NCBI RefSeq assembly: GCF_904067545.1
Contig: NZ_LR881183.1
Coordinates: forward strand, 1,554,277-1,618,276
Reading direction: 5' to 3'
DNA length: 64,000 bases
Origin: Thermococcus camini
GTDB lineage: Archaea; Methanobacteriota_B; Thermococci; Thermococcales; Thermococcaceae
Shown here: positions 1-64,000 of the stretch, piece after piece
How positions within the stretch are numbered: the first letter of the stretch is position 1
Layout of the letters: every line of letters starts with the position of its first letter
Made by a program: the position numbers and the translations under genes
The notes under the pieces: generated by a model
What the model was told of the DNA's origin: nothing
Database searches by the model: none
Seen by the model: only the letters and a program-made list of their open reading frames with translations

Positions 1-15
1 AAGATGCCGTGAGGA

Positions 16-65
16 AACTTTGCTTGCGCAAAGCTTGACCAAAGAAACTTTGCGGGGCAAAGTTT
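16..65. repeat. Two short hairpins with CTTTGC/GCAAAG stems
   Basis: Two inverted repeats lie side by side. The first has arms CTTTGC (18-23) and GCAAAG (28-33) with a 4-nt loop. The second has perfect 9-bp arms AAACTTTGC (45-53) and GCAAAGTTT (57-65) with a 3-nt loop. A related hairpin lies at 326-350 beside the tRNA gene. I see no gene in 1-353; these hairpins and the longer inverted repeat at 110-282 are its main structure. Function unknown. Confidence 0.7.
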
Positions 66-109
66 CATCAAAGTTCGTGATTCCTGTGGTAGGAAGCTTT
101 TTGGTGAGT

Positions 110-282
110 GTTTGCACTTTCCAATAGCCCCTTTGGATGTGTGAAATTCCTCAAAGTTAAGAGCCGTTACCATTAGGTTCACACTTTCGCGTGCTCCGAA
201 GGAGCTCTTTTTAGAGGAAACCTCGTTTAATAACCCCCTAAAGAGAATTTCCCTGAGAAAATAGCCGTTGGAAAGTGCAAAC
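110..282. repeat. Inverted repeat with 15-bp arms around 143 bp
   Basis: GTTTGCACTTTCCAA at 110-124 is repeated as its exact reverse complement at 268-282. The sequence just inside each arm is also similar once one side is reversed (AATAGCCC against AACGGCTA). The enclosed stretch shows no credible open reading frame. It looks like a small non-coding inverted-repeat element or the remains of one, next to a tRNA gene. No target-site duplication was recognised. Confidence 0.6.
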
Positions 283-325
283 GCTCTCAGAATCCCAGTT
301 GGGAGAAGAATCACACACTTTTGAT

Positions 326-350
326 CAAACTTTTGCGGAGCAAAAGTTTG
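326..350. terminator. 10-bp hairpin just downstream of the tRNA
   Basis: CAAACTTTTG (326-335) and CAAAAGTTTG (341-350) form a perfect 10-bp stem with a 5-nt loop. It begins 3 nt beyond the encoded CCA end of the minus-strand tRNA. It may help tRNA 3' processing or termination, or may simply belong to the AAACTTT-type hairpin family seen at 16-65. Confidence 0.45.
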
Positions 351-353
351 TAA

Positions 354-441
354 TGGTGCGGGGGACGGGATTTGAACCCGCGAACCCCTGCGGGACGGGA
401 CCCTAAATCCCGCGCCTTTGGCCAGGCTCGGCAACCCCCGC
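354..441 (-). tRNA. tRNA-Leu, anticodon UAG
   Basis: The minus strand folds as a class II tRNA. The 7-bp acceptor stem is GCGGGGG/CCCCCGC. A D arm is followed by an anticodon stem CGGGA/TCCCG around loop TTTAGGG, so the anticodon is TAG and reads CUA leucine codons. A long variable arm and the T arm with GGTTCAAATCC follow. Discriminator A and CCA are encoded (354-357). The long variable arm fits leucine. No intron is seen. Confidence 0.95.
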
Positions 442-488
442 GCGGATTGAACTTCTTCCCGGTGCTTTAAAAACTTTGAGGGGAAAGG

Positions 489-531
489 CTTATAAGGATG
501 TAAAGGAAGCTTTACGTAAAGGAAACTTTAC
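489..531 (+). promoter_or_regulatory. TATA box and doubled operator of the DUF2178 operon
   Basis: A TATA box (CTTATAA, about 489-495) is followed by two directly abutting 16-bp inverted repeats: GTAAAG-GAAG-CTTTAC (500-515) and GTAAAG-GAAA-CTTTAC (516-531). The predicted transcription start (about 25 nt after TATA) falls on the boundary between them, so a protein bound here would block initiation. The XRE-type regulator encoded at 1960-2169 in the same operon is the obvious candidate ligand. That assignment is inference. Confidence 0.7.
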
Positions 532-542
532 ATGGTGGGAGC

Positions 543-923
543 ATGGAGAGATGGAGGATTGTAGGTTACACAATCACCATAGCAACGGCCTCTCTACTGG
601 CCGTTGCCTTGTGGATGGAGAACATGGAAATGGCTTTTGGAGTTTTAGTGACGGCAATCGCGGTTTCGTTCCTCTACGCTGACTGGCTCAAAAAACGAGG
701 GGAGATTATAAGCGACGAGAGAACGCTCCGCATCGAGGAGATGGCCTCACGGAGAACCCTTCAGGTCCTAGTGTTGGCTTTAGCCTTTGCGGTCGTGGCG
801 CTTTCCATTCTCTCCGAGAACGACCCAAGCCCGAGGAGCGCCTATTACCTGGCCATCAGTTTGATGGTCTTAACCTCGACTCTCAAACTGTATTTGAAGC
901 ACCACTATTCAAGGGTGATGTGA
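543..923 (+). CDS. DUF2178-type membrane protein 1
   Basis: 126-residue protein, first of four tandem relatives. It has two N-terminal hydrophobic segments (about 8-25 and 30-47), a charged stretch containing SDERTLRIEEMASRR (about 57-71) and two more hydrophobic segments. The conserved charged motif DER..xI..(M/L)(A/S)..R between two membrane hairpins is the DUF2178 pattern, as far as I can judge by eye. The ATG at 543 follows a GGGAGC site and lies about 25 nt after the expected transcript start. The last codons (RVM, stop) carry GGTGATGTGA, which serves as the ribosome binding site of the next gene. Molecular function is unknown; linkage to a regulator and an ABC exporter suggests envelope stress or export. 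Confidence 0.8.
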   Translation: MERWRIVGYTITIATASLLAVALWMENMEMAFGVLVTAIAVSFLYADWLKKRGEIISDERTLRIEEMASRRTLQVLVLALAFAVVALSILSENDPSPRSAYYLAISLMVLTSTLKLYLKHHYSRVM

Positions 924-1286
924 ATGAAGTACGAAGGCCTGCTCGGGATTCTCATCACGGGCATGATAATCGGGCTGGCTTACTCAACAAAGTCCGGAAA
1001 AGCCCTTCTGGCTGTGGGAATTTTTGTGGCGGGCTTTTTACTCAGCTATCTGCTGGCTTGGTACTACAACTCAAAGGTTGAGAGGATTGAGGACGAGAGG
1101 AGCAGGCTCATAAGTGCGAAGAGCGCGAGGAATGGCTATGCTGTGATGAGCTTTTTCCTCTTCGCTGAATATCTATGGGAGTACAGCAGAGGAAACGTTG
1201 TGGTGGCGACGAAGCTTATAATTCCTCTTGCCCTTGGTGCGGCCGTGCTCCTGATTTCTCACTATCATTACAAGCGGGTGATGTGA
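924..1286 (+). CDS. DUF2178-type membrane protein 2
   Basis: 120 residues, starting with the ATG directly after the previous stop (TGAATG). About four membrane segments surround the charged motif EDERSRLISAKSARN (about 55-69), which aligns with SDERTLRIEEMASRR in the upstream paralogue. It ends in KRVM. Translation is probably coupled to the gene before through the GGTGATG built into that gene's last codons. No catalytic residues are recognisable. Confidence 0.8.
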   Translation: MKYEGLLGILITGMIIGLAYSTKSGKALLAVGIFVAGFLLSYLLAWYYNSKVERIEDERSRLISAKSARNGYAVMSFFLFAEYLWEYSRGNVVVATKLIIPLALGAAVLLISHYHYKRVM

Positions 1287-1655
1287 ATGAGGTTCGGGGT
1301 CATTCACTTCGTCTTTCTCTTCATGGCAATTTTCCTGATGAGTTATTACTCGCGAACCAGCACATACCTAAGCTGGTTCTTCTTCACCCTCGTCTGGCTC
1401 GGAACCTGGGCCCTCACGAAGACCTACGAGAAGGAAGTAGGGCCCCTCAGAGACGAAAGGACCGAACTGATAACCATGAAGAGTTTTTACCGAGGCATAG
1501 GAGTCGGTTTCATCGTTCTTGGCTACGAACTGATCTGGCTCGCTGGCCACGATTATGAAACGGTGGTTCTGCTTTCGAAGTGGCTCCTGTTGCCGACGTT
1601 GGCGGGTGTTCTGGCCGCTGCAGTCCTGAAGGCGCATTATGAGCGGGTGATGTGA
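1287..1655 (+). CDS. DUF2178-type membrane protein 3
   Basis: 122 residues, third tandem copy, with ATG immediately after the preceding TGA. Hydrophobic segments flank the motif RDERTELITMKSFYR (about 55-69). It ends in ERVM, again encoding a GGTGATG site for the following gene. Sequence identity with the neighbouring copies is visibly low outside the charged motif, so the duplications are old. Confidence 0.8.
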   Translation: MRFGVIHFVFLFMAIFLMSYYSRTSTYLSWFFFTLVWLGTWALTKTYEKEVGPLRDERTELITMKSFYRGIGVGFIVLGYELIWLAGHDYETVVLLSKWLLLPTLAGVLAAAVLKAHYERVM

Positions 1656-1955
1656 GTGAACGAGCTCGCCCTGATTTCGCTGGTTGCCTTGATTGGGGGC
1701 GGACTCCTGGGCCATTTCATGACCCGGACGATAGTGAGGGATATCGGTCTTCCTCCAGACGAGAGGGCCTTTGAGATAACCAAACTCTCAGCGGCGAGAA
1801 CGCTGGAGCTTGTCCTTCTCGTCACAGTGGCGGCGCTCTACTACTCGTGGCTGGTTCTCAAGGACGAGCGGTGCACCAACCTCGCCGTTCTGATATTCGC
1901 CACTATATTTTTCGGCAACCTGATCTTTAGAGCCTATTATGCGAGGAGGATGTGA
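1656..1955 (+). CDS. DUF2178-type membrane protein 4 (short)
   Basis: 99 residues, GTG start abutting the previous stop. It is shorter than the other three: one hydrophobic N-terminal segment, then the motif [18 protein letters not shown] (about 33-50), then two hydrophobic segments. It ends in ARRM, so the shared terminal VM is altered to RM while a GGAGGATG site is kept for the next gene. It is the most divergent of the four copies. Confidence 0.75.
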
Positions 1956-1959
1956 GCCT

Positions 1960-2169
1960 ATGAAAAATCGCCTTCGCGAACTGAGGGAGAGCAGAGGCCT
2001 AACCCAGGAGGAGCTGGCGAAGGCCTTGGGAGTAACGAGGCAGACGGTGATAGCGATTGAGAAGGGTAAATACGACCCATCGCTGAGATTAGCTTTTAGG
2101 ATAGCGCGCTTTTTCGGTGTTAAAATCGAGGATATATTCCTTTACGAGGGTGATGGGGATGAACGGTAA
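1960..2169 (+). CDS. XRE-family helix-turn-helix regulator
   Basis: 69 residues forming a single HTH_3 domain: [20 protein letters not shown], then [21 protein letters not shown] and [15 protein letters not shown]. This is the compact YgzD-like class, often paired with small membrane proteins. ATG at 1960 follows GAGGAGGATG inside the end of the previous gene; the upstream in-frame start at 1939 would lie inside DUF2178-4 and is rejected. It probably represses its own operon through the paired GTAAAG/CTTTAC sites at 500-531 (inference). Confidence 0.88.
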
Positions 2170-2524
2170 GAAGGTGGTCGGGCTGATGGTTTATCTCCTC
2201 GGCATAGGGCTTGGCATAGCAAAGCCGCCGGTTGAACGGCTGGCCTGCATGAAAGTGCCGAGCGGAGAGGTCTGCACGGGGGTAAACACGCCCCTGCTCC
2301 TTATCGAGCTCGGGCTGGTCGCTGTTGGGGCGCTGCTCCTGGGGCTCGACCACGGCTTTAAAAACGACCAAGAATTAAACGGCTGGCTCGGCGTTTCAAC
2401 GGGCCTTGGATTTGCCATAATCGGGGGTTATGCCAGAATAACAGAGCTGCTCCTCTTTGGAGTTGCGCTCGCGACCATTGGACTGCTCGTTTACAAAGTT
2501 GGGAGGGCTGGGCATGCTCGTTGA
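2159..2524 (+). CDS. Small integral membrane protein
   Basis: 121 residues with about four hydrophobic segments (roughly 5-22, 41-61, 74-92 and 95-114). One extracytoplasmic loop carries two cysteines ([15 protein letters not shown]). ATG 2159 has GAGGGTGAT upstream and overlaps the regulator's stop by 11 nt; an in-frame ATG at 2153 lies inside that site and is less likely. Family not recognised. It sits between the regulator and the ABC ATPase and overlaps the ATPase start by 11 nt, so it probably belongs to the same export function. Confidence 0.75.
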
Positions 2525-3269
2525 GGTTCTGAACCTAGAGAAGGACTACGGAAAGGTGAAGGCCCTCAAGGGGATAAGCTTCTCCATCAACGAGGGCGAA
2601 ATATTTGGCCTAATAGGGCCCAACGGTGCCGGGAAGAGCACGACGCTGAAGATTCTCGCCACGCTCCTCAAACCGACCGGCGGGAGGGCAGAAATAGCGG
2701 GCCACGACGTGGTGAAGGAGGCCGACAGGGTCAGGGAAATCATCAGCTACCTGCCAGAGGAGGCCGGTGCCTATAAGAACCTCACCGGCTACGAATACCT
2801 CGGGTTCATGGCGAAGCTGTACGCCAAGGACGAGGGGAAAGCTAGAAAGATGCTCAAGCTCGGCGTCAAGCTTTCCGGTTTGGGGGAAAGGCTCAACGAC
2901 AAGGTTTCTACGTACTCAAAGGGAATGACGAGGAAGCTCCTCATAGCGAGGGCCCTAATGGTGCGGCCAAAGCTGGCAATACTGGACGAGCCTGCGAGCG
3001 GGCTTGACATCGTGAACGCATACTCGATACGGCAGACAATAAGGCGCTTCGCGAGAAAAGAAGGCGTAACGTTCCTTCTATCGAGCCACAACATGCTTGA
3101 AGTGGAGTTTCTCTGCCACCGCGTTGCTTTGATAAACAAGGGACAGATAGTAGAAGTGGGAACGCCAAAGGAGCTGAAGGAGAAGTACGAGGCAGAGAAC
3201 CTCGAGGAGGTCTTCATGCGCGCTGTCGGAGTGAACATCGACGAGCCAATAGGGGGTGAAGGGGCTTGA
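2514..3269 (+). CDS. ABC-2 type exporter ATP-binding subunit
   Basis: 251 residues. Walker A is GPNGAGKST (about 36-44), the signature is YSKGMTRKL, Walker B is LAILDEP and the switch histidine is in SSHNM. The sequence resembles the NatA/CcmA-like ATPases of ABC-2 exporters. ATG 2514 follows GGGAGGGCTGGGC; the longer frame from 2457 overlaps the upstream gene too far. The last codon overlaps the start of the permease gene, so the two subunits are probably translated in a coupled way. Substrate unknown; Na+, drugs or peptides are possibilities for this family. Confidence 0.92.
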   Translation: MLVEVLNLEKDYGKVKALKGISFSINEGEIFGLIGPNGAGKSTTLKILATLLKPTGGRAEIAGHDVVKEADRVREIISYLPEEAGAYKNLTGYEYLGFMAKLYAKDEGKARKMLKLGVKLSGLGERLNDKVSTYSKGMTRKLLIARALMVRPKLAILDEPASGLDIVNAYSIRQTIRRFARKEGVTFLLSSHNMLEVEFLCHRVALINKGQIVEVGTPKELKEKYEAENLEEVFMRAVGVNIDEPIGGEGA

Positions 3270-4552
3270 GCGACTTCTGGGTCATGGCCAAGAAAGAACT
3301 CTGGAACCTCTTCAGGGACAAGAAGCTCGTCTTTGGCCTCGTGGTCGTCCCGCTGATACTGCTTCCTGTGATGGGAAAAGCCGTGAACATCGGCATGGAG
3401 CAGGCCCAGGGAGAGACCCACGTGGCGATAGTGAACTTCGACGATGGGAAGTACGGTGCGCTTCTTATAAAGGCCCTAGAAGTGGCCCCGAACGTGACGG
3501 TGACGGTGGTGAATGCCACATCTCTAGAGGGGGCCATTCAACAGGCGGTACAGAACGAGCAAAACGTTCTCGTGGTCATCCCTCCAGACTTCACGGCCAA
3601 GCTCCAGGCCAACGAGACGGCCACGGTGGAGATATACGGCATCTTCACGACGATAAGCACAGGGATAAAAGAGAGCGTCAGCGAAGGCAGGATAAACGCC
3701 GTTCTCGGGATACTCAGCGACGAAATAGCCAGGATAAAGGTGAAGAACCTCGGCGCGGGCAATCCCGATGCCATACTGCAGCCGATAAGGATCGAGAGCA
3801 AGTCCGTCATAAACAACAATGTCGTAAACGTGTCTCCAACCGCGGTTTCGAGCGTTATAGCGGCCCAGGCTTTCACGATACCGCTCATAGTCTTCATGAT
3901 GGTCATGATAACCTCCCAGATGGCGGCTGGAGCCATAGCGAGCGAGAAGGAGAACAAGACGCTGGAGACACTCCTCACCCTCCCCGTGGCGAGGACGAAG
4001 ATAGTCGCGGCGAAGATATTCGGAACGGCCATGATGGGCCTTGTTGCCGCGATAGCATACATGATAGGCATGCGCTACTACATGAGCTCCTTTGGGCTGG
4101 GTTCGAGCGGGGTGAGCCTCGAAGACCTGGGTCTGGTCGTCACCCCCACGGGGGCGCTGATGTTTGCCCTGGTTGTGTTCCTGACGATAATAATCGCCCT
4201 CAGCTTAGCCATGATAGTGGCGACCTTTGCAGAGGACGTCCAGAGCGCCACAACGCTGGTCAGCGCGGTTATCCTGCCCCTGGCGTTTCCGGCCTTCCTG
4301 CTGATGTACACCGACATAAACGACCTTCCCGCGGTCGTCAAATATATTCTGCTGGCGGTGCCCTTCACACACCCTGTGGTGGACTACCGCTACGTCCTCC
4401 TCAGCAGCTACACGCCGATAGCGATAAGCATGGCTTACCTAACGGTGGTGGCGGTCGTCATACTCTACGCCACGGCATGGCTGTTCTCAACGGAGAGAAT
4501 CCTCACGGCAGGGGTCAGCTGGGGCAGAAGGAAGAAAAAGACTGTGGAGTGA
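3266..4552 (+). CDS. ABC-2 type exporter permease subunit
   Basis: 428 residues, TTG start overlapping the ATPase stop by 4 nt. Architecture is NatB-like: an N-terminal membrane segment (about 23-40), a large extracytoplasmic domain (about 45-195), then about five membrane segments from 205 to 415. The cytoplasmic motif SEKENKTLETLLTLPV (about 231-246) is the coupling-helix signature of ABC-2 permeases. It pairs with the upstream ATPase. A T-rich stretch follows the stop, so the operon probably ends here. Confidence 0.92.
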   Translation: MSDFWVMAKKELWNLFRDKKLVFGLVVVPLILLPVMGKAVNIGMEQAQGETHVAIVNFDDGKYGALLIKALEVAPNVTVTVVNATSLEGAIQQAVQNEQNVLVVIPPDFTAKLQANETATVEIYGIFTTISTGIKESVSEGRINAVLGILSDEIARIKVKNLGAGNPDAILQPIRIESKSVINNNVVNVSPTAVSSVIAAQAFTIPLIVFMMVMITSQMAAGAIASEKENKTLETLLTLPVARTKIVAAKIFGTAMMGLVAAIAYMIGMRYYMSSFGLGSSGVSLEDLGLVVTPTGALMFALVVFLTIIIALSLAMIVATFAEDVQSATTLVSAVILPLAFPAFLLMYTDINDLPAVVKYILLAVPFTHPVVDYRYVLLSSYTPIAISMAYLTVVAVVILYATAWLFSTERILTAGVSWGRRKKKTVE

Positions 4553-4554
4553 TG

Positions 4555-4580
4555 TTCTTTTTTTGTTTGTTATTGTCCAT
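4555..4580 (+). terminator. T-rich terminator of the exporter operon
   Basis: A run of seven T (4558-4564) and further T-rich sequence lie directly after the permease stop at 4552. Archaeal transcription commonly ends at such runs without a hairpin. Confidence 0.55.
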
Positions 4581-4637
4581 GATTTTTCTTTTGTTGGGGA
4601 AGTCAAAATACCGTACTTTCATTTCAGCCTGTGACTG

Positions 4638-4787
4638 CTATTGATAATTAATCCTAAACCTCTTGAACCGTGTCGGTCGCTTAATTTCACCAAAATCTAT
4701 CTCTCCCTCTCCAGCAAGTTCAACCAGGTCTCGCGCAGCAGGGTCGATCTTCCTGTCATTCCTTTTTTCGGTTTTCTTTCTCCGCAT
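4638..4787 (-). CDS. Small basic protein, possible orphan antitoxin
   Basis: The minus strand encodes 49 residues from ATG 4787 (54 from ATG 4802): a basic N-terminus (RRKKTEKRNDRKIDP), then ARDLVELAGEGEIDFGEIKRP and a basic tail. A TATA-like element (TTTTATATCC, about 4819-4828 on the minus strand) lies about 25 nt before a start near 4797, which favours ATG 4787. I do not recognise the family. The small charged make-up and the position next to PIN-domain genes suggest an antitoxin-type protein without a partner. Confidence 0.45.
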   Translation of the reverse strand: MRRKKTEKRNDRKIDPAARDLVELAGEGEIDFGEIKRPTRFKRFRINYQ

Positions 4788-4802
4788 AATCACATCCCTC
4801 AT

Positions 4803-5115
4803 TCCAATCCCTCGCAGGATATAAAACTCTGACGTAGTTTAAATAATATGGTCGAACCGTACTCATAGCAGATGAGGAACTCCCAATATTACCACATGCA
4901 ACACAAGAAAATTCCATTAATTCTCTTTAGGAATTGCGTGTAAAGGTTTCTTCTAGTCCATCTTGCTCCCACCTTTCTTGCTCCCACCTTTCTTGCTCTG
5001 AGGTAGAGAGACTTCTGCAGAGAATAAGACACTCGATAGTTACGAAAAACTGGACTATAGAATCAGAAAGAGCTCTCCCGCTTCGCCTTATTGTAGAGAT
5101 ACTCACCCACAGGCC
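4803..5115. other. Intergenic stretch without a recognisable gene
   Basis: AT-rich sequence between the small basic ORF and the broken vapC. It contains the TATA-like element of the small ORF (about 4819-4828) and the 15-bp tandem repeat at 4961-4998. Open frames here are short and show no motif. Confidence 0.5.
4961..4998. repeat. 15-bp tandem repeat, 2.5 copies
   Basis: TCTTGCTCCCACCTT occurs at 4961-4975 and again at 4976-4990, followed by a partial third copy TCTTGCTC at 4991-4998. It lies in non-coding sequence just beyond the end of the broken vapC. Confidence 0.85.
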
Positions 5116-5482
5116 TCACCTCTTCCGAGGTTTGTAAAGTCTCACGCCAAAATCCCTCAGTCTCTCAAAATGTCGTGTATTTTTCGTCCAAACCTGGTAG
5201 CCTTTGACTATCGCCGTGGCACCGATGAGGATATCAGCGTCCTCTATCAGCTCACCATTATCCTTCAAGCGTCTATAGATCTTGAGGCCGTAAGGATTAT
5301 CACATTGTCCAACGGCTCGACCTTGAACAGCTTTTCCAGCCGTTTCAGGACACCACCCTCTTTCGTTCACTGCGGATTCCCCTCACGAACTCAAAGAGAG
5401 TGACCATTGAGATGGCCGAGCCTGCATAGTCCTCGAGCCTTTTGACCTTGTAGAGTTCAATCAGAACGCTCGTGTCAATCAA
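5116..5482 (-). pseudogene. Frameshifted VapC PIN-domain toxin
   Basis: Three successive minus-strand frames spell one PIN domain. Frame one gives ILIDTSVLIELYKVKRLEDYAG then MVTLFEFVRGIRSERKR. A second frame gives VLKRLEKLFKVEPLDNVIILTAS. A third gives KIYRRLKDNGELIEDADILIGATAIVKG, then VWTKNTRHFERL. All the acidic PIN positions (D in IDTS, E in LFEF, D in EDAD) survive, but two small indels break the frame. The second break looks like one A lost from an AAA run near 5298. The start probably overlapped the antitoxin stop (TTG near 5482). The toxin is presumably dead unless these are sequencing errors. Confidence 0.8.
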
Positions 5483-5609
5483 TATCCTCGGATTCTCTGA
5501 ATGAGAGCCTCTTTTTTGAGACCTCCCTCTCGATTTCATCAAGCTCCTCCTCCGAGAGAAGTTCGTACAGCTCTCTCGCAATTTTTCTAACCTTACTCTT
5601 TGCTCGCAT
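5475..5609 (-). CDS. VapB-type antitoxin (partner of broken vapC)
   Basis: 44 residues: MRAKSKVRKIARELYELLSE, then EELDEIEREVSKKRLSFRES and EDID. It is short, highly charged and helical, as expected of an antitoxin tail that wraps a PIN toxin. Its stop overlaps the presumed start of the frameshifted vapC. It remains open although the toxin is broken. Confidence 0.6.
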   Translation of the reverse strand: MRAKSKVRKIARELYELLSEEELDEIEREVSKKRLSFRESEDID

Positions 5610-5618
5610 ATGGCTCCC

Positions 5619-6098
5619 TCACTTTAAAGCCTCTCTCACGAATTCCCCGGCCCTCAAAATTTTGACATTTCTACCGTCAAAACGATAAGTTTTGGTTCTC
5701 TCATCACGCATTTGGAGAATGTGCTTCGTGTTTTCTGAGATAATGTAGTCCACCTTCTTGGCATAAGCAACGTCGAAGAACTTGGCGTCGTTTGGGTCTT
5801 TCAGTTTCTTAATGAAATCAATGTCGTGAGAGAGCTTTTTCCGTGGACGGACCGTGATACTGTTCTTGAGAACTATCGTTAGAATTCGCAACGCACGTCT
5901 CGTGAGTCCAGTTTCAAGCCCGATTCCCAGAACCTGGGTCTGCATCTCCTCGATAATCTCATTCGAGACGAAGTTTACAATTTCTCCCTCCTGCAACGCC
6001 TTTATGATTTTCCATGCCGGAGACTTGGAAAGGTCCTTGGACTTCAGTGCGCTTATGAGGACTGAAGTATCCAGAACAACCTTAATCCTCTGTGCCAT
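5619..6098 (-). CDS. PIN-domain toxin (PIN_3-like)
   Basis: 159 residues. PIN motifs: VVLDTSVLISAL at the N-terminus, SNEIIEEM in the middle, and PNDAKFFDVAYAKKVDYIISENTKHIL near the end. Acidic residues are thus in the expected metal-binding places of a PIN ribonuclease. ATG 6098 begins 1 nt after the upstream antitoxin-like gene's stop; a TTG at 6113 would overlap it. Gene order antitoxin-toxin on the minus strand is typical. It appears intact, unlike the neighbouring vapC. Confidence 0.82.
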   Translation of the reverse strand: MAQRIKVVLDTSVLISALKSKDLSKSPAWKIIKALQEGEIVNFVSNEIIEEMQTQVLGIGLETGLTRRALRILTIVLKNSITVRPRKKLSHDIDFIKKLKDPNDAKFFDVAYAKKVDYIISENTKHILQMRDERTKTYRFDGRNVKILRAGEFVREALK

Positions 6099-6099
6099 G

Positions 6100-6432
6100 C
6101 TAAACGACCCCAAGTTCCCTTAGCTTCACTTCTATCCTCTTAAATTTCTTAAAGCTCCTTCTACCCATCTCTAAAAGCTCCTCAAGGGGGCGGTCTATCC
6201 CACTCTGTTCTGCTTCCAGTTCCCTCTCCCACTCCTCGAGTTCCTCATCAGTGGTAGTCTCTGCAAGCCTTTCAACCTCGTCCATGAGCTGTCTCATCTC
6301 AAAAAACCACACTACATCCTCTGGCTTCTCGTGAATCTTTTTAGCAATCTGAACAATCCACGCACTAATAGAACGCCTGGCGTTCTCATCGGTTTTCAGC
6401 ATAATCTCAATGGCTCTCACATCGGACGCCAT
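6100..6432 (-). CDS. Antitoxin-like protein paired with PIN toxin
   Basis: 110 residues, strongly charged, helical, with a long acidic stretch (ETTTDEELEEWERELEAEQ, about 58-76) and a basic C-terminus (RRSFKKFKRIEVKLRE). No DNA-binding motif is recognisable. It lies directly upstream of the PIN-domain gene with 1 nt between the stop and the next ATG, so the two are surely co-translated. Antitoxin role is inferred from this pairing. Confidence 0.65.
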   Translation of the reverse strand: MASDVRAIEIMLKTDENARRSISAWIVQIAKKIHEKPEDVVWFFEMRQLMDEVERLAETTTDEELEEWERELEAEQSGIDRPLEELLEMGRRSFKKFKRIEVKLRELGVV

Positions 6433-6534
6433 AAGCTCCCCCGTCTTAATCTCTACAGCAGATTATAAAACCCTAACGCAATCAAGACAAGAACTGCTGT
6501 CAGAAACTTCTCAACATCGCCAATCGTCGTAACA

Positions 6535-8891
6535 GTTTCAATTCTCCTAGAGCCTTATTGCGGGGGGACGTTCCGTCCCCCACACCCCCTCGGACTTAAA
6601 CGCATGAGAAACCCCAAAATTCTCCTAGAGTCTTATTGCAACAGAATATACTCTGGTGAGGCTCCTTGGAAAGTCATAAGTTTCAATTCTCCTAGAGTCT
6701 TATTGCAACGTATATCACAGTATCCCTCCTGTCTTCAGAGGGGACGTGCGTTTCAATTCTCCTAGAGTCTTATTGCAACACTCATCCACGCCAGCGCCTT
6801 CGAAGTCAACCACATGTTTCAATTCTCCTAGAGTCTTATTGCAACACGAGGCAATAGTCACGCTGGCGCTTCCAGGCCACAGGTTTCAATTCTCCTAGAG
6901 TCTTATTGCAACCTGGGCATAGTTGGAGCTATCGACACCACCGAAGAGCGCGTTTCAATTCTCCTAGAGTCTTATTGCAACAGTCATAAGCACCGACCCC
7001 CCCACAATAGAATACACGTTTCAATTCTCCTAGAGTCTTATTGCAACCGTGCTGAGAATGCGTATGCCATGGGCGCCATCCTCCGTTTCAATTCTCCTAG
7101 AGTCTTATTGCAACGTTCATCTATGCCGACCTCCTTTATATTGTCCGAGGAACAGTTTCAATTCTCCTAGAGTCTTATTGCAACTAAGATGACTGTCGAG
7201 GTTAAGACCCTGACCAATTCGTTTCAATTCTCCTAGAGTCTTATTGCAACGCGTTCGGGCTCGGAATTTTCGCTTTTGTCGTACTAATGCTGTTTCAATT
7301 CTCCTAGAGTCTTATTGCAACACAAGATATCTGCGTCGTTGCTCGTGAGGGTTCTGCGCGGTTTCAATTCTCCTAGAGTCTTATTGCAACGCTATGTCTT
7401 TCGCCTTCCCGAACTTTCCGCCCCTAGTTTCAATTCTCCTAGAGTCTTATTGCAACTCGCTCGCGCGGCCCTGGATAAAATCAGCCACATCAGGTTTCAA
7501 TTCTCCTAGAGTCTTATTGCAACCCAAAGAGGCTGAAACCGCTTGAATCAGAAATGCTGAGTTTCAATTCTCCTAGAGTCTTATTGCAACCCTAATCCGA
7601 TTATAATCATCGTATAACACTACAATAGTTTCAATTCTCCTAGAGTCTTATTGCAACTCTTCGCCTTCTCGATGTAGCTCTGCTCGCTTTTGCTTGGTTT
7701 CAATTCTCCTAGAGTCTTATTGCAACGGATTCCGAAAACTTTCTCCTTCAGCAGATCCTTCGGTTTCAATTCTCCTAGAGTCTTATTGCAACCTCACCGC
7801 TTCCCATCTTCCCACCGCCCTTTTTACCGTGTTTCAATTCTCCTAGAGTCTTATTGCAACCTCGTCAGGGGAGCGACCCACATCGGCATAGTGGGCGTTT
7901 CAATTCTCCTAGAGTCTTATTGCAACCCTGTCCAGGCTTAAGCAGGACTGTCTTGTTCTTGTTAGTTTCAATTCTCCTAGAGTCTTATTGCAACTCACTC
8001 AAGAGAGTTGCCGAGGCTTTGAGTTATGGCGGTTTCAATTCTCCTAGAGTCTTATTGCAACGGGGGTGGGGCCCCGCCTTGACCACGGGCAGAGCACAGT
8101 TTCAATTCTCCTAGAGTCTTATTGCAACGGACAAATGTCCCAAATGTCCCGGTGTCCCAAACTGTCCCAAGTTTCAATTCTCCTAGAGTCTTATTGCAAC
8201 CTGGTGGGCGTACCCGGAGCCGGAGGAAGAGAGTTTCGACCTAGTTTCAATTCTCCTAGAGTCTTATTGCAACTTCATGGCGCCGTACACCGACAACCCT
8301 GACGAGTGGGCGCGTTTCAATTCTCCTAGAGTCTTATTGCAACTGTGGCCGGTTGCATATGAAAAGCCCCGCGGCGGCGGTGTTTCAATTCTCCTAGAGT
8401 CTTATTGCAACATAATAAAGGTATAGTGTCCGGGTTTCGTTAGGACGGGTTTCAATTCTCCTAGAGTCTTATTGCAACTTTCCGAAGACGTTGCCGCTGT
8501 AGACCTCCTCCTCGTTCCCAAACGTTTCAATTCTCCTAGAGTCTTATTGCAACAGAACTTCGTTTCGAATGAGCCGGCCAAAGACCTCAAGTTTCAATTC
8601 TCCTAGAGTCTTATTGCAACGATGAACTCCTTAAGCGTCATCTCTTTAGATTTAGCGGTTTCAATTCTCCTAGAGTCTTATTGCAACCCTGTCTTTATGA
8701 CGAAATCCTGGTATGTCTTGTACGTTTCAATTCTCCTAGAGTCTTATTGCAACCAGGGGGTCATATAGGTACGTCATCCCGCGCTGGCTTGTTTCAATTC
8801 TCCTAGAGTCTTATTGCAACACGTGACTGGCGACGGCACGAACGATTGGGTTGTCTTCGTCGTTTCAATTCTCCTAGAGTCTTATTGCAAC
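6535..8891 (-). CRISPR. CRISPR array, 35 repeats, 34 spacers
   Basis: The repeat on the + strand is 30 nt, GTTTCAATTC...TTATTGCAAC. From 6680 to 8891 there are 33 identical copies. Two degenerate copies lie to their left: 6613-6642 (first five bases changed) and 6535-6564 (one internal change, last bases lost). Spacers between intact repeats are 36-45 nt. By analogy with Pyrococcus arrays, where the crRNA 5' handle is ATTGAAAG, the transcribed strand is the minus strand (repeat ending ATTGAAAC). The leader is then on the right, and the decayed repeats mark the leader-distal end. No cas gene occurs in this window, so the array relies on Cas proteins encoded elsewhere. Confidence 0.98.
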
Positions 8892-9357
8892 AGGCGGGAA
8901 TTTCCTCCCATTTGCTCAATAAAGCCCTAAAACACTTCCAATATTTAAGCTTTTCTGGAAACCGCTGTAAAAGAAGCTATCAGGGCGTCCAAAACAGAAC
9001 CCCTGGAACGCTTTAAGGGACCCAAGCCAAGACTACAGGGCCCAAAAAACTTGATGAACACAGGTGCTCACGGGATTTCCCTGGACTTAGAAGACCTTTA
9101 AAACCCGAAAAATGGCCTGTAAGCCAGCTAAAGTCAGGAAGAAACAGTTTTGATAGGGTTTAAACTGAAAGGAGCCAGACCACGGCCATATTCCAAACTT
9201 CGAAAAAATTTCGTTACATAATATCCGAGAAAATGGAACAAAAAGTGATAATAATGAAAGAGCGAAAATCGATTTCCCGGGCAAAATTAAGGCTTCAATT
9301 GTCCAGAACAAATCTAAAAAACAACAAAAGCAGAAGTTAAGGGCTCCCATCGTGATG
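8892..9357 (-). other. CRISPR leader region
   Basis: 466 bp without a credible gene between the first (leader-proximal) repeat and the UPF0201 gene. It is relatively A+T rich and contains a good archaeal promoter pointing into the array (8938-8955). A minus-strand ORF (9087-9350) has no motif and poor composition, so I treat it as non-coding. The region is where Cas1-Cas2 would direct new spacer insertion, next to the repeat ending at 8891. Confidence 0.7.
8938..8955 (-). promoter_or_regulatory. CRISPR leader promoter
   Basis: On the minus strand AAAAGCTTAAATATTGG combines a BRE-like purine run with a TATA element centred near 8945. The expected start is about 8919, roughly 28 nt before the first repeat (5' end 8891), which suits precursor crRNA transcription. 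Confidence 0.6.
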
Positions 9358-9771
9358 CTACTCTATCGGGACGCCGTCCTTCGTCCTCGGCGCGAGCCAC
9401 TTCATGAGCCTTTGCGGGTCTTTGGTTCTGATGATTATCGTTATCGGGCCCAGCGGGGATTCCTCGTTGAAGTTCACCACGCCAGCGTAGGCCGCCTGCT
9501 TGTTTACCTTCACGATGATTTCCTCGCCGAAGTAGCCCTCCTCCAAGAAGGAGCGCGCGGTGTCCAGTATCGCCTGGCCGCGGAAGAGTTCGTAGAGCCT
9601 GCTGAGGGCCTTTCTGCTCCCCGTTTTACCGGTCAGAATGATGTAGCCGCCCCTGTCAAACGCCTCGAATTCCAGGTCAGGGACAAGGTTCAGCATGGCT
9701 TTCTTGACCTTCTCGATGTCCTCTGTCGGGTAAACGTAAGCCTCAACCTCGACTTCCTCGAAGAGTTCCAT
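9358..9771 (-). CDS. UPF0201 family protein
   Basis: 137 residues beginning [20 protein letters not shown] and continuing [12 protein letters not shown]. This is the archaeal UPF0201/DUF54 family, probably an RNA-associated protein of unknown activity. ATG 9771 has GGTGAGAAG just upstream; the longer frame to 9894 would run into the divergent ZIP gene. A TATA-like palindromic element (GCTTATAAAC, about 9800-9809) between the two divergent genes could serve either. UPF0200 lies two genes away. Confidence 0.85.
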
Positions 9772-9842
9772 CTTCTCACCCAGAAGAAGCTCGCGGGAAG
9801 GCTTATAAACCCAACCGCCCAAGTAGTTAGGGTGGCCTAATA

Positions 9843-10652
9843 GTGTTAGAGAACTTCGTGGCCAATCTTGCGGAGTGGATACTGAGCATCTCAAACGGCG
9901 AAATCATGTGGGTTGCGTTCTACGCTGGACTTTTCGTCGCCCTCATGACATCTTTCGGAGCTATGGTGGCGATATTCGCCAAGAGCCTCCCCGAGGGCGG
10001 CGTTGACTTTGCCCTCAGCTTCGCCGCAGGCGTGATGATAGTGGCGGCCTTCACGAGCCTCATTCTGCCGGCGATAGATATCACAGGCTCCTTCATGCCG
10101 GCCGGAATCGGGATAGCCCTTGGGGTGCTGCTCATCTACGCCATAGACCGCTTTCTCCCACACGAGCACCTTGTTAAAGGCTACGAGGGACCCAAATCCA
10201 TGAAAGACAAGCTGAGGAAGGTCTGGCTTCTCGTTATAGCGGTGATAATCCACAATCTGCCGGAGGGACTCGCCGTTGGGACGTCCCTCGTCTACAACCT
10301 TGAGGTCGGTCTGGTGACCACCATAGCCATTGGAATCCAGGACTTTCCGGAGGGAACGGTCGTCTCACTGCCCCTCGCGACGATACAGAAGAAGCGCCTC
10401 CAGCCGATAGCGATGGGCGTGCTGAGCGGCTTCGCCGAGATGGCGATGGTTCTGGTCGGGGCGTATTTCTTCAGCCTCTTTGCCTGGCTTTTGCCGTACG
10501 GCCTCGGTTTAGCAGGAGGGGCGATGCTCTACGTGACAGTAAAGGAGATGATACCCGAGATATACAGGGGAGAAAAGGGCGACACGCTGATAACCCTGGG
10601 GTTCTTCCTGGGCTTCTACGTGATGCTGTTCCTCGACTCAATGCTCGGCTAA
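9843..10652 (+). CDS. ZIP-family divalent metal transporter
   Basis: 269 residues, about eight membrane helices. The ZIP metal-site motifs are plain: [12 protein letters not shown] (about 137-148) in TM4 and [12 protein letters not shown] (about 165-176) in TM5, each with the PEG triad. The TM5 motif has QDFPEG where HxxxE is usual, so one histidine ligand is replaced. A short basic loop ([20 protein letters not shown]) replaces a long His-rich loop. GTG start at 9843 after GGTGGCC. It resembles the ZupT/GufA-like archaeal branch and probably imports zinc, iron or another divalent ion. Its stop overlaps the convergent UPF0200 gene by 15 nt. Confidence 0.92.
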
Positions 10653-11195
10653 AATCCTGTCAACGAGCTCCCTCACCCTTTTTTCGTACTCCTCTCTGCT
10701 GCAGTCGTTCACTACCATGTGGTCGGCCATCGCGATGACGTTCCCTATGCCGAACTTAAGCTCCTTCCAGTCGCGCTCCTCGAAGTCCTCCCACGTTCTC
10801 GGGTCGTCGTGCCTTCCACGAGCTTTGAGCCTCTCGAAGCGGGTGTGCGGTGGCGTGTGGACGGCTAGTATTACTATCTCCTCGTCCGGAAAAGCGCTCC
10901 TGAAGGTTCCAACCTCGTCGAGGGAGCGAACGCCGTCTATAACGACGACCCTGCTGCCCTCAAGGAGGCGCCTCACCTTCTCAACGGTAAGCTTTGCCAC
11001 CGCGTTCTGACCCAGCTCCTGCCTCAACCGTATGCTGACCTTGGCAACGTTCTCCTTGGTAAGTTCTAGACCGCGCTTTACGGTCTCCTCCCTCACGACG
11101 TCCCCCATAGAAACGCTCGGAAAGCCTCTCCTCTCGAATTCCTTGACGATCCTGCTCTTTCCCGAACCAGGCATTCCGGTCACGATGATTATCAT
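10638..11195 (-). CDS. UPF0200 nucleoside/CoA kinase-like ATPase
   Basis: 185 residues. It starts MIIIVTGMPGSGKS, a Walker A P-loop of adenylate kinase/dephospho-CoA kinase type; VVVIDGVRSLDEV is the Walker B region and RHDDPRTWEDFEERD resembles a lid. This is the archaeal UPF0200 family. Its substrate is not established to my knowledge. ATG 11195 is chosen over GTG 11204 because the family begins directly with the P-loop strand. Convergent overlap with the ZIP gene. Confidence 0.88.
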   Translation of the reverse strand: MIIIVTGMPGSGKSRIVKEFERRGFPSVSMGDVVREETVKRGLELTKENVAKVSIRLRQELGQNAVAKLTVEKVRRLLEGSRVVVIDGVRSLDEVGTFRSAFPDEEIVILAVHTPPHTRFERLKARGRHDDPRTWEDFEERDWKELKFGIGNVIAMADHMVVNDCSREEYEKRVRELVDRILAEH

Positions 11196-11241
11196 AGTGC
11201 CCACGCCCGAGTAAAATAGGGGGATTTAAAAAGATTGGCCC

Positions 11242-13422
11242 TCACTTCAGGAAAGCATCGAGGGTTCCCTTCCGGGCTTTTTCCACCTTTTTGAGGTCCT
11301 TTTTAGCACCCTTCGGTATTTCCACGCCGAAGTACCGGAACAAACCTTCAACCACCTTCATTCCAATGCCCTCAACCTCCAGGAGGTCCCTCACCTTGGC
11401 GTGCATTATGTCCTCCTGGCTCCTGAAGCCGGCGTTGTAGAGTGCTCTAGCTCTCTTCCTTCCGATGTTGGGCAGTTTAACCAGCTCGAGGAGCTCCTCA
11501 CGAACTCCGTGGCGCAGGCGGAGGTGCAGGTCTCTCAGATAGTTCAGCACGTCTTCGTTTGGCTCAAAGAGCTTGTAGAGCTCTATCAGGGAATACATCA
11601 GCCAGTCCGCGAGCTCCAGAATTCTGTAGAGGTCTCCAGGGTCTATGCTGTAGGTCTCGTATATCCTCGCCTCCGGAACCTCGTTTATCCAGTCGAGGAG
11701 AACTTTAGCCGTCTTCACCTGGCTGAGGAAGCCCTGGAAACGCGAGTCCTCGTAGTAGGGGATGTTTGTGTAAAGCTTATCCTCCATCTCATAGGCCAGG
11801 TCAAGGTAGTCCTCCATCTCCCTCCTCCGGGCGTTCAGCGTGGCCATGTCCGGCGTCGAGGCCATCAGCTGGAAGATTCCGAAGGGATTTGGGTTGTTCT
11901 CAATTGCCGGAAAGGCGTCCTTGAATTTCTTCGCCGTGAAGGGGTCTATGTAAAGCTGGGAGGTGCGTTTTCCAAAGGGCAGGGGCATGAAGCGGTCGTT
12001 CATGTCCATGTCGATGAACCCGTTCTCAATGAGGAAGTAGACGACGTTTTTGGCCTTGTACTCAAGCGAGGCTATATCCCCCCGCTGGTGGGCGTAGAAA
12101 GTCCTCTCAAGGAAAGAAACCAGCTCCCGGAAGTTGCCTATTCCGAAGTTGGTCACGAGCGCCAGAACCTGGCTTCTGAAAGCCTGCTCGTTGGCGAGCA
12201 TCGAGAAGAGCTTCTCGGGCTTACCGTGGATGTATCTCTCCACCAGCTTTCTCGGCTCCTCGGTCCTTGCGACGATTATTGCCTCTCCGACTCTGTCGTA
12301 CTTTGGCCTTCCTGCCCTTCCCATCATCTGCTGTATCTCGAGGACCGGTATATCCGTCCAGCCGAAGCCGGCATAGCGCTTGGTGTCCCTTATGATAACG
12401 CGGAACGCCGGGAGGTTTATTCCGGCAGAAAGGGTCGGAGTGGCCGTTATCACCTTAATCAAGCCCTCACGGAAGGCATCTTCTATCATGGTCCTCTCAA
12501 CCCTGCTCAGCCCTGCGTGGTGAAAGGCCACTCCACTGCGAATGGCCCTCTTAAGCTTCTCGTTGGTCGGGTTCTCCTCAAGGGAATCCGCAAGCTCCTT
12601 AAGCTGCCTCGTTTCAGGCTTGGTCAGAAGTTTTGATATCTTTGAAGACAGGGAGACGGCTTCCTTCTCAGCCGAGCGACGGGTGTTGACGAACACCAGC
12701 GCCTGTTTGCCCCTCCCGACAGCGTCAATGACCAAACTCTCCCAGTTCTCAGGGTAGCGGTCTATTTTGCCGTCCTCCCAGAAGAGCTGGCCGATGTGGA
12801 ATACCCCTCTCCTGAGCTGAACCGGGCGCCAGTCGCTCATAACCAGCGCGGCATCGAGCCACTCTGCCAGCTCCTCGGCGTTTCCAACGGTGGCGCTTAA
12901 AGCTAAAATCTGGGCCTTTCCAAGCATGTGGCTGAGTATCATCTCGAGGGTAGCACCGCGGTCGTAGGAGCCTATGAGGTGGACCTCGTCGGCAACGACC
13001 AGTTTGACGTCCTCAATCCAGTTGGAGCCATGCCTCAGGAGGGAGTCGAACTTCTCAGCGGTGGCGATTATTACATCGTAGCGCCCGAGCCACTCGTCGG
13101 TGGAGTCGTAGTCGCCGGTCGTTGCGGCCACGCGGAGGCCCAGAACCTCCCATTCCTTGAACTCGCGGTACTTCTCCTCCGCAAGAGCCTTCAGGGGGAC
13201 GAGATAGACCGCCTTACCCCCCTCCCGGAGAAGCTTGTTGACCATGACTATCTCGCTCACGAGGGTCTTCCCGCTCGCCGTGGGGATAGCCAGAACGAGG
13301 TTTTTTCCCTCCAGGACGCCGCTCTTCAAAGCTTCTGCCTGCGGCGGGTACAGCTCCTCTATTCCCCTCTCACGGATTATCCTCTTTATCCTCTCATCCA
13401 CTGGAAGCTCCTCAACCCTCAT
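11242..13422 (-). CDS. hel308: Hel308 (Hjm) ski2-type DNA helicase
   Basis: 726 residues, the usual Hel308 length. Motif Q region LYPPQAEAL, Walker A AIPTASGKT (45-53), ADEVH box (about 146-150), SAT motif LALSATVGN, helicase motif VI QMMGRAGRP, a winged-helix and ratchet middle part, and a C-terminal helix-hairpin-helix (LPNIGRKRARALYNAGF). It acts in 3'-5' unwinding at stalled replication forks and in recombination. The 13423-13493 gap carries TATA-like TTTTATATGC, usable by this gene or the divergent hypothetical gene. Confidence 0.95.
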   Translation of the reverse strand: MRVEELPVDERIKRIIRERGIEELYPPQAEALKSGVLEGKNLVLAIPTASGKTLVSEIVMVNKLLREGGKAVYLVPLKALAEEKYREFKEWEVLGLRVAATTGDYDSTDEWLGRYDVIIATAEKFDSLLRHGSNWIEDVKLVVADEVHLIGSYDRGATLEMILSHMLGKAQILALSATVGNAEELAEWLDAALVMSDWRPVQLRRGVFHIGQLFWEDGKIDRYPENWESLVIDAVGRGKQALVFVNTRRSAEKEAVSLSSKISKLLTKPETRQLKELADSLEENPTNEKLKRAIRSGVAFHHAGLSRVERTMIEDAFREGLIKVITATPTLSAGINLPAFRVIIRDTKRYAGFGWTDIPVLEIQQMMGRAGRPKYDRVGEAIIVARTEEPRKLVERYIHGKPEKLFSMLANEQAFRSQVLALVTNFGIGNFRELVSFLERTFYAHQRGDIASLEYKAKNVVYFLIENGFIDMDMNDRFMPLPFGKRTSQLYIDPFTAKKFKDAFPAIENNPNPFGIFQLMASTPDMATLNARRREMEDYLDLAYEMEDKLYTNIPYYEDSRFQGFLSQVKTAKVLLDWINEVPEARIYETYSIDPGDLYRILELADWLMYSLIELYKLFEPNEDVLNYLRDLHLRLRHGVREELLELVKLPNIGRKRARALYNAGFRSQEDIMHAKVRDLLEVEGIGMKVVEGLFRYFGVEIPKGAKKDLKKVEKARKGTLDAFLK

Positions 13423-13493
13423 AGCCCTCAGCTCCGGGACTATTCCTCCGGCGGTTTTATATGCTTATCCCACGTACTAAACGGGGGGGAAGT

Positions 13494-14057
13494 ATGAGGC
13501 TGAGGGTTCCCTACGTGCTCTTCGAGACAAGGACCGGGAGGTACGGTGTGGATGCTTACTTTTCGCTGAGGGTAGAGAAACCCGAGAGGCGTGCAACGCT
13601 GATAAGAAAGGCCGAAGACCTCCAGCGGCTCGAGGCCAGACCTCGAGGGGCCCTGCTGGAAGAGGACTCCCTGAGGAACTACCTGACTTCCCTCTTCGTG
13701 ACCCTCTACGACCTCAGCGGCGAGAGGTTCAACGAAAGAGCCAGACACATGAGGCGCTGGAACATCTGGAGAATCATCGGCATACCAACCGGCCACCAGC
13801 GGCACGTGGACAGGGACGAGGAGCTGGCTCGGAAGAACAGGGAAGCCCTGCTGGCCCTGGCGATAATGAGGAAGGTTCTCGGGATAAAGAGTCCCGCGGA
13901 GCTGGAGGAAACCGTGGTGAAACCCAGGGGCTATGCAGTCCTCGAGTTCGAGGTGAACGGTGGGGAAGTGGGCGACCCCGTTTACAGGGAACTGTTCAAA
14001 ATAGACTCCAACGCAGGAATGGCACTCCAGTGGCTGAGAAGGGAAAAGAGGGAATAG
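13494..14057 (+). CDS. Conserved hypothetical protein
   Basis: 187 residues, rich in Arg, Leu and Glu, predicted soluble. It starts MRLRVPYVLFETRTGRYGVD; a region RHMRRWNIWRIIGIPTGHQRHVDRDEE (about 93-119) is strongly basic and aromatic. ATG 13494 follows GGGGGGAAGT; the frame's earlier start is upstream of this site. No family recognised. It is divergent from hel308 and its end almost touches the convergent ABC operon. Confidence 0.7.
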   Translation: MRLRVPYVLFETRTGRYGVDAYFSLRVEKPERRATLIRKAEDLQRLEARPRGALLEEDSLRNYLTSLFVTLYDLSGERFNERARHMRRWNIWRIIGIPTGHQRHVDRDEELARKNREALLALAIMRKVLGIKSPAELEETVVKPRGYAVLEFEVNGGEVGDPVYRELFKIDSNAGMALQWLRREKRE

Positions 14058-14062
14058 AAAAA

Positions 14063-15043
14063 TCACGCCTTTCCGTAGAGCCAGCAGGCGACGTAGTGGC
14101 CGTTCTCGACCTCCACCAGCGGGGGCTCTTTCCTGTCGCAGAGTCCCGCCTTGGCAAACGGACATCTCGGGTGGAAGCGGCATCCAGCGGGCGGGTTTAT
14201 CGGGCTCGGCGGCTCTCCTTCTACCTTCATGCGCTTCGCCTTGAGTTCCCTCGACAGCTCCGGGTCGGGAACGGGTATGGCGGACAGCAGGAACTTGGTG
14301 TACGGATGGAGGGGATTTTCGAAGATCTCTTCCGCCGGCCCGACCTCAACGAGCTTTCCAAGGTACATAACGCCCATCCTGTGGCTCATGTACTTGACGA
14401 CGCCGAGGTCGTGGCTGATGAACAGGTACGTGAAGCCGAACTCCCTCTGGAGGTCCTTGAGGGTGTTGAGGATATTGGCCTGAACCGAAACGTCGAGGGC
14501 CGAGGTGGGCTCGTCGAGGACTATGAACTCCGGCCTGAGGGCCAGCAGTCTGGCGAGGGCTATTCTCTGCCTCTGACCGCCGCTGAACTCATGCGGATAG
14601 CGGTAGAGGTGCATCTCGTTGAGGCCGACGCTCTCCAGGAGCCTTATCACGAACTCCTCGGGATCATCAACCTCTATGCCGTGGAAGCGGACGGGCTCCA
14701 TGATGACCTCGAAGACCGTCTGCCTGGGGTTGAGTGAGGAGTAGGGGTCCTGGAACATGATCTGGGCCTTCCGCCTGAACCACTTCATCTCCTCGCCCTT
14801 GAGCTTCGTGACGTCCCTGCCCTGGAAGATGATTTGACCGCTGGTGGGTTCGATGAGGCGGAGGATGGTCCTTCCGGTGGTTGTTTTTCCACAGCCACTC
14901 TCTCCGACGAGACCGAAGGTTTCACCCCGGTTTATCCTGAAGCTGACGTCGTCAACGGCCTTGACGTAGCCCTCGGTTCTGAAAAGGCCCCTGATGGGGA
15001 AATACTTCTTGAGGTTTTTAACTTCAAGTATCGGCTCGCTCAT
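14063..15043 (-). CDS. Oligopeptide-type ABC importer ATPase (OppF/DppF)
   Basis: 326 residues. Walker [10 protein letters not shown] (47-55), Q-loop [11 protein letters not shown], signature [13 protein letters not shown], Walker [13 protein letters not shown], switch ISHDLG. The C-terminal tail has Cys residues in [15 protein letters not shown] and a last Cys near VACW, the pattern of the Dpp/Opp ATPase C-terminal extension that in some members binds an Fe-S cluster. Last gene of a five-gene operon; 9 nt separate it from the other ATPase. Confidence 0.93.
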
Positions 15044-15052
15044 GGTATCACC

Positions 15053-16033
15053 TCAGTAAAGGTGGCACGCTACGAAGTGACCGGGCTCTATCTCCTTCAG
15101 CTCGGGGACCCTATCCTTGCAGACGCCCATAACCCTCGGGCACCTCGGGTGGAAGCGGCATCCTCCGGGCGGCTCTATCAGGTTGGGAACCGTTCCCGGG
15201 ATGGTCTCGAGCCGCTCTATCTTGGCCAGCGGGTTGGGAACTGCCCTGAGGAGACCCTGCGTGTACGGGTGGAGCGGGTTCTTGAATATCTGGTCAACGG
15301 AGCCTATCTCGACTATTTTACCCGCGTACATGACGGCAACGCGGTCGGCCATTTCCGCGACGACACCCATGTTGTGGGTGATGAGTATCACGGTGGTGCT
15401 GTACTCGCGCTTGAGCTTGTTCATCAGCTCGAGTATCTGGGCCTGGACCGTGACGTCGAGAGCTGTAGTAGGCTCGTCGGCGATGAGTATCTTGGGGTTG
15501 TTGGCGACGCCCGTTCCGATGACGACACGCTGTTTCATTCCTCCGCTCATCTCATGGGGGTAGTTCTTCACCCTGTTCTCCGGGTCGGGGATGAGAACAC
15601 GGTGGAGAATATCAACGGCCTTCTTAAAGCCCTCCTTCCAATCCTTGACCGTGTTGTGAACCACCATTCCCTCGGCTATCTGGTACCCCACCGTGTAGAG
15701 CGGGTCGAGAGAGGCATGGGGGTCCTGGAAGATGTAAGCTATCTCCTTGCCCCTTATGTCCCTTATCTCCTCAGCGCCCAGCTTTAGGAGATCGACGGTT
15801 GAACCATCCTCTCTGTGGTAAATCACGCTGCCCTCCACGATCTTTCCGGGGCTCTCGATGAGCTGGGTGAGGGCGCGCGAGGTGACGCTCTTTCCACAGC
15901 CTGTTTCCCCGACGAGAGCAAAGGTCTCACCGCGGTAAACGTCGAAGGAGACCCTCTCAATGGCCTTGACTATTCCAGCGTAGGTGTAAAAGTGGACGGT
16001 CAGGTCGCGAACCTCAAGGATTGGCTCAGGCAT
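15053..16033 (-). CDS. Oligopeptide-type ABC importer ATPase (OppD/DppD)
   Basis: 326 residues. Walker A GETGCGKS, signature MSGGMKQRVVIG, Walker B ILIADEPTTALD, switch ITHNMG. The C-terminal Cys pattern [14 protein letters not shown] with a final Cys in VACHLY matches its partner. ATG 16033 has GGAGGGTGA upstream; an in-frame GTG at 16042 lies inside that site. Its start overlaps the permease stop by 8 nt. Forms the ATPase heterodimer with the 14063-15043 product. Confidence 0.93.
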   Translation of the reverse strand: MPEPILEVRDLTVHFYTYAGIVKAIERVSFDVYRGETFALVGETGCGKSVTSRALTQLIESPGKIVEGSVIYHREDGSTVDLLKLGAEEIRDIRGKEIAYIFQDPHASLDPLYTVGYQIAEGMVVHNTVKDWKEGFKKAVDILHRVLIPDPENRVKNYPHEMSGGMKQRVVIGTGVANNPKILIADEPTTALDVTVQAQILELMNKLKREYSTTVILITHNMGVVAEMADRVAVMYAGKIVEIGSVDQIFKNPLHPYTQGLLRAVPNPLAKIERLETIPGTVPNLIEPPGGCRFHPRCPRVMGVCKDRVPELKEIEPGHFVACHLY

Positions 16034-17201
16034 TGCTCTCACCCTCCTTGCTCTTCTTGACCTTGAACTCTATGCTCCTCCTCGTCTTCGGGTCGAGGAT
16101 GTCCCTCATCGTGTCTCCGAGGAGGTTCCAGCCGAGGGCAACGAGCATGATCATCAGGCCGGAGAAGGTGACCAGCCACCACTTCTCTGGGAAGTACTGG
16201 GAGCCGTCGTAGACTATCCTGCCCCAGTCGGCTATCGGGGGAGTGGCACCGAGGCCCAGGAAGCTCAGGCCGGCCTCCATCAAAATCACACCACCGAAGT
16301 CGAGGGTGATGTAGACCAGTATCGGGCCGATGATGTTGGGGAGTATATGCTTGAACATTATCGTCCTGGAGCCGAGTCCTATGGCGCGAGCGGCTTCGAC
16401 GTAGAGGTTCTCCCTCTCGGTGAGGGTTGAACCGCGTGTTATCCTGGCGTAGGCAGGCCACCAGACGATTATCATCGCCAGTATGACGGCGAGGAGCTTT
16501 CCGAGGTTGCCTGCGTCCTGAGGTTCAAGCGCGAAGAGCCACAGCACGAAGCTCTGGACGGACTCATGGGTGGAGATGAAGTTCTGAAGCCTCTGCGGGA
16601 GCACGGCGGAGAAGGCCATGGCGAGGATGAGCGCCGGAAAGGCCAGGAACACATCGGTGATGCGCATGACCAGCTCGTCAACCTTACCGCCGTAGTAGCC
16701 CGCTATGAGGCCCAGAATGATGCCCAGGGGCACGCCGAGGACTATGACGATTATGGATATCACCAGCGAGACCCTGGCTCCGTAGAGGATGAGGCTGACG
16801 AGGTCCCTACCGAAGTTGTCCGCACCGAGAGTGTAGTGGATGTTCGTGGTGTACTGGATGATGTTGTCCCCCCTAAGCTCGGTAACGTTCAGGAAGTACG
16901 TCGAGCCGGGCGGGGCGAGATAGGTGCTCATGTTGTAGTTGGTCGGGAAGAACCTGTAGTTCCACGTGGCGAGGCTGGGGCCGAATATGCCGAGGAGCAC
17001 GAACATCAGCACGAGCGCAAGTCCTATGAGGCCCGGCGGGGAGCGGTTGAGGGCGTAGAGCATGAGCTTCCATTCTTCCATCTTGGAGCGGTTTTTCTTC
17101 TTCCAGTCCTTCTTGAACAGGCTTATGAAGCTTCCAAATCCCTCGACGAGCTTGTCGGAGAGCCTGTCAAGAACGTTTGATTTGTACTCTTCCCTGCCCA
17201 T
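16026..17201 (-). CDS. Oligopeptide-type ABC importer permease (OppC/DppC)
   Basis: 391 residues, longer than a typical DppC because of an N-terminal cytoplasmic region (1-60) and an extracytoplasmic loop (about 88-135). The typical transport domain follows: GADNFGRDLVSLILYGARVSL, then membrane segments, and the EAA loop YVEAARAIGLGSRTIMFKHILPN. The C-terminus ends in GWNLLGDTMRDILDPK. It couples to the OppD/OppF ATPases. 13 nt separate it from the other permease gene. Confidence 0.92.
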   Translation of the reverse strand: MGREEYKSNVLDRLSDKLVEGFGSFISLFKKDWKKKNRSKMEEWKLMLYALNRSPPGLIGLALVLMFVLLGIFGPSLATWNYRFFPTNYNMSTYLAPPGSTYFLNVTELRGDNIIQYTTNIHYTLGADNFGRDLVSLILYGARVSLVISIIVIVLGVPLGIILGLIAGYYGGKVDELVMRITDVFLAFPALILAMAFSAVLPQRLQNFISTHESVQSFVLWLFALEPQDAGNLGKLLAVILAMIIVWWPAYARITRGSTLTERENLYVEAARAIGLGSRTIMFKHILPNIIGPILVYITLDFGGVILMEAGLSFLGLGATPPIADWGRIVYDGSQYFPEKWWLVTFSGLMIMLVALGWNLLGDTMRDILDPKTRRSIEFKVKKSKEGESNA

Positions 17202-17214
17202 TTTATCACCCCTG

Positions 17215-18216
17215 CTAATACCTCACCCTCGGGTCTATCAGGGCGTAGAGTATGTCCACGACGAGGTTGGTTATGAGGAATATCAGGGCGAAGATCATGG
17301 TTATGGCGACGACCGCGGGGAAGTCGAGGTTCCTGATTGAGTCGATGACGTAGGAACCCATTCCCGGAAGGCCGAACACCGTCTCGGTGATCGGAGTTCC
17401 GCCGAGGAGGCCGCCGAACTGGAGGCCGAGAACGGTAACTATCGGCACCATGGCGTTCTTGAGGGCGTGGCGGTAGATTCCCCTCTTGGGAACGCCCTTG
17501 GCCTTGAGGAACCCGACGTAGTCGCTGCCTATTGCCTCAAGGAAGCTGTTCCTGACGAATCTGGCGAGTACACCCGCACCCATGAATCCCAGCGTGAAGC
17601 CAGGGAGCCAGAGCCTGTGGAGGTGCTGGCTGAAGGTTGAAAAGTCCCCGGTGATGAGGGCGTCTATCATCGGGATGTGGGTTATCTGGTGCTCGGGCGG
17701 AGCCGGGAAGCCAGCGAGTGTTATCCAGTGAACCTTAACAAAGAACACGTATATGAGAAGGTAGCCCAGCCAGAAGACCGGCATCGAAACGCCAGTGAGG
17801 GCGAAGAACCTGATGACCGTGTCCACCCACGTGTTGCGCTTGAGGGCCGAGATTATACCGAGGGGTATGCCTATTATCAGGATAAAGAAGAACGCCACCA
17901 GGGCCAGCTCAAACGTTATTGGGAAACGATCACGTATATCGTCAAGGACGTAGTTGGAAGTCCTGGGGTCGATTATGCTGTTCCTTGCAAGCCCGCTCAC
18001 AAGGAACCAGTACTGGTCGTACCAGGGCTCGTCAAGGTGGTACTCCTTCTTTATCTGCTCCATGTACGCCTGGCTGGCCTTCTCACCACCGGCCCAGGCC
18101 CTGGCAACATCCGCAGGGATGACGTAGGCGATCAGAAAGACTATGAGGGTGACTCCGATGAGGGTAGGGATAAACGTGAGGAGCCTTCTTATTAGGAACT
18201 TCTTCAGGTTCGCCAA
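17215..18216 (-). CDS. Oligopeptide-type ABC importer permease (OppB/DppB)
   Basis: 333 residues, six membrane segments. The N-terminus is KFLIRRLLTFIPTLIGVTLIVF, standard for DppB; the EAA-like loop is GSDYVGFLKAKGVPKRGIYRHALKNAMVPI; it ends in DILYALIDPRVRY. Forms the translocation pore with the following permease. 78 bp separate it from the binding-protein gene upstream, without a clear separate promoter, so the five genes are probably one transcript. Confidence 0.93.
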   Translation of the reverse strand: MANLKKFLIRRLLTFIPTLIGVTLIVFLIAYVIPADVARAWAGGEKASQAYMEQIKKEYHLDEPWYDQYWFLVSGLARNSIIDPRTSNYVLDDIRDRFPITFELALVAFFFILIIGIPLGIISALKRNTWVDTVIRFFALTGVSMPVFWLGYLLIYVFFVKVHWITLAGFPAPPEHQITHIPMIDALITGDFSTFSQHLHRLWLPGFTLGFMGAGVLARFVRNSFLEAIGSDYVGFLKAKGVPKRGIYRHALKNAMVPIVTVLGLQFGGLLGGTPITETVFGLPGMGSYVIDSIRNLDFPAVVAITMIFALIFLITNLVVDILYALIDPRVRY

Positions 18217-18294
18217 TCCGATTCCCCCCTGTGTCCTTGATTTATCCTCTAGAGTTCGGTCAAAAACACGAACAGAAAAAAAGAAAGGTCAGAA

Positions 18295-20484
18295 TCAGCT
18301 AACGCTTACCTCGACGCTCGTGAACTCGGTGGCACCGTAGAGGAACGGGCCAACCCAGTTGTCGGAGTCGAGGTAGTCAGGGACCCAACCGACGACGTAG
18401 ACATCGTACTCGCCGTGCTCGGTCTTGTCAAGGTAGGTCGGCCAGTTGTAGCTGTTGATGGTGACCTGGAATCCGAGCTGGCTCCAGACGTTCTGCAGGA
18501 GGGTCATGATCTTCTCACGTGCTGAGTTGCCCTCGTTGTAGATGAGCTCGATCTTGTACTTGGTCGGGTCAACGCCGGCTTTGTTGAGGAGCTGCTTGGC
18601 CTTGGCGAGGTTGTACTTGTACTTGGTTATGCCCTCCTCGGTGTAGCCCGGCCACGGCTTCGGTATCGGACCGTAGTTCCTGGCGAGGAGTCCCTGGTAA
18701 ACGACCTGGGAGATCTGGTCGTACGGAACGGCGTAGGCCATGGCCTCCCTGACGAGCGGGTCGTTGAAGGGCTCCTTCTGGGTGTTGAAGACGAGGAAGG
18801 TCAGTATCGGCTGGAGGATGTCGGTCTTAACGACGGACTTGAAGCCCTGGAGCTCGAGGCCCTTGACCGTGTCCATCTTCTCGGGCGGTATGGCAACGAC
18901 ATCGGCGGTGCCGGTCTTGAACAGGTTGATCCTGGCCATGGCGTCGCTGTTGATGACGTAGATAACCCTCTTGTGTCCGGGGTTGGCGGTGGCGTTCCAG
19001 TAGTGCGGGTTGTACTCGAGGACTATGTAGGCGTCCTTCTGGTAGTCCGCAACGTAGAACGGTCCGGTTCCAACGGGCTTGTTGTGCATGAGCTGGTGAG
19101 TCGGGTCGCTCTTACCCTCGCTCAGGTAGCTCCACCAGGCGCTCGGGTTATGGCCGTTGTCGCTCGCCTGGAGGGCCTCCTGGTACTTGTCGCCGAGGAG
19201 ATACTCCATCGGGACGACGCTGAGGAACGGGTCGGCGAGTACTCCCAGAACCGGGGCGTATGGGGCCGGGAGAACGAGCTTGAAGACTCCAGCGGTGTCA
19301 CCGCTGTAGCCGAAGAACTGCTTGAGCTCGTCGAGGCTCTTGACCTCGGTGCTCTTGCCGTTGAACTCGGCTATGAGCGGGTGCTCCTTGAGGTACTGGT
19401 CGAACTCATCCTCGGTGAGGGCCTGGGAGGCGTTCACGTCCATGAAGGAATCGACCATCCAGCTGACGCTGTGGCCGAGCCTCTCAACGCGGAGGAACGT
19501 GAAGGCCACGTCGGTGGCGTCGATCGGATAGGTCTTGTCGTCCCACGGATCGTAGGCCTGGACACCGCCGCGAATGAGGAAGTACCACTCGGTACCGTCC
19601 TTGTTGTGGGCCCAGGCAACGGCCAGATCGGGGCTAACCTCCTCGGTCTCCTCCTTCCAGTAGGTGACGAGGGTGTCGCCTATCTCGTGCCAGACCTCCC
19701 ATCCAAAGGTCTCGTAGGTCATGGCCGGGTCAAAGCTCTCCGGCCAGCCAATGGTTGCTATGGTGTAGGTATCGGCGTCGTTCTTGTAGTCCTTAATACC
19801 GATCTTGACGGAGGGGGCGTTCTGGTCCTCCCTCAGGAGGTCATAGCGCTCCGCAAGGGTTGGGTGGTAGTAGCGTCCCTTAACCCAGTCCCAGTAAACG
19901 CGGAGCTGCCTGTTCTGACCGAGGATAACCTCCGGGACGAGCTTGTTTCCGAGCATGTAGATGGCCTTGAAGAGCTCGGTTCTTATGGTCGGATCGGTCT
20001 GGCGTCTGGCGGCCACAACGAGGGCATCGACGTGCTCATCGCGGAAGAAGGCCGGATCGATGGCACCGAATCCCTGACCCTTCTCCATGAGGGTCTTGAC
20101 GTCCGGAGTGTTGGCGCTGTCAACCTCGTATTCGACCTTTATAACCTTCCTGTCGCTCGGAATCTCGACGGTCGGGCTGGCACCCTTCGGGCCGACGATC
20201 ACGACGCTCTTGTCGGTGACGACAACGTAGACGTCACCCATCTCCAGTATCCCCGGTTTTACCTCCGCGGGAGTCTGCGTCTGGGTGGCCGACTGGCTCG
20301 ATGTCGTGGTGGTACTTCCAGAAGTCGCCTGAGAGGACGTGGTCTGGGTACCACTCGGACTTGCGGTGGTGCTCTGCGAAATGGTGGTTGTCTCACCGCC
20401 GCCTCCGCTTATACAGCCGCTGGCTGCAACAGAAAAAACCACCAAAAAAACTACCAACAGGGCTATTGAACCTTTGGCCTTCAT
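18295..20484 (-). CDS. ABC substrate-binding lipoprotein, apparently circularly permuted
   Basis: 729 residues. Signal peptide with lipobox AASGC (Cys24), then a Ser/Thr-rich linker (33-72). Residues about 148-212 (DEHVDALVVAARRQTDPTIR, a middle part, then YWDWVKGRYYHP) match what is normally the C-terminal end of SBP_bac_5 proteins. The usual N-terminal part begins only at about 235 (TIATIGWPESFDPAM). The chain stops at YVVGWVPDYLDSDNWVGPFLYG and a short tail, where family members normally continue with that missing segment. The order of modules is therefore rotated. Substrate may be peptides or oligosaccharides, as for other thermophile members. First gene of the operon. Confidence 0.9.
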   Translation of the reverse strand: MKAKGSIALLVVFLVVFSVAASGCISGGGGETTTISQSTTASPSGTQTTSSQATSGSTTTTSSQSATQTQTPAEVKPGILEMGDVYVVVTDKSVVIVGPKGASPTVEIPSDRKVIKVEYEVDSANTPDVKTLMEKGQGFGAIDPAFFRDEHVDALVVAARRQTDPTIRTELFKAIYMLGNKLVPEVILGQNRQLRVYWDWVKGRYYHPTLAERYDLLREDQNAPSVKIGIKDYKNDADTYTIATIGWPESFDPAMTYETFGWEVWHEIGDTLVTYWKEETEEVSPDLAVAWAHNKDGTEWYFLIRGGVQAYDPWDDKTYPIDATDVAFTFLRVERLGHSVSWMVDSFMDVNASQALTEDEFDQYLKEHPLIAEFNGKSTEVKSLDELKQFFGYSGDTAGVFKLVLPAPYAPVLGVLADPFLSVVPMEYLLGDKYQEALQASDNGHNPSAWWSYLSEGKSDPTHQLMHNKPVGTGPFYVADYQKDAYIVLEYNPHYWNATANPGHKRVIYVINSDAMARINLFKTGTADVVAIPPEKMDTVKGLELQGFKSVVKTDILQPILTFLVFNTQKEPFNDPLVREAMAYAVPYDQISQVVYQGLLARNYGPIPKPWPGYTEEGITKYKYNLAKAKQLLNKAGVDPTKYKIELIYNEGNSAREKIMTLLQNVWSQLGFQVTINSYNWPTYLDKTEHGEYDVYVVGWVPDYLDSDNWVGPFLYGATEFTSVEVSVS

Positions 20485-20534
20485 TAATACCCACCCCTGT
20501 ACATTAAGGGCATGAACAATATGGCGGATGAGGT

Positions 20535-20555
20535 AATAAACCTTTCGATACCACC
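20535..20555 (-). promoter_or_regulatory. Promoter of the peptide ABC operon
   Basis: The minus strand carries GAAAGGTTTATTACC (TATA core TTTATTA, about 20541-20547). A start about 25 nt downstream would lie near 20518 and leave a leader of about 35 nt before the ATG at 20484, which is preceded by GGGGTGGG. Confidence 0.5.
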
Positions 20556-20644
20556 AACAGTACTACAAAGGTCTTTTACGCGCACTATTGGTTACTTATC
20601 GGCAGCGTTCTCAGAGTGCAACCTTCAGGGGATACCCGAAAAAA

Positions 20645-20662
20645 CTACGAAAAGCTTAAATG
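20645..20662 (+). promoter_or_regulatory. Promoter of the RAM-domain gene
   Basis: CGAAAAGCTTAAATGAG holds a purine-rich BRE and TATA core TTAAAT (about 20654-20659). The predicted start is near 20682. GGTGATG at 20700-20706 provides the ribosome binding site. Confidence 0.6.
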
Positions 20663-20710
20663 AGTTAGAGGGCTAGATAGAGACGTAAAGCCTTTCCGCG
20701 GTGATGAAAA

Positions 20711-20956
20711 ATGGTTAGGTCGTACGTTTTACTGACCGTTGAGATTGGAAAAGTTGAGAGCGTCATAGAGGCGCTCAAACAGATTCCGGGCGTCACCAAG
20801 GCCGACGCCGTCACCGGCCCCTACGACGCTATAGTCCACATCGAGGCGAAGGACCTCGGTGAGCTCACCAGGAGAATACTCCACGACATACACAACATCG
20901 ACGGCGTTATAGACACCACTACCGCCATAGTCGTAGAAATGGAAGAAGAGGAGTGA
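20711..20956 (+). CDS. Stand-alone Lrp/AsnC ligand-binding (RAM) domain
   Basis: 81 residues: MVRSYVLLTVEIGKVESVIE at the N-terminus, GVTKADAVTGPYDAIVHIEA and a DGVIDTTTAIVVE strand. This is the RAM alpha/beta domain of Lrp/AsnC regulators without the usual N-terminal helix-turn-helix. The own promoter and GGTGATG site show it is not a truncated regulator gene. Such stand-alone RAM proteins can bind amino acids and oligomerise with full-length Lrp proteins. It is divergent from the peptide importer operon, so a role in sensing amino acid supply is plausible (inference). Confidence 0.9.
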   Translation: MVRSYVLLTVEIGKVESVIEALKQIPGVTKADAVTGPYDAIVHIEAKDLGELTRRILHDIHNIDGVIDTTTAIVVEMEEEE

Positions 20957-21304
20957 TCACCTCTTTTTCTTCCCGGATTTGCGTTTCTTCTTGCCCTGGG
21001 ACTTGGCCTGGGTCTTTCTGATTTCCCTGATCTTCTGTCCGAGCATCCTCAGGGACTTACCCTTCGGATGCCTGCTCTCAATTCGGAGCATTCCCCTAAG
21101 CCTGTACTCATCGTCGAGACCTGCCAGCCGGGGGTTGAGTTTCTCCTCATCGAGCTCTATTACCTTCATCCCGAGGGCCAGCGCGGCATCGGCTATCTCA
21201 TGTATCTTCGGCCTATCCACTGCGAACTCCCTGCCCACGGCCCTTCCGTAGCGCCTGCTGAGCCTTGCGTCGAGCTCGCTGGGCCACACCACGAACTTTC
21301 TCAT
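20957..21304 (-). CDS. srp19: Signal recognition particle protein SRP19
   Basis: 115 residues. MRKFVVWPSELDARLSRRYG is the SRP19 N-terminus, RESRHPKGK-like sequence (RIESRHPKGKSL) is the RNA-binding loop, and the tail is lysine-rich (KKKRKSGKKKR). It binds 7S RNA and prepares it for SRP54. ATG 21304 follows GGTGGGAAG; the longer frame to 21319 is not needed. Its stop directly abuts the convergent RAM gene's stop. Confidence 0.93.
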   Translation of the reverse strand: MRKFVVWPSELDARLSRRYGRAVGREFAVDRPKIHEIADAALALGMKVIELDEEKLNPRLAGLDDEYRLRGMLRIESRHPKGKSLRMLGQKIREIRKTQAKSQGKKKRKSGKKKR

Positions 21305-21361
21305 CTTCCCACCTAACAAGGTTTAAAAGAAGTGCCATTAAAAACCCTTTTGGTGAGTCCA

Positions 21362-22000
21362 ATGGACACCCCCATCTTCGAGAAGTACCTCTTTGGCAAG
21401 GCCAACCGGGGAGACGTTATTCTGCTCGAGTACGACCCCACGTATCCCGTGGAAGAGTTCTCGTGGGGAGTCCTCATACCTTCGCTCCTTGAGAGGGACG
21501 GGGTCGTCGTGACGGACTTCTTCGGGATTGGGGGAATTCTCTTCAGGAACTACACCCGAAAGGTCTCCGGAAAGGAGTACTCAAGGGTGCTAGAGCTCAT
21601 TAAGAAGATAAAGGTCGTAAAGATCGGCCCCGGCTCGGCCAGCTATGGAGAGGTAATAGAGGAAGTTGTTCCGGTCTACGATTCACACACGTTCCTGAAG
21701 AACTACTACACCATCGTCAGCAGGATAAGCCATTCCCCCACAAAGCCCGAGTACTTCGTCACCTTCGGGCTCGGCCACTACATACACTTCGGCGGGGACG
21801 AGGCGATAAGGGCCATACTAACCGGCATCAGCACGATACCCCTTGAAGACTGGGTGGGGATACACTTTATAAACGCGGGGGTTCTGAGAAGTGAACACCT
21901 GGCGATGCTCGAGGAAATCGCCTCGATGGTGTTCCACATATCGCAGGACGGTCTGAAAGTAAAAAAGGAAGGTGGAACGGTTGATCAGGGAAGGGGATAA
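21362..22000 (+). CDS. DUF257-family protein
   Basis: 212 residues, predicted soluble alpha/beta. It starts MDTPIFEKYLFGKANRGDVI after GGTGAGTCCA. It looks like a RecA/KaiC-derived fold without Walker motifs: GDVILLEYDPTYPVEEFSW at the strand-loop position and VVVTDFFG, IGPGSASYGEV later. This is the Thermococcales-type DUF257 family, whose function is unknown. Its end overlaps trmI by 20 nt. Confidence 0.78.
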   Translation: MDTPIFEKYLFGKANRGDVILLEYDPTYPVEEFSWGVLIPSLLERDGVVVTDFFGIGGILFRNYTRKVSGKEYSRVLELIKKIKVVKIGPGSASYGEVIEEVVPVYDSHTFLKNYYTIVSRISHSPTKPEYFVTFGLGHYIHFGGDEAIRAILTGISTIPLEDWVGIHFINAGVLRSEHLAMLEEIASMVFHISQDGLKVKKEGGTVDQGRG

Positions 22001-22742
22001 GGTTCTGCTCATCGACAGGAGGGGCAAGCGCTACCTGGTGACGGTATCGGAGAGGGAGTTCCACACCGATCTGGGAATACTCAAGCTCGGCGAGCTCATA
22101 GGGAAGGAGTACGGAAGCAGGATAACCAGCCACCGAAACGAGGAGTTCAGGGTTCTCAAACCGGACATAAACGACATAATAGCCAAGATGAAACGCGGAC
22201 CGCAGATAGTCCACCCCAAGGACGCCGGTATAATACTCGCCTACGCTGGCATCTCGCCCGGCGACACGGTGATAGAGGCGGGCGTTGGGAGCGGCGCGCT
22301 CACGATATTCCTCGCAAACGCAGTAGGGCCAAACGGGAGGGTTATCAGCTACGAACGCCGCGAGGACTTCGCGAGGATAGCCCAGAAGAACATCGAGCTG
22401 GCCGGATTCTCGGACAGGGTAACCATAAAGCTCAAGGACATCTACGAGGGCATAGATGAAGAGTACGCCAACCACATAGTCCTCGACCTGCCCCAGCCGG
22501 AGAACGTCCTCCCCCACGCCGTTGAGGTTCTCAGACCCGGCGGCTACTTCGTGGCCTACACCCCGTGCACGAACCAGGTCCACCGCTTCTTCCAGGCGTT
22601 TCAGGAGTACAGGGAGCACTTCTACAAACCGAGGGTCGTCGAGGTCCTCGTCAGGGAGCATGAGGTAAAGAAGGAGTGCATGAGGCCGAAGACGACCATG
22701 CTGGCCCATACGGGATACATAACCTTCATCAGGAAGCTGTGA
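21981..22742 (+). CDS. trmI: tRNA (adenine-N1)-methyltransferase TrmI
   Basis: 253 residues from TTG 21981 (MIREGDKVLLIDRRGKRYL). An N-terminal beta domain is followed by a Rossmann fold with SAM motif I EAGVGSGALTIFLANAVG, motif IV LDLPQPENVLPHAVEVLRPGG and the TrmI C-terminus. The enzyme makes m1A at position 58, and in Pyrococcus also 57, of tRNA. TTG 21981 is preferred to GTG 21972 because GGAAGGTGG lies directly before it and relatives begin with MIREGDK. Overlaps the DUF257 gene. Confidence 0.9.
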   Translation: MIREGDKVLLIDRRGKRYLVTVSEREFHTDLGILKLGELIGKEYGSRITSHRNEEFRVLKPDINDIIAKMKRGPQIVHPKDAGIILAYAGISPGDTVIEAGVGSGALTIFLANAVGPNGRVISYERREDFARIAQKNIELAGFSDRVTIKLKDIYEGIDEEYANHIVLDLPQPENVLPHAVEVLRPGGYFVAYTPCTNQVHRFFQAFQEYREHFYKPRVVEVLVREHEVKKECMRPKTTMLAHTGYITFIRKL

Positions 22743-22953
22743 ACTCTTCCTTTTCTTCAACCCCGCCGGTCTCTTCTACAGTCTCGTCGAAAGTCACGTA
22801 GGCGAGTCCTCCAAAGAGCACGAGCCCCACAATGCCCTGAACCACAGGGTTTCCAGGGAGCACCCTCAGGGCCGGAACGTTGCCGTAGATCACCGGCCAG
22901 AAGAGGGCTACCGCCGCCAGCAGTGTTGATACGTAATAAACGAGCCGCTTCAT
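22729..22953 (-). CDS. Small two-helix membrane protein
   Basis: 74 residues with two hydrophobic segments (about 4-24 and 38-54) and an acidic C-terminal tail (DETVEETGGVEEKEE). ATG 22953 follows GGGGGTAACGCT. It overlaps the convergent trmI end by 14 nt. No family recognised; conservation in other Thermococcales cannot be tested here. Confidence 0.6.
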   Translation of the reverse strand: MKRLVYYVSTLLAAVALFWPVIYGNVPALRVLPGNPVVQGIVGLVLFGGLAYVTFDETVEETGGVEEKEEFTAS

Positions 22954-23044
22954 AGCGTTACCCCCAAGGGCCCTTTTTGCGAACGTTTTTTAATCTTTTC
23001 CCAGCACGCCCGAGGATCCTTCCGTTCGGCAAACCTTTGGTTAA

Positions 23045-23062
23045 CAACATCTTTATAAACAC
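23045..23062 (+). promoter_or_regulatory. Promoter of the Nfn/Sud-type pair
   Basis: AACATCTTTATAAACACC has TATA core TTTATAAA (about 23051-23058). The predicted start is near 23080. GGAGGTG at 23107-23113 is the ribosome binding site for the GTG at 23120. Confidence 0.65.
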
Positions 23063-23119
23063 CACAGGTTGCAAACCTTTAGATGACCAAGTTTGAACCT
23101 GTGTACGGAGGTGTTCATT

Positions 23120-25440
<2,321 letters not shown>

Positions 25441-25446
25441 ACTTCT

Positions 25447-26541
25447 TCATTTTTCTTTGAAGCACGCCTCCAGTATTGGGTCGGGAATCACGTAGTGAAC
25501 GTTCCTCCCTTCGATTCTTTTCTCAAGGAAAGATGAATCCACAAGCCCCTTAAGGAGCCTCGCCAGGACGCTGTCCGCTATGCTCCTCCCCTCCTTTCTC
25601 TCAAGGTGTTCCTTTATCTCCTCCCACGTCCTCTTTCCACCCGCTATGGCCCGCATTATCTCGATGTATCGCCCTCTCGCCGCAACTCTCTTCACCAGAA
25701 AGTTCTCGAACTCGCTCATAGCGAGCGCCTTGGCCTCTTCAAATACCTCGTCTACGAGTTTATCTGAAGGTCCTTTCTCCATGGCCTTCCTCCCGAAAAG
25801 GACGAGCCAGCCAACTATGCCGTCGAGCCTTTCAACGGCATCTTCTATGAGCTTTTCCGGTGGAGTTATGCCTACCTGCTCGAACCCCCTTATGAGGAAG
25901 TCCCTGCTCTGCTCTGGCGCGAACCTCGACAGAATAATCTCCTGGAAGTATCTACCATAAAGGGGAGCCTTCGGATCATCGAGGCCGAGATAATCGTGAA
26001 GCAGGCCCGCCTCTGAACCCGTCATGACTATTCTAAGGTCCGAGTAGTCGTAGAGGTGGGCTATCAAGCCCGCGAACTCGCTACCAACCGGCCCCCTGAG
26101 GTACTGAACCTCGTCGAAGGCTAAGACGACGTTGTATCTCTCAAGCTCCCTGAAAAGGGCCACTAGGTCGGTCTTCTCGTCCTTCCAGGAGAAGCCCACT
26201 CCAAAGCTCAGCAGTCTTAGGCCGGAAATGCTCTTGAGGCTTTCCTTGAGTCCGTCCCATATTTCGCGGTTCTCACGGAAGAAGGCGTTGACGGCGCTCT
26301 CTATCCTCTTGTAGACGTCCATGCGGGAGTTTGGATTGACCCCCCAGAAGTCCACGAGAACGTGGGGAAGAGAAAGCTCGTTGAGGCCGACAAGAAGGAG
26401 AGATGTCTTTCCGAGTCTTCTTATCCCAGTGATGACCGTTAGTGGGTTTTTGGATTTTAGGGACCTCTCAAACTCGCCCAGTTCCTTTTCCCTGTCGTAC
26501 AAATCCTCTCGCTTCCTCTTTGGGCGGGTGTCGAAGTACAC
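25447..26541 (-). CDS. Archaeal AAA-type ATPase, copy 1
   Basis: 364 residues. Motifs: EDLYDREKEL at the N-terminus, Walker A GIRRLGKTS, Walker B VVLAFDEVQYL, sensor IVMTGSEAG, then LLHDYLGLDDPKAPLYGRY and a C-terminal winged-helix-like part. This is the archaeal ATPase family PF01637 (STAND/MNS group). GTG 26541 (MYFDTRPKRKREDLYD) is chosen because it lines up with the start of the paralogue at 51699 (MLFDLQPKTKREDLYD). A perfect 22-bp palindrome lies 8 nt upstream. Cellular role unknown; such genes occur in many divergent copies in Thermococcales. Confidence 0.85.
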   Translation of the reverse strand: MYFDTRPKRKREDLYDREKELGEFERSLKSKNPLTVITGIRRLGKTSLLLVGLNELSLPHVLVDFWGVNPNSRMDVYKRIESAVNAFFRENREIWDGLKESLKSISGLRLLSFGVGFSWKDEKTDLVALFRELERYNVVLAFDEVQYLRGPVGSEFAGLIAHLYDYSDLRIVMTGSEAGLLHDYLGLDDPKAPLYGRYFQEIILSRFAPEQSRDFLIRGFEQVGITPPEKLIEDAVERLDGIVGWLVLFGRKAMEKGPSDKLVDEVFEEAKALAMSEFENFLVKRVAARGRYIEIMRAIAGGKRTWEEIKEHLERKEGRSIADSVLARLLKGLVDSSFLEKRIEGRNVHYVIPDPILEACFKEK

Positions 26542-26549
26542 AACTACCA

Positions 26550-26571
26550 CCCCAGTAGTTAACTACTGGGG
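26550..26571. promoter_or_regulatory. 22-bp perfect palindrome before ATPase copy 1
   Basis: CCCCAGTAGTT joined to its exact reverse complement AACTACTGGGG, with no spacer. It overlaps the likely transcription start and translation start region of the ATPase gene on the minus strand; GTTATAAGG-like TATA sequences lie just beyond. Probable operator. The paralogue at 51699 has different palindromes in the same place. Confidence 0.75.
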
Positions 26572-26616
26572 CAGAAGTTATAAGGGTTTCGAGGGATTAT
26601 TAAATGGAACACCAAG

Positions 26617-26688
26617 TTATCCAGGCGATGAGGAGCCTCACGATAGCCGAAGGGTGACGAGGGGCATACTGGCCGAGCCGGTGGATTT
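26617..26688 (+). ncRNA. Candidate C/D box sRNA 1
   Basis: Box C GCGATGA (26625-26631), 15-nt guide, box D' CCGA, 3-nt spacer, box C' GTGACGA, exactly 12-nt guide, box D CCGA (26673-26676). Flanks ATCCA..GGC and GCC..TGGAT can pair as a terminal stem, and TTTTT follows. Boxes use C in places where U is standard, which weakens the call; spacing fits the archaeal consensus well. Targets not identified. Confidence 0.55.
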
Positions 26689-26711
26689 TTAACTTTCCCC
26701 AGAAACTTAAT

Positions 26712-26790
26712 ACCGAGCGATGAAGACCTCTAGGGTATCTGAGACCGCGCTTCACGCGGCAAAATGATGAGGGTCAGAAACTGAGCTCAA
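26712..26790 (+). ncRNA. Candidate C/D box sRNA 2
   Basis: Terminal stem GAGC/GCTC encloses box C GCGATGA (26717-26723), 15-nt guide, box D' CTGA (26739-26742), a 21-nt linker holding a 5-bp hairpin (CCGCG/CGCGG), box C' ATGATGA (26764-26770), 10-nt guide and box D CTGA (26781-26784). Both D boxes and C' are exact consensus. It would guide 2'-O-methylation of rRNA or tRNA. It lies between the ATPase and gcvH, outside any gene. Confidence 0.7.
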
Positions 26791-26842
26791 CCCTCTATTC
26801 TTCCAAAACTGCCATTATAGAGAGAAAAGCGAGAGGGAACGC

Positions 26843-27247
26843 TCAGAGGCTCTCAAGGTACTCGGCGTAGGCTTTGGCGTCCATAAGCTCTTTGAGCTCC
26901 TCGTCGAGGTTGCTCGGCTTGAGCTTGACTATCCAGTTCTCGTAGGGATCCTCGTTGATGAGCTCCGGGCTGTCCTCAAGCTCGGCGTTGACCTCAGCGA
27001 CCTCGCCGCTGACCGGGGCATAAACCTCGGAAACGGCCTTGACGCTCTCAAGCTCGCAGAGAACGTCGCCCTTGTTAAGCTCTTTTCCGACCTCGGGCAG
27101 TTCGACGTAAGCTAAATCGCCGAGCTCCTTCTGGGCGTAGTCGCTTATTCCGATGAGGACCGTCCCGTCCTCAAGAACCTGGACCCACTCGTGGTCCTTC
27201 GTGTAGTAGAGGCCCTCCTTAACCCGGTATTCTCCGACTTCAATCAT
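26843..27247 (-). CDS. gcvH: Glycine cleavage system H protein
   Basis: 134 residues, normal for GcvH. KDHEWVQVLEDGTVLIGISD is the N-terminal signature; the lipoyl-lysine is in CELESVKAVSEVYAP; the C-terminus has NEDPYENWIVKLKPSN. It carries the aminomethyl group in glycine cleavage or acts as a lipoyl store. ATG 27247 follows GGTGATGTTC. No other gcv gene is beside it. A TATA-like GGTTTAAATC (about 27279-27288) on the minus strand fits its promoter. Confidence 0.95.
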   Translation of the reverse strand: MIEVGEYRVKEGLYYTKDHEWVQVLEDGTVLIGISDYAQKELGDLAYVELPEVGKELNKGDVLCELESVKAVSEVYAPVSGEVAEVNAELEDSPELINEDPYENWIVKLKPSNLDEELKELMDAKAYAEYLESL

Positions 27248-27407
27248 GAACATCACCGGTTCTCGTAGGAGGAGCAGAGATTTAAACCTTTCCATGAGTG
27301 AAGGATTCTGCATTCGCCGTTTTCACTTCGGCCGTACAAAGTTTCGGTGTTTCCCGATGAACTTCGAACGAATTTCATAGATCTGGACAATTCCCTGGCC
27401 AATTGCA

Positions 27408-27424
27408 AAAGCGTTATAACCCTC
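27408..27424 (+). promoter_or_regulatory. Promoter of the Mrp antiporter operon
   Basis: GCAAAAGCGTTATAACC: purine-rich BRE and TATA core TTATAA (about 27414-27419). The predicted start is near 27441, only a couple of bases before the ATG at 27443, and no ribosome binding site precedes that ATG. The first Mrp message is probably leaderless. Confidence 0.6.
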
Positions 27425-27442
27425 CGTATCCTACACTACCAC

Positions 27443-28048
27443 ATGAGCCGCGTCCCCTTCTACCTAAAGGAGAGGCTGAAAACCCTAAACGAGAGGGTTC
27501 TCCACGAAACCTCCGGGGCGTCCGGCCTGCCGCCCTGGGAAAGGGTGGCATTAACATGGCTCGCCCTGATGGCGTTCTGGATCGTCATAACCTCCAGCGT
27601 GGAGCCGGGAGACCTAATCGCCGGCGCCGCCGTTACCCTCCTTGTGTCGCTCTTCATGCGCGACCTCCTGACCGGGGACGTGAGGAGGAGCGGCCACGTA
27701 GTCGAGAAAATCCTCTACTTTGCCCTCATCTACCTGCCCCAGTATCTGGTGATAATGGCCTTCCGCCTGCTGGAGAGCAACCTGAAGGTGGCCAGGAACG
27801 TGATATTCATGGACATCAACCCGGGCATCGTCAAGATAAGGACCGATCTGCATTCCAACACGGGAGTAACGATACTCGCGAACTCCATAACCCTGACGCC
27901 CGGCACCCTTACACTGGACGTCAAGAAGAAGCTCGACGAGACCTACCTTTACGTCCACTGGATAGACCTGGAGACCCTCAACCGGGAGAAGGCCGGGGAA
28001 AAAATAAAGGGGGACATAGAGGAATGGCTCAAGAAGGTCTTCTGGTGA
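27443..28048 (+). CDS. Mrp Na+/H+ antiporter subunit E
   Basis: 201 residues. Two or three membrane helices in the first half (LTWLALMAFWIVITSSV, AGAAVTLLVSLFM, FALIYLPQYLVIMAF), then the cytoplasmic MrpE domain with SNTGVTILANSITLTPGTLTLDV and HWIDLET. Equivalent to MnhE/MbhA. ATG 27443 is selected over a far upstream frame because it sits at the expected leaderless start. First gene of an eight-gene overlapping cluster in the order E-F-G-(MbhD)-(MbhE)-B-C-D. Confidence 0.92.
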   Translation: MSRVPFYLKERLKTLNERVLHETSGASGLPPWERVALTWLALMAFWIVITSSVEPGDLIAGAAVTLLVSLFMRDLLTGDVRRSGHVVEKILYFALIYLPQYLVIMAFRLLESNLKVARNVIFMDINPGIVKIRTDLHSNTGVTILANSITLTPGTLTLDVKKKLDETYLYVHWIDLETLNREKAGEKIKGDIEEWLKKVFW

Positions 28049-28293
28049 GCGCATTCTATCTGCTCGTCTTCACGGCAGTGCTGATAACATACCGCGTGCT
28101 CAGGGGACCGACCCTCCCCGACAGGATAGTGGGCCTGAACACCATAACGACGAAGGTGGTGGTGATAATAGCACTGGTCTCCGTCATGAGGGGCGAGTAC
28201 TACCTGATAGACCTCGCGATAGTCCTGCTCATGGTGAACTCGGTCGGGGGGCTTATCTTAGCGAAGTACATGGAGAGGATGAGCCGTGCTTGA
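28045..28293 (+). CDS. Mrp Na+/H+ antiporter subunit F
   Basis: 82 residues from GTG 28045, overlapping the subunit E stop (GTGA). Three membrane helices with the MrpF motif RVLRGPTLPDRIVGLNTITTK. An in-frame ATG at 28024 would add seven residues. Equivalent to MnhF/MbhB. It overlaps the next gene by 8 nt, so translation is coupled along the whole cluster. Confidence 0.9.
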   Translation: MSAFYLLVFTAVLITYRVLRGPTLPDRIVGLNTITTKVVVIIALVSVMRGEYYLIDLAIVLLMVNSVGGLILAKYMERMSRA

Positions 28294-28600
28294 GGTTCTG
28301 CTCCTCCTCTTCGGGGAAGCTGTGATGCTCTTCGGGGCCCTCGGGATACTCAGATTTCCCGATGTTTACACCAGACTCCACGCGGCCACAAAATGCGACA
28401 CCGGCGGGGCGATGAGCATAATCCTCTACCTCATAATCACTATGGACGCCCCAGCCCTGGTGAGGGCCAAACTCCTCGTCCTGGCCTTCCTCATAGCCAT
28501 GATGAACCCCATGGTGAGCCATGCCCTCGCGAGGGGCGCCTACCGCTACGGGGTCAAGCCAAAAGTCGTGGTGGACATGTATGCTTGGGACAATCCTTGA
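28286..28600 (+). CDS. Mrp Na+/H+ antiporter subunit G
   Basis: 104 residues, GTG start. Three membrane helices; LGILRFPDVYTRLHAATKCDT is the MrpG signature and NPMVSHALARGAYRYGVKP its C-terminal part. Equivalent to MnhG/MbhC. The end overlaps the following gene by 20 nt. Confidence 0.92.
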   Translation: MLEVLLLLFGEAVMLFGALGILRFPDVYTRLHAATKCDTGGAMSIILYLIITMDAPALVRAKLLVLAFLIAMMNPMVSHALARGAYRYGVKPKVVVDMYAWDNP

Positions 28601-28811
28601 TGTGGTCTTCCTCGCGATGATAATCCTTGCCGTTGCGGTGGTTGAGGAGAGGAACCTGGTCAGTGCGGTCGTTAAATACTCCCTCCTAAGCCTGCTCTTC
28701 ATCCTGGCACTCTTCGAGCTGAACGCCCCCGACGTGGCCCTCTCCGCAATAGTGGTGGGGGCAATAGTCATAGGAGTGTTCCTCTTCACAATAAAGGGGG
28801 TGACGCGGTGA
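28581..28811 (+). CDS. MbhD-like antiporter subunit (DUF4040)
   Basis: 76 residues from ATG 28581. Two to three helices: VVFLAMIILAVAVVEERNLVSAVVKY and LLSLLFILALFELNAPDVALSAIVVGA. The ELNAPDVALSAIVVGA motif matches the domain that in large MrpA proteins forms the C-terminal part and in Mbh is the separate MbhD. Its presence as an independent small gene is the archaeal arrangement. Confidence 0.87.
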   Translation: MLGTILDVVFLAMIILAVAVVEERNLVSAVVKYSLLSLLFILALFELNAPDVALSAIVVGAIVIGVFLFTIKGVTR

Positions 28812-29050
28812 GGGCTATAGCTCTGCTGCTGACGCTCGCACTGGGCGTTCTGCTCCTCTCGCTGAGCTACTCGTCGCCCTACGGAGGGAGTTACACGTAC
28901 TACGTCACCCACTGGACGGAGATAAACGTTCCCAACCTCGTGTCGGCCATCCTAGCCGGCTGGAGGGCCTACGACAGCCTCGGCGAGGCGAGTCTGCTCT
29001 TCACGGCCGTCATCGGCTTTTACGTCATCCTCGGAGGGAAGAAAAAGTGA
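28808..29050 (+). CDS. MbhE-like antiporter subunit
   Basis: 80 residues, GTG start overlapping the previous stop by 4 nt. A signal-like N-terminal helix, a short extracytoplasmic part (SYTYYVTHWTEINVPN) and a C-terminal helix with DSLGEASLLFTAVIGFYVI. The YDSLGEA motif is typical of the MrpA C-terminal region/MbhE. It completes, with MbhD-like and subunit B, what bacteria encode as MrpA/B. Confidence 0.87.
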   Translation: MRAIALLLTLALGVLLLSLSYSSPYGGSYTYYVTHWTEINVPNLVSAILAGWRAYDSLGEASLLFTAVIGFYVILGGKKK

Positions 29051-29448
29051 AGATGAGCACCGTTGTGAGGACGACGACCAAGATGGTGAGCCCGTTCCTC
29101 GTCACCTACGCGGCCTATCTGATGCTCTACGGCCACATAAGTCCCGGCGGTGGCTTCCAGGGAGGGGTTATCCTGGCGGTGGCGGTGATACTGCTCATCA
29201 CCTCGCACGGCTATGTCAAAGTCAGGAGGAAGTTCCACTTCAACTGGGCCAGCCTGATAGAAAGCTCCGCTGGTGTGCTGCTGGTGCTCCTCGGAATTGC
29301 AGGCCTCGGGCTGGGGGCGTTCTATTCAAACTTCCTGCCGACTGAGGGAGGGATAATCCTGCCTTTCAACGTGATCGTGGGGCTGGAGGTCGGCGCGGCT
29401 TTCACGTTCGTCTTCTACATCCTGCTGAGGTGGGTCGAAAGTGATTAG
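29047..29448 (+). CDS. Mrp Na+/H+ antiporter subunit B
   Basis: 133 residues, about four helices. LYGHISPGGGFQGGVILAVAVILL is the MnhB signature and NVIVGLEVGAAFTFVFYILL the C-terminal helix. Equivalent to MbhF. GTG 29047 overlaps the preceding stop; ATG 29053 is an alternative. Confidence 0.92.
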   Translation: MKMSTVVRTTTKMVSPFLVTYAAYLMLYGHISPGGGFQGGVILAVAVILLITSHGYVKVRRKFHFNWASLIESSAGVLLVLLGIAGLGLGAFYSNFLPTEGGIILPFNVIVGLEVGAAFTFVFYILLRWVESD

Positions 29449-29731
29449 TCCGGAGCAGGCTGGAATCCTTATAATGCTCGTTGGAATCTACGGTCTGATG
29501 GCCAAAAGGGAGCCGATAAAGCTGGTCCTCTCGATAAACATCGTCTCCCTCGGGCTTGTCCTGTTCTTCATAGGTCTCGCGTACTCTCCAGAAAAGGACG
29601 TGCCGATAATGCCAACGGACCCCGTTGACCCCCTCCCGGCAACGCTCATGCTCACCACACTCGTCGTTGATGTCGCGATAACCTCCCTCGCTCTCGCGGT
29701 TATAATGCGGATGGGGGGTGACGGCGAATGA
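29441..29731 (+). CDS. Mrp Na+/H+ antiporter subunit C (NuoK-like)
   Basis: 96 residues, three helices. Motifs LVGIYGLMAKREPIKLVLSINIVSLGLVLFF and TLMLTTLVVDVAITSLALAVIMR match MrpC/NuoK. Equivalent to MbhG. GTG 29441 overlaps subunit B by 8 nt; the end overlaps subunit D by 4 nt. Confidence 0.92.
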   Translation: MISPEQAGILIMLVGIYGLMAKREPIKLVLSINIVSLGLVLFFIGLAYSPEKDVPIMPTDPVDPLPATLMLTTLVVDVAITSLALAVIMRMGGDGE

Positions 29732-31230
29732 TACCCCTTCTGGCCGCGCTGCCCCTGCTGGCTGCTTTCATACTCACGCTCCTCGATGTGCTGAAGGTCA
29801 AACGGACCGTAATCAAGGGAGTTTTTCTGCTCGGAGCCCTCCTGCCGGTTCCGGTCGTTCTCTTAAATGGGATCGGTTCGGAGATCGTCGGGGGCTGGGC
29901 GCAGGAGGCGGGAATAGAGGTCGCCCTGACGCGGACGAACCTGCCATTTATCGCGGGTGAGCTTGTGCTCTTCATCTTCGTCGCCCTGTACTCCCTCTAC
30001 TACTTCGATTTCAGGGACAAAAAGACGCCGAAGGTTCTCGCGCTCCTTCTGCTCCTCCACACGGGGCTAATGGGGGCGTTCATAGCGCGGGACCTCTTCA
30101 ACTTCTACATATATTCCGAGATAGCATCCGTATCGGCCTTTGCACTCGTGACCTTATCGGACGAAAAGGGCTCCAAGAGGGCCGCGTTCAGGTACCTCAT
30201 AATGTCCCTGCTGGCATCGTACCTCTTCGTCTTTGCGGTCGGCATAATCTACATGGAGACCGGCTATCTCAACGTCGATCTCGTCAGGGAGAGCGCCGGG
30301 CCATCCAGGGAGCTGAACACCGCCCTGGCGCTTGCCTTCACCTCGCTTCTCCTCAAGGCAGGCATCTTCCCGCTCCATTCCTGGCTCCCGGACGCCCACT
30401 CGAGCGCGCCGACTCCCGTGAGCGCGGTTCTGAGCGGTGCAGTTGTTAAGGTCCCGGCCTACGGAATGATACTCCTCCTCTCCACCCTCCCCTCCGGGGA
30501 AACCTTCAGGACAGCGGCGATGGGGCTGGCGGTTGCTTCCATATTCTTTGGCATCGCGGGGGCGCTCTTCCAGAGGGATGCAAAGAGGCTGCTCGCATAC
30601 CACACCGTCTCCCAGATGGGCTACGTCCTCCTCGGAACAGCGAGCCTCAACTTCCTCGGCGCGGCGTACTACGCGATGGCACACTCCATATTCAAGGGAG
30701 GCCTGTTCCTTGCGGTGGGTTCGCTCGGAAGGGAGAGCAGAAAGCTTGGGGAGTTCGGCTACAGGAACGCGCCCGTTATGGCCGTTTCAGTCCTCACCCT
30801 CAGCCTCGCTATAGGGGGAATAGGGCCACTGGTAGGGGCGTACGGCAAGGAACTGCTCTACAAAAGCCTGCCAGGACTGTGGAAGCTCGCCGTTCCGCTG
30901 GGGAGCGTCGGGACACTCACTTCCTTCGCAAAACTGAACCATTACCTAAGACGGAGCGAATCCCCGGGAATGCCCGCGGCATGGAAGCTGTCGTCGCTCG
31001 GCCTGGCGCTGGCGGCCCTCCTAACCGGCGTTTACCTCGAGGCAGGCATGAATCCCAGGGACGTCCTGTATCTATCCTCCGCGCTCCTCCTCTTCGCGCT
31101 CCTGAAGTGGCTCGGGGTTCTCAGCAGGAGCCCAAGGGCCGGCCCCGGGGAAATCGGGAGGGATGTGAACATCCTCACCGCGGTCTTCGTGATGGTGGCC
31201 ATAGCCATGATCCTACTCCAAGGGTTTTAG
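29728..31230 (+). CDS. Mrp Na+/H+ antiporter subunit D (NuoN-like)
   Basis: 500 residues, about 14 helices. Key channel features: acidic residue in DLFNFYIYSEIASVSAFALV, lysine in LLKAGIFPLHSWLPDAH (about 208-224) and a second lysine region near HSIFKGGLFLAVG (about 322-334). Equivalent to MbhH. No hydrogenase subunits (MbhI-N-like) follow: the next gene is on the other strand. This is therefore a stand-alone antiporter. It probably exchanges Na+ and H+ for pH and sodium balance. Confidence 0.93.
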   Translation: MIPLLAALPLLAAFILTLLDVLKVKRTVIKGVFLLGALLPVPVVLLNGIGSEIVGGWAQEAGIEVALTRTNLPFIAGELVLFIFVALYSLYYFDFRDKKTPKVLALLLLLHTGLMGAFIARDLFNFYIYSEIASVSAFALVTLSDEKGSKRAAFRYLIMSLLASYLFVFAVGIIYMETGYLNVDLVRESAGPSRELNTALALAFTSLLLKAGIFPLHSWLPDAHSSAPTPVSAVLSGAVVKVPAYGMILLLSTLPSGETFRTAAMGLAVASIFFGIAGALFQRDAKRLLAYHTVSQMGYVLLGTASLNFLGAAYYAMAHSIFKGGLFLAVGSLGRESRKLGEFGYRNAPVMAVSVLTLSLAIGGIGPLVGAYGKELLYKSLPGLWKLAVPLGSVGTLTSFAKLNHYLRRSESPGMPAAWKLSSLGLALAALLTGVYLEAGMNPRDVLYLSSALLLFALLKWLGVLSRSPRAGPGEIGRDVNILTAVFVMVAIAMILLQGF

Positions 31231-31620
31231 ATGAACCTCCTTCACCTCGGACAGGGAGGCGAGCTCATCCCTCAGATCGTCCAGGTTCGTGCTTATCCTG
31301 CTCACATCCACGACCGCGACGATGCCGGCCAGCCCCAGGGCGCCGAGCTCCTCCGACTCGCTGAAGAGTATGTTCACACCGTGCCTGCCGAAGAGACCGC
31401 TGATCCTGGCCAGAACCCCAGGACGGTCCTCCACAACGAGCTCAACCTCCACGAGCTTCTTTCCAGGCAGGGCCACCCTTTCCAGGTGAACCTCTTTGAG
31501 GTCGGTGTCTATCTCGAGGAGAAAATACGCGCCCTCCACCACGCCAAGCTCGTAGGCGTAATCCCGGGGCAGCTCAACCTTGCCGTTCTCCTTGATCCTG
31601 ACTATCTCATAGTGTCTCAT
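31213..31620 (-). CDS. AbrB-like/ACT-domain protein
   Basis: 135 residues. Residues 1-38 (MRHYEIVRIKENGKVELPRD, then YAYELGVVEGAYFLLEID) look like a SpoVT-AbrB swapped-hairpin DNA-binding domain. Residues 55-134 form an ACT domain (VEVELVVEDRPGVLARISGL, then FGRHGVNILFSESEEL). The combination suggests a small-molecule-responsive regulator. ATG 31620 is chosen because the AbrB motif begins there. It overlaps the convergent MrpD end by 18 nt. Confidence 0.78.
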   Translation of the reverse strand: MRHYEIVRIKENGKVELPRDYAYELGVVEGAYFLLEIDTDLKEVHLERVALPGKKLVEVELVVEDRPGVLARISGLFGRHGVNILFSESEELGALGLAGIVAVVDVSRISTNLDDLRDELASLSEVKEVHLKPLE

Positions 31621-31686
31621 GATTAGAACTCTCCACGTGGGAATAAAAGGGTTGCCGGCAGAAAAATTATTAACATCCCGCACGTA

Positions 31687-32844
31687 ATGGACGCCATGGA
31701 AATCATAGGGTACGTCTTCGTAATCATAGCCTTCGCGAGGCTTTTGGCTGAGGGATTCGAGAGGCTGGGCTACCCGGGGTTTCTCGGCGAAATCACCGCG
31801 GGAATGATCCTGAGCGCGATCCTGATAGACATGCCCAGGGACCAGATGGCCCTGCTGGCGGAGCTGGGCCTGTTCTTCCTCATGATTTCAGCCGGCCTGG
31901 AGGTTACCCCAGAGGAGCTCCACTACGCGGGGAGGAGAACCCTGCCCCTCTATATCCTCACGTACGGGGTGATGTTCCTCACGACGATTCCATTCACCGG
32001 GGGACGCGTCGGCCCGGACAACGTCATAACCGCGGCAATACTGTCCATAGCATCGGCCCCGATAGTGCTCAGGCTCAAGAGGTTCTTCGGGAGCGACTTC
32101 CTCCACGTGGCCCTCTCCTACGCGGTGATAAGCGAGATATTCGGGCTGTTCCTCGTTTATATGGTCATAAGGTTTAACGAGAACCCCGGCGACTACGGGC
32201 CGATACTGTCGAGCGTGCTGAAGGACCTCGCCTTCGTGGGGATCCTGCTCTACATCAACTACCTCCTGGGCATAAAGCAGAAGGTCCGCATAATACGCTT
32301 CCTCCGCAGGCTCAAGAGCGATGAGGCGGTCTTTGGGCTCTTCATGGTGTTCTCCACATCCCTCGCATTCATCAGCGAGGAGATAGGAATGCACTTCAGC
32401 ATAGGCGGCTTCCTCGCCGGTTTGATGATGCACAGCGACCTCGTCGGTACCAAGCAGTACGACAGGTTGACCACGATAGTGAGCGGCGTTACCTACGGAA
32501 TCTTCGCCCCGATATTCTTCGCCTGGCGTGGATTGAACTTCGAGACGGAACTGTCCTTCGTGGTGATAGAGTTCTTCGCCGTGATATACGTGGTAAGGCT
32601 AACGCTGTCTGCTCTGGCCGTAAGAGAGACAGATCTCCCCACAAACCTCGTCAGAGGTGCCGGAATAGCGAGCTTCGGCGTTCTCGGCCTCCTAATGGGT
32701 GAGATTGGCTTCGTCTCGGGAGTTCTAAGCGAGCACATGTACGCCATGGCATCCCTCGCCAGCGTGCTTGGCATATTCGCCTCCGCAACCCTGGGGAGGA
32801 TCATGAACCACCATCAGAAGAAGAGGTCCAGCAGTGCCGCATAG
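31687..32844 (+). CDS. CPA2-family cation/proton antiporter
   Basis: 385 residues, about 12 helices. NapA/KefB-type features: GFLGEITAGMILSAILI near the N-terminus, GLFFLMISAGLEVTP, AILSIASAPIVLRLKR and MHFSIGGFLAGLMMHSD. No C-terminal TrkA domain. ATG 31687 or 31696. Beside the Mrp cluster it gives the cell a second type of Na+(K+)/H+ exchanger. Confidence 0.9.
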   Translation: MDAMEIIGYVFVIIAFARLLAEGFERLGYPGFLGEITAGMILSAILIDMPRDQMALLAELGLFFLMISAGLEVTPEELHYAGRRTLPLYILTYGVMFLTTIPFTGGRVGPDNVITAAILSIASAPIVLRLKRFFGSDFLHVALSYAVISEIFGLFLVYMVIRFNENPGDYGPILSSVLKDLAFVGILLYINYLLGIKQKVRIIRFLRRLKSDEAVFGLFMVFSTSLAFISEEIGMHFSIGGFLAGLMMHSDLVGTKQYDRLTTIVSGVTYGIFAPIFFAWRGLNFETELSFVVIEFFAVIYVVRLTLSALAVRETDLPTNLVRGAGIASFGVLGLLMGEIGFVSGVLSEHMYAMASLASVLGIFASATLGRIMNHHQKKRSSSAA

Positions 32845-32860
32845 TGCTCAATCCTGCTTC

Positions 32861-32898
32861 ACCTCTGAGGTCTGGCCGCGAGGCGGGCCATCAGAGGT
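32861..32898. other. GC-rich imperfect hairpin
   Basis: ACCTCTGA (32861-32868) pairs with TCAGAGGT (32891-32898), and inside it TGGCC (32873-32877) pairs with GGCCA (32886-32890). A 4-nt bulge GGTC lies on one side and an 8-nt loop caps the hairpin. It falls between the CPA2 antiporter stop and the pdaD promoter. It may be a 3' end structure or a small RNA; no C/D or clear ACA box was found. Confidence 0.45.
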
Positions 32899-32914
32899 CC
32901 TTTCAGATATAGCG

Positions 32915-32932
32915 AAACGTTTTTAAGCCGCC
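32915..32932 (+). promoter_or_regulatory. Promoter of pdaD
   Basis: GCGAAACGTTTTTAAGCC has a purine-rich BRE and TATA core TTTTTAA (about 32922-32928). The predicted start is near 32952, leaving a leader of about 60 nt before ATG 33011, which has GGAGGAAGCTGAG in front. Confidence 0.55.
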
Positions 32933-33010
32933 CGCAGAGTAGCGAGTAAGTGAACCGCTGCTTTGCCGTATAATCGCTACATAAGTGAGAGAAGAAAGGA
33001 GGAAGCTGAG

Positions 33011-33484
33011 ATGAGCTGGACAACCCCCAAGAGGGCTTTTATAGGTGCCGCCGCCGCAGAGGGCGGAACCAAGCTGAACGCATTTGATAACGCGCTCCTC
33101 AAGCTGGGCATAGGGAACGTCAATCTGGTCAAGCTCAGCAGCGTCATTCCGGCGCACATAGAGTGGATCGACGAGGTTCACGACGTGCCGATAGGCATGC
33201 TCCTCCCGACAGTTTATGCACACATCGAGAGCGACGAACCGGGAATGACCATAAGCGCGGCCCTGGGAATCGGCATCAGTGAGAACAACGAGGGCGGCCT
33301 AATCTATGAGTACTCCGGCTACTGCACGAAGGAAGAGGCCGAGGAGATGGTCAGGAAGATGGTCGAGGAGGGCTTTGAGCGGAGGGGCTGGAAGCTGGCG
33401 GAGTTCAAGGTCGCAAGCGCGAGCATAACCGTTAAGGACAAGCCCGCCGCGGCCTTGGCAGTCGTGGTGATGTTCCCCTACTGA
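33011..33484 (+). CDS. pdaD: Pyruvoyl-dependent arginine decarboxylase
   Basis: 157 residues. The self-cleavage site is in VKLSSVIPAHIEW: cutting between the serines yields beta and alpha subunits and the pyruvoyl group. ALGIGISENNEGGLIYEYSG and KPAAALAVVVMFPY are family motifs. The enzyme turns arginine into agmatine, the first step of archaeal polyamine synthesis. ATG 33011 follows GGAGGAAGCTGAG. The aminopropyltransferase gene for the next step lies 600 bp downstream. Confidence 0.94.
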   Translation: MSWTTPKRAFIGAAAAEGGTKLNAFDNALLKLGIGNVNLVKLSSVIPAHIEWIDEVHDVPIGMLLPTVYAHIESDEPGMTISAALGIGISENNEGGLIYEYSGYCTKEEAEEMVRKMVEEGFERRGWKLAEFKVASASITVKDKPAAALAVVVMFPY

Positions 33485-33491
33485 GCTTTTT

Positions 33492-33998
33492 TCATACTTT
33501 CTCAATTTCCAGGAGGACGTACTCCCCGGAGGATATTTTCTCGAAAAGCATGTTGTATCTGGCTCCATCCTTTGTGGCCCAGACGTCGATGTACTCCCCC
33601 CTGCCGGCCGGGCGAACGTTTATCCATAGAACCTCAAACCCCGCCCTCTGAACGGCACTTCTCAGTATTCCCCTGATGTGCATTCCCGGCTCAAAGCGAT
33701 CCTCACTGTGGCTTTTACCATCCAGGAAGCGCCATAGGTTGAAGAACAGCCTCCGGTGGTTCGAATTTTCGGCGGGATACATGAAGAAGGTGCTCCCGTC
33801 CTCCCGGATGGCGAAGCTGTGCCTCGCGTTCTCAAAGACCACCACGGAGAGGCTCAAATCGGGGGAACCACTGTTGTCATTGTGGGCGTTCCTTATCTCA
33901 CCCACTAAGTGGGGAACGCCGTATCTGAGTCCATCCCCGATTTCATCCCTCGCCAGCTCGAGCTTTCGAGCCAGCTCGCGTCTTATTCTCGGATTCAT
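33492..33998 (-). CDS. Hypothetical protein
   Basis: 168 residues, soluble. It has a basic helical N-terminus (NPRIRRELARKLELARDEIG) and a central beta-rich part (LSLSVVVFENARHSFAIRED, then STFFMYPAEN). A conserved-looking C-terminus follows (FEVLWINVRPAGRGEYIDVW). ATG 33998 sits just after GGGTG. Family not recognised. It is inserted, on the opposite strand, between pdaD and the aminopropyltransferase gene. Confidence 0.65.
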   Translation of the reverse strand: MNPRIRRELARKLELARDEIGDGLRYGVPHLVGEIRNAHNDNSGSPDLSLSVVVFENARHSFAIREDGSTFFMYPAENSNHRRLFFNLWRFLDGKSHSEDRFEPGMHIRGILRSAVQRAGFEVLWINVRPAGRGEYIDVWATKDGARYNMLFEKISSGEYVLLEIEKV

Positions 33999-34096
33999 CA
34001 CCCGTAGTCTCCAGGTGGGCTCTTATAAAAATTTCTTCGGTGGGGAAGAACCTTAAGCTTTAAAACCCCGTGCCCTACCTAAGGGCGGTGAGACTC

Positions 34097-34963
34097 ATGG
34101 GATACAACGAGAAGGAAAGGGCTTTCATCGAATGGTACCCTCGCGGTTATGGCGTTGGCTTCAAGGTCAAGGAGAGACTCTTTGAGACGCAGACGGAGTA
34201 CCAGCGCCTCGAAATTTATGAAACAGAGGGTTTCGGCAAGCTGCTCGTCCTCGACGGTACGGTCCAGCTCGTCGAGGTCGGGGAGGAGAGCTACCACGAG
34301 ACCCTCGTCCACCCGGTCATGCTCGCCCACCCGAACCCGAGGAGAGTGCTCGTCATAGGGGGAGGCGACGGCGGCACGTTGAGGGAAGTCCTCAGGCACA
34401 AAACGGTTGAGAAGGCCACGATGGTGGAGATAGATGAGGGCGTCGTCGAGGCATCCTACCTCTACCTTGACGTTGCCTCTGAGCTCCTGGACAAACTCAT
34501 AAAGAAGGAGGAGCCCAGGGGAGAGCTCATCATAGGCGACGGGGTGAGGTACCTGAAGGAGACCGACGAGCGTTTCGACGTCATAATAGTTGACTCCACA
34601 GACCCCGTCGGCCCAGCGAAGCTTCTATTCAGCGAGGAGTTCTACAGAAGCGCCTACGAGAAGCTCAACGAGAGGGGCCTCTACATCACCCAGGCGGGAA
34701 GTGTCTACCTCTTCACGAACGAGCTCCTCGACGCTTACAGGGCGATGAAGAGGGTCTTTGACAGGGTTTACTACTTCAGCTTCCCGGTGATAGGCTACGC
34801 ATCGCCCTGGAGCTTCCTGGTCGGCGTGAAGGGGGACATCGATTTCAGGAAGGTCGACGTCGAGAGGGGAAGGGAGCTCGAGCTCTACTACTACGACCCG
34901 GAGAGGCACGAGACCCTCTTCCAGATGCCCAAATACGTCAGGGACCTCCTCGAGAGGGCCTGA
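34097..34963 (+). CDS. speE: Polyamine aminopropyltransferase (spermidine synthase family)
   Basis: 288 residues. N-terminal beta domain ([20 protein letters not shown]), decarboxy-SAM site [18 protein letters not shown] (about 79-96), catalytic Asp region [20 protein letters not shown] (about 157-176). In Thermococcales this enzyme aminopropylates agmatine on the way to spermidine. ATG 34097 has GGTGAGACTC upstream; the frame extends further but lacks a site. Functionally linked to pdaD. Confidence 0.93.
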
Positions 34964-34995
34964 CGGCTTTTCTAAAACTTTTTGGAGGTACTGCC

Positions 34996-35781
34996 ATGCT
35001 CCGTGCGGTTATCAGAAACGCTCGAATCCTCGATGGGAGGGCATTCATAGGCATGGGACTCCTGGGTCTCGCGTTCAGTGTTAAAAACCTCTCCGATGTC
35101 ACTCGTGTGCCCGTGTTCCTGATTTCACTCGTCCTCTACGTGGCCTATGCCTTCGCGATAAACAACTGCTTCGACGCGGATACCGACTCAATAAACCCGA
35201 GGAAGAGGAAGAAAAACCCCATAGCCAGCGGTGAGCTGAGCTTCAGGGCGGGGGCTGCCTCTTCCATAGCTATGGCACTGCTCGGGCTGATGCTGGCCAG
35301 CGTCCTCGGAACAGGGGAGCTGGCCGTGTACGCATCGATGATTTTACTGGCGACTGTCTATTCGGCCCCGCCGAGGCTCAAGGCGCGGCCGGTGATGGAT
35401 ATTCTCTCTCACGGGGTCTTCTTTGGAGTCCTGCCCTTCCTCTACGGGGCCTACCTCGACGGCTCGGTCACAACGGAGGAGTGGAGCATCGCCGCCGCGG
35501 TGTTCCTCTACTCCCTGGCCCTCGAGCTCAGGAACCACCTGGAGGACTACGAAAGCGACCTTAAAGCTGGTCTCAGGACGACGCCGATAGTTATCGGCAG
35601 GAAGCTCTCTGAGACCCTCGTTGCCGTCTTTTCGGCGGGGGCTGTAGGTTTAGCCCTCGCGGGGGCACAGCCCAGCCTGGGTCTCCTTGGAATCACCATC
35701 TACGGTCTCCGCACCAATTACAGGCTCATTGACACCGCGATGGTTGCAATCCTGCTCCTCAGGGCATCAGGGGTGGTTTGA
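34996..35781 (+). CDS. UbiA-family prenyltransferase
   Basis: 261 residues, eight to nine helices. The two Asp-rich motifs of the family are present: NNCFDADTD (about 56-64) and ELRNHLEDYESDLKAG (about 179-194). It transfers an isoprenoid chain to a membrane or aromatic acceptor; the exact acceptor (lipid, quinone-like or other) is not evident. ATG 34996 follows TTGGAGGTACTGCC. Its stop directly precedes the glycosyltransferase GTG, so the two are co-translated. Confidence 0.88.
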   Translation: MLRAVIRNARILDGRAFIGMGLLGLAFSVKNLSDVTRVPVFLISLVLYVAYAFAINNCFDADTDSINPRKRKKNPIASGELSFRAGAASSIAMALLGLMLASVLGTGELAVYASMILLATVYSAPPRLKARPVMDILSHGVFFGVLPFLYGAYLDGSVTTEEWSIAAAVFLYSLALELRNHLEDYESDLKAGLRTTPIVIGRKLSETLVAVFSAGAVGLALAGAQPSLGLLGITIYGLRTNYRLIDTAMVAILLLRASGVV

Positions 35782-36924
35782 GTGAGGATAGCACTGGTGA
35801 GCGACTGGTACTACCCCAAGATAGGCGGCGTTGCGAGTCACATGCACCACCTGGCCCTAAAGCTCAGGGAGAGGGGACACGATGTTGCCATTGTTACCAA
35901 CGACAGGAGAACGGGGAAGGAAGAAGAGCTGAAGGCGAAAGGAATCGAGCTCGTAAAAATCCCTGGAGTCATCAGCCCGGTCCTTGAGGTGAACCTCTCA
36001 TACAGCCTGAAATCCACAGGGGAGCTCAACGAGTTCCTGGAGGGCTTCGACGTTATTCACTCCCACCACGCGTTCACACCGCTGGCCCTGAAGGCCGCGA
36101 AGGCGGGCAGGGAGCTGGGGAAGGCGACTTTGCTCACAACCCACAGCATCTCATTTTCCCACGAGTCCCGCCTCTGGCAGGCTCTCGGCCTGACGTTCCC
36201 ACTCTTCAGCAGGTACCTGAAGTACCCCCACGAGATAATAGCCGTCAGCAGGGCGGCGGAGGCGTTCATAAGGCACTTCACGGACGCTCCCGTGAGGGTC
36301 ATTCCAAACGGTGTGGACGACGACCTTTTCAGTCCCCTGAGCGAGGGTGAAAAGGAGCGCCTTAAGGAGGAGCTCGGCATCGAGGGAGACGCTGTCCTCT
36401 ACGTGAGCAGGATGTCGCCGAGAAAGGGCCCCCACGTTCTCCTAAACGCCTTCTCGGGAATAGACAACGCGACGCTCGTCATGGCGGGCTCCGGAGAGAT
36501 GCTCCCGTTCCTGAGGGCACAGGCGAAGTTTCTGGGGATAGAGGATAGAGTTCGCTTCCTGGGCTACGTCGATGGCTCCCTCCTTCCGAGGCTCTTCGGT
36601 ATGGCAGATGTTTTCGTCCTCCCCTCCACCACGGCGGAGGCGTTCGGGATAGTCATCCTCGAGGCCATGGCCGCGGGGGTTCCCGTGGTCGCCACGGACG
36701 TTGGAGGAATCCCTGAGATAATCAGGAACAGCGAGAGCGGGCTTTTGGTTTCCCCGGGCAACGAGCTCGAGCTGAGAAACGCGATTCAAAAGCTCCTCCT
36801 TGACGAGGAACTCAGAAGATGGTTTGGAAGCAACGGCAGAAGGGCCGTCGAGGAGCGCTACTCATGGAAAAAGGTCACCGAGGGCATAGAAAAGGCTTAT
36901 GAGAACGTGATGCAAAACCTGTAG
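35782..36924 (+). CDS. Family 4 glycosyltransferase
   Basis: 380 residues, GT-B fold. The acceptor-site loop is DWYYPKIGGVASHMHHLALKL (20-residue core PKIGGVASHM). The sugar-nucleotide part has VLYVSRMSPRKGPHVLLNAF, and the EX7E motif is EAFGIVILEAMAAGVPVVATD. It probably adds a sugar to a lipid, following the UbiA enzyme in the same operon. GTG start immediately after the UbiA TGA. Confidence 0.9.
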   Translation: MRIALVSDWYYPKIGGVASHMHHLALKLRERGHDVAIVTNDRRTGKEEELKAKGIELVKIPGVISPVLEVNLSYSLKSTGELNEFLEGFDVIHSHHAFTPLALKAAKAGRELGKATLLTTHSISFSHESRLWQALGLTFPLFSRYLKYPHEIIAVSRAAEAFIRHFTDAPVRVIPNGVDDDLFSPLSEGEKERLKEELGIEGDAVLYVSRMSPRKGPHVLLNAFSGIDNATLVMAGSGEMLPFLRAQAKFLGIEDRVRFLGYVDGSLLPRLFGMADVFVLPSTTAEAFGIVILEAMAAGVPVVATDVGGIPEIIRNSESGLLVSPGNELELRNAIQKLLLDEELRRWFGSNGRRAVEERYSWKKVTEGIEKAYENVMQNL

Positions 36925-36933
36925 GGGATGAAA

Positions 36934-37647
36934 ATGAGGCTCGAAGAACTCACCTGGCCGGATTTTGAGGAGGTTAAACGACGGGTTGGTACAGTTGTTA
37001 TTCCCGTTGGGAGCGTTGAAGCCCACGGCAAGCATTTGCCCCTCGGAACAGATGTCTTTGCCCCAGTGGAGATAGCAAGACGGGTCGAGGAGAGGCTCCG
37101 CCGGCGGGGCGTTGAAGTTCTCACGGCCCCACCCGTGTGGTACGGGCATACATTCGTTCTCGACGTATATCCCGGAACCATAAACGTGAGTGGGGACGCA
37201 TTCAAGGCCTACGTACGCGAGATAATGCGAGAGTTCGCCGCCGAGGGCTTTCGGAGGATAGTTCTCCTCAATGGACACGGCGGCAACTACCCGCCGCTGG
37301 TTCTGGCGGCGGAAGAGGTCTCGGAGGAGTTCCCAGGGGTCGAAATCTGGCTCATAAATTGGTGGATAGACTTCAGAGAGGACATCCTGAGCATATGCTC
37401 CAGCCAGGGTCACGCCGGTCAGGACGAGACGTCAGTGATGCTCGCGGTAAGGCCCGAACTCGTGAAGATGGAAAACGCCCGTGGGGGGAGGAGGAGCTCA
37501 AGGGTAAGGGTAATCCGGAAGGACATCGGGAAGGAGCTGTTTCCGGATGGAGTGAACGACGACCCATCCCTTGCGACGGCCGAGAAGGGCGAGGCGATTT
37601 TGAGCGTTGTGAGCGAGAAGATAGCCCGCCTGCTGGTGGGTGAATGA
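36934..37647 (+). CDS. Creatininase-family amidohydrolase
   Basis: 237 residues. Metal-binding motifs of the creatininase fold: GSVEAHGKHLPLGTD (Glu, His, Asp), NGHGGNYPPL and SQGHAGQDETSVMLA. The family includes creatininase, the archaeal formamide hydrolase ArfB of flavin/F420 synthesis and peptide-modifying enzymes; the substrate here cannot be fixed. ATG 36934 has AGGGG at good distance; ATG 36928 is possible. Confidence 0.85.
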   Translation: MRLEELTWPDFEEVKRRVGTVVIPVGSVEAHGKHLPLGTDVFAPVEIARRVEERLRRRGVEVLTAPPVWYGHTFVLDVYPGTINVSGDAFKAYVREIMREFAAEGFRRIVLLNGHGGNYPPLVLAAEEVSEEFPGVEIWLINWWIDFREDILSICSSQGHAGQDETSVMLAVRPELVKMENARGGRRSSRVRVIRKDIGKELFPDGVNDDPSLATAEKGEAILSVVSEKIARLLVGE

Positions 37648-37649
37648 TA

Positions 37650-38300
37650 ATGGGGAAGGAAAAAGTCCTCGCCGAGATAGACAGGCGCATAAAGCGCCTC
37701 GAAGCGGAAATTCAAATGGCAGAGGACAGGATTAAGTACCTGGAGGAGATAGGCGCTCCCGTGAGGTACCGCGCCCTCCAGAGGAAGGACTACACGGCCT
37801 ACTACCTCCTCTTCATGGGGGTCTGGATTCTCATCGGCACACTGGCCCTGCTCCTCATGAGGAACCGCCTCCCATACTCCTTCAACGTCCCCCTGCTACC
37901 CTACATCGTCATCGCCCTGGTCCTCCTGGCCGCGCCCGCGGTGTACCTGCTCTGGAGCGGGAGAGAGAAGCCGAAAACCCCGATGGAGGAGTTCGAGGAG
38001 AGGGCACGGCTCGCAAGAGACGTTCTAACGCTGTTCTACCGGCCGCTGAGGGAGGCCGTCGAAAAGGATGATCGGGAGATGATGCGGGCCATTGCCGAGG
38101 AGCTGCTGAACAACCCGGTTCTTGCTGGTTCAGTTGAGGAGATGGCCGAGGGCGAGCCTAAGCTCATGGCCTACGCACTCTACCTCTATTCAAACTACTC
38201 CCCGGAGCTGGTGGAGGAGGTTAGGGAGACGGTGGGAAGGCTCAGCAACAAAACCCTGAAAGCCCTGCTCTCCGGACTGGTGGATGGAAACGAGGGCTAA
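37650..38300 (+). CDS. Membrane protein with N-terminal coiled coil
   Basis: 216 residues. An N-terminal heptad-like stretch (LAEIDRRIKRLEAEIQMAED, about 6-25) precedes two membrane helices (about 52-68 and 82-100). A long charged cytoplasmic helical domain (105-216) with EVRETVGRLSNKTLKALLSG follows. ATG 37650 has GGGTG at 7 nt; ATG 37644 overlaps the previous stop. No family recognised. Confidence 0.68.
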   Translation: MGKEKVLAEIDRRIKRLEAEIQMAEDRIKYLEEIGAPVRYRALQRKDYTAYYLLFMGVWILIGTLALLLMRNRLPYSFNVPLLPYIVIALVLLAAPAVYLLWSGREKPKTPMEEFEERARLARDVLTLFYRPLREAVEKDDREMMRAIAEELLNNPVLAGSVEEMAEGEPKLMAYALYLYSNYSPELVEEVRETVGRLSNKTLKALLSGLVDGNEG

Positions 38301-38340
38301 AGGTTATAACCATTTCGCCGTTCTTTTTTCGGTGAGGCGA

Positions 38341-39153
38341 TTGAGGCTGGAAGTCCTTAGCAGGGAGGATATGAACGCCCTCTCCAGAGAGCTGAGCAGG
38401 GCGGGGATAATGAACCGAACGAAGGAGGAGGTTTCCCCCCAGATATCGCACTACGTCGTCATAGAAGGAACTTACGCCGAGCTCCTCGAGAAAGCAGAGG
38501 GGATAGAACCCGTTGAGACGGCCCTGGATGAGCTCAGATTTGCGTATGAAGAGATAACCCGAGACTGGAAAGTGGGGGAGAAAAAGGGCCTGGAGAGGCT
38601 CTTTGACGAGTCAGACCTCGGAAAGCTGATAGTGGTCACGGCCCTTATGGAGGCAGGGGCAGTTGCCGAGGAAGATGGAACGCTCGTTCTGAACGAAACC
38701 GTGCCCCTGGACGTCCTCAAGGTGGAGCTGCGCTTCCCCATAGACGATATTGAAGAGTACCTGGAGGACATAGAGGAGCGCTTTAAAACGGGCATGGTCA
38801 CGGAGTACACCCTCGAAAAGAGGTACTTCGTGGAGGTTATGGAGGTGGATAGAGACCTCGTCGAGGCGGCTCTTGAGATAGCGGGTGAGTACGCCACGGA
38901 GGAGAGCGTGGTCGAGGCGATGTTCGATGGTATAGCCCGCTCGGTTCTGGCGGACGTTATACTTGAGCTGGCCGAGAGGCACAGGCGCAAGAACGAGCTG
39001 ATGGAGGCCATAATGGAGAGGGAACCTATAGTCGTTGAAGGCGAGCGCGAGAGGGTGAACATATACTTCGACGAAGATGCCATAGAGGATTTTCTCAAGG
39101 AGCTCCAGAGCCTCGGCTACCTGAAGGTGAAGGGCAACAGGATATGGGTTTGA
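38341..39153 (+). CDS. Hypothetical acidic protein
   Basis: 270 residues, very rich in Glu, Leu and Val. TTG 38341 (MRLEVLSREDMNALSRELSR) is preceded by GGTGAGGCGA; the frame open further upstream overlaps the previous gene and includes the promoter-like GTTATAACC (38303-38311). No catalytic motif visible. A middle acidic helical stretch (DDIEEYLEDIEERFKTG) and a C-terminal winged-helix-like end (EDFLKELQSLGYLKVKGNRI) are seen. Function unknown. Confidence 0.65.
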   Translation: MRLEVLSREDMNALSRELSRAGIMNRTKEEVSPQISHYVVIEGTYAELLEKAEGIEPVETALDELRFAYEEITRDWKVGEKKGLERLFDESDLGKLIVVTALMEAGAVAEEDGTLVLNETVPLDVLKVELRFPIDDIEEYLEDIEERFKTGMVTEYTLEKRYFVEVMEVDRDLVEAALEIAGEYATEESVVEAMFDGIARSVLADVILELAERHRRKNELMEAIMEREPIVVEGERERVNIYFDEDAIEDFLKELQSLGYLKVKGNRIWV

Positions 39154-39226
39154 TTTCCCTTTCCCGCTTTCCTCATCCGTAAAATTTTAAAAGGGCTTTT
39201 CTCACCTAACGCCGGAGGTGGTGGAA

Positions 39227-39370
39227 GTGGCGGAGCTGAAGGCGGTTATATTCTATGACCGCGACGGCACCCGCTACTACCACTGCCCGCGCTGTGGAAG
39301 ACTCTTCAGAACATCCAAGGACTACACCAGGCACGTGAACAGGGCCCACGGGCACCTGTTCCGGAAGTGA
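39227..39370 (+). CDS. C2H2 zinc-finger microprotein
   Basis: 47 residues. One classical finger: Cys20-X2-Cys23, then X12, His36-X4-His41 (HCPRCGRLF, then [11 protein letters not shown]). GTG 39227 lies 6 nt after GGAGGTG (39214-39220); a TTTTAAAAGG element (about 39185-39194) gives a TATA box at a fitting distance. A single-finger DNA/RNA-binding or protein-binding protein. Below usual ORF-length cut-offs, so easily missed. Confidence 0.85.
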
Positions 39371-39417
39371 TCCACTATTCTCCCGCCATTTTCTCGGTTT
39401 CGGTTCTTTGACATTCC

Positions 39418-39476
39418 GCGGGATGAGGAGAACGGCCAGGGCTGAAAAAAGTGATGAGCGGAAGGGCTTTCCGACC
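39418..39476 (+). ncRNA. Candidate C/D box sRNA 3
   Basis: Box C-like GGGATGA (39420-39426), 15-nt guide, exact box D' CTGA (39442-39445), 5-nt spacer of A, exact box C' GTGATGA (39451-39457), 13-nt guide, box D CCGA (39471-39474). Spacing fits archaeal box C/D sRNAs. It sits between a zinc-finger gene and the stop of a convergent gene. No terminal stem is obvious and no target was matched. Confidence 0.55.
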
Positions 39477-39477
39477 G

Positions 39478-40482
39478 TTAGTCCCTGATTATTATTTCCT
39501 TCGTGAGCTTCACGATGAAGGTCTTCCCAACCTTCTCCCTCTCAACCAGCTGCTTTTTCTCCAGCTCCTGGATAATTCTGCTTATAGTCGGCCTCGAGTA
39601 GCCCGTCAGCTCCGGCAGTTCCTCCTGCTTCACCGTACCGCCCTTCTCGAGTATGGCGTTCACAACTATGCGCTCCTTCTCGGTCAGCACCTCGATGGGC
39701 ACCCTGTTGGCGGACCACTTCTTCTTGGCGTAGTAGAGCGAAACCGGGACCGCGATTGCAAGTGAGAGCAGCACCGCGGCCGCTATCATCACCCAGTTTG
39801 TCTCCTTGGGCTGGGCGGGTATCTCTATCTCAAGGTTCTCACGGACCCAGTAGGTCTGGTATCCCATCGCCTCTATCTTCCTCTGGACGTCCTTGGACAT
39901 GCCGGCGCCCATGAGCTCGACGAGATCCGGGTGGAGCTTCCGTATGGCATCGGCGGTTGAGTCGGAGAGGGCGTCCTCCTGGGTCAGGAGAAAGGGGTAT
40001 CCGTATATCATGGCCCACCTCGCGGCGGCCAAAGCTGAGCCATAGTCGCTGGAGCTGGCGACGACGACCGTGTCGTGTCCGTTGGGATAGAAGTGCAGTG
40101 CCAGCTTTGCCGCCGTTTCCGTCCTAACCGCACCGCCTATCCTCTCGACTATGAAGCCCATCTCAAGGAGCTCATCCTGAACCCTGTCGCTGATGGCCTG
40201 GGAGTCCCCGATTATAAGGACGTGGTTCCAGCCGAACTGGGCGTAGCTCTGAAGCTGGGCGATTGTTCCGGGATCAAGTTCCTCCCGGTTCACGGGCAGT
40301 ATCGGGACATCCAGCATCTTGGCGTAGGGGAGAGCGATGATGTAATCGATTAAATCATCGTTTCTCACGATTATAAGGTCGTACTTTGGCCCCTCCTTCG
40401 CATCCTGTGCGGAGGAGAGGGGAAGCACGAAGGATGAGAACACCAGCATAATGAGCGTCAGAGCAACGGCCCTTTTAACCAT
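39478..40482 (-). CDS. Membrane-anchored regulator: CWB2-like ectodomain plus winged helix
   Basis: 334 residues. Signal peptide (1-25), then an extracytoplasmic domain of the cell-wall-binding repeat 2 type (about 33-220; RNDDLIDYIIALPYAKMLDV, then PILPVNREELDPGT and VLIIGDSQAIS). A single membrane helix follows (about 231-251, WVMIAAAVLLSLAIAVPVSL). The C-terminus is cytoplasmic winged helix of MarR/ArsR kind (LTEKERIVVNAILEKGGTVK, then LTGYSRPTISRIIQELEKK). It looks like a one-component sensor spanning the membrane. ATG 40482 after GGTGATGG. Confidence 0.85.
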   Translation of the reverse strand: MVKRAVALTLIMLVFSSFVLPLSSAQDAKEGPKYDLIIVRNDDLIDYIIALPYAKMLDVPILPVNREELDPGTIAQLQSYAQFGWNHVLIIGDSQAISDRVQDELLEMGFIVERIGGAVRTETAAKLALHFYPNGHDTVVVASSSDYGSALAAARWAMIYGYPFLLTQEDALSDSTADAIRKLHPDLVELMGAGMSKDVQRKIEAMGYQTYWVRENLEIEIPAQPKETNWVMIAAAVLLSLAIAVPVSLYYAKKKWSANRVPIEVLTEKERIVVNAILEKGGTVKQEELPELTGYSRPTISRIIQELEKKQLVEREKVGKTFIVKLTKEIIIRD

Positions 40483-40527
40483 TCCATCACCTGGAAAAAG
40501 GGTAAGAAAAGGCCCTTAAAAGGTTTT

Positions 40528-41202
40528 TCAAAGCTCCAGGGTTTCGCCGGGTTCGAGGATTACGACCTCCGCCTTGTCCCCGACCAGCCTTCTGAACTCC
40601 TCGGGGTCAGCTGAAATCGGCGGCCAGGTGTTGTAGTGCATCGGCACGACCTTCTTTGGCTTGAGGAACTCCACCGCTTTAGCAGCCTCTTTAACGCCCA
40701 TCGTGAAGTGACCGCCTATCGGCAGCAGGGCCAGATCAATAGGCCCGTAGAGCTCGGCGAAGAGTTCCATGTCCCTGAAGACAAAGGTGTCGCCGGCGTG
40801 GTAAATCCTGACGCCGTCGAGCTCGATTATGTAACCGCTGGCATTTCCTATGCTGTACTTGCCGTCGCTGCTGGAGTGCCAGGCAGGAACCTGGACGATC
40901 TTAACGCCGTCTATTTCAGTCGGGCCGTAGTTCATGCCGATGGTCGTTATGCCGCTCTCGCTCTCAACGAGGTAGTTGGCTATATCGTACATGGCAACTA
41001 TCTTCGCCCCGGTTCTCCTGGCTATCGCGGCGGCGTCGCCGATGTGATCGCCGTGGGCGTGTGTAACGAGTATCAGGTCCGCCTCAACCTCTTCGGCCTT
41101 AATGGCCGCGGCAGGATTGCCGGTCAGGAAGGGGTCTATCAGGATCCTCTTGCTTCCCTCTATCAGAAAGGCAGCGTGGCCCAGAAACTTCACCTTCACC
41201 AT
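40528..41202 (-). CDS. UPF0173 metal-dependent hydrolase
   Basis: 224 residues, metallo-beta-lactamase fold. Metal ligands in THAHGDHIGDAAAIA, WHSSSDG, YHAGDTFVF and the final HYNTWP. This is the UPF0173 family, close to RomA/UlaG-like enzymes. Substrate unknown. ATG 41202 follows GGTGGTTTC. Confidence 0.92.
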   Translation of the reverse strand: MVKVKFLGHAAFLIEGSKRILIDPFLTGNPAAAIKAEEVEADLILVTHAHGDHIGDAAAIARRTGAKIVAMYDIANYLVESESGITTIGMNYGPTEIDGVKIVQVPAWHSSSDGKYSIGNASGYIIELDGVRIYHAGDTFVFRDMELFAELYGPIDLALLPIGGHFTMGVKEAAKAVEFLKPKKVVPMHYNTWPPISADPEEFRRLVGDKAEVVILEPGETLEL

Positions 41203-41331
41203 GAAACCACCCCCGCGGATATAATAACCTGAGCTAACTTAAGTCTTTCGGGTTGGAGGCTTCGGCGGCCATCACCAAGCGGTACGGCCACCCCCCGATA
41301 GTTCGAATTACGAAGACAATAGAGTACAAGA

Positions 41332-41424
41332 ATTCCTGTAGTAAACCAGGTACAATGTAACGGAACGCGCTTTAGTAGAACATAAAAATGCATTCCTGTA
41401 CAAAAAAGGACAAGATTTATAAAC
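41332..41424 (+). promoter_or_regulatory. Promoter and repeated sites before the SSS symporter
   Basis: ATTCCTGTA occurs at 41332-41340 and again at 41392-41400, 60 bp apart. CAAAAAAGGACA (41401-41412) comes next, then TATA core TTTATAAA (about 41416-41423). The start should fall near 41443, on the ATG at 41441, and no ribosome binding site precedes it, so the message is probably leaderless. The paired sites look like activator or repressor targets. Confidence 0.55.
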
Positions 41425-41440
41425 ATGAACAGTGTTGAAT

Positions 41441-42925
41441 ATGAGCGGTGATTCAATAGTGGAGGGCCAGACTCAAATACTGCTTGTTCTGGTTCTGTAC
41501 CTTTTGTTTTTGATAGGGTTCGGAGTTTATCAGGGAAGAAAGGCAAAGAGCGGCAAGGACTTCGCGATAGCTGGCAGGCAGCTTCCGGGCTGGATAGCAG
41601 CTCTCTCAGAGCGCGCCACCGGTGAGTCGGCGTGGGCACTCCTGGGACTCCCCGGTTTTGCCTACGCCGCCGGCCTCTCAGCAATATGGGTTGCGGTTGG
41701 ATGTGTGGCCGGTATCATCGTGGCGTGGACTGTGTTCGCTGGAAGACTCAGGAGGGAGGCCGAGAAGTACGACGCGACAACGTTTATTGATTACATCGCA
41801 AAGCGCCACTCCGACGCCGAGAAGTGGATAAGGATCCTCGGTAGCGTTACCGTGGTGTTCTTCTTTTTCTTCTACGTCGGTGCCCAGTTCCTCGGCGGCG
41901 GAAAGACTTTGAACGCTCTCTTCGGCGTTGATCCAAAGATCGGAATGCTGATAACCGCGGTGATAATCCTGCCCTATACCGTCCTAGGAGGCCTCAAGAG
42001 CGTCGCCTATACCGACACCGTCCAGGCGATAGTCATGATACTCACTCTCACCATAGCGCCAATAGTCGGTCTCGTCTACATCGCCAACCATCCGGATGTT
42101 TTCGCCCACTCGGTCTCCAGCGCCCTGGAGATGTCCGGGCCCGAGTACTCTACAATCCTCGGCGGCCTCGTCGGCGGCGCGGCGTTCGTCTTCGTCATAG
42201 CCGAGTTCTCCTGGTTCTTTGGCTATCTCGGTGGAATGCCCCAGCTCAGCATCAGGTTCATGGCAATCAAGGACGAGAAGAACGCCAGACTCGCCAGGAA
42301 CGTCGGAGTCAGCTGGACGGTTCTGGCCTACATCGGTGCCCTCCTCATAGGATGGATTGGAATAGCCATCTTCGGCCCGACCGGCCTCGAGGACCAGGAA
42401 GCCGTTATGCCCTCGGTTATGCTGAAGCTGTTCCCGCCCTTCCTCGCGGCGATATTCATAACCGGTGCGATAGCGGCCATGCTCTCGACGGCTGATTCAC
42501 TCCTAATCCTCTCCGCCACCGAACTTTCGGAAAACTTGCTCAGGCCCTTCGTCTACAAGGACGACTTCGACCCTAAGAGAAGCCTCAGGCTTTCGAGAAT
42601 TACCACCGTCGCCCTGGGTGTCATAGCGCTCGTTACAGCCTATCTTGTGCCGTCGAAACTCATTTACACCATCGTCGGCTACACCTGGGCTGGGATAGGA
42701 GACACCTTCTCGGTCATAGTCATAATGACGCTGTTCTGGAAGAGGTTCCACGGAAGGGCCGTCCCGCCGACCATTGTAACGGGACTGCTGTTCACCATCT
42801 TCTGGATCAGCTCGGGGCTTGAGAAGGTTGTCTCGGCGAGGCTCATGACCTTCATCGTGACGGCGGTTATTGCCGTGATAGCGACCTACGCCCTGAAGCC
42901 CAAGGAGGCATCCGCCACCGCCTGA
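41441..42925 (+). CDS. Sodium/solute symporter (SSS family, PutP-like)
   Basis: 494 residues, about 13 helices. SSS motifs: VYQGRKAKSGKDFAIAGRQLPGW, SERATGESAWALLGLPGFAYAAGLSAIW, GGLKSVAYTDTVQA and AIAAMLSTADSLLILSATELSEN with the Na+-site Ser residues. Closest by eye to PutP proline symporters, but substrate choice cannot be fixed. ATG 41441 preferred to TTG 41432. It is followed by the ACD/IOR amino acid fermentation genes, so amino acid uptake fits. Confidence 0.9.
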   Translation: MSGDSIVEGQTQILLVLVLYLLFLIGFGVYQGRKAKSGKDFAIAGRQLPGWIAALSERATGESAWALLGLPGFAYAAGLSAIWVAVGCVAGIIVAWTVFAGRLRREAEKYDATTFIDYIAKRHSDAEKWIRILGSVTVVFFFFFYVGAQFLGGGKTLNALFGVDPKIGMLITAVIILPYTVLGGLKSVAYTDTVQAIVMILTLTIAPIVGLVYIANHPDVFAHSVSSALEMSGPEYSTILGGLVGGAAFVFVIAEFSWFFGYLGGMPQLSIRFMAIKDEKNARLARNVGVSWTVLAYIGALLIGWIGIAIFGPTGLEDQEAVMPSVMLKLFPPFLAAIFITGAIAAMLSTADSLLILSATELSENLLRPFVYKDDFDPKRSLRLSRITTVALGVIALVTAYLVPSKLIYTIVGYTWAGIGDTFSVIVIMTLFWKRFHGRAVPPTIVTGLLFTIFWISSGLEKVVSARLMTFIVTAVIAVIATYALKPKEASATA

Positions 42926-42945
42926 GTTTTGTTTTTATCCATTGA

Positions 42946-43030
42946 TGTCCTTTTTAGCCCATCAGGGCTTTACTTTTCCCCTACCATGCCCATATTTACC
43001 TCGCTGTCCTTTTTAGGAAAGCTTATATAG
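42946..43030 (+). promoter_or_regulatory. Repeated TGTCCTTTTTAG sites and promoter of the ACD operon
   Basis: TGTCCTTTTTAG is found at 42946-42957 and 43005-43016. The second copy abuts the promoter GAAAGCTTATATAGAA, whose TATA core is CTTATATA (about 43021-43028). The reverse complement, with one base changed, is present before the adjacent symporter (41401-41412). Confidence 0.55.
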
Positions 43031-43059
43031 AATTCCGCCGAGTTTAGGCCGGTGATGTG

Positions 43060-44436
43060 ATGACGTTTGATTACTTCTTCAAGCCAAAGGCTATAGCGGT
43101 TATTGGGGCATCCAACGACCCGCTCAAGCTTGGCTACGAGGTCTTCAAGAACCTTAAGGATTACAAAGACGGCAAGGTTTATCCAGTGAACGTCAAGGAC
43201 GAGGTCGTCCAGGGAGTCAAGGCTTACAAGAACGTGAAAGACATTCCTGACGAGGTTGACCTGGCGGTCGTCGTCGTTCCGAAGCGCTTCGTCAAGGGCA
43301 CCATAGAGGACTGCGGCGAAAAGGGCGTCAAGGGGATAATCCTCATCACAGCGGGCTTCGGTGAGGTCGGCGAGGAAGGGAAGAAAGAAGAGAGGGAGCT
43401 CGTTGAGATAGCCCACAAATACGGCATGCGCATAGTCGGTCCGAACTGTGTGGGCATAATGAACACACACAACGCCATGAACGCCACCTTCGTTATGGAC
43501 GCCAAGAAGGGAGACATAGCATTCATAAGCCAGAGCGGTGCCCTCGGAGCGGGAATCATCTACAAGACCGTCAAGGAGGGAATAGGCTTCTCGAAGTTCG
43601 TCAGCATCGGTAACATGGCTGATGTTGACTTCGCCGAGTTCGTGGAGTATTTGGCAGACACGGAGGAGGACAAGGCAATCGCGCTGTACATCGAGGGTCT
43701 CAAGGATGGGAGGCGCTTCATGGAGATAGCCAAGCGCGTCACCAAGAAGAAGCCGGTCATAGTCCTCAAGGCAGGCAAGAGCGAGAGCGGAGCGAGAGCA
43801 GCTTCGAGCCACACAGGTTCACTCGCAGGCTCGTACAAGATATACGAGGCGGCATTCAAGCAGAGCGGAATAATCGTCGCGGACACTATCGATGATATGC
43901 TCAGCATGGCGAGGGCTTTCACCCAGCCGCTGCCGAAGGGCAAGCGCGTCGCCATAATGACCAACGCAGGTGGCCCGGGAGTTCTCACCGCGGATGCCAT
44001 AGACAGGCTCGGCCTCAAGCTCGCCGACCTCGAGGAGGAGACCATTGAGGGACTTCGCTCGTTCCTTCCGCCGATGGCGGCAGTCAAGAACCCGGTCGAT
44101 ATGATCGCGAGTGCCCGCGGAGAAGACTACTACAAGACAGCAAAGCTTCTCCTCGAAGACCCCAACGTTGACATGCTCATAAGCATCTGTGTCGTTCCGA
44201 CCTTCGCGGGCATGACGCCGACCGAACATGCGGAGGGCGTCGTGAGGGCCGTTAGAGAGGTGAACAACGGCAAGCCGGTTCTCGGTCTGTTCATGGCAGG
44301 CTACGTGAGCGAGCCCGCGAAGGAGGTCCTCGAGAAGGCAGGCATTCCGAGCTACGAGAGGCCCGAAGATGTTGCCGCCGCGGCTTATGCCCTCGTGGAG
44401 TTTGCAAAGGCGAAGGGAGTTTTGAAGGAGGAATGA
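43060..44436 (+). CDS. ADP-forming acyl-CoA synthetase alpha subunit
   Basis: 458 residues. CoA-binding domain (KAIAVIGASNDPLKLGYEVF), ligase domain 1 (ISQSGALGAGIIYKTVKEGIGFSKFVSIGN) and the region around the phosphorylated histidine, SSHTGSLAGS (about 248-257). It makes acids plus ATP from acyl-CoA, together with a beta subunit not in this window. Linkage to iorAB suggests arylacetyl-CoA such as indoleacetyl- or phenylacetyl-CoA, as for the second ACD isoform of Pyrococcus. ATG 43060 after GGTGATGTG. Confidence 0.93.
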   Translation: MTFDYFFKPKAIAVIGASNDPLKLGYEVFKNLKDYKDGKVYPVNVKDEVVQGVKAYKNVKDIPDEVDLAVVVVPKRFVKGTIEDCGEKGVKGIILITAGFGEVGEEGKKEERELVEIAHKYGMRIVGPNCVGIMNTHNAMNATFVMDAKKGDIAFISQSGALGAGIIYKTVKEGIGFSKFVSIGNMADVDFAEFVEYLADTEEDKAIALYIEGLKDGRRFMEIAKRVTKKKPVIVLKAGKSESGARAASSHTGSLAGSYKIYEAAFKQSGIIVADTIDDMLSMARAFTQPLPKGKRVAIMTNAGGPGVLTADAIDRLGLKLADLEEETIEGLRSFLPPMAAVKNPVDMIASARGEDYYKTAKLLLEDPNVDMLISICVVPTFAGMTPTEHAEGVVRAVREVNNGKPVLGLFMAGYVSEPAKEVLEKAGIPSYERPEDVAAAAYALVEFAKAKGVLKEE

Positions 44437-44438
44437 GG

Positions 44439-44597
44439 ATGCCAGTGCAGAGCGAGGTGGGGAAAAAGGGACTCCTTCCAAAGAAAGCAGCACCTCCAAC
44501 CATTGATGACGTTTACCTGAGAGTCAAGGAGATAATCGGGGAACTCAAGGAAGACCCGCATAAAGTCCTCCGGGAGATGAGAGATGCTCGTGGTTGA
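44439..44597 (+). CDS. VapB-type antitoxin
   Basis: 52 residues (MPVQSEVGKKGLLPKKAAPP, then TIDDVYLRVKEIIGELKEDP and HKVLREMRDARG). It begins 2 nt after the ACD-alpha stop and overlaps the toxin start by 14 nt. Basic N-terminus and helical C-terminus agree with an antitoxin. ATG 44439 follows GAAGGAGGAATGAGG. Too short for most ORF callers. Confidence 0.7.
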   Translation: MPVQSEVGKKGLLPKKAAPPTIDDVYLRVKEIIGELKEDPHKVLREMRDARG

Positions 44598-45042
44598 TAC
44601 CTCTGCGCTTATAGATGCAACGATCCCGGTAAAGGGAAAAGAGGAAAGGAACGAGCTAGCGAGGAGAGTTATTTCAGCAGCCGAGAGCAGAGGAGTCCCT
44701 ATGATAATTCCCCGCCTCGGGGTCGTTGAAGCAGTTAGCCTGGTTAAAAGGCTGACCGGAAGAGAAGACGTAGTTGATGTTATCCTTTCATACATCGATG
44801 CAAAGATGCTCCAAGTTTCCGAGGACTGGATATTCGAGGACGCCAAGGGGATAGCGCGGAGGATACATCCGCGGGCGGCGGATTCATACTTCATTGCAAC
44901 GGCCAAGAAGTTCGGCGCAATCCTTGTTTCATCGGACAGGGACATGGTAATTAGGGCCAAAAAGCTCGGTATAAAAGCGTTTTATATTTTGGACCAAAGA
45001 GATGTTGAGGAATTCTACAAGGAACTGTTTGGAGGTGTGTGA
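44584..45042 (+). CDS. VapC-type PIN-domain toxin
   Basis: 152 residues. PIN acidic positions: MLVVDTSALIDA (Asp5), LGVVEAVSLVKR (Glu), HPRAADSYFIATAKKFGAILVSSDRDMV (two Asp). Probably a ribonuclease. It is intact. The stop (45042) directly precedes the iorA ATG (45043), so toxin and fermentation enzyme are made from the same message. Confidence 0.87.
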   Translation: MLVVDTSALIDATIPVKGKEERNELARRVISAAESRGVPMIIPRLGVVEAVSLVKRLTGREDVVDVILSYIDAKMLQVSEDWIFEDAKGIARRIHPRAADSYFIATAKKFGAILVSSDRDMVIRAKKLGIKAFYILDQRDVEEFYKELFGGV

Positions 45043-46989
45043 ATGGCGAAAGTTACAGACATGGTTTTGTGGGACAAGCCCGGGGAGAAGGTCATACTCC
45101 TCGGCAACCAGGCCATAGCGAGGGGTGCCCTCGAGGCCAACATAGCGGTTTACGCGGCCTACCCGGGAACCCCCAGTTCAGAGCTTACCGACACGATGGC
45201 GATGGTGGCAAAGAAGGCAGGAGTCTACATGGAGTACTCCACCAACGAGAAGGTTGCCTTTGAAACCGCCCTTTCCGCTGCCTGGAGCGGCCTCAGGGCC
45301 ATGACGGCCATGAAGCACGTTGGACTGAACGTTGCAGCCGACACCTTCATGAGCGCCGTCGGAATGGGCGTTGAGGGCGGATTCGTCATAATGGTCGCCG
45401 ACGACCCGAGCATGTGGAGCAGCCAGAACGAGCAGGATACGCGCGTTTACGCGAAGTTCGCCAACGTCCCTGTTCTCGAGCCCAGCGACCCAATGGAAGC
45501 CAAGGAGATGACGAAGTACGCCTTCGAACTGAGCGAGAAGTTCAAGCACTTCGTCATCCTGAGGACGACCACGAGAACGTCGCACGCCAGGGGAGACATC
45601 GTCCTTGGGGAGCTGCCGGAGGAGATAAAGCAGGGCAAGAGGAAGTTTGGAAACTTCAAAAAGGATCCAAGCAGGTTCGTCGACATACCCGCCAACTCGA
45701 GGCGCTTCCACCCGCAGATTCTTGAGAAGATAGAGAAGATCCGCGAGGAGCTCAACGAGTGCCCGTTCAACTGGATAGAGGGCGACGAGAGCGCCAAGGT
45801 CGGTATCATCGCCCCGGGACTGGCCTATTCCTACGTGAAAGAGGCCCTTCACTGGCTCGGCGTCGAGAACGTAAAGGTCCTCAAGCTCGGAACCCCGTTC
45901 CCCCTCCCGTACGGCCTGCTTGAGAAGTTCCTCGACGGTCTCGAGAAGGTCCTCATCGTTGAGGAGCTCGAGCCGGTCGTCGAGGAGCAGGTCAAGACCT
46001 GGGCCTACGACAAAGGCCTTAGAATCCCGATTCACGGAAAGGACCTCGTCCCAAGGGTTTACGAGATGACCACCAGGAGGGCCGTCGAGGCAATAGCAAA
46101 GTTCCTCGGCCTTGAGACCCCGATAAACTTCGAGGAGCTCGACGAGAAGTACAAGAAGGTTCAGGCCATGGTTCCACCGAGGCCTCCTTCGCTGTGTCCG
46201 GCCTGTCCGCACAGGAACACCTTCTACGCCATAAAGAAAGCGGCAACGCCGCGCGCCATATTCCCAAGCGACATAGGCTGTTACACCCTCGGTGTCCTCC
46301 CGCCGCTCAAGGCCGTTGACACAACCGTCGCGATGGGCGGTTCAATCGGAGTTGCCCACGGCCTCAGCATAGCCCTCAACGGAAGCGTCGCGGAGGACGA
46401 GCACAAGACCGGCAAGGAGAAGAAGGTCATCGTGGCAACGATAGGTGACTCGACGTTCTTCCACACCGGACTTCCGGCCCTTGCCAACGCTATCTACAAC
46501 CGCTCCAACGTCCTTATAGTCGTCGTTGACAACCTCGTCACGGCAATGACCGGCGACCAGCCGAACCCGGGAACCGGTGATACACCGCACGGACCCGGCA
46601 AGCAGATAAAGATCGAGGAGGTCGCCAGGGCGCTCGGCGCAGACTTCGTCGAGGTCGTGGACCCGTACGACATCAAAGCGACCGTCGAGACCATGAAGAG
46701 GGCCCTCCATGTCGAGGGAGTGAGCGTCGTCGTCACCAGGCGCGTCTGTGCCCTCCACAGGGTAGGCGAGCTCAGGAGGGCCAGGATCCAGTGGCCGCTC
46801 TACCAGGTCAACGAGGAGAAGTGTACCGGCTGTAAGATATGTATCAACGCCTACGGCTGTCCGGCAATCTACTGGGACGCCGAGACCGGAAAGGCCAAGA
46901 TAGACGAGCTCATGTGCTGGGGCTGCGGCGGCTGTGCCCAGGTCTGTCCGTTCGACGCCTTTGAGAAGGTCAGGGAGGGAGAGATATGA
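45043..46989 (+). CDS. iorA: Indolepyruvate:ferredoxin oxidoreductase alpha subunit
   Basis: 648 residues. Pyruvate-oxidoreductase-like domain at the N-terminus ([20 protein letters not shown]), a TPP-binding domain around [20 protein letters not shown] (about 466-485), and two C-terminal [4Fe-4S] motifs, [14 protein letters not shown] and [12 protein letters not shown]. It oxidises aryl pyruvates from transamination of Trp, Phe and Tyr to aryl-CoA with reduction of ferredoxin. It overlaps iorB by 4 nt. Confidence 0.95.
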
Positions 46990-47594
46990 AGGAGTACAAC
47001 ATCGTTATCACCGGAGTTGGCGGCCAGGGAATCCTCACCGCCGCCAACCTTCTCGGTTGGGCCGCCCTCCGCGCCGGCTACAAGGTCAGGATGGGAGAGG
47101 TCCACGGAATGAGCCAGCGCTTTGGTTCAGTTATAGCTTACGTCCGCTTTGGAGAGGAGGTCTACGGCGCGATGGTCCCCGAGGGGAAGGCCGACGTCAT
47201 CCTCTCCTTCGAGCCGGTCGAGGCGCTCCGCTACATCAACTACCTCAAGAAGGGCGGGCTGGTCTTCACGAACGCCCGGCCGATACCGCCGGTTCAGGTT
47301 TCGATGGGCCTGGCCAGCTATCCGAGCCTCGACGAGATAAAGAAGGTCGTCGAGGAGGACTTCCAGGCCAAGTTCATGGCCTTCGACGCCGAGGACCTTG
47401 CGGTCAAGGCCGGCCACGTGATAACGACCAACGTCGTCCTCATAGGCGCGCTGACCCAGACACCCGGCTTCCCGCTCTCGGCGGAGCACGTCAAGGAGGT
47501 CATCCGCGTAAGCGTCCCGCCGAAGGCCGTCGATGTGAACATGAAGGCCTTTGACCTCGGCGTCCAGGCCGCAAAAGAGATGCTGGGGCTCTGA
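46986..47594 (+). CDS. iorB: Indolepyruvate:ferredoxin oxidoreductase beta subunit
   Basis: 202 residues. N-terminal [20 protein letters not shown] is the gamma-type pyruvate-oxidoreductase motif, followed by [20 protein letters not shown]. Makes the IOR complex with IorA. Last gene of the operon ACD-alpha, vapB, vapC, iorA, iorB. Confidence 0.95.
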
Positions 47595-47675
47595 TGCCCC
47601 GCTTTATCTTTTGTGTCGTTGACTCTCCCAAAATGCTTATTAGTCTTCCATAGAAAACAACTTTTTGGTGCAACC

Positions 47676-49307
47676 ATGCAGTGTATTGATGGTGAGCCGT
47701 TCAATGGCTGGAGAATATTCTCCGCTAAGGCGGGCTGCTGGGCATTTAAGGGGAAGGATAGAATCTACCTGGTGGAATGGACAGACTATTATGTCGAAGG
47801 CGAGAACAACAGTCTCAAAACAGTCCTAATCAACGGCAAACCCGCGAGAAGACTCAAAAATGAACTTTTTGTAGTATCTTTCGGAAATTTCGTTGGTCTT
47901 TCCGAGCTCGTTCTCCTGTTTGAGGATGGCAAAAAGACAAAAGTCCCCGTTGAGGTTCTTTCGCCCAAGGTTTTGGAGATTTATCCAGAACTTTTCTCAT
48001 CCTTTGAAGGCCATCGGGTTGAGAGGCTCTCACGCCTCCAGAACGCTTTTGTAGAGGCATTAACTGGCGAAATTCTTCGGTATTCGAGTACCATCCCCTT
48101 CCACTTAGAGTCTCCCACTGGGTTCTCGACCCTGGAAAGCGATGAGCCCATCAACGAACTCTTTGCCTACCACTACCTCCGTTCGAAGGGTGAACGAATC
48201 ATCGGGGCCTTTGAAACAGTGATGCACCGCATGAAGAAGGAGCTGGTTGTGGAGGAGGAATTGTTGAGGCCCGACGAGGTCGATGAGGTAACGCTTGAAA
48301 CACTCCTATCCCTTGTTCAGCACCCCGAATATCTCGCCCCCGCGGGAGAGGGTGTTTTGATAGCAGGGCACCTTAACGGCTACACCCCAACGAAGGTTCT
48401 GGGCTTCCGGAGGTACGAGAGCGCCGATACACCGGAAAACCGCTTTGTCAAGTATTTTCTCAACCTGCTTATTGAGTGGGGCGAGCGTGTCATTGAGGTC
48501 TTTAGAGATAAGGCTGAAGTCGGTTCCCTTGAGGAACTCCTCAGGGAGCTTGAGTTTATCGGGAGCGATGGACTCTGGGACGAAATCGGCGAGATGACGC
48601 TTTTTCCGTACACTTCACAGACGCTTTTGAAGGGTGACGGCTACCGCGACCTGCTTGAGCTTTACAGGGAGTTCACCACCTACGTTCCGTTCTTCGAGGA
48701 ACTGCAGAGGGCGATAGACAACAAAGACGTTGCCAAGCTGTACGAATACTGGGCGTTCTTCAGGCTGGTTGATGAGCTTGGGGCAATTCTCGGAAGGAAA
48801 GAGCTCAAAATCAACATTACTCCGGCGGGCGAGCTCTCTGAAAGCGGAGACGTTTACGCCCAATTCGACAACGGCTGGCGGCTCTACTACAACAAGCGGC
48901 TGACTCCAAGAAGGTGGAGCTACTCGGTGACGTTGAGGCCCGATTTTTCACTGTTTAGCGGCAAGCCTTCAAGGAAAGGGACGAGGCTGATTGGGGTTTT
49001 TGACGCCAAGTTCAAGCTTGACGTGGTGGACGAGAGAGCGGAGATCGAAAACTTTGACGAACTTGATGAGACAATTGAGAAATCCAGAAAATACGAAACG
49101 TGGGCAAAGCTTGAGGATGTTTATAAGATGCATACTTACAGGGACGCGCTCGGGTGCAGGTTCGCGGTGGTTGTCTATCCAGGGAGGAAGAGTGTGTTTT
49201 TTGATGTTAATAAGGGCAAAACCGACGATTTCACACTTACACATGTTTTAACGGGGAATCTGGAGGGTGTTGGTTATTTAAGGCTGATCCCGGGGGTGGA
49301 ATTGTGA
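47676..49307 (+). CDS. DUF2357-type PD-(D/E)XK nuclease (McrC-like partner 1)
   Basis: 543 residues. An N-terminal beta-rich DUF2357 region is followed by a C-terminal nuclease core: LRPDFSLFSGKPS and, after a strand, LIGVFDAKFKLD (Asp...Asp-X-Lys), then HTYRDALGCRFAVVVYP. The order and partnership with an McrB-type GTPase point to a methyl-directed restriction nuclease. ATG 47676 follows GGTGCAACC; TATA-like GCTTATTAG is at about 47634. Its stop overlaps the McrB gene by 4 nt. Confidence 0.85.
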   Translation: MQCIDGEPFNGWRIFSAKAGCWAFKGKDRIYLVEWTDYYVEGENNSLKTVLINGKPARRLKNELFVVSFGNFVGLSELVLLFEDGKKTKVPVEVLSPKVLEIYPELFSSFEGHRVERLSRLQNAFVEALTGEILRYSSTIPFHLESPTGFSTLESDEPINELFAYHYLRSKGERIIGAFETVMHRMKKELVVEEELLRPDEVDEVTLETLLSLVQHPEYLAPAGEGVLIAGHLNGYTPTKVLGFRRYESADTPENRFVKYFLNLLIEWGERVIEVFRDKAEVGSLEELLRELEFIGSDGLWDEIGEMTLFPYTSQTLLKGDGYRDLLELYREFTTYVPFFEELQRAIDNKDVAKLYEYWAFFRLVDELGAILGRKELKINITPAGELSESGDVYAQFDNGWRLYYNKRLTPRRWSYSVTLRPDFSLFSGKPSRKGTRLIGVFDAKFKLDVVDERAEIENFDELDETIEKSRKYETWAKLEDVYKMHTYRDALGCRFAVVVYPGRKSVFFDVNKGKTDDFTLTHVLTGNLEGVGYLRLIPGVEL

Positions 49308-51637
49308 GGGAAGATATCCTGGAAGCTGTCTTAAAGAAAGGGTTGGAGAAATACCACGAGGAATGGAGGAAGAATCAAGAAGCGGTCTTTGAAAACATAG
49401 GAAAGTTAAGAGACATGGCCAAGAAAGATTATGTTACAGCGGAGGATGTGAGATCAGTTCATGATAATGTCACAAAACGGTTAAAGAACCTAACCGGAAT
49501 TGAAATCCTATGGCTTTGGGGCGGTAAAGACGCGAAAATCGAGGAGTTCCTTAACAGACAGGAATTTAAAACCCTTCTTTCAAAAGCGGAGAGAATCAAA
49601 GATGTGTCCGAGGCTGAAGAACTTCAGGAACTTCTCATGAAAGTTACGCAAGGAAAACACACCAAACTCTCAACTGTCAGCTCCTGGCTTTGTGTAATGA
49701 ATTCCAAGGTATTTTATCCAATGCATACACAAACTCTCCCCAAACAACTTAGGGAGAAGATTGGAATAGAAATAATATGGGGAGGAAAAACAAACGAAAA
49801 GAGCATACAAGAATACTTAGCTTTTCTGAAAACCCTTGAAAGAATTAACAAAAAGCTGGGAATCGAGAATATGGTTGAAGCAGCGTTTTATTTAAGCAGA
49901 TTCTCTAAAGGGAAACTGGAGAGTCATGAAACTAATCAACCAAACTATTATTTGGAAATAACAAAACCTCCTGGAAAACCCTACCTGGAAAATCACGTCG
50001 GCAGATTCCTTTGGTCTCCAGCAGATGAAAGGTACTTGGATGGCCGTGAAGGAAAGATAGGGCTATTGAACACTGGTGACATCATAGTTCATGATGTTAA
50101 TGGAAAGATAGTAGGATACTCCAAAGTCGCAGAAAAGCCCAAAGTAGTTTCGAGGGATGAAATTATCAAAATATTTACCGATGAAGGGATTTGGAACCCA
50201 GAATACTCAAAGTTTGCTGAAGGCTGGTTTAGGAAATCACCGGATGATAAGTTCTATCTGGTAAAGCTCAGGGACTTCCAAAAGCTACCCGAGAAAATAG
50301 GGTATACTAAACTCAAGCATCTTCCGCACCCTACAAGTATCCAAGGAGTTTATCTAAAAGAAATTGATTCAAAGGTTCTAGAAGAGCTGGGTGTCGTGTC
50401 TAGCAAAAATAAAGATATCCCGTCTCAGGGGCTTACACTACGTGACTACCTTGCCTCCAAGGGCTACCTCTATCAAGAACACCTCGTCTCCCAGTTCTAC
50501 ACCGCCCTCAAAACCAAAGGTTTCGTCATCCTCTCCGGTCTTACAGGAACAGGGAAGACAAAGATAGTTCAAGAGCTTGCAAAGCTTCTTGATTCAAGTG
50601 GGGAAAATTTTCTCTTCCTTTCCGTCCGCCCAGATTGGAGGGATTCAAAGGCTCTCCTCGGCTATTACAACCCCCTAACTGGCAAGTACCACCGGACAAA
50701 GCTCCTCGACTTCATCCTCAAAGCCAGAAAGGACTACGAGCGTAATGGAAGAAATTCAGCGCCCTACTTCCTCCTTCTCGACGAGATGAATTTAGCTCAC
50801 GTTGAGTACTACTTCGCCGACTTCCTCAGCGTCCTTGAGAGCGGAAGGGATGAGGACGGGTTCACAAGGGAGGGTATTAAGCTCCACGACGTTGATGAGG
50901 TTGAAACCTTCGATGGAATTCCCAAAGAGCTCCACCTTCCGCCCAACCTTTACATCATCGGGACGGTAAACATGGACGAGACTACCTATTCCTTCAGCCC
51001 CAAGGTTCTCGACAGGGCCTTCACAGTGGAGTTCCACGATGTCGAGCTTGAGGTATACCCCTCGGGGAGTGGGGAAAGTAGACTGCCCAACGAAGCCGTT
51101 GACACTCTAAGGGACTCAATATTGAGAGATCTCAGCGGCAAGAACGGCCAGTTCCTCGCGCGTTCGAAAGGGGAGATAAACGAAGCGGTTAAAGAGCTGA
51201 AGGACGCTAAAAGTGGGGAGTACTGGAGGATTCTCATTGAACTGAACAAAGCCCTCGAGCCCTACGACATGCACTTCGGCTACCGCGTTGTTGATGATAT
51301 TGCACTGTTTGTCCAGCGCGCCAGGGAAAGTTGGGAAAACGGAATCGTTGAATTTGAGAGTGACGACGAAATCTTCGACCTTGCACTTCTTATGAAGGTT
51401 CTTCCCAAGTTCCACGGGAACAGAAAGAAGCTCGAAGAACCACTAAAGGCCGTTTTGGGGCTGTGTCTCTTGGAGAACGCAGGACTTGACGTCCGGGAGC
51501 TCAGGAGAGGGAACGTCCTGGAACTCCTCAGAAACTGGGAAACCCAAAGGGAGAACTTCCGCTTCAGACACACGGCTAAAAAAGTCCTCCGCATGCTCCG
51601 CCAGCTCTACGAGATAGGCTTCGCGAGCTTCAGCTGA
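49304..51637 (+). CDS. mcrB: McrB-type AAA+ GTPase with EVE/YTH-like domain
   Basis: 777 residues. The helical N-terminal domain (1-205) is related to that of the second McrB here. An insert (about 213-285; YYLEITKPPG, then GRFLWSPADERY and VGYSKVAEKP) looks like an EVE/PUA/YTH-type base-recognition domain. AAA+ module: Walker A GLTGTGKT (about 412-419), Walker B FLLLDEMNLA (about 489-498), the McrB motif NMDETTYSFSPKVLDRAFTVEF. In T. gammatolerans McrB, a YTH-like domain that binds modified DNA is known. GTG start overlapping the nuclease stop. A+T rich from about 49.3 to 50.4 kb compared with neighbours. Confidence 0.9.
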   Translation: MREDILEAVLKKGLEKYHEEWRKNQEAVFENIGKLRDMAKKDYVTAEDVRSVHDNVTKRLKNLTGIEILWLWGGKDAKIEEFLNRQEFKTLLSKAERIKDVSEAEELQELLMKVTQGKHTKLSTVSSWLCVMNSKVFYPMHTQTLPKQLREKIGIEIIWGGKTNEKSIQEYLAFLKTLERINKKLGIENMVEAAFYLSRFSKGKLESHETNQPNYYLEITKPPGKPYLENHVGRFLWSPADERYLDGREGKIGLLNTGDIIVHDVNGKIVGYSKVAEKPKVVSRDEIIKIFTDEGIWNPEYSKFAEGWFRKSPDDKFYLVKLRDFQKLPEKIGYTKLKHLPHPTSIQGVYLKEIDSKVLEELGVVSSKNKDIPSQGLTLRDYLASKGYLYQEHLVSQFYTALKTKGFVILSGLTGTGKTKIVQELAKLLDSSGENFLFLSVRPDWRDSKALLGYYNPLTGKYHRTKLLDFILKARKDYERNGRNSAPYFLLLDEMNLAHVEYYFADFLSVLESGRDEDGFTREGIKLHDVDEVETFDGIPKELHLPPNLYIIGTVNMDETTYSFSPKVLDRAFTVEFHDVELEVYPSGSGESRLPNEAVDTLRDSILRDLSGKNGQFLARSKGEINEAVKELKDAKSGEYWRILIELNKALEPYDMHFGYRVVDDIALFVQRARESWENGIVEFESDDEIFDLALLMKVLPKFHGNRKKLEEPLKAVLGLCLLENAGLDVRELRRGNVLELLRNWETQRENFRFRHTAKKVLRMLRQLYEIGFASFS

Positions 51638-51661
51638 CCCCCTATTTTTCGAAACCCTTAT

Positions 51662-51699
51662 AACTTACCCCTGGGTAAGTTACTTACGGTGGGGTAAGT
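51662..51699. promoter_or_regulatory. Tandem palindromes before ATPase copy 2
   Basis: AACTTACCC-CT-GGGTAAGTT (51662-51681) is a perfect palindrome with a 2-nt centre. It is followed at once by ACTTAC-GGTGGG-GTAAGT (51682-51699), with a 6-nt centre, which runs into the TTG start of the ATPase gene. Probable double operator. A matching pair lies over the end of the gene. Confidence 0.8.
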
Positions 51700-52805
51700 T
51701 GCTGTTTGACCTCCAACCAAAGACGAAGAGAGAAGATTTATACGACAGGGAAAAGGAGCTTTCGGAGTTCAAGGAAGCCTTAGATCTGGGAGAGAGGCTC
51801 GTCCTCCTCCTGGGCATACGACGTCTTGGAAAGAGCTCCCTCCTAAACGTGGCCCTCTCAGAAGCAAGCTATCCTTACGCCAAAATAGACGTTCGCTCCA
51901 TGTACTTCACCCGTGGCTCCATTCCGCAGGAAATCCTCGCGAAAAGAATCCTGAGTTCGCTCATCGAATCCCTTCCCCCAAGTGGAAAACTCAGGCTCGG
52001 CATGACGGAGGCACTTTCATCAATCCGGGGAATCCGTCTTTCGGGAGTTCACGTGGAGTTCGAGAAGAAGCCAGACCTCGCCGAAATTCTGGAAAAGATA
52101 GACTCCTGGGCGGGAAGTGAAGGGAGACGGGTCATCATAGGGTTTGACGAAGCCCAGTACCTTCGCCTCTCAGGCATACAGTACGATGGGCTGATAGCTT
52201 ACGCCGTTGATAACCTTCCAAACCTAACCTTCGTTCTAACGGGCTCGGAGGTTGGAATGCTCCACGACTTCCTCGGCCTTGATAATCCCAAGAAACCGCT
52301 TTTCGGCAGGTACGCCAGGGAAATAACACTGGAGAGATTCAGCCGGGAACAGAGCATTGGGTTCCTGGAAACGGGTTTCAAAGAGCTTGGAATCGATATA
52401 AGTCCTTCAGAGCTCGAACGAGCAGTTGATAAACTCGACGGAATCGTGGGCTGGCTGAGCATGTACGGCTACCTCAGGGGAATCCAAAAGCTCCCGGAAA
52501 GGGATGCCTTGAATGAGCTGTTCCACAGGGCACAGGCTCTGGTATTGGATGAACTTTCCTCCCTGCTTTCACATAGCAAGCGGTACGGGTTCATACTTAA
52601 GGCCGTTGCAATGGGCAACGAAAGGTGGAGCGATATAAAGGAGTACCTGGAATTCAAAGCGGGCAAGATAAACGACTCAAAGTTTTCCAGTCTCCTAAAG
52701 AACCTGGTGAAGTACGGCTACTTGGATAAAAGCGCCAATGGGTATGTAATTCCCGACCCGGTTGTTGAGGAGGTCATTAAGGGCCTCCAACTTACCCCCG
52801 GGTAA
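51699..52805 (+). CDS. Archaeal AAA-type ATPase, copy 2
   Basis: 368 residues, TTG start. MLFDLQPKTKREDLYDREKE, Walker A GIRRLGKSS, Walker B VIIGFDEAQYL, sensor FVLTGSEVGM, then LLHDFLGLDNPKKPLFGRY-like sequence and a C-terminal winged-helix-like part. It is a clear paralogue of the 25447-26541 protein (PF01637 archaeal ATPase). The stop codon lies inside a palindrome equal to the one before the start. Function unknown; self-regulation by binding these palindromes through the C-terminal domain is conceivable. Confidence 0.88.
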   Translation: MLFDLQPKTKREDLYDREKELSEFKEALDLGERLVLLLGIRRLGKSSLLNVALSEASYPYAKIDVRSMYFTRGSIPQEILAKRILSSLIESLPPSGKLRLGMTEALSSIRGIRLSGVHVEFEKKPDLAEILEKIDSWAGSEGRRVIIGFDEAQYLRLSGIQYDGLIAYAVDNLPNLTFVLTGSEVGMLHDFLGLDNPKKPLFGRYAREITLERFSREQSIGFLETGFKELGIDISPSELERAVDKLDGIVGWLSMYGYLRGIQKLPERDALNELFHRAQALVLDELSSLLSHSKRYGFILKAVAMGNERWSDIKEYLEFKAGKINDSKFSSLLKNLVKYGYLDKSANGYVIPDPVVEEVIKGLQLTPG

Positions 52806-52822
52806 GTTCCTTACCCAGGGGC
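52789..52822. repeat. Tandem palindromes over the ATPase copy 2 stop
   Basis: AACTTACCC-CC-GGGTAAGTT (52789-52808) has the same arms as the upstream palindrome. A second imperfect one follows (CTTACCC-AG-GGGCAAG, 52810-52825). The stop codon TAA (52803-52805) is part of the first. Confidence 0.8.
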
Positions 52823-52947
52823 AAGCCAATGTCCCAACCGGGATGTTCCAGGAATGCAGAAGACGTAAGGAACCCTACTATCAATCAGAGTGTCCCAAAA
52901 TGGACCCGAAATGAGGGGGAGTAAAAGATTCCAAGAGGCAGGAGGTT

Positions 52948-53520
52948 TCACCACTCCTCCTCTTCCTCGATAAGGCCGTACTTCTCCAGCTCACGGAGGA
53001 GCTTTCTGACGGCTTCCCAGGCGTCGTGCTCGCTCTTTGCACCGGAGCAGACTATCTTTCCGGAGGAGAAGAGCAGTATTACCGCCCTCGGCTCCTTAAC
53101 GCGGTAGATGACGCCGGGGAACTGCTCCGGCTCGTACTCACAGTTGGGAAGGCTCAATGCAACTGCATCGAGGTTGAACTCCATGCCTATGTCGCCGCTG
53201 AAGACCATGTTCTGAATGTCTATCTGCGGGGCGCGGCCGAACTTGGCGCCTATCTTCTTGAGCATCTGGATGAGCTTGTTGACGGCGCGCTCTATATCCT
53301 CAACGCTTTTAGCCCCGGTGACGACGAGCTTGCCGGAACTGAATATCAGAAGAGCAACCTTGGGCTCCTCGAAGCGGCAGATTATGCCGGGGAACTCCTC
53401 GGGGTTGTACTTGGAGTTGGGGCAGATTTCAATGACCTTCTCAAGGTTGAGCTGGGTGAATAAGTCCACAGAAGCAACAATATTCTCAATCCTGAGCTTT
53501 ACATTGCTCATGTCTACCAA
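52948..53520 (-). CDS. tbp: TATA-box-binding protein
   Basis: 190 residues, two direct TBP repeats. Repeat 1 has [17 protein letters not shown] and [30 protein letters not shown]; repeat 2 has [19 protein letters not shown] and [30 protein letters not shown]. It ends in an acidic tail (EEEEEW). Start TTG 53520 gives [10 protein letters not shown], matching the known Pyrococcus TBP start MVDMSKVKLR, with GGAGGTG upstream; ATG 53511 is the alternative. An essential general transcription factor, here flanked by defence-type genes. Confidence 0.97.
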
Positions 53521-53549
53521 GGCTTACACCTCCGGATGGTGGGTTTAAA

Positions 53550-53570
53550 AACCCTTTATAAATGAGGCGA
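53550..53570 (-). promoter_or_regulatory. Promoter of tbp
   Basis: The minus strand shows CCTCATTTATAAAGG with TATA core TTTATAAA (53555-53562). The predicted start is near 53532, leaving a leader of about a dozen bases containing GGAGGTG. Confidence 0.65.
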
Positions 53571-53719
53571 GTTGAGTTTTTAAAGGTTTAGGTCACGATG
53601 GCCAGGGGGCGGAGAATGCACACAAGTGTTCAGGCAGGGGTTGAAAATTTCTTAAGTGCAGGTAACTAAAAATCAAGAAGGCTTAAAAGGTGTTGGGCAG
53701 AGCTGGGGGTGGTGAGACC

Positions 53720-54142
53720 ATGAGAAACACGATGGTTTTAGTAAGGACCGACAACTTTCAGAAGGCCAGCATCGCTCTGGCTGACCTGGTGCGCTACGGA
53801 GGAATGCAGATACGCGGCGACCCGAGGATAATTCCCCCCGCCCTCTCCGACTGGGCCTTTGAGAAGATAAGCGGCGAGAAGCCGAGAAGGCGCTTCAGGG
53901 CCCACGTGATCGCCCAGATAGACCTCGCGCCGGCGAAGGCAATAGGCAGGCTTATGGAAATACATCCACCCGCGCACGTTCTTGTGATTCCCCCCGATAC
54001 CGAAGTCTGGGAAGAGATAATGCGGCTCTGGAGAACTTTTGAGAAGCTTAAAGGCTTCCACCCGCCGAAGAGGACCAGGGCAGAGGAACTGAGGAAGAAG
54101 AGGGAGAGGGAAGAGGAGGAGTGGGAGTTCGAGGAGTTTTAA
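53720..54142 (+). CDS. DUF356-type conserved archaeal protein
   Basis: 140 residues. MRNTMVLVRTDNFQKASIAL, then ADLVRYGGMQIRGDPRIIPP and HVLVIPPDTEVWEEI. This resembles the archaeal DUF356 family; function not known. The C-terminus is a long charged helix (RAEELRKKREREEEEWEFEEF). ATG 53720 follows GGGGTGGTGAGACC. The end overlaps the convergent PIN gene by 4 nt. Confidence 0.75.
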   Translation: MRNTMVLVRTDNFQKASIALADLVRYGGMQIRGDPRIIPPALSDWAFEKISGEKPRRRFRAHVIAQIDLAPAKAIGRLMEIHPPAHVLVIPPDTEVWEEIMRLWRTFEKLKGFHPPKRTRAEELRKKREREEEEWEFEEF

Positions 54143-54576
54143 GGAAGAACATTTAGTCCTTCTTTCTCTCCCGCGTTTTTAAGGTCGTTATCCAGCGTTC
54201 CAAGGTTGCTGACCTCAAAGACAATGCACGTTGCTAGTATTATTGCGTCGTTTGAAAGTAGGTTGTGCCTTCGCATGAGCTCATAGGACAACTCAAGAAC
54301 CTCATCGTCGGTGGGGAGTACATGGAACTGCTCGATAAAATCTTTTGGTTCCTCAGGCAGTACGACGTTGTTGATTTTACCCTGTTTCTTAACTGTAAAC
54401 GGCGATACTCCAGTCTTAAGGGCAATGTAATGAAAGATAAACTCGCTGAACACGATGTCGTTAATAACTGGAATCAGGTCGGACTTAAGAAGTTCTTCAA
54501 AGAGGGAAATTGCAAGGGGATTGCCCTTTAAGCCCTCGATCAGAACGGAAGAAAATGAACTCACTGGAGGTACCAT
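54139..54576 (-). CDS. PIN-domain protein lacking the first catalytic Asp
   Basis: 145 residues. VLIEGLKGN at the N-terminus, NDIVFSEFIFHYIALKTG, LLSNDAIILATCIVFEVSNL and LGTLDNDLKNAGE follow the VapC pattern. The position before SSVL, normally Asp (DSSVLIEG), is Phe in SFSSVLIEG, so one metal ligand is missing. ATG 54576 overlaps the antitoxin stop by 16 nt. Probably an inactive or recently damaged toxin. Confidence 0.72.
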   Translation of the reverse strand: MVPPVSSFSSVLIEGLKGNPLAISLFEELLKSDLIPVINDIVFSEFIFHYIALKTGVSPFTVKKQGKINNVVLPEEPKDFIEQFHVLPTDDEVLELSYELMRRHNLLSNDAIILATCIVFEVSNLGTLDNDLKNAGEKEGLNVLP

Positions 54577-54698
54577 TCCCCTTCATTTATATCCCCCTCA
54601 AATCTGCCGAGGTACTTGGAGAGCACAGCCTTTCTCAATCCTTTACCCATCTCGCGCTCGATTAAAATCCTTATCTTTCGCTCGATGAGACGCTCCAT
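54561..54698 (-). CDS. VapB-type antitoxin, N-terminus frameshifted
   Basis: 45 residues from ATG 54698 (MERLIERKIRILIEREMGKG, then LRKAVLSKYL and GRFEGDINEGEWYLQ). Just upstream in another frame, GTG 54730 gives MGEIVVRVPPA, the expected N-terminal strand of such an antitoxin. One G missing in the CCCCCGG run near 54700 would join the two. The DNA-binding part may thus be lost. Confidence 0.6.
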   Translation of the reverse strand: MERLIERKIRILIEREMGKGLRKAVLSKYLGRFEGDINEGEWYLQ

Positions 54699-54777
54699 GC
54701 CGGGGGAACCCTCACGACTATTTCTCCCACTCTGGCCACCTGATTAAAATATGTCAACAAGAGAATTTAAGTTTTTG

Positions 54778-56205
54778 TCAGTCTCCGGTGGAGATAGTGA
54801 ACACACCCTTCAGGGCCCCTCCAAATTTCTCGTCTGCTTTGGACACGTTTCCATTTTTCAGACATTCCATGTTGTAAGCGATTACAAAGAGCTTTCTTCC
54901 ATCGAAAAACTCAAAATCCAAAGGTCCGTCCGAGAGTCCCTGATTATAAGTTGAGCTGGAGGGAACTATAATAACCGCTGGCGGTTTTGAGTCTCTCTCG
55001 CATTGATTATCAGGATGCCATCCCCAAATTCTTGAATAAACGTAGAGCTGACGAACGATATCTGGCTTAATTTCGATCTTTGTTTTTCCATTCTTATCAG
55101 TCTCGACAAGTTTCGTGTATTTAGCATCCAATATTACGGACCAATCCTCCAGATGAAGAATGTAGTCCGGATACTGGTTCTTAAGAGAAACTTCTGGGGG
55201 CTTACTATTAAACAGCTTCCTTCTGTTTTCGGAATCTTTGTTGGTTGTGAGTTTATATCCGCGCTCTTCTGCATACCAGGATAAAACCCTCACAATGTAC
55301 AGCTCAAACAGTCTGTTCATATCGACGAAAAAGCCAGTAACTTCCCGTCTTCTCCCTTCGCCGCTTGCAGGCATGAACAAAAGTTTGGCCAGCTCAAAGG
55401 GCTTCCTGAACCTTTCGTTTAGCCTTGTGAAATGAACGCGCTCAAAATGTTCCCTCGTAGGATGGATTAAGGTAACTCCCTCAAAGGCAAGCATCAAATT
55501 TCCAAGCAGCTTTTTGTTGATGCTCCACGTTGTTGTCCCCATGGCTTTCCTGATGGAGAAGTGGAATACCCTGTTGAGAAGGTTGTCCTCGATGAGCTCA
55601 TGAACTTCAACGCTGAAAGTGTTCAACTGGTGTGGGAGCTTTCGTATCTGTCTGCTCAACAGGAGTTTTCCTCTAAGGAAATCCTCGTTGCTTTGAAGTT
55701 CAACATACTCCCTGTGATAACCCCTCTGAACTTCCTCCCAGAGACTTTTGGCAAAGAGATATATGAAAACCTCGTGGAGGCTTGGTCGAAGCTTCCTCCC
55801 ATAAAGGTAGGCCAAATTGTAATCCCTGATTTTTAAGCCATATGCTCTGTCAAGCATTCGTATAAAGGCCAGCAAAGATTTCCATGTCTCCTCCCGTGTT
55901 TGTTCGCCCTCCTTTGGCTCAAAAACCTTTGGAAGAATCTGGATGAAAACGTTGCCGATGGCGGCAAAGCCAACGTAGTGGCGTGCTTTAATTTTGTTGG
56001 CATAGACCTCCACGACGCCTTTGCTCTCGTCAATCTCATTCTCGCTATCCAAGTTGTCCTCGGATTTGTCAATTCGTTTGAAGTCCTTTCTAAACTGGAG
56101 ATTCAGCTTAATGAGGGCATCCTGGATGGTCTTTTTGTCTCCGCTGATATCTTTGTATCTCATTGTCCCATGTTCGTAGAGCGTTATTGTGATAGGACCA
56201 GGCAT
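54778..56205 (-). CDS. mcrC: McrC-type nuclease subunit (partner 2)
   Basis: 475 residues, the usual McrC length. N-terminal region with GVVEVYANKIKARHYVGFAA and IGNVFIQILPK, a middle helical part, then the PD-(D/E)XK core: QYPDYILHLEDWSVILDAKYT (Asp...Asp-Ala-Lys). It ends in FDGRKLFVIAYN. It makes the cutting subunit of a McrBC system with the 56221-58197 McrB. ATG 56205, 15 nt after the McrB stop. Confidence 0.9.
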   Translation of the reverse strand: MPGPITITLYEHGTMRYKDISGDKKTIQDALIKLNLQFRKDFKRIDKSEDNLDSENEIDESKGVVEVYANKIKARHYVGFAAIGNVFIQILPKVFEPKEGEQTREETWKSLLAFIRMLDRAYGLKIRDYNLAYLYGRKLRPSLHEVFIYLFAKSLWEEVQRGYHREYVELQSNEDFLRGKLLLSRQIRKLPHQLNTFSVEVHELIEDNLLNRVFHFSIRKAMGTTTWSINKKLLGNLMLAFEGVTLIHPTREHFERVHFTRLNERFRKPFELAKLLFMPASGEGRRREVTGFFVDMNRLFELYIVRVLSWYAEERGYKLTTNKDSENRRKLFNSKPPEVSLKNQYPDYILHLEDWSVILDAKYTKLVETDKNGKTKIEIKPDIVRQLYVYSRIWGWHPDNQCERDSKPPAVIIVPSSSTYNQGLSDGPLDFEFFDGRKLFVIAYNMECLKNGNVSKADEKFGGALKGVFTISTGD

Positions 56206-56220
56206 ATGAATTCAACTCCA

Positions 56221-58197
56221 TCAATCTGATGGCTGACTGCTTTCTGTTGAGTTCTCAGCCTCTCTCATAGCTTGGTTGTTATCTGAAGAGTTCTCTCTGT
56301 CCATTACTCTCTTTAGTGCATTGACAAAATCATTCCCTTCAAGGACTTTCAGCTGATATGCCTTCTCCCCATTTGGTCCAGTGACATTATCAAGCTTTTC
56401 AAAGAACACGTTCCCAGAATCTCTGCCTCCTTCATTCAGAACCCACTTTATTGTCTCCCAGTCGTTGTAGAAGTACTCCATGAGGAGCGGGAGCACTTCG
56501 TAGTACCAGACTCGCTTGAGATCCTCAACGGTCTCTACGTTCAGGAAGTAGCTGTGGCCTATCCGGTGGTCGCGGTCTTTGACCGCAGTAATACGGTCGT
56601 TGGTGGCTTTCAACAGTTCGGCGAGATTGATACCTTCAATAGTCCTTAGTTTCTCAGGGTCTGGCTCGACTTCAATGAAGGCGAACCTTCTCCTCAGGGC
56701 AACGTCGAGTAAAGCGATGCTCCTGTCGGCGGTGTTCATCGTGCCGATGATGTAAAGGTTCGGCGGAACCGCAAAGGGTTCACCCGAGTATGGTAACCTA
56801 ACGATAAGCTGGTTGTCACCGCCGAGGCGCTTGTCCTTTTCGAGGAGGGTTATCAGTTCGCCAAGAATTTTGCTGATGTTTCCGCGGTTAATCTCGTCGA
56901 CGATGAGGTAGAATTTAGGTGCGTTGGAGAAGTCAATGACTTTTTTAGACCTGATATGCTCGACGACACGTTTTTTGATTCCCTCATAGTTATCCTCTGC
57001 GTTGAGTACTCCACGTAGCGCCTGATAGACCGCAAAATAATATGAACCCGAGCCAGTATCCCCAATGATGGAGGTTACCTCAGGAATAGTCCGCACTTCC
57101 CCATGCTCCCAAAGAAGCCGGAGGTTTTTCGTTGAAATATAGTGTTCGTTGTTTCCATTTTCAGGCTTTATGAACAGACCGCCCTCTGTAAACCTGACAA
57201 CCCTGAATTCATTACCAGTCTTCGTTTTGAGAGAACTTCCCCCAGGGTAAGTCTCCTTGAAAAGATGCCACGCATTTTCGAAATCTCGAACAATTGCACT
57301 CCATATAGCTTTGATTGCCATCTTCTTGAATATTCCATCCTCGACTTCATACCTGATATTCCCTCCCTTGTCAGTCTTCGGCCTGAACCCTTCAATGAAC
57401 TCCTCGTAGCTGTAGGACTGGTGGAAGGTTATTAACTCCCAGCGGTTTCCGGGCTTGTTTTCGCCAGTTTTTTCAACGACATAGTTGCGGGCTATGTACG
57501 TTTTGCCCGTTCCAGGTGGACCGTAGAGGATTACCTGACCTTTTTTGGGGAGGAGTTCATCAAGCTGTCGCGTTATCTTTCCATTAACATTCCCATTGTT
57601 TTCCATACAACATTCCTCCCGGCATTTTGAAAGGTAAAACCCCGCCTCAAGGGCGTATTTTATGCCAAGCCCCTCCTTGACCGAGTTTATACCTTTAATC
57701 AGCCACACCGCTTTATCTATCTCCCAATTTCCACCAACGATAGGGCTGCTATCTCCAAACAGGACTTTCCTCACTTTTTCTCCGATAACATGTTTCCCTA
57801 TCGGGATAAATACCTCAGGATTAGCCAGTGCGAGATACGTGAAAATCCCCGAAAGCCCAATGCCTCGGTATCTAGTTCTGATTTCTGTGATGTCGTTTTT
57901 AAGTTCGAGAAAATCAACGGTCTCCAAGGCATGGTACCTAGAAAGTAATGCCATGACACTTTTGTTTTTGAGAACCTTCTGTAACTGAGGAATATCGAAA
58001 AATCTCCCAGTTCCTATTTTAGAGTTAATTTTTCTGACAGTCATGGCTATCTCATCGGGATCGAACCTTCCTGACTCAATTCTTTCTTTAACTTCCTTGA
58101 TCCGGTGGAGTATCTCCCCCTCTTTGCGCTGCCATTCATCCCGGTGTTTCTCTTTCAAACAATGAAGCAAAGTATTAAGCTTTTCTTCCATAGACAT
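56221..58197 (-). CDS. mcrB: McrB-type AAA+ GTPase (system 2)
   Basis: 658 residues. Helical N-terminal domain (1-195) similar to that of the first McrB (HRDEWQRKEGEILHRIKEVK; GLGIKYALEAGFYLSKC). No EVE-like insert before the AAA+ module. Walker A GPPGTGKT (226-233), Walker B FYLIVDEINRGNISKILGEL, the McrB motif NTADRSIALLDVALRRRFAF. ATG 58197 follows GGGGGTGACCATC. Its start overlaps the upstream small gene by 23 nt. Confidence 0.9.
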   Translation of the reverse strand: MSMEEKLNTLLHCLKEKHRDEWQRKEGEILHRIKEVKERIESGRFDPDEIAMTVRKINSKIGTGRFFDIPQLQKVLKNKSVMALLSRYHALETVDFLELKNDITEIRTRYRGIGLSGIFTYLALANPEVFIPIGKHVIGEKVRKVLFGDSSPIVGGNWEIDKAVWLIKGINSVKEGLGIKYALEAGFYLSKCREECCMENNGNVNGKITRQLDELLPKKGQVILYGPPGTGKTYIARNYVVEKTGENKPGNRWELITFHQSYSYEEFIEGFRPKTDKGGNIRYEVEDGIFKKMAIKAIWSAIVRDFENAWHLFKETYPGGSSLKTKTGNEFRVVRFTEGGLFIKPENGNNEHYISTKNLRLLWEHGEVRTIPEVTSIIGDTGSGSYYFAVYQALRGVLNAEDNYEGIKKRVVEHIRSKKVIDFSNAPKFYLIVDEINRGNISKILGELITLLEKDKRLGGDNQLIVRLPYSGEPFAVPPNLYIIGTMNTADRSIALLDVALRRRFAFIEVEPDPEKLRTIEGINLAELLKATNDRITAVKDRDHRIGHSYFLNVETVEDLKRVWYYEVLPLLMEYFYNDWETIKWVLNEGGRDSGNVFFEKLDNVTGPNGEKAYQLKVLEGNDFVNALKRVMDRENSSDNNQAMREAENSTESSQPSD

Positions 58198-58630
58198 GAT
58201 GGTCACCCCCCGTTGCAATTAACCAGGCTTTCTCAAGCTTTCCCCTGATGCGTTTCCAATACATGAGCCTCTCCTCCGTAACTCGTTCGGGATTGACGAG
58301 AAAGCTACCATCACTTGTCTGGGATATTAGCTTATCCTCTATTAGCTCTCTAAGAGTGAATTCAAGGGGTCTATTCGGCTTAATGATGTTGACATAAATC
58401 TCGTCATCAACAATTAAAAGGGCGTTCAAAAGTGCCCTAATGTCCTCCTTGGAAACCCCTTTTTCCTTTCCGCCGTAGTGCTGGATGTAGTATATCACGT
58501 TGAGGAGGAGAAACTCCCTCCTCCCTGCCCTAAGCCAGTCCTCCCAGTGCTCGGGGTGTCTCTCGGGATGTAATACCGCATCTTTCATGTAATCCAGCAT
58601 TTCTTCAACGCGTTTGTCATCACCACTCAT
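58175..58630 (-). CDS. Unrecognised helical protein upstream of mcrB
   Basis: 151 residues, mostly helical: VEEMLDYMKDAVLHPERHPE, WEDWLRAGRREFLLLNVIYY, then SKEDIRALLNALLIVDDEIY and LTRELIEDKLISQTSDG-like sequence resembling a winged-helix wing. ATG 58630 has GGGTGAGCGCG upstream; GTG 58639 is possible. Overlaps both neighbours (11 and 23 nt), so it is tightly co-translated with McrB. Function unknown; an accessory or regulatory subunit is plausible. Confidence 0.72.
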   Translation of the reverse strand: MSGDDKRVEEMLDYMKDAVLHPERHPEHWEDWLRAGRREFLLLNVIYYIQHYGGKEKGVSKEDIRALLNALLIVDDEIYVNIIKPNRPLEFTLRELIEDKLISQTSDGSFLVNPERVTEERLMYWKRIRGKLEKAWLIATGGDHHVYGRKA

Positions 58631-59096
58631 CGCGCTCACCCAAGACCTTCTCGGGAGGGTTTAGAGAGACCCACAAATCCCCGTATTCATCCAAAACGCT
58701 GAGCTGGTCCATTATTGTGCTGTCCTTGAGCGGGACAACCACGAGGCCAATGTTGTACCTTTGAAGGACTTCCTTTGAAAGCTTCCTCAGCTCTTCAACG
58801 TCTCTTCTGCTACCAATTGTTATTTCCTTGTAAAGGTTACCAAAAATCTTCTCTGCTTTTCTCCTGAGCTCCTTGTCCCCGACCACGTAGATTCCGATCA
58901 TGACGAGGGCATCTTCGAGCATGTGCTCTATGCTTGAAATCCAGACAACGTTCTCATCCTCTATCTCAGGGTAGAGCGGCCTCAGCTCCCAGGAGGGAGC
59001 GTCGTTTTCATAGAGGATTAACACATAGCCAGGGTTCGGAAGTCCGTATCCCCACCCCGGACGGCTGCCCACAATGATGAACGCAGTGGCGCCCAT
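58620..59096 (-). CDS. Unrecognised protein of the McrBC-linked operon
   Basis: 158 residues, alpha/beta. It begins MGATAFIIVGSRPGWGYGLP, then LPNPGYVLILYENDAPSWEL; in the middle, VVWISSIEHMLEDALVMIGI; later RRDVEELRKLSKEVLQRYNI and LVVVPLKDSTIMDQLSV. No known catalytic motif. It lies 4 nt after the ADP-ribosylglycohydrolase stop and overlaps the next gene by 11 nt. Function unknown. Confidence 0.7.
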   Translation of the reverse strand: MGATAFIIVGSRPGWGYGLPNPGYVLILYENDAPSWELRPLYPEIEDENVVWISSIEHMLEDALVMIGIYVVGDKELRRKAEKIFGNLYKEITIGSRRDVEELRKLSKEVLQRYNIGLVVVPLKDSTIMDQLSVLDEYGDLWVSLNPPEKVLGERDEW

Positions 59097-59100
59097 AACA

Positions 59101-60030
59101 TCACCCCACCAGACTTGAGATAAAATCGTCTATTATCTCCCCGGCGTATTCCTTCCCTTCGATCTTCTCAAGCCACTCCTCCGGGATGGCATCGATCCCG
59201 TAATAAGTCCCGGCCAAGCCGCCGGTAACGGCCCCGGTAGTGTCAGCATCTTCCCCAAGGGAAACAACCTTCCTTATCGCATCGGCAAAGTCCTCACTCC
59301 TCAGGAAAGCCCAGAGGCTCGCCTCAAGGGTGTGCACGACGTAACCACTGCCCCTGATCCCGCTCCTCTCAACCTCGTGAATCCTCCCGCTTAATACCCT
59401 CTCGTAATGAGCGAGCTCTCCGGCAAAGGGCTCCGCTGAGTAGAACTCCCTCGCCGTCGCTATTGCATCACGGTAGGCTTCAAGCCCCTCCATTCCGTCA
59501 AGAATGTTCCACACGATCAAGGAGTAAATACCGCAGCCAACGAGCGCCCTGGGGTGAGCGTGGGTAATCATTGAAACCTCGTGAATGAGTTTAAGCTTCT
59601 CCTCCAGGGAGTTGAGCTTGAAGTAGGCGTAATACGCCGCGGGGAGGATTCTCATCAATGAGCCGTTGCCGTTGTCCCGTTCTCCCCTGCCGCCGGCCTC
59701 AAGCGGCGGAACTCCATTGGCTATACGCTCTATCGCCCTCGATGTCGTGTTCCCCTCATCAAATGCGTAACCCCTCGGCGTGAACTCACCGTCATAGTAC
59801 CAGCGGAGGAAGTTCTCCGCAATCCTATCAACGCTGTAGCCTTCCATCAGCGCGTGGGCCGTCGCTAATGTTAAAGACGAGTCGTCGCTCCAGAGGCCGT
59901 CAAGCATTGGAATTTCCTCGGGTTTTGGATAGTCCAGCTCCATCGCAAGTCTGCTGGTGAACTGGAAGGTCAAGCCAAAGGCATCTCCAACGAGGACTCC
60001 CCAGAGGCCGCCTTCAAGCTTTGAGCGCAT
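59101..60030 (-). CDS. ADP-ribosylglycohydrolase (DraG-like)
   Basis: 309 residues. Family motifs: GGLWGVLVGDAFGLTFQFTS, GLWSDDSSLTLATAHALM with the metal-binding Ser-Asp-Asp, GNGSLMRILPAAYYAYF, HAHPRALVGCG and SLGEDADTTGAVTGGLAG with the second metal-binding Asp pair. It removes ADP-ribose from protein, nucleic acid or small molecules. ATG 60030 after GGTGGTGAAG. It sits 2 nt after the cyclotransferase-fold gene. Confidence 0.9.
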   Translation of the reverse strand: MRSKLEGGLWGVLVGDAFGLTFQFTSRLAMELDYPKPEEIPMLDGLWSDDSSLTLATAHALMEGYSVDRIAENFLRWYYDGEFTPRGYAFDEGNTTSRAIERIANGVPPLEAGGRGERDNGNGSLMRILPAAYYAYFKLNSLEEKLKLIHEVSMITHAHPRALVGCGIYSLIVWNILDGMEGLEAYRDAIATAREFYSAEPFAGELAHYERVLSGRIHEVERSGIRGSGYVVHTLEASLWAFLRSEDFADAIRKVVSLGEDADTTGAVTGGLAGTYYGIDAIPEEWLEKIEGKEYAGEIIDDFISSLVG

Positions 60031-60032
60031 CT

Positions 60033-60374
60033 TCACCACCCCTTGAATTCGACATCATCAAAATCCCTGCTCTCTATCTTTTCCCCACCCGGCTCATGCA
60101 CCCACTCCCAGAGGATCGCTCTGCCAAACTTTGTATTCACGTCAACCGGTATGTAGCCGGCGTTTACCTCTATACGGTTAATCCTCTCGAAGGTCTCCTC
60201 ATCAACAGTGTAAACCTCAACCTTTAGCTCGCCATTGCCCTTAACTGCGTAGGGGAGAACATCAACGTAAAGGTCGTAGCCCTCAATCCTGTCTTCACCA
60301 AGGAATTTACTTTCCCTTAAATAGCCGTGCAACGGTTTGCCCTTCCTCAACGTGCCGTAAACTGCTATCCTCAT
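60033..60374 (-). CDS. Gamma-glutamylcyclotransferase-fold protein
   Basis: 113 residues. MRIAVYGTLRKGKPLHGYLR carries the YGTLR(K)G binding loop of the AIG2/YtfP/BtrG fold, and RINRIEVNAGYIPVDV has the conserved Glu position. Cyclises gamma-glutamylamines or related substrates in characterised members. ATG 60374 follows GGAGGCGTGAGG; start 60395 would lie before it. 26 nt after the MBL protein stop. Confidence 0.85.
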   Translation of the reverse strand: MRIAVYGTLRKGKPLHGYLRESKFLGEDRIEGYDLYVDVLPYAVKGNGELKVEVYTVDEETFERINRIEVNAGYIPVDVNTKFGRAILWEWVHEPGGEKIESRDFDDVEFKGW

Positions 60375-60400
60375 CCTCACGCCTCCGCCATACACGTCAG

Positions 60401-61960
60401 TTAAAACCCCCAGCTTTCCCCGTTCTTTAAAACAACGGTCTTTTCACTCCAATTCTCCCTGAACCATTCGGGGTTTTCCGTGTGAACTGGAATAACGTAG
60501 TCCGGGTCAATTTCTTCAATCACTTTTCTCAGCTCTTCTCTGGAGATGTGTCCGGAGGCATGAAGTCCCTTCTCAAAGACAGGTTTTCCATGCTCGTCCA
60601 CGCCGAAGCCGTGAACCTCAAAGCCGAAATACCTCAACCAGTTCCACAGGCGGAGAAAGCTGAACGCCTGCTCCTCACCGAAGGCCTCGCTGGAGGAGTA
60701 GATGTAAGTCCCTTCGCTGGGCATTATGTCAAGCAGGTGAGGCATGTCGTAGAACGAGAAGCACAGCATGTAGTTCTCCCCGTTCTTTTTTAATTCCTCT
60801 GGGGACACCCCGCTATCTGGATAGGAACGGAACACCCACTCCTCCCACTTTTCGGGCCTGACCTTGGAGCTTTGATATATTCGAACTTCATTTATGGGCG
60901 TTTCAATGCCGGCTATCTGAAGGGCGTGGAGGAAATAAGCGTCCTTCGGCGTTACCACGAGCTCCCTTCCAGTTCTCCGGGCTATCCTCCAGAAACTCTC
61001 AAGCCTCTCAAAGTTCCTGGCGGAGAAATCGGCTATGATAAGACCCTTTGCGGTTTCAGCTATTCCAAGGGCATTCTTGTAAACCTCGTCTTCGGATACG
61101 TTCTCGTCCTCTTCCCTGCCAACCCTGGTGCCTTCAGTTATGAGCACGCTCACGTTTTTGGCCTCCCTGACAAACTTCCGGGTCAGGTGTTTGTTTTTCC
61201 CGTGGAGCCTGAAGTCGCCGGTGTACGCAACCGAAACATCGCCCTCGATTATGTAGGCTGTGGCCCCGTAGATTGAGTGGTCAACGGGGAAAGATTTCAC
61301 CTCAAACCCAAGGTCAGCGTCTCCAAGAACTTCAATGCTTTCGGGACGAATGGACTTCACCTTGCCCGGGTTCTTTGCAAGCTCAACGTTTGCCCTCCAG
61401 CTCAGGAAGTCCACAACGGCATCGGATACCTTCCCAGTCATTATTATGTCCCTGCTCAGGTAGTGTTTGACTGCCCTTGAAGATTCAAGCACGAAGGGGT
61501 TCGTGGAACTTGGACTTTTCGGGGAGTAGTACGGCAGTTCCATTCCCATATGGCTCTGCCGCGAGGTGTCGCGGAGGGCCTTTAGAATCACCATTGTAAC
61601 GGGGGAACCCACCAGTGGGATGCTCTCGTTCAGCATGGCAACGTTGCCAACGTGGTCAAGGTGAGCGTGGCTTATGAGCACCGCATTAACTGGAATCTTG
61701 GGACTGCTCCGGACTTCTCCTGCAATATCATCTGGCACAAGGTCGGAGCGGTAGATGTTCAGCCTCGGTATCAGGCCGAGTCTCCACGGGTCATGGATTC
61801 CGCGGGATGGTCTTTCACTGATAAACTCTTCGTAATAGAGCGAGTACTTTGCAAAGTTCATGCCAAAGTCAAGGAACAGGCCGCTTTCGCCGTTGGAGAT
61901 ATGAATCTTAGAACCGCCGATGGTATCGGCCCCATCATAGACGGTAATTGTAAAGCCCAT
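60401..61960 (-). CDS. Beta-CASP metallo-beta-lactamase protein (RNase J-like)
   Basis: 519 residues. MBL motifs: SHAHLDHVGNVAML, VDHSIYGATAYIIE, AYTGDFRLHG; the beta-CASP region ends in SGHISREELRKVIEEIDPDYVIPVHTENPEWF, as in RNase J. It is probably a nuclease acting on RNA. It is longer than usual aRNase J by a 70-residue insertion near 150-220. ATG 61960; the first gene of the operon that continues to mcrC. A TTTTATTGAG-like TATA lies about 30-45 nt upstream. Confidence 0.85.
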   Translation of the reverse strand: MGFTITVYDGADTIGGSKIHISNGESGLFLDFGMNFAKYSLYYEEFISERPSRGIHDPWRLGLIPRLNIYRSDLVPDDIAGEVRSSPKIPVNAVLISHAHLDHVGNVAMLNESIPLVGSPVTMVILKALRDTSRQSHMGMELPYYSPKSPSSTNPFVLESSRAVKHYLSRDIIMTGKVSDAVVDFLSWRANVELAKNPGKVKSIRPESIEVLGDADLGFEVKSFPVDHSIYGATAYIIEGDVSVAYTGDFRLHGKNKHLTRKFVREAKNVSVLITEGTRVGREEDENVSEDEVYKNALGIAETAKGLIIADFSARNFERLESFWRIARRTGRELVVTPKDAYFLHALQIAGIETPINEVRIYQSSKVRPEKWEEWVFRSYPDSGVSPEELKKNGENYMLCFSFYDMPHLLDIMPSEGTYIYSSSEAFGEEQAFSFLRLWNWLRYFGFEVHGFGVDEHGKPVFEKGLHASGHISREELRKVIEEIDPDYVIPVHTENPEWFRENWSEKTVVLKNGESWGF

Positions 61961-62061
61961 GAATAACCCTCCAGAGGTGTAACAAACAATAGTTAGAAGA
62001 ACTCAATAAAAACGTTTTGGAAAGATACAAAAACAAAACAGATTAGAACACCAACAGACCT

Positions 62062-62601
62062 TCACTTCTTCTTCCTCTTTCTTACCCTTATGTTCGCTAT
62101 GTCCCCAAGCGTCGGTTCGTAGTCCCTGGGTATTGAAGGCTTCTTCTCGATCTCGGTCTCGGCGCGCTCGATGAGGGTTATCTTGAAGTACTTCTCCAGC
62201 TTTTTCGCTTCCTTTATCGTCGGCTCGCGGTGGCCGTGGGCGATGGCGCGGAGGTCGTTCATAGAGAGCCCGATCTCATGGGAGAGCTCCTCGTAGCTCT
62301 TTCCCGAGCGCTGTATCGCCCTGTAAACCCTCTCGGCGTAATCCTCAACTATCTCCTCTGTGTACAGCGGCCTCTCCGTCCTCGGCTTCGGAGCGGGCCT
62401 GGAGGCCGGCCGCGAGTACGTCCTTCTCACCGGCCGCCTTCCGGTGGGCATTATGCTGAAGGTTCCGGGCTTCTTTCCGCCGTATTTCTCATAACAGCGG
62501 TCGCAGACGAGAACTTCCGCCCCCTCGATCCTTATCCTGTGACCGGGACCTCTTATCGGCGCCCCACATACCTCACAGTACCTTGGCTTGGCCTTCCCCA
62601 T
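62062..62601 (-). CDS. Multiprotein bridging factor 1 homologue
   Basis: 179 residues. N-terminal zinc ribbon with CEVCGAPIRGPGHRI and CDRCYEKYGG, a basic Arg/Pro linker, and a C-terminal HTH_3 (YAERVYRAIQRSGKSYEELS, then LSMNDLRAIAHGHREPTIKE). This is archaeal MBF1 (aMBF1), a transcription or translation associated factor. ATG 62601 follows GGTTGAG. Confidence 0.93.
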   Translation of the reverse strand: MGKAKPRYCEVCGAPIRGPGHRIRIEGAEVLVCDRCYEKYGGKKPGTFSIMPTGRRPVRRTYSRPASRPAPKPRTERPLYTEEIVEDYAERVYRAIQRSGKSYEELSHEIGLSMNDLRAIAHGHREPTIKEAKKLEKYFKITLIERAETEIEKKPSIPRDYEPTLGDIANIRVRKRKKK

Positions 62602-62671
62602 CTCAACCACCTTCTTGCTCCACTTAAGGCTGGGAGTCATGCTTTTTAAACCCCACGATGAGCTTATATCG

Positions 62672-63172
62672 ATGGCGAAAGTTAAGATAGAGCGGCTCCC
62701 CAAGCTTGATCAGGAAACGCTGGAAAGGCTCATCGAGATATACATGAGGGGTTACGAGGGCATGCGGGAGTACGGCGGCGAGGGGGAGAGCTACGCGAAG
62801 CGCTACCTCCGATGGTGCTGGAACAAGGCTAAGGACGGCTTTTTCATTGCAAAGGTCGGCGACGAGATAGCGGGCTTCATAGTCTGCGACGCGGACTGGT
62901 ACAGCAAGTACGAGGGGAGAACCGTCGGAGCTATTCACGAGTTCGTGCTCGACAAGAAGTTTCAGGGACACGGCATAGGACATAAGCTTATGGAGAGGTG
63001 CCTGGAGTACCTCGCGGAACGCACCGACAGGGTGGAGCTATGGGTCGGGGAGAAAAACGAGGGTGCCATCAGATTCTACGAGAACTACGGATTTAAGAAA
63101 GTCGGTCAGAGCGGAATATGGGTGCGAATGGTGAAAGACCTGAAGAGAAAAGAGGGAAACGCTTCCGAATGA
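62672..63172 (+). CDS. GNAT-family N-acetyltransferase
   Basis: 166 residues. GNAT motif A: AIHEFVLDKKFQGHGIGHKLMERCLEYL with the Q/R-X-X-G-X-G/A site QGHGIG, and motif B NEGAIRFYENYGFKKVG. Acceptor unknown. ATG 62672 has no ribosome binding site; a TATA-like CTTTTTAAAC (about 62642-62651) places the start on this codon, suggesting a leaderless message. Confidence 0.9.
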   Translation: MAKVKIERLPKLDQETLERLIEIYMRGYEGMREYGGEGESYAKRYLRWCWNKAKDGFFIAKVGDEIAGFIVCDADWYSKYEGRTVGAIHEFVLDKKFQGHGIGHKLMERCLEYLAERTDRVELWVGEKNEGAIRFYENYGFKKVGQSGIWVRMVKDLKRKEGNASE

Positions 63173-63189
63173 AGTGTGGAGGGGTGTGG

Positions 63190-63483
63190 ATGCCCTGCAT
63201 AAGCCCCCCAAGTCCCGAGAAGGTGGTGAAGTTGAAAGAGGAGAGCTTCATACGTGAAGGTAAAGGCAAGCTGAAGGTCGTCATAGAGAGCGAGGGCGAA
63301 ACCCTGGAAACGACCGTTAAAGGCTCCCTGAAGAGCATTGAGGAAATAGCCGAGATGCTGGGCGTCGAGGTGCAGAACGGGAGAATAAAGACGGTCGTCG
63401 ATGGGGTGAAGATCAACGCCGAGCGCGGAAAGCTGGAGATGGAGTTCGAGAACGGGGACAGGATGAGGATCGAGAGGGCTTGA
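63190..63483 (+). CDS. Hypothetical small protein
   Basis: 97 residues from ATG 63190, preceded by GGAGGGGTGTGG. KLKEESFIREGKGKLKVVIE and SEGETLETTVKGSLKSIEEI look like an alternating strand-helix fold; VVDGVKINAERGKLEMEFEN follows. A start at 63169 that overlaps the GNAT stop is possible and would add MKCGGVW. Function unknown. Confidence 0.65.
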   Translation: MPCISPPSPEKVVKLKEESFIREGKGKLKVVIESEGETLETTVKGSLKSIEEIAEMLGVEVQNGRIKTVVDGVKINAERGKLEMEFENGDRMRIERA

Positions 63484-63484
63484 C

Positions 63485-64000
63485 TTAACCCGTTGAGATG
63501 AGGATTATCCCGACGCCCGTGAGAATTATGGCATAGAGGAGCCTCCTCGTGAGGGGTTCATTCAGGAAAAGCACGGCCAGAAGCGCCGCGAGTATTGGGC
63601 TCGACTCGGCCGCTGGAGTGGCGACGCTTGAGCCCGCCTCTTTTATCGCCGTCGTAAAGAAGCAGTGGCCCAGGAATGTCCCCAGGAACGCAACGAGGAA
63701 GACCGTCCCCCAGTTCCTGGGCCGCATCCCCCTGACGTCCGGCAGTATCTTCGGCACGAAGATAAGGGCACCGAGGGCGCCGAAGCTTATCCTGAGGCCG
63801 GCTATGACGAGGGGGTTGTTGCCCGTGACGAGCCAGTCGGTCATGACGATCGCGGCCGCCCAGAGAACCTGCGCGCCGGCACTGAAGAGAACTCCCCTGG
63901 GGTCGAGCCTCCCCTCCCTCGACTCGCCCATGAGTATCGTCACCGCAAGGATTATCAGAAAGGCCCCCACACCGATTCGGAGGGTCAAGGGCCTTCCAAG
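63485..64000 (-). CDS. EamA-family transporter, C-terminal part (partial)
   Basis: 172 residues seen; the frame runs off the end of the window, so the start is missing. About five helices with the second EamA (DMT) repeat: LWAAAIVMTDWLVTGNNPLV, then AGLRISFGALGALIFVP, LVAFLGTFLGHCFFTTAIKE and SSPILAALLAVLFLNEPLTR. Likely metabolite exporter or importer; substrate unknown. Confidence 0.88.
   Translation of the reverse strand, partial: LGRPLTLRIGVGAFLIILAVTILMGESREGRLDPRGVLFSAGAQVLWAAAIVMTDWLVTGNNPLVIAGLRISFGALGALIFVPKILPDVRGMRPRNWGTVFLVAFLGTFLGHCFFTTAIKEAGSSVATPAAESSPILAALLAVLFLNEPLTRRLLYAIILTGVGIILISTG

Follow-up and report, generated by a model that had tools for sequence, protein, structure and literature searches.

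Why should a gene for an AAA+ ATPase carry matching palindromes at both of its ends, and what becomes of the stretch between them in related genomes? The window, by which we mean the whole 64,000-nucleotide stretch analysed (bases 1554277-1618276 of a 2.02-Mb chromosome of Thermococcus type, the rest of which was covered by pattern searches), contains AACTTACCC-NN-GGGTAAGTT exactly at two places, 51662-51681 at the 5' end of the gene and 52789-52808 at its 3' end. The preliminary description had reported such twin palindromes just before the start and across the stop codon, each followed by a weaker unit, and this was fully borne out; the two resulting 37-nt double palindromes (51662-51698 and 52789-52825) are 84% identical. 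The 5' block spans the region from a TATA-like CTTATAA, which is overlapped by unit 1, to the start codon, and the 3' block includes the stop codon. The features are as follows, the palindromes and the promoter-like stretch having been read from the sequence:

51650..51663, plus strand: promoter-like BRE/TATA stretch CGAAACCCTTATAA, a putative promoter that overlaps the 5' site
51662..51681, unstranded: 5' palindrome unit 1, AACTTACCCCTGGGTAAGTT, its core present in 26 of 26 usable subfamily-A loci
51681..51700, unstranded: 5' palindrome unit 2, weaker, TACTTACGGTGGGGTAAGTT, overlapping the TTG start codon and conserved in relatives
51699..52805, plus strand: PF01637 AAA+ ATPase gene, TTG start, 368 aa, from Pfam and structure matches
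52572..52739, plus strand: residues 292-347, a winged helix-turn-helix that probably binds DNA (Pfam PF21100, MCM_C, 46 bits)
52789..52808, unstranded: 3' palindrome unit 1, AACTTACCCCCGGGTAAGTT, with the stop codon inside and a constrained core
about 52807..52825, unstranded: 3' palindrome unit 2, weaker, TTCCTTACCCAGGGGCAAG

With up to three mismatches allowed, four matches to the palindrome were found in the window against 0.03 expected from shuffles, and a pattern search of the 2.02-Mb genome returned perfect copies only at the 5' and 3' places of the ATPase gene. A copy with two mismatches at 57234-57253, inside a 665-aa McrBC-like gene, was set aside as probably due to chance. The CGAAACCCTTATAA stretch is nearly invariant among subfamily-A relatives and is kept in several alleles that have no gene. 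The palindrome thus overlaps the TATA box and start codon of its own gene, which is where the site of an autoregulatory repressor is expected.

The coordinates of the gene and its assignment to PF01637 (ATPase_2) had also been given correctly, the profile scoring 48.2 bits against a curated cut-off of 33.2. The protein resembles PDB 2QEN, from P. abyssi, over residues 1-360 (E 2.7e-69) and PDB 2FNA (SSO1545) over residues 1-356 (E 1e-52), so that its likeness to these archaeal ATPases is that of one protein family over the full length. A Pfam search of the 368 residues found AAA+ and winged-helix domains only, with no recognisable nuclease or recombinase domain. There are 19 PF01637 matches above the Pfam cut-off in the window's genome. 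In the open-access papers searched we found no reported function for PF01637 ATPases, and no report of gene-specific palindromes at either end of such genes or of gene-less alleles that keep a single site.

Over a hundred related genes turned up when 94 Thermococcales genomes were searched, and their flanks were read. Each of the subfamilies into which they split has a start palindrome of its own:

subfamily A (the window's gene): AACTTACCC..GGGTAAGT
subfamily B: AACTTGCAGGGGTGCAAGT, with interrupted arms
subfamily C: CCCACCAGTNACTGGTGGG
subfamily D: GTATCGGTACCGATAC
subfamily E: CCCCAGTAGTTAACTACTGGGG
subfamily F: the remaining genes

Inverted repeats scoring at least 8 near the start were counted in 25 of 28 A genes, 7 of 25 B genes (where the arms are interrupted), 10 of 15 C genes and 28 of 33 D, E and F genes, compared with 1 of 58 in the window's other genes. 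We conclude that a gene-specific promoter/start site is a hallmark of the family, and its geometry would be the usual one for an autoregulatory operator.

The 3' sites are distributed quite differently from this hallmark. Among the 94 genomes they occur only in subfamilies A, B and C, and there only in Thermococcus (22 of 26 usable loci in A and about ten loci in each of B and C); no 3' copy was seen in the D, E and F genes sampled, and the A, B and C relatives in other genera lie at other genomic places and lack 3' sites. Gene-bearing loci without one also include A in G092 and three Pyrococcus-like genomes and several B loci, so the 3' site is dispensable. In one A clade (G049, G050, G055 and G060) the 3' copy has been cut down to one imperfect unit. 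It might therefore be supposed that the 3' copy is a functionless relic of an old tandem duplication or insertion, of consequence only in making the gene prone to deletion, with the 5' site alone serving as an autoregulatory operator; its dispensability, its absence from other genera and from D, E and F, its reduction in the one clade and the family rule of upstream-only sites all sit well with this. Two observations do not. The first is that a cross-match table shows the 3' site to be of the gene's own subfamily type in all three of A, B and C, with some cross-likeness between A and B sites, both of which begin AACTT. The second is the degree to which the 3' site has been conserved, for which the full test was made in subfamily A with 14 genomes that have two-unit sites at both ends. 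Core identity between species was 0.93 for the 3' sites and 0.99 for the 5' sites, whereas that of the third codon positions of the ATPase was 0.50. Gene conversion was considered as a cause of the likeness between the two ends and rejected, as the non-core identity of 3' to 5' copies was no higher within a genome (0.386) than between genomes (0.377); 3' copies compared with other 3' copies gave 0.636. Since the 3' core is conserved well beyond silent positions and the non-core parts are no closer to those of the same genome, the site is constrained without homogenisation from the 5' copy. We conclude that the A 3' copy is an old, separately inherited site with a constrained palindrome core. 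Nothing argues more strongly for a functional second site than this separate constraint, and we regard the relic explanation as unlikely. Looping between two sites by the ATPase itself, which had been proposed at the outset, would be compatible with it.

In subfamily B (L090-L107) the orientation of the purine-rich core of single 3' units varies between species, which suggests that units are recognised symmetrically.

The loci at which these genes are found proved to be fixed within Thermococcus for each of A, B and C. The A gene has iorB on one side and HDAC/TBP on the other; some genomes, that of the window among them, have McrBC-like genes inserted upstream, and in the window's genome HDAC is absent. 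B has one main locus and, in three genomes, a second one, while C follows directly after an M20-type peptidase gene. The McrB-like proteins at the A locus (window 47613-51637; L059, L065 and L072) have closely similar C-terminal ATPase halves and N-terminal halves that are unrelated between species, as if specificity domains had been swapped. Nearby in the window, at 54778-58218 on the minus strand, are two further McrBC-like genes, a pair of 475 and 665 aa.

We found many gene-less alleles at these same loci by scanning for the palindrome patterns. The gene-less A locus of G015 and G022 reads AAACCCTTATAACTTACCCCGGGGTAAG followed by CTCCTTACCCCCGGGTAAGCCAACATCC; its left part is that of the 5' copy of G044, TATA box included, and its right part that of the 3' copy of G042. 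One repeat, with the left flank of a 5' copy and the right flank of a 3' copy, as a deletable gene bounded by repeats would leave behind, is found in these two genomes and in G051 for A; in G071, G001 and the genome of the window itself (G000:C1:412775) for B; and, for C, in G013, G062 and G044, whose flanks correspond to those of G016 (on both sides), G024 and G061 respectively, the junctions being flush. The window's genome has a C solo site as well, at C1:1271110. The solo alleles of A, B and C are thus best described as products of precise gene loss between the site copies. Solo-LTR formation is comparable, in that the interior is lost by recombination of the terminal repeats and one of them stays behind; here, however, the repeats belong, as operator-like sites, to one regulator-like gene and are not the ends of a retroelement. 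The point of crossover varies: some scars place it in unit 1, others (G014, and G071 at the B locus) in unit 2 or further on. We tentatively read the scars of G018, G062 and G043 as three units of which the first has decayed. On the iorA tree the genomes with solo sites are scattered among gene-bearing ones, for which several independent losses would be the simplest reading.

It can be seen that the sites left behind do not last. Gene-less A loci anchored on TBP show perfect sites, remnants or no trace, and at C loci anchored on the peptidase gene a recognisable site is present in 21 of the 37 usable gene-less loci, 9 of the 21 being perfect. Site difference in C is 0.037 in gene-bearing loci and 0.149 in recognisable solos, although left-flank divergence is about 0.22 in both. 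Constraint is therefore relaxed once the gene is lost, which ties the function of the site to the gene and makes recent loss the likeliest origin of the perfect solos.

Subfamily D does not fit so easily. Six gene-less D loci have a 5' site (G020, G021, G036, G043, G064 and G065), as does one E locus (G026), and the D loci have spacers of about 20-45 nt that are absent from gene-bearing alleles. A simple two-copy deletion does not explain these D solos; either there was an ancestral D 3' copy, or presence and absence have been exchanged by another route. At the D loci L305, L306, L312, L315, L323 and L324 and the E locus L282, the full 5' double palindrome and the TATA-like stretch are kept without the gene. 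We also noted that C-type solos adjoin the 3' end of a subfamily-F PF01637 gene at L206 (G041), L207 (G067), L189 (G060) and L155 (G047), so that an ATPase gene ends there where another has left its orphan site.

The idea that the gene and its palindromes form a discrete unit, possibly a mobile one, was part of the preliminary description, and only the former half of it holds, in the one sense that the gene is missing exactly between the site copies in many species, with one copy left. The refuting outcome named there, relatives without downstream palindromes together with empty sites that keep them, was obtained in part: some subfamilies lack the downstream palindrome altogether, but syntenic empty sites keep one copy and not two, as recombination between the copies predicts. 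Mobility is not supported. The loci are fixed within Thermococcus and not the many different sites that a transposon would occupy, a domain search of the ATPase revealed no transposase or recombinase of the kind that would mark a transposon or insertion sequence, and a search of plasmids, phages and viral contigs yielded no relatives. In G092, which belongs to another genus, an A gene lies between iorB and HDAC where the near relative G086 has none, and this copy is without a 3' site; it is most simply a horizontal gain that came without one. The near-identical neighbourhoods of L064 (G092) and L217 (G086) give the exact bounds of this gain. Distances of iorA and of the ATPase correlate at 0.68, which points to inheritance that is mostly, though not only, vertical.

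A more elaborate form of the idea is that of a reversible cassette, in which the ATPase gene and one site would excise as a circle and reinsert at a solo site, the ATPase marking the ends while a host recombinase cuts and joins. That the same locus has a single-site allele in some species and a two-site allele in others, as happens in three subfamilies, and that many C solos are still perfect, would be expected of such a cassette, and the D solos, unexplained by simple deletion, are the main opening for it. An enzyme with neither a recombinase nor a nuclease domain, fixed loci with no plasmid, phage or viral copies found, the gain in G092 without a 3' site, the shifting crossover position and the decay of solos all speak against it, as does the fact that the site differs with the subfamily, which would confront one common host recombinase with unlike sequences. 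We consider this cassette quite unlikely, and regard as very doubtful the stronger proposal that these ATPases are self-addressed cassettes, each protein binding its private palindrome at both gene ends and promoting reversible excision and reinsertion, so that the gene is toggled at fixed chromosomal sites. The dif modules of Acinetobacter plasmids, which share Xer sites and move between plasmids (PMC7399989, PMC13141974), are similar in that a single gene is bounded by short recombination-capable sites, but the ATPase sites are private to each subfamily, their loci are fixed and no recombinase is implicated. Boundary sites common to unrelated cassettes and served by one recombinase, as in dif modules and integron cassettes, are thus not what we see here.

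Insulation between convergent genes was also considered and rejected as a general reason for the 3' site, as the site is present at some C genes whose neighbour seems to run in the same direction and absent from convergent D and E genes; with neighbour orientation judged from mechanical ORF calls, there was no clear association between 3' sites and the direction of the next gene. A role for the 3' palindrome in ending transcription, or as an RNA hairpin protecting the mRNA end, is most improbable despite its position at the stop codon and often between convergent genes: the window sequence has no T-run after it, a terminator would have no need to match the gene-specific 5' site as it does, and those same convergent D and E genes do without it.

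The account that we favour, and which we judge somewhat more probable than its negation, is of an AAA+ autorepressor that would also bind a constrained 3' site, with recurrent deletion between the sites and decay of the solos. A DNA-binding AAA+ regulator would recognise the palindrome specific to its own subfamily, and from the 5' double site, between the TATA box and the start codon, it would repress its own transcription. The ATPase genes are probably self-regulating on these grounds. An archaeal parallel is Stf76 of pSSVx, likewise of the winged-helix type, whose own promoter carries two sites and which was shown to bind there (PMC4027180). The winged helix and the pair of promoter sites are common to both, with binding predicted for the ATPase; the AAA+ domain and the further pair of sites at the gene's 3' end are features of the ATPase. 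The same protein may bind the 3' double site, the separate maintenance of which is seen in subfamily A, and would there either bridge the gene ends, which are about 1.1 kb apart, or act as a roadblock between neighbouring transcription units. Bridging is slightly preferred because AAA+ proteins oligomerise. The repeats share up to about 20-30 identical bases, and sites so alike and so close together would be subject to recurrent clean deletion of the gene, presumably by recombination or replication slippage, leaving the single-site alleles that are seen. Once the binding protein had gone the leftover site would decay, for which the subfamily-C comparison provides statistical support.

The arrangement is an unusual one, in which a regulator-like gene has separately maintained operator-like sites at both of its ends. 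With a predicted binding site for each subfamily, the DNA-binding function of PF01637 ATPases becomes directly testable, and the alleles of three subfamilies, in which the gene is present, a solo site is left or the site has decayed, form a natural series that may reveal how operator repeats shape gene loss in hyperthermophiles.
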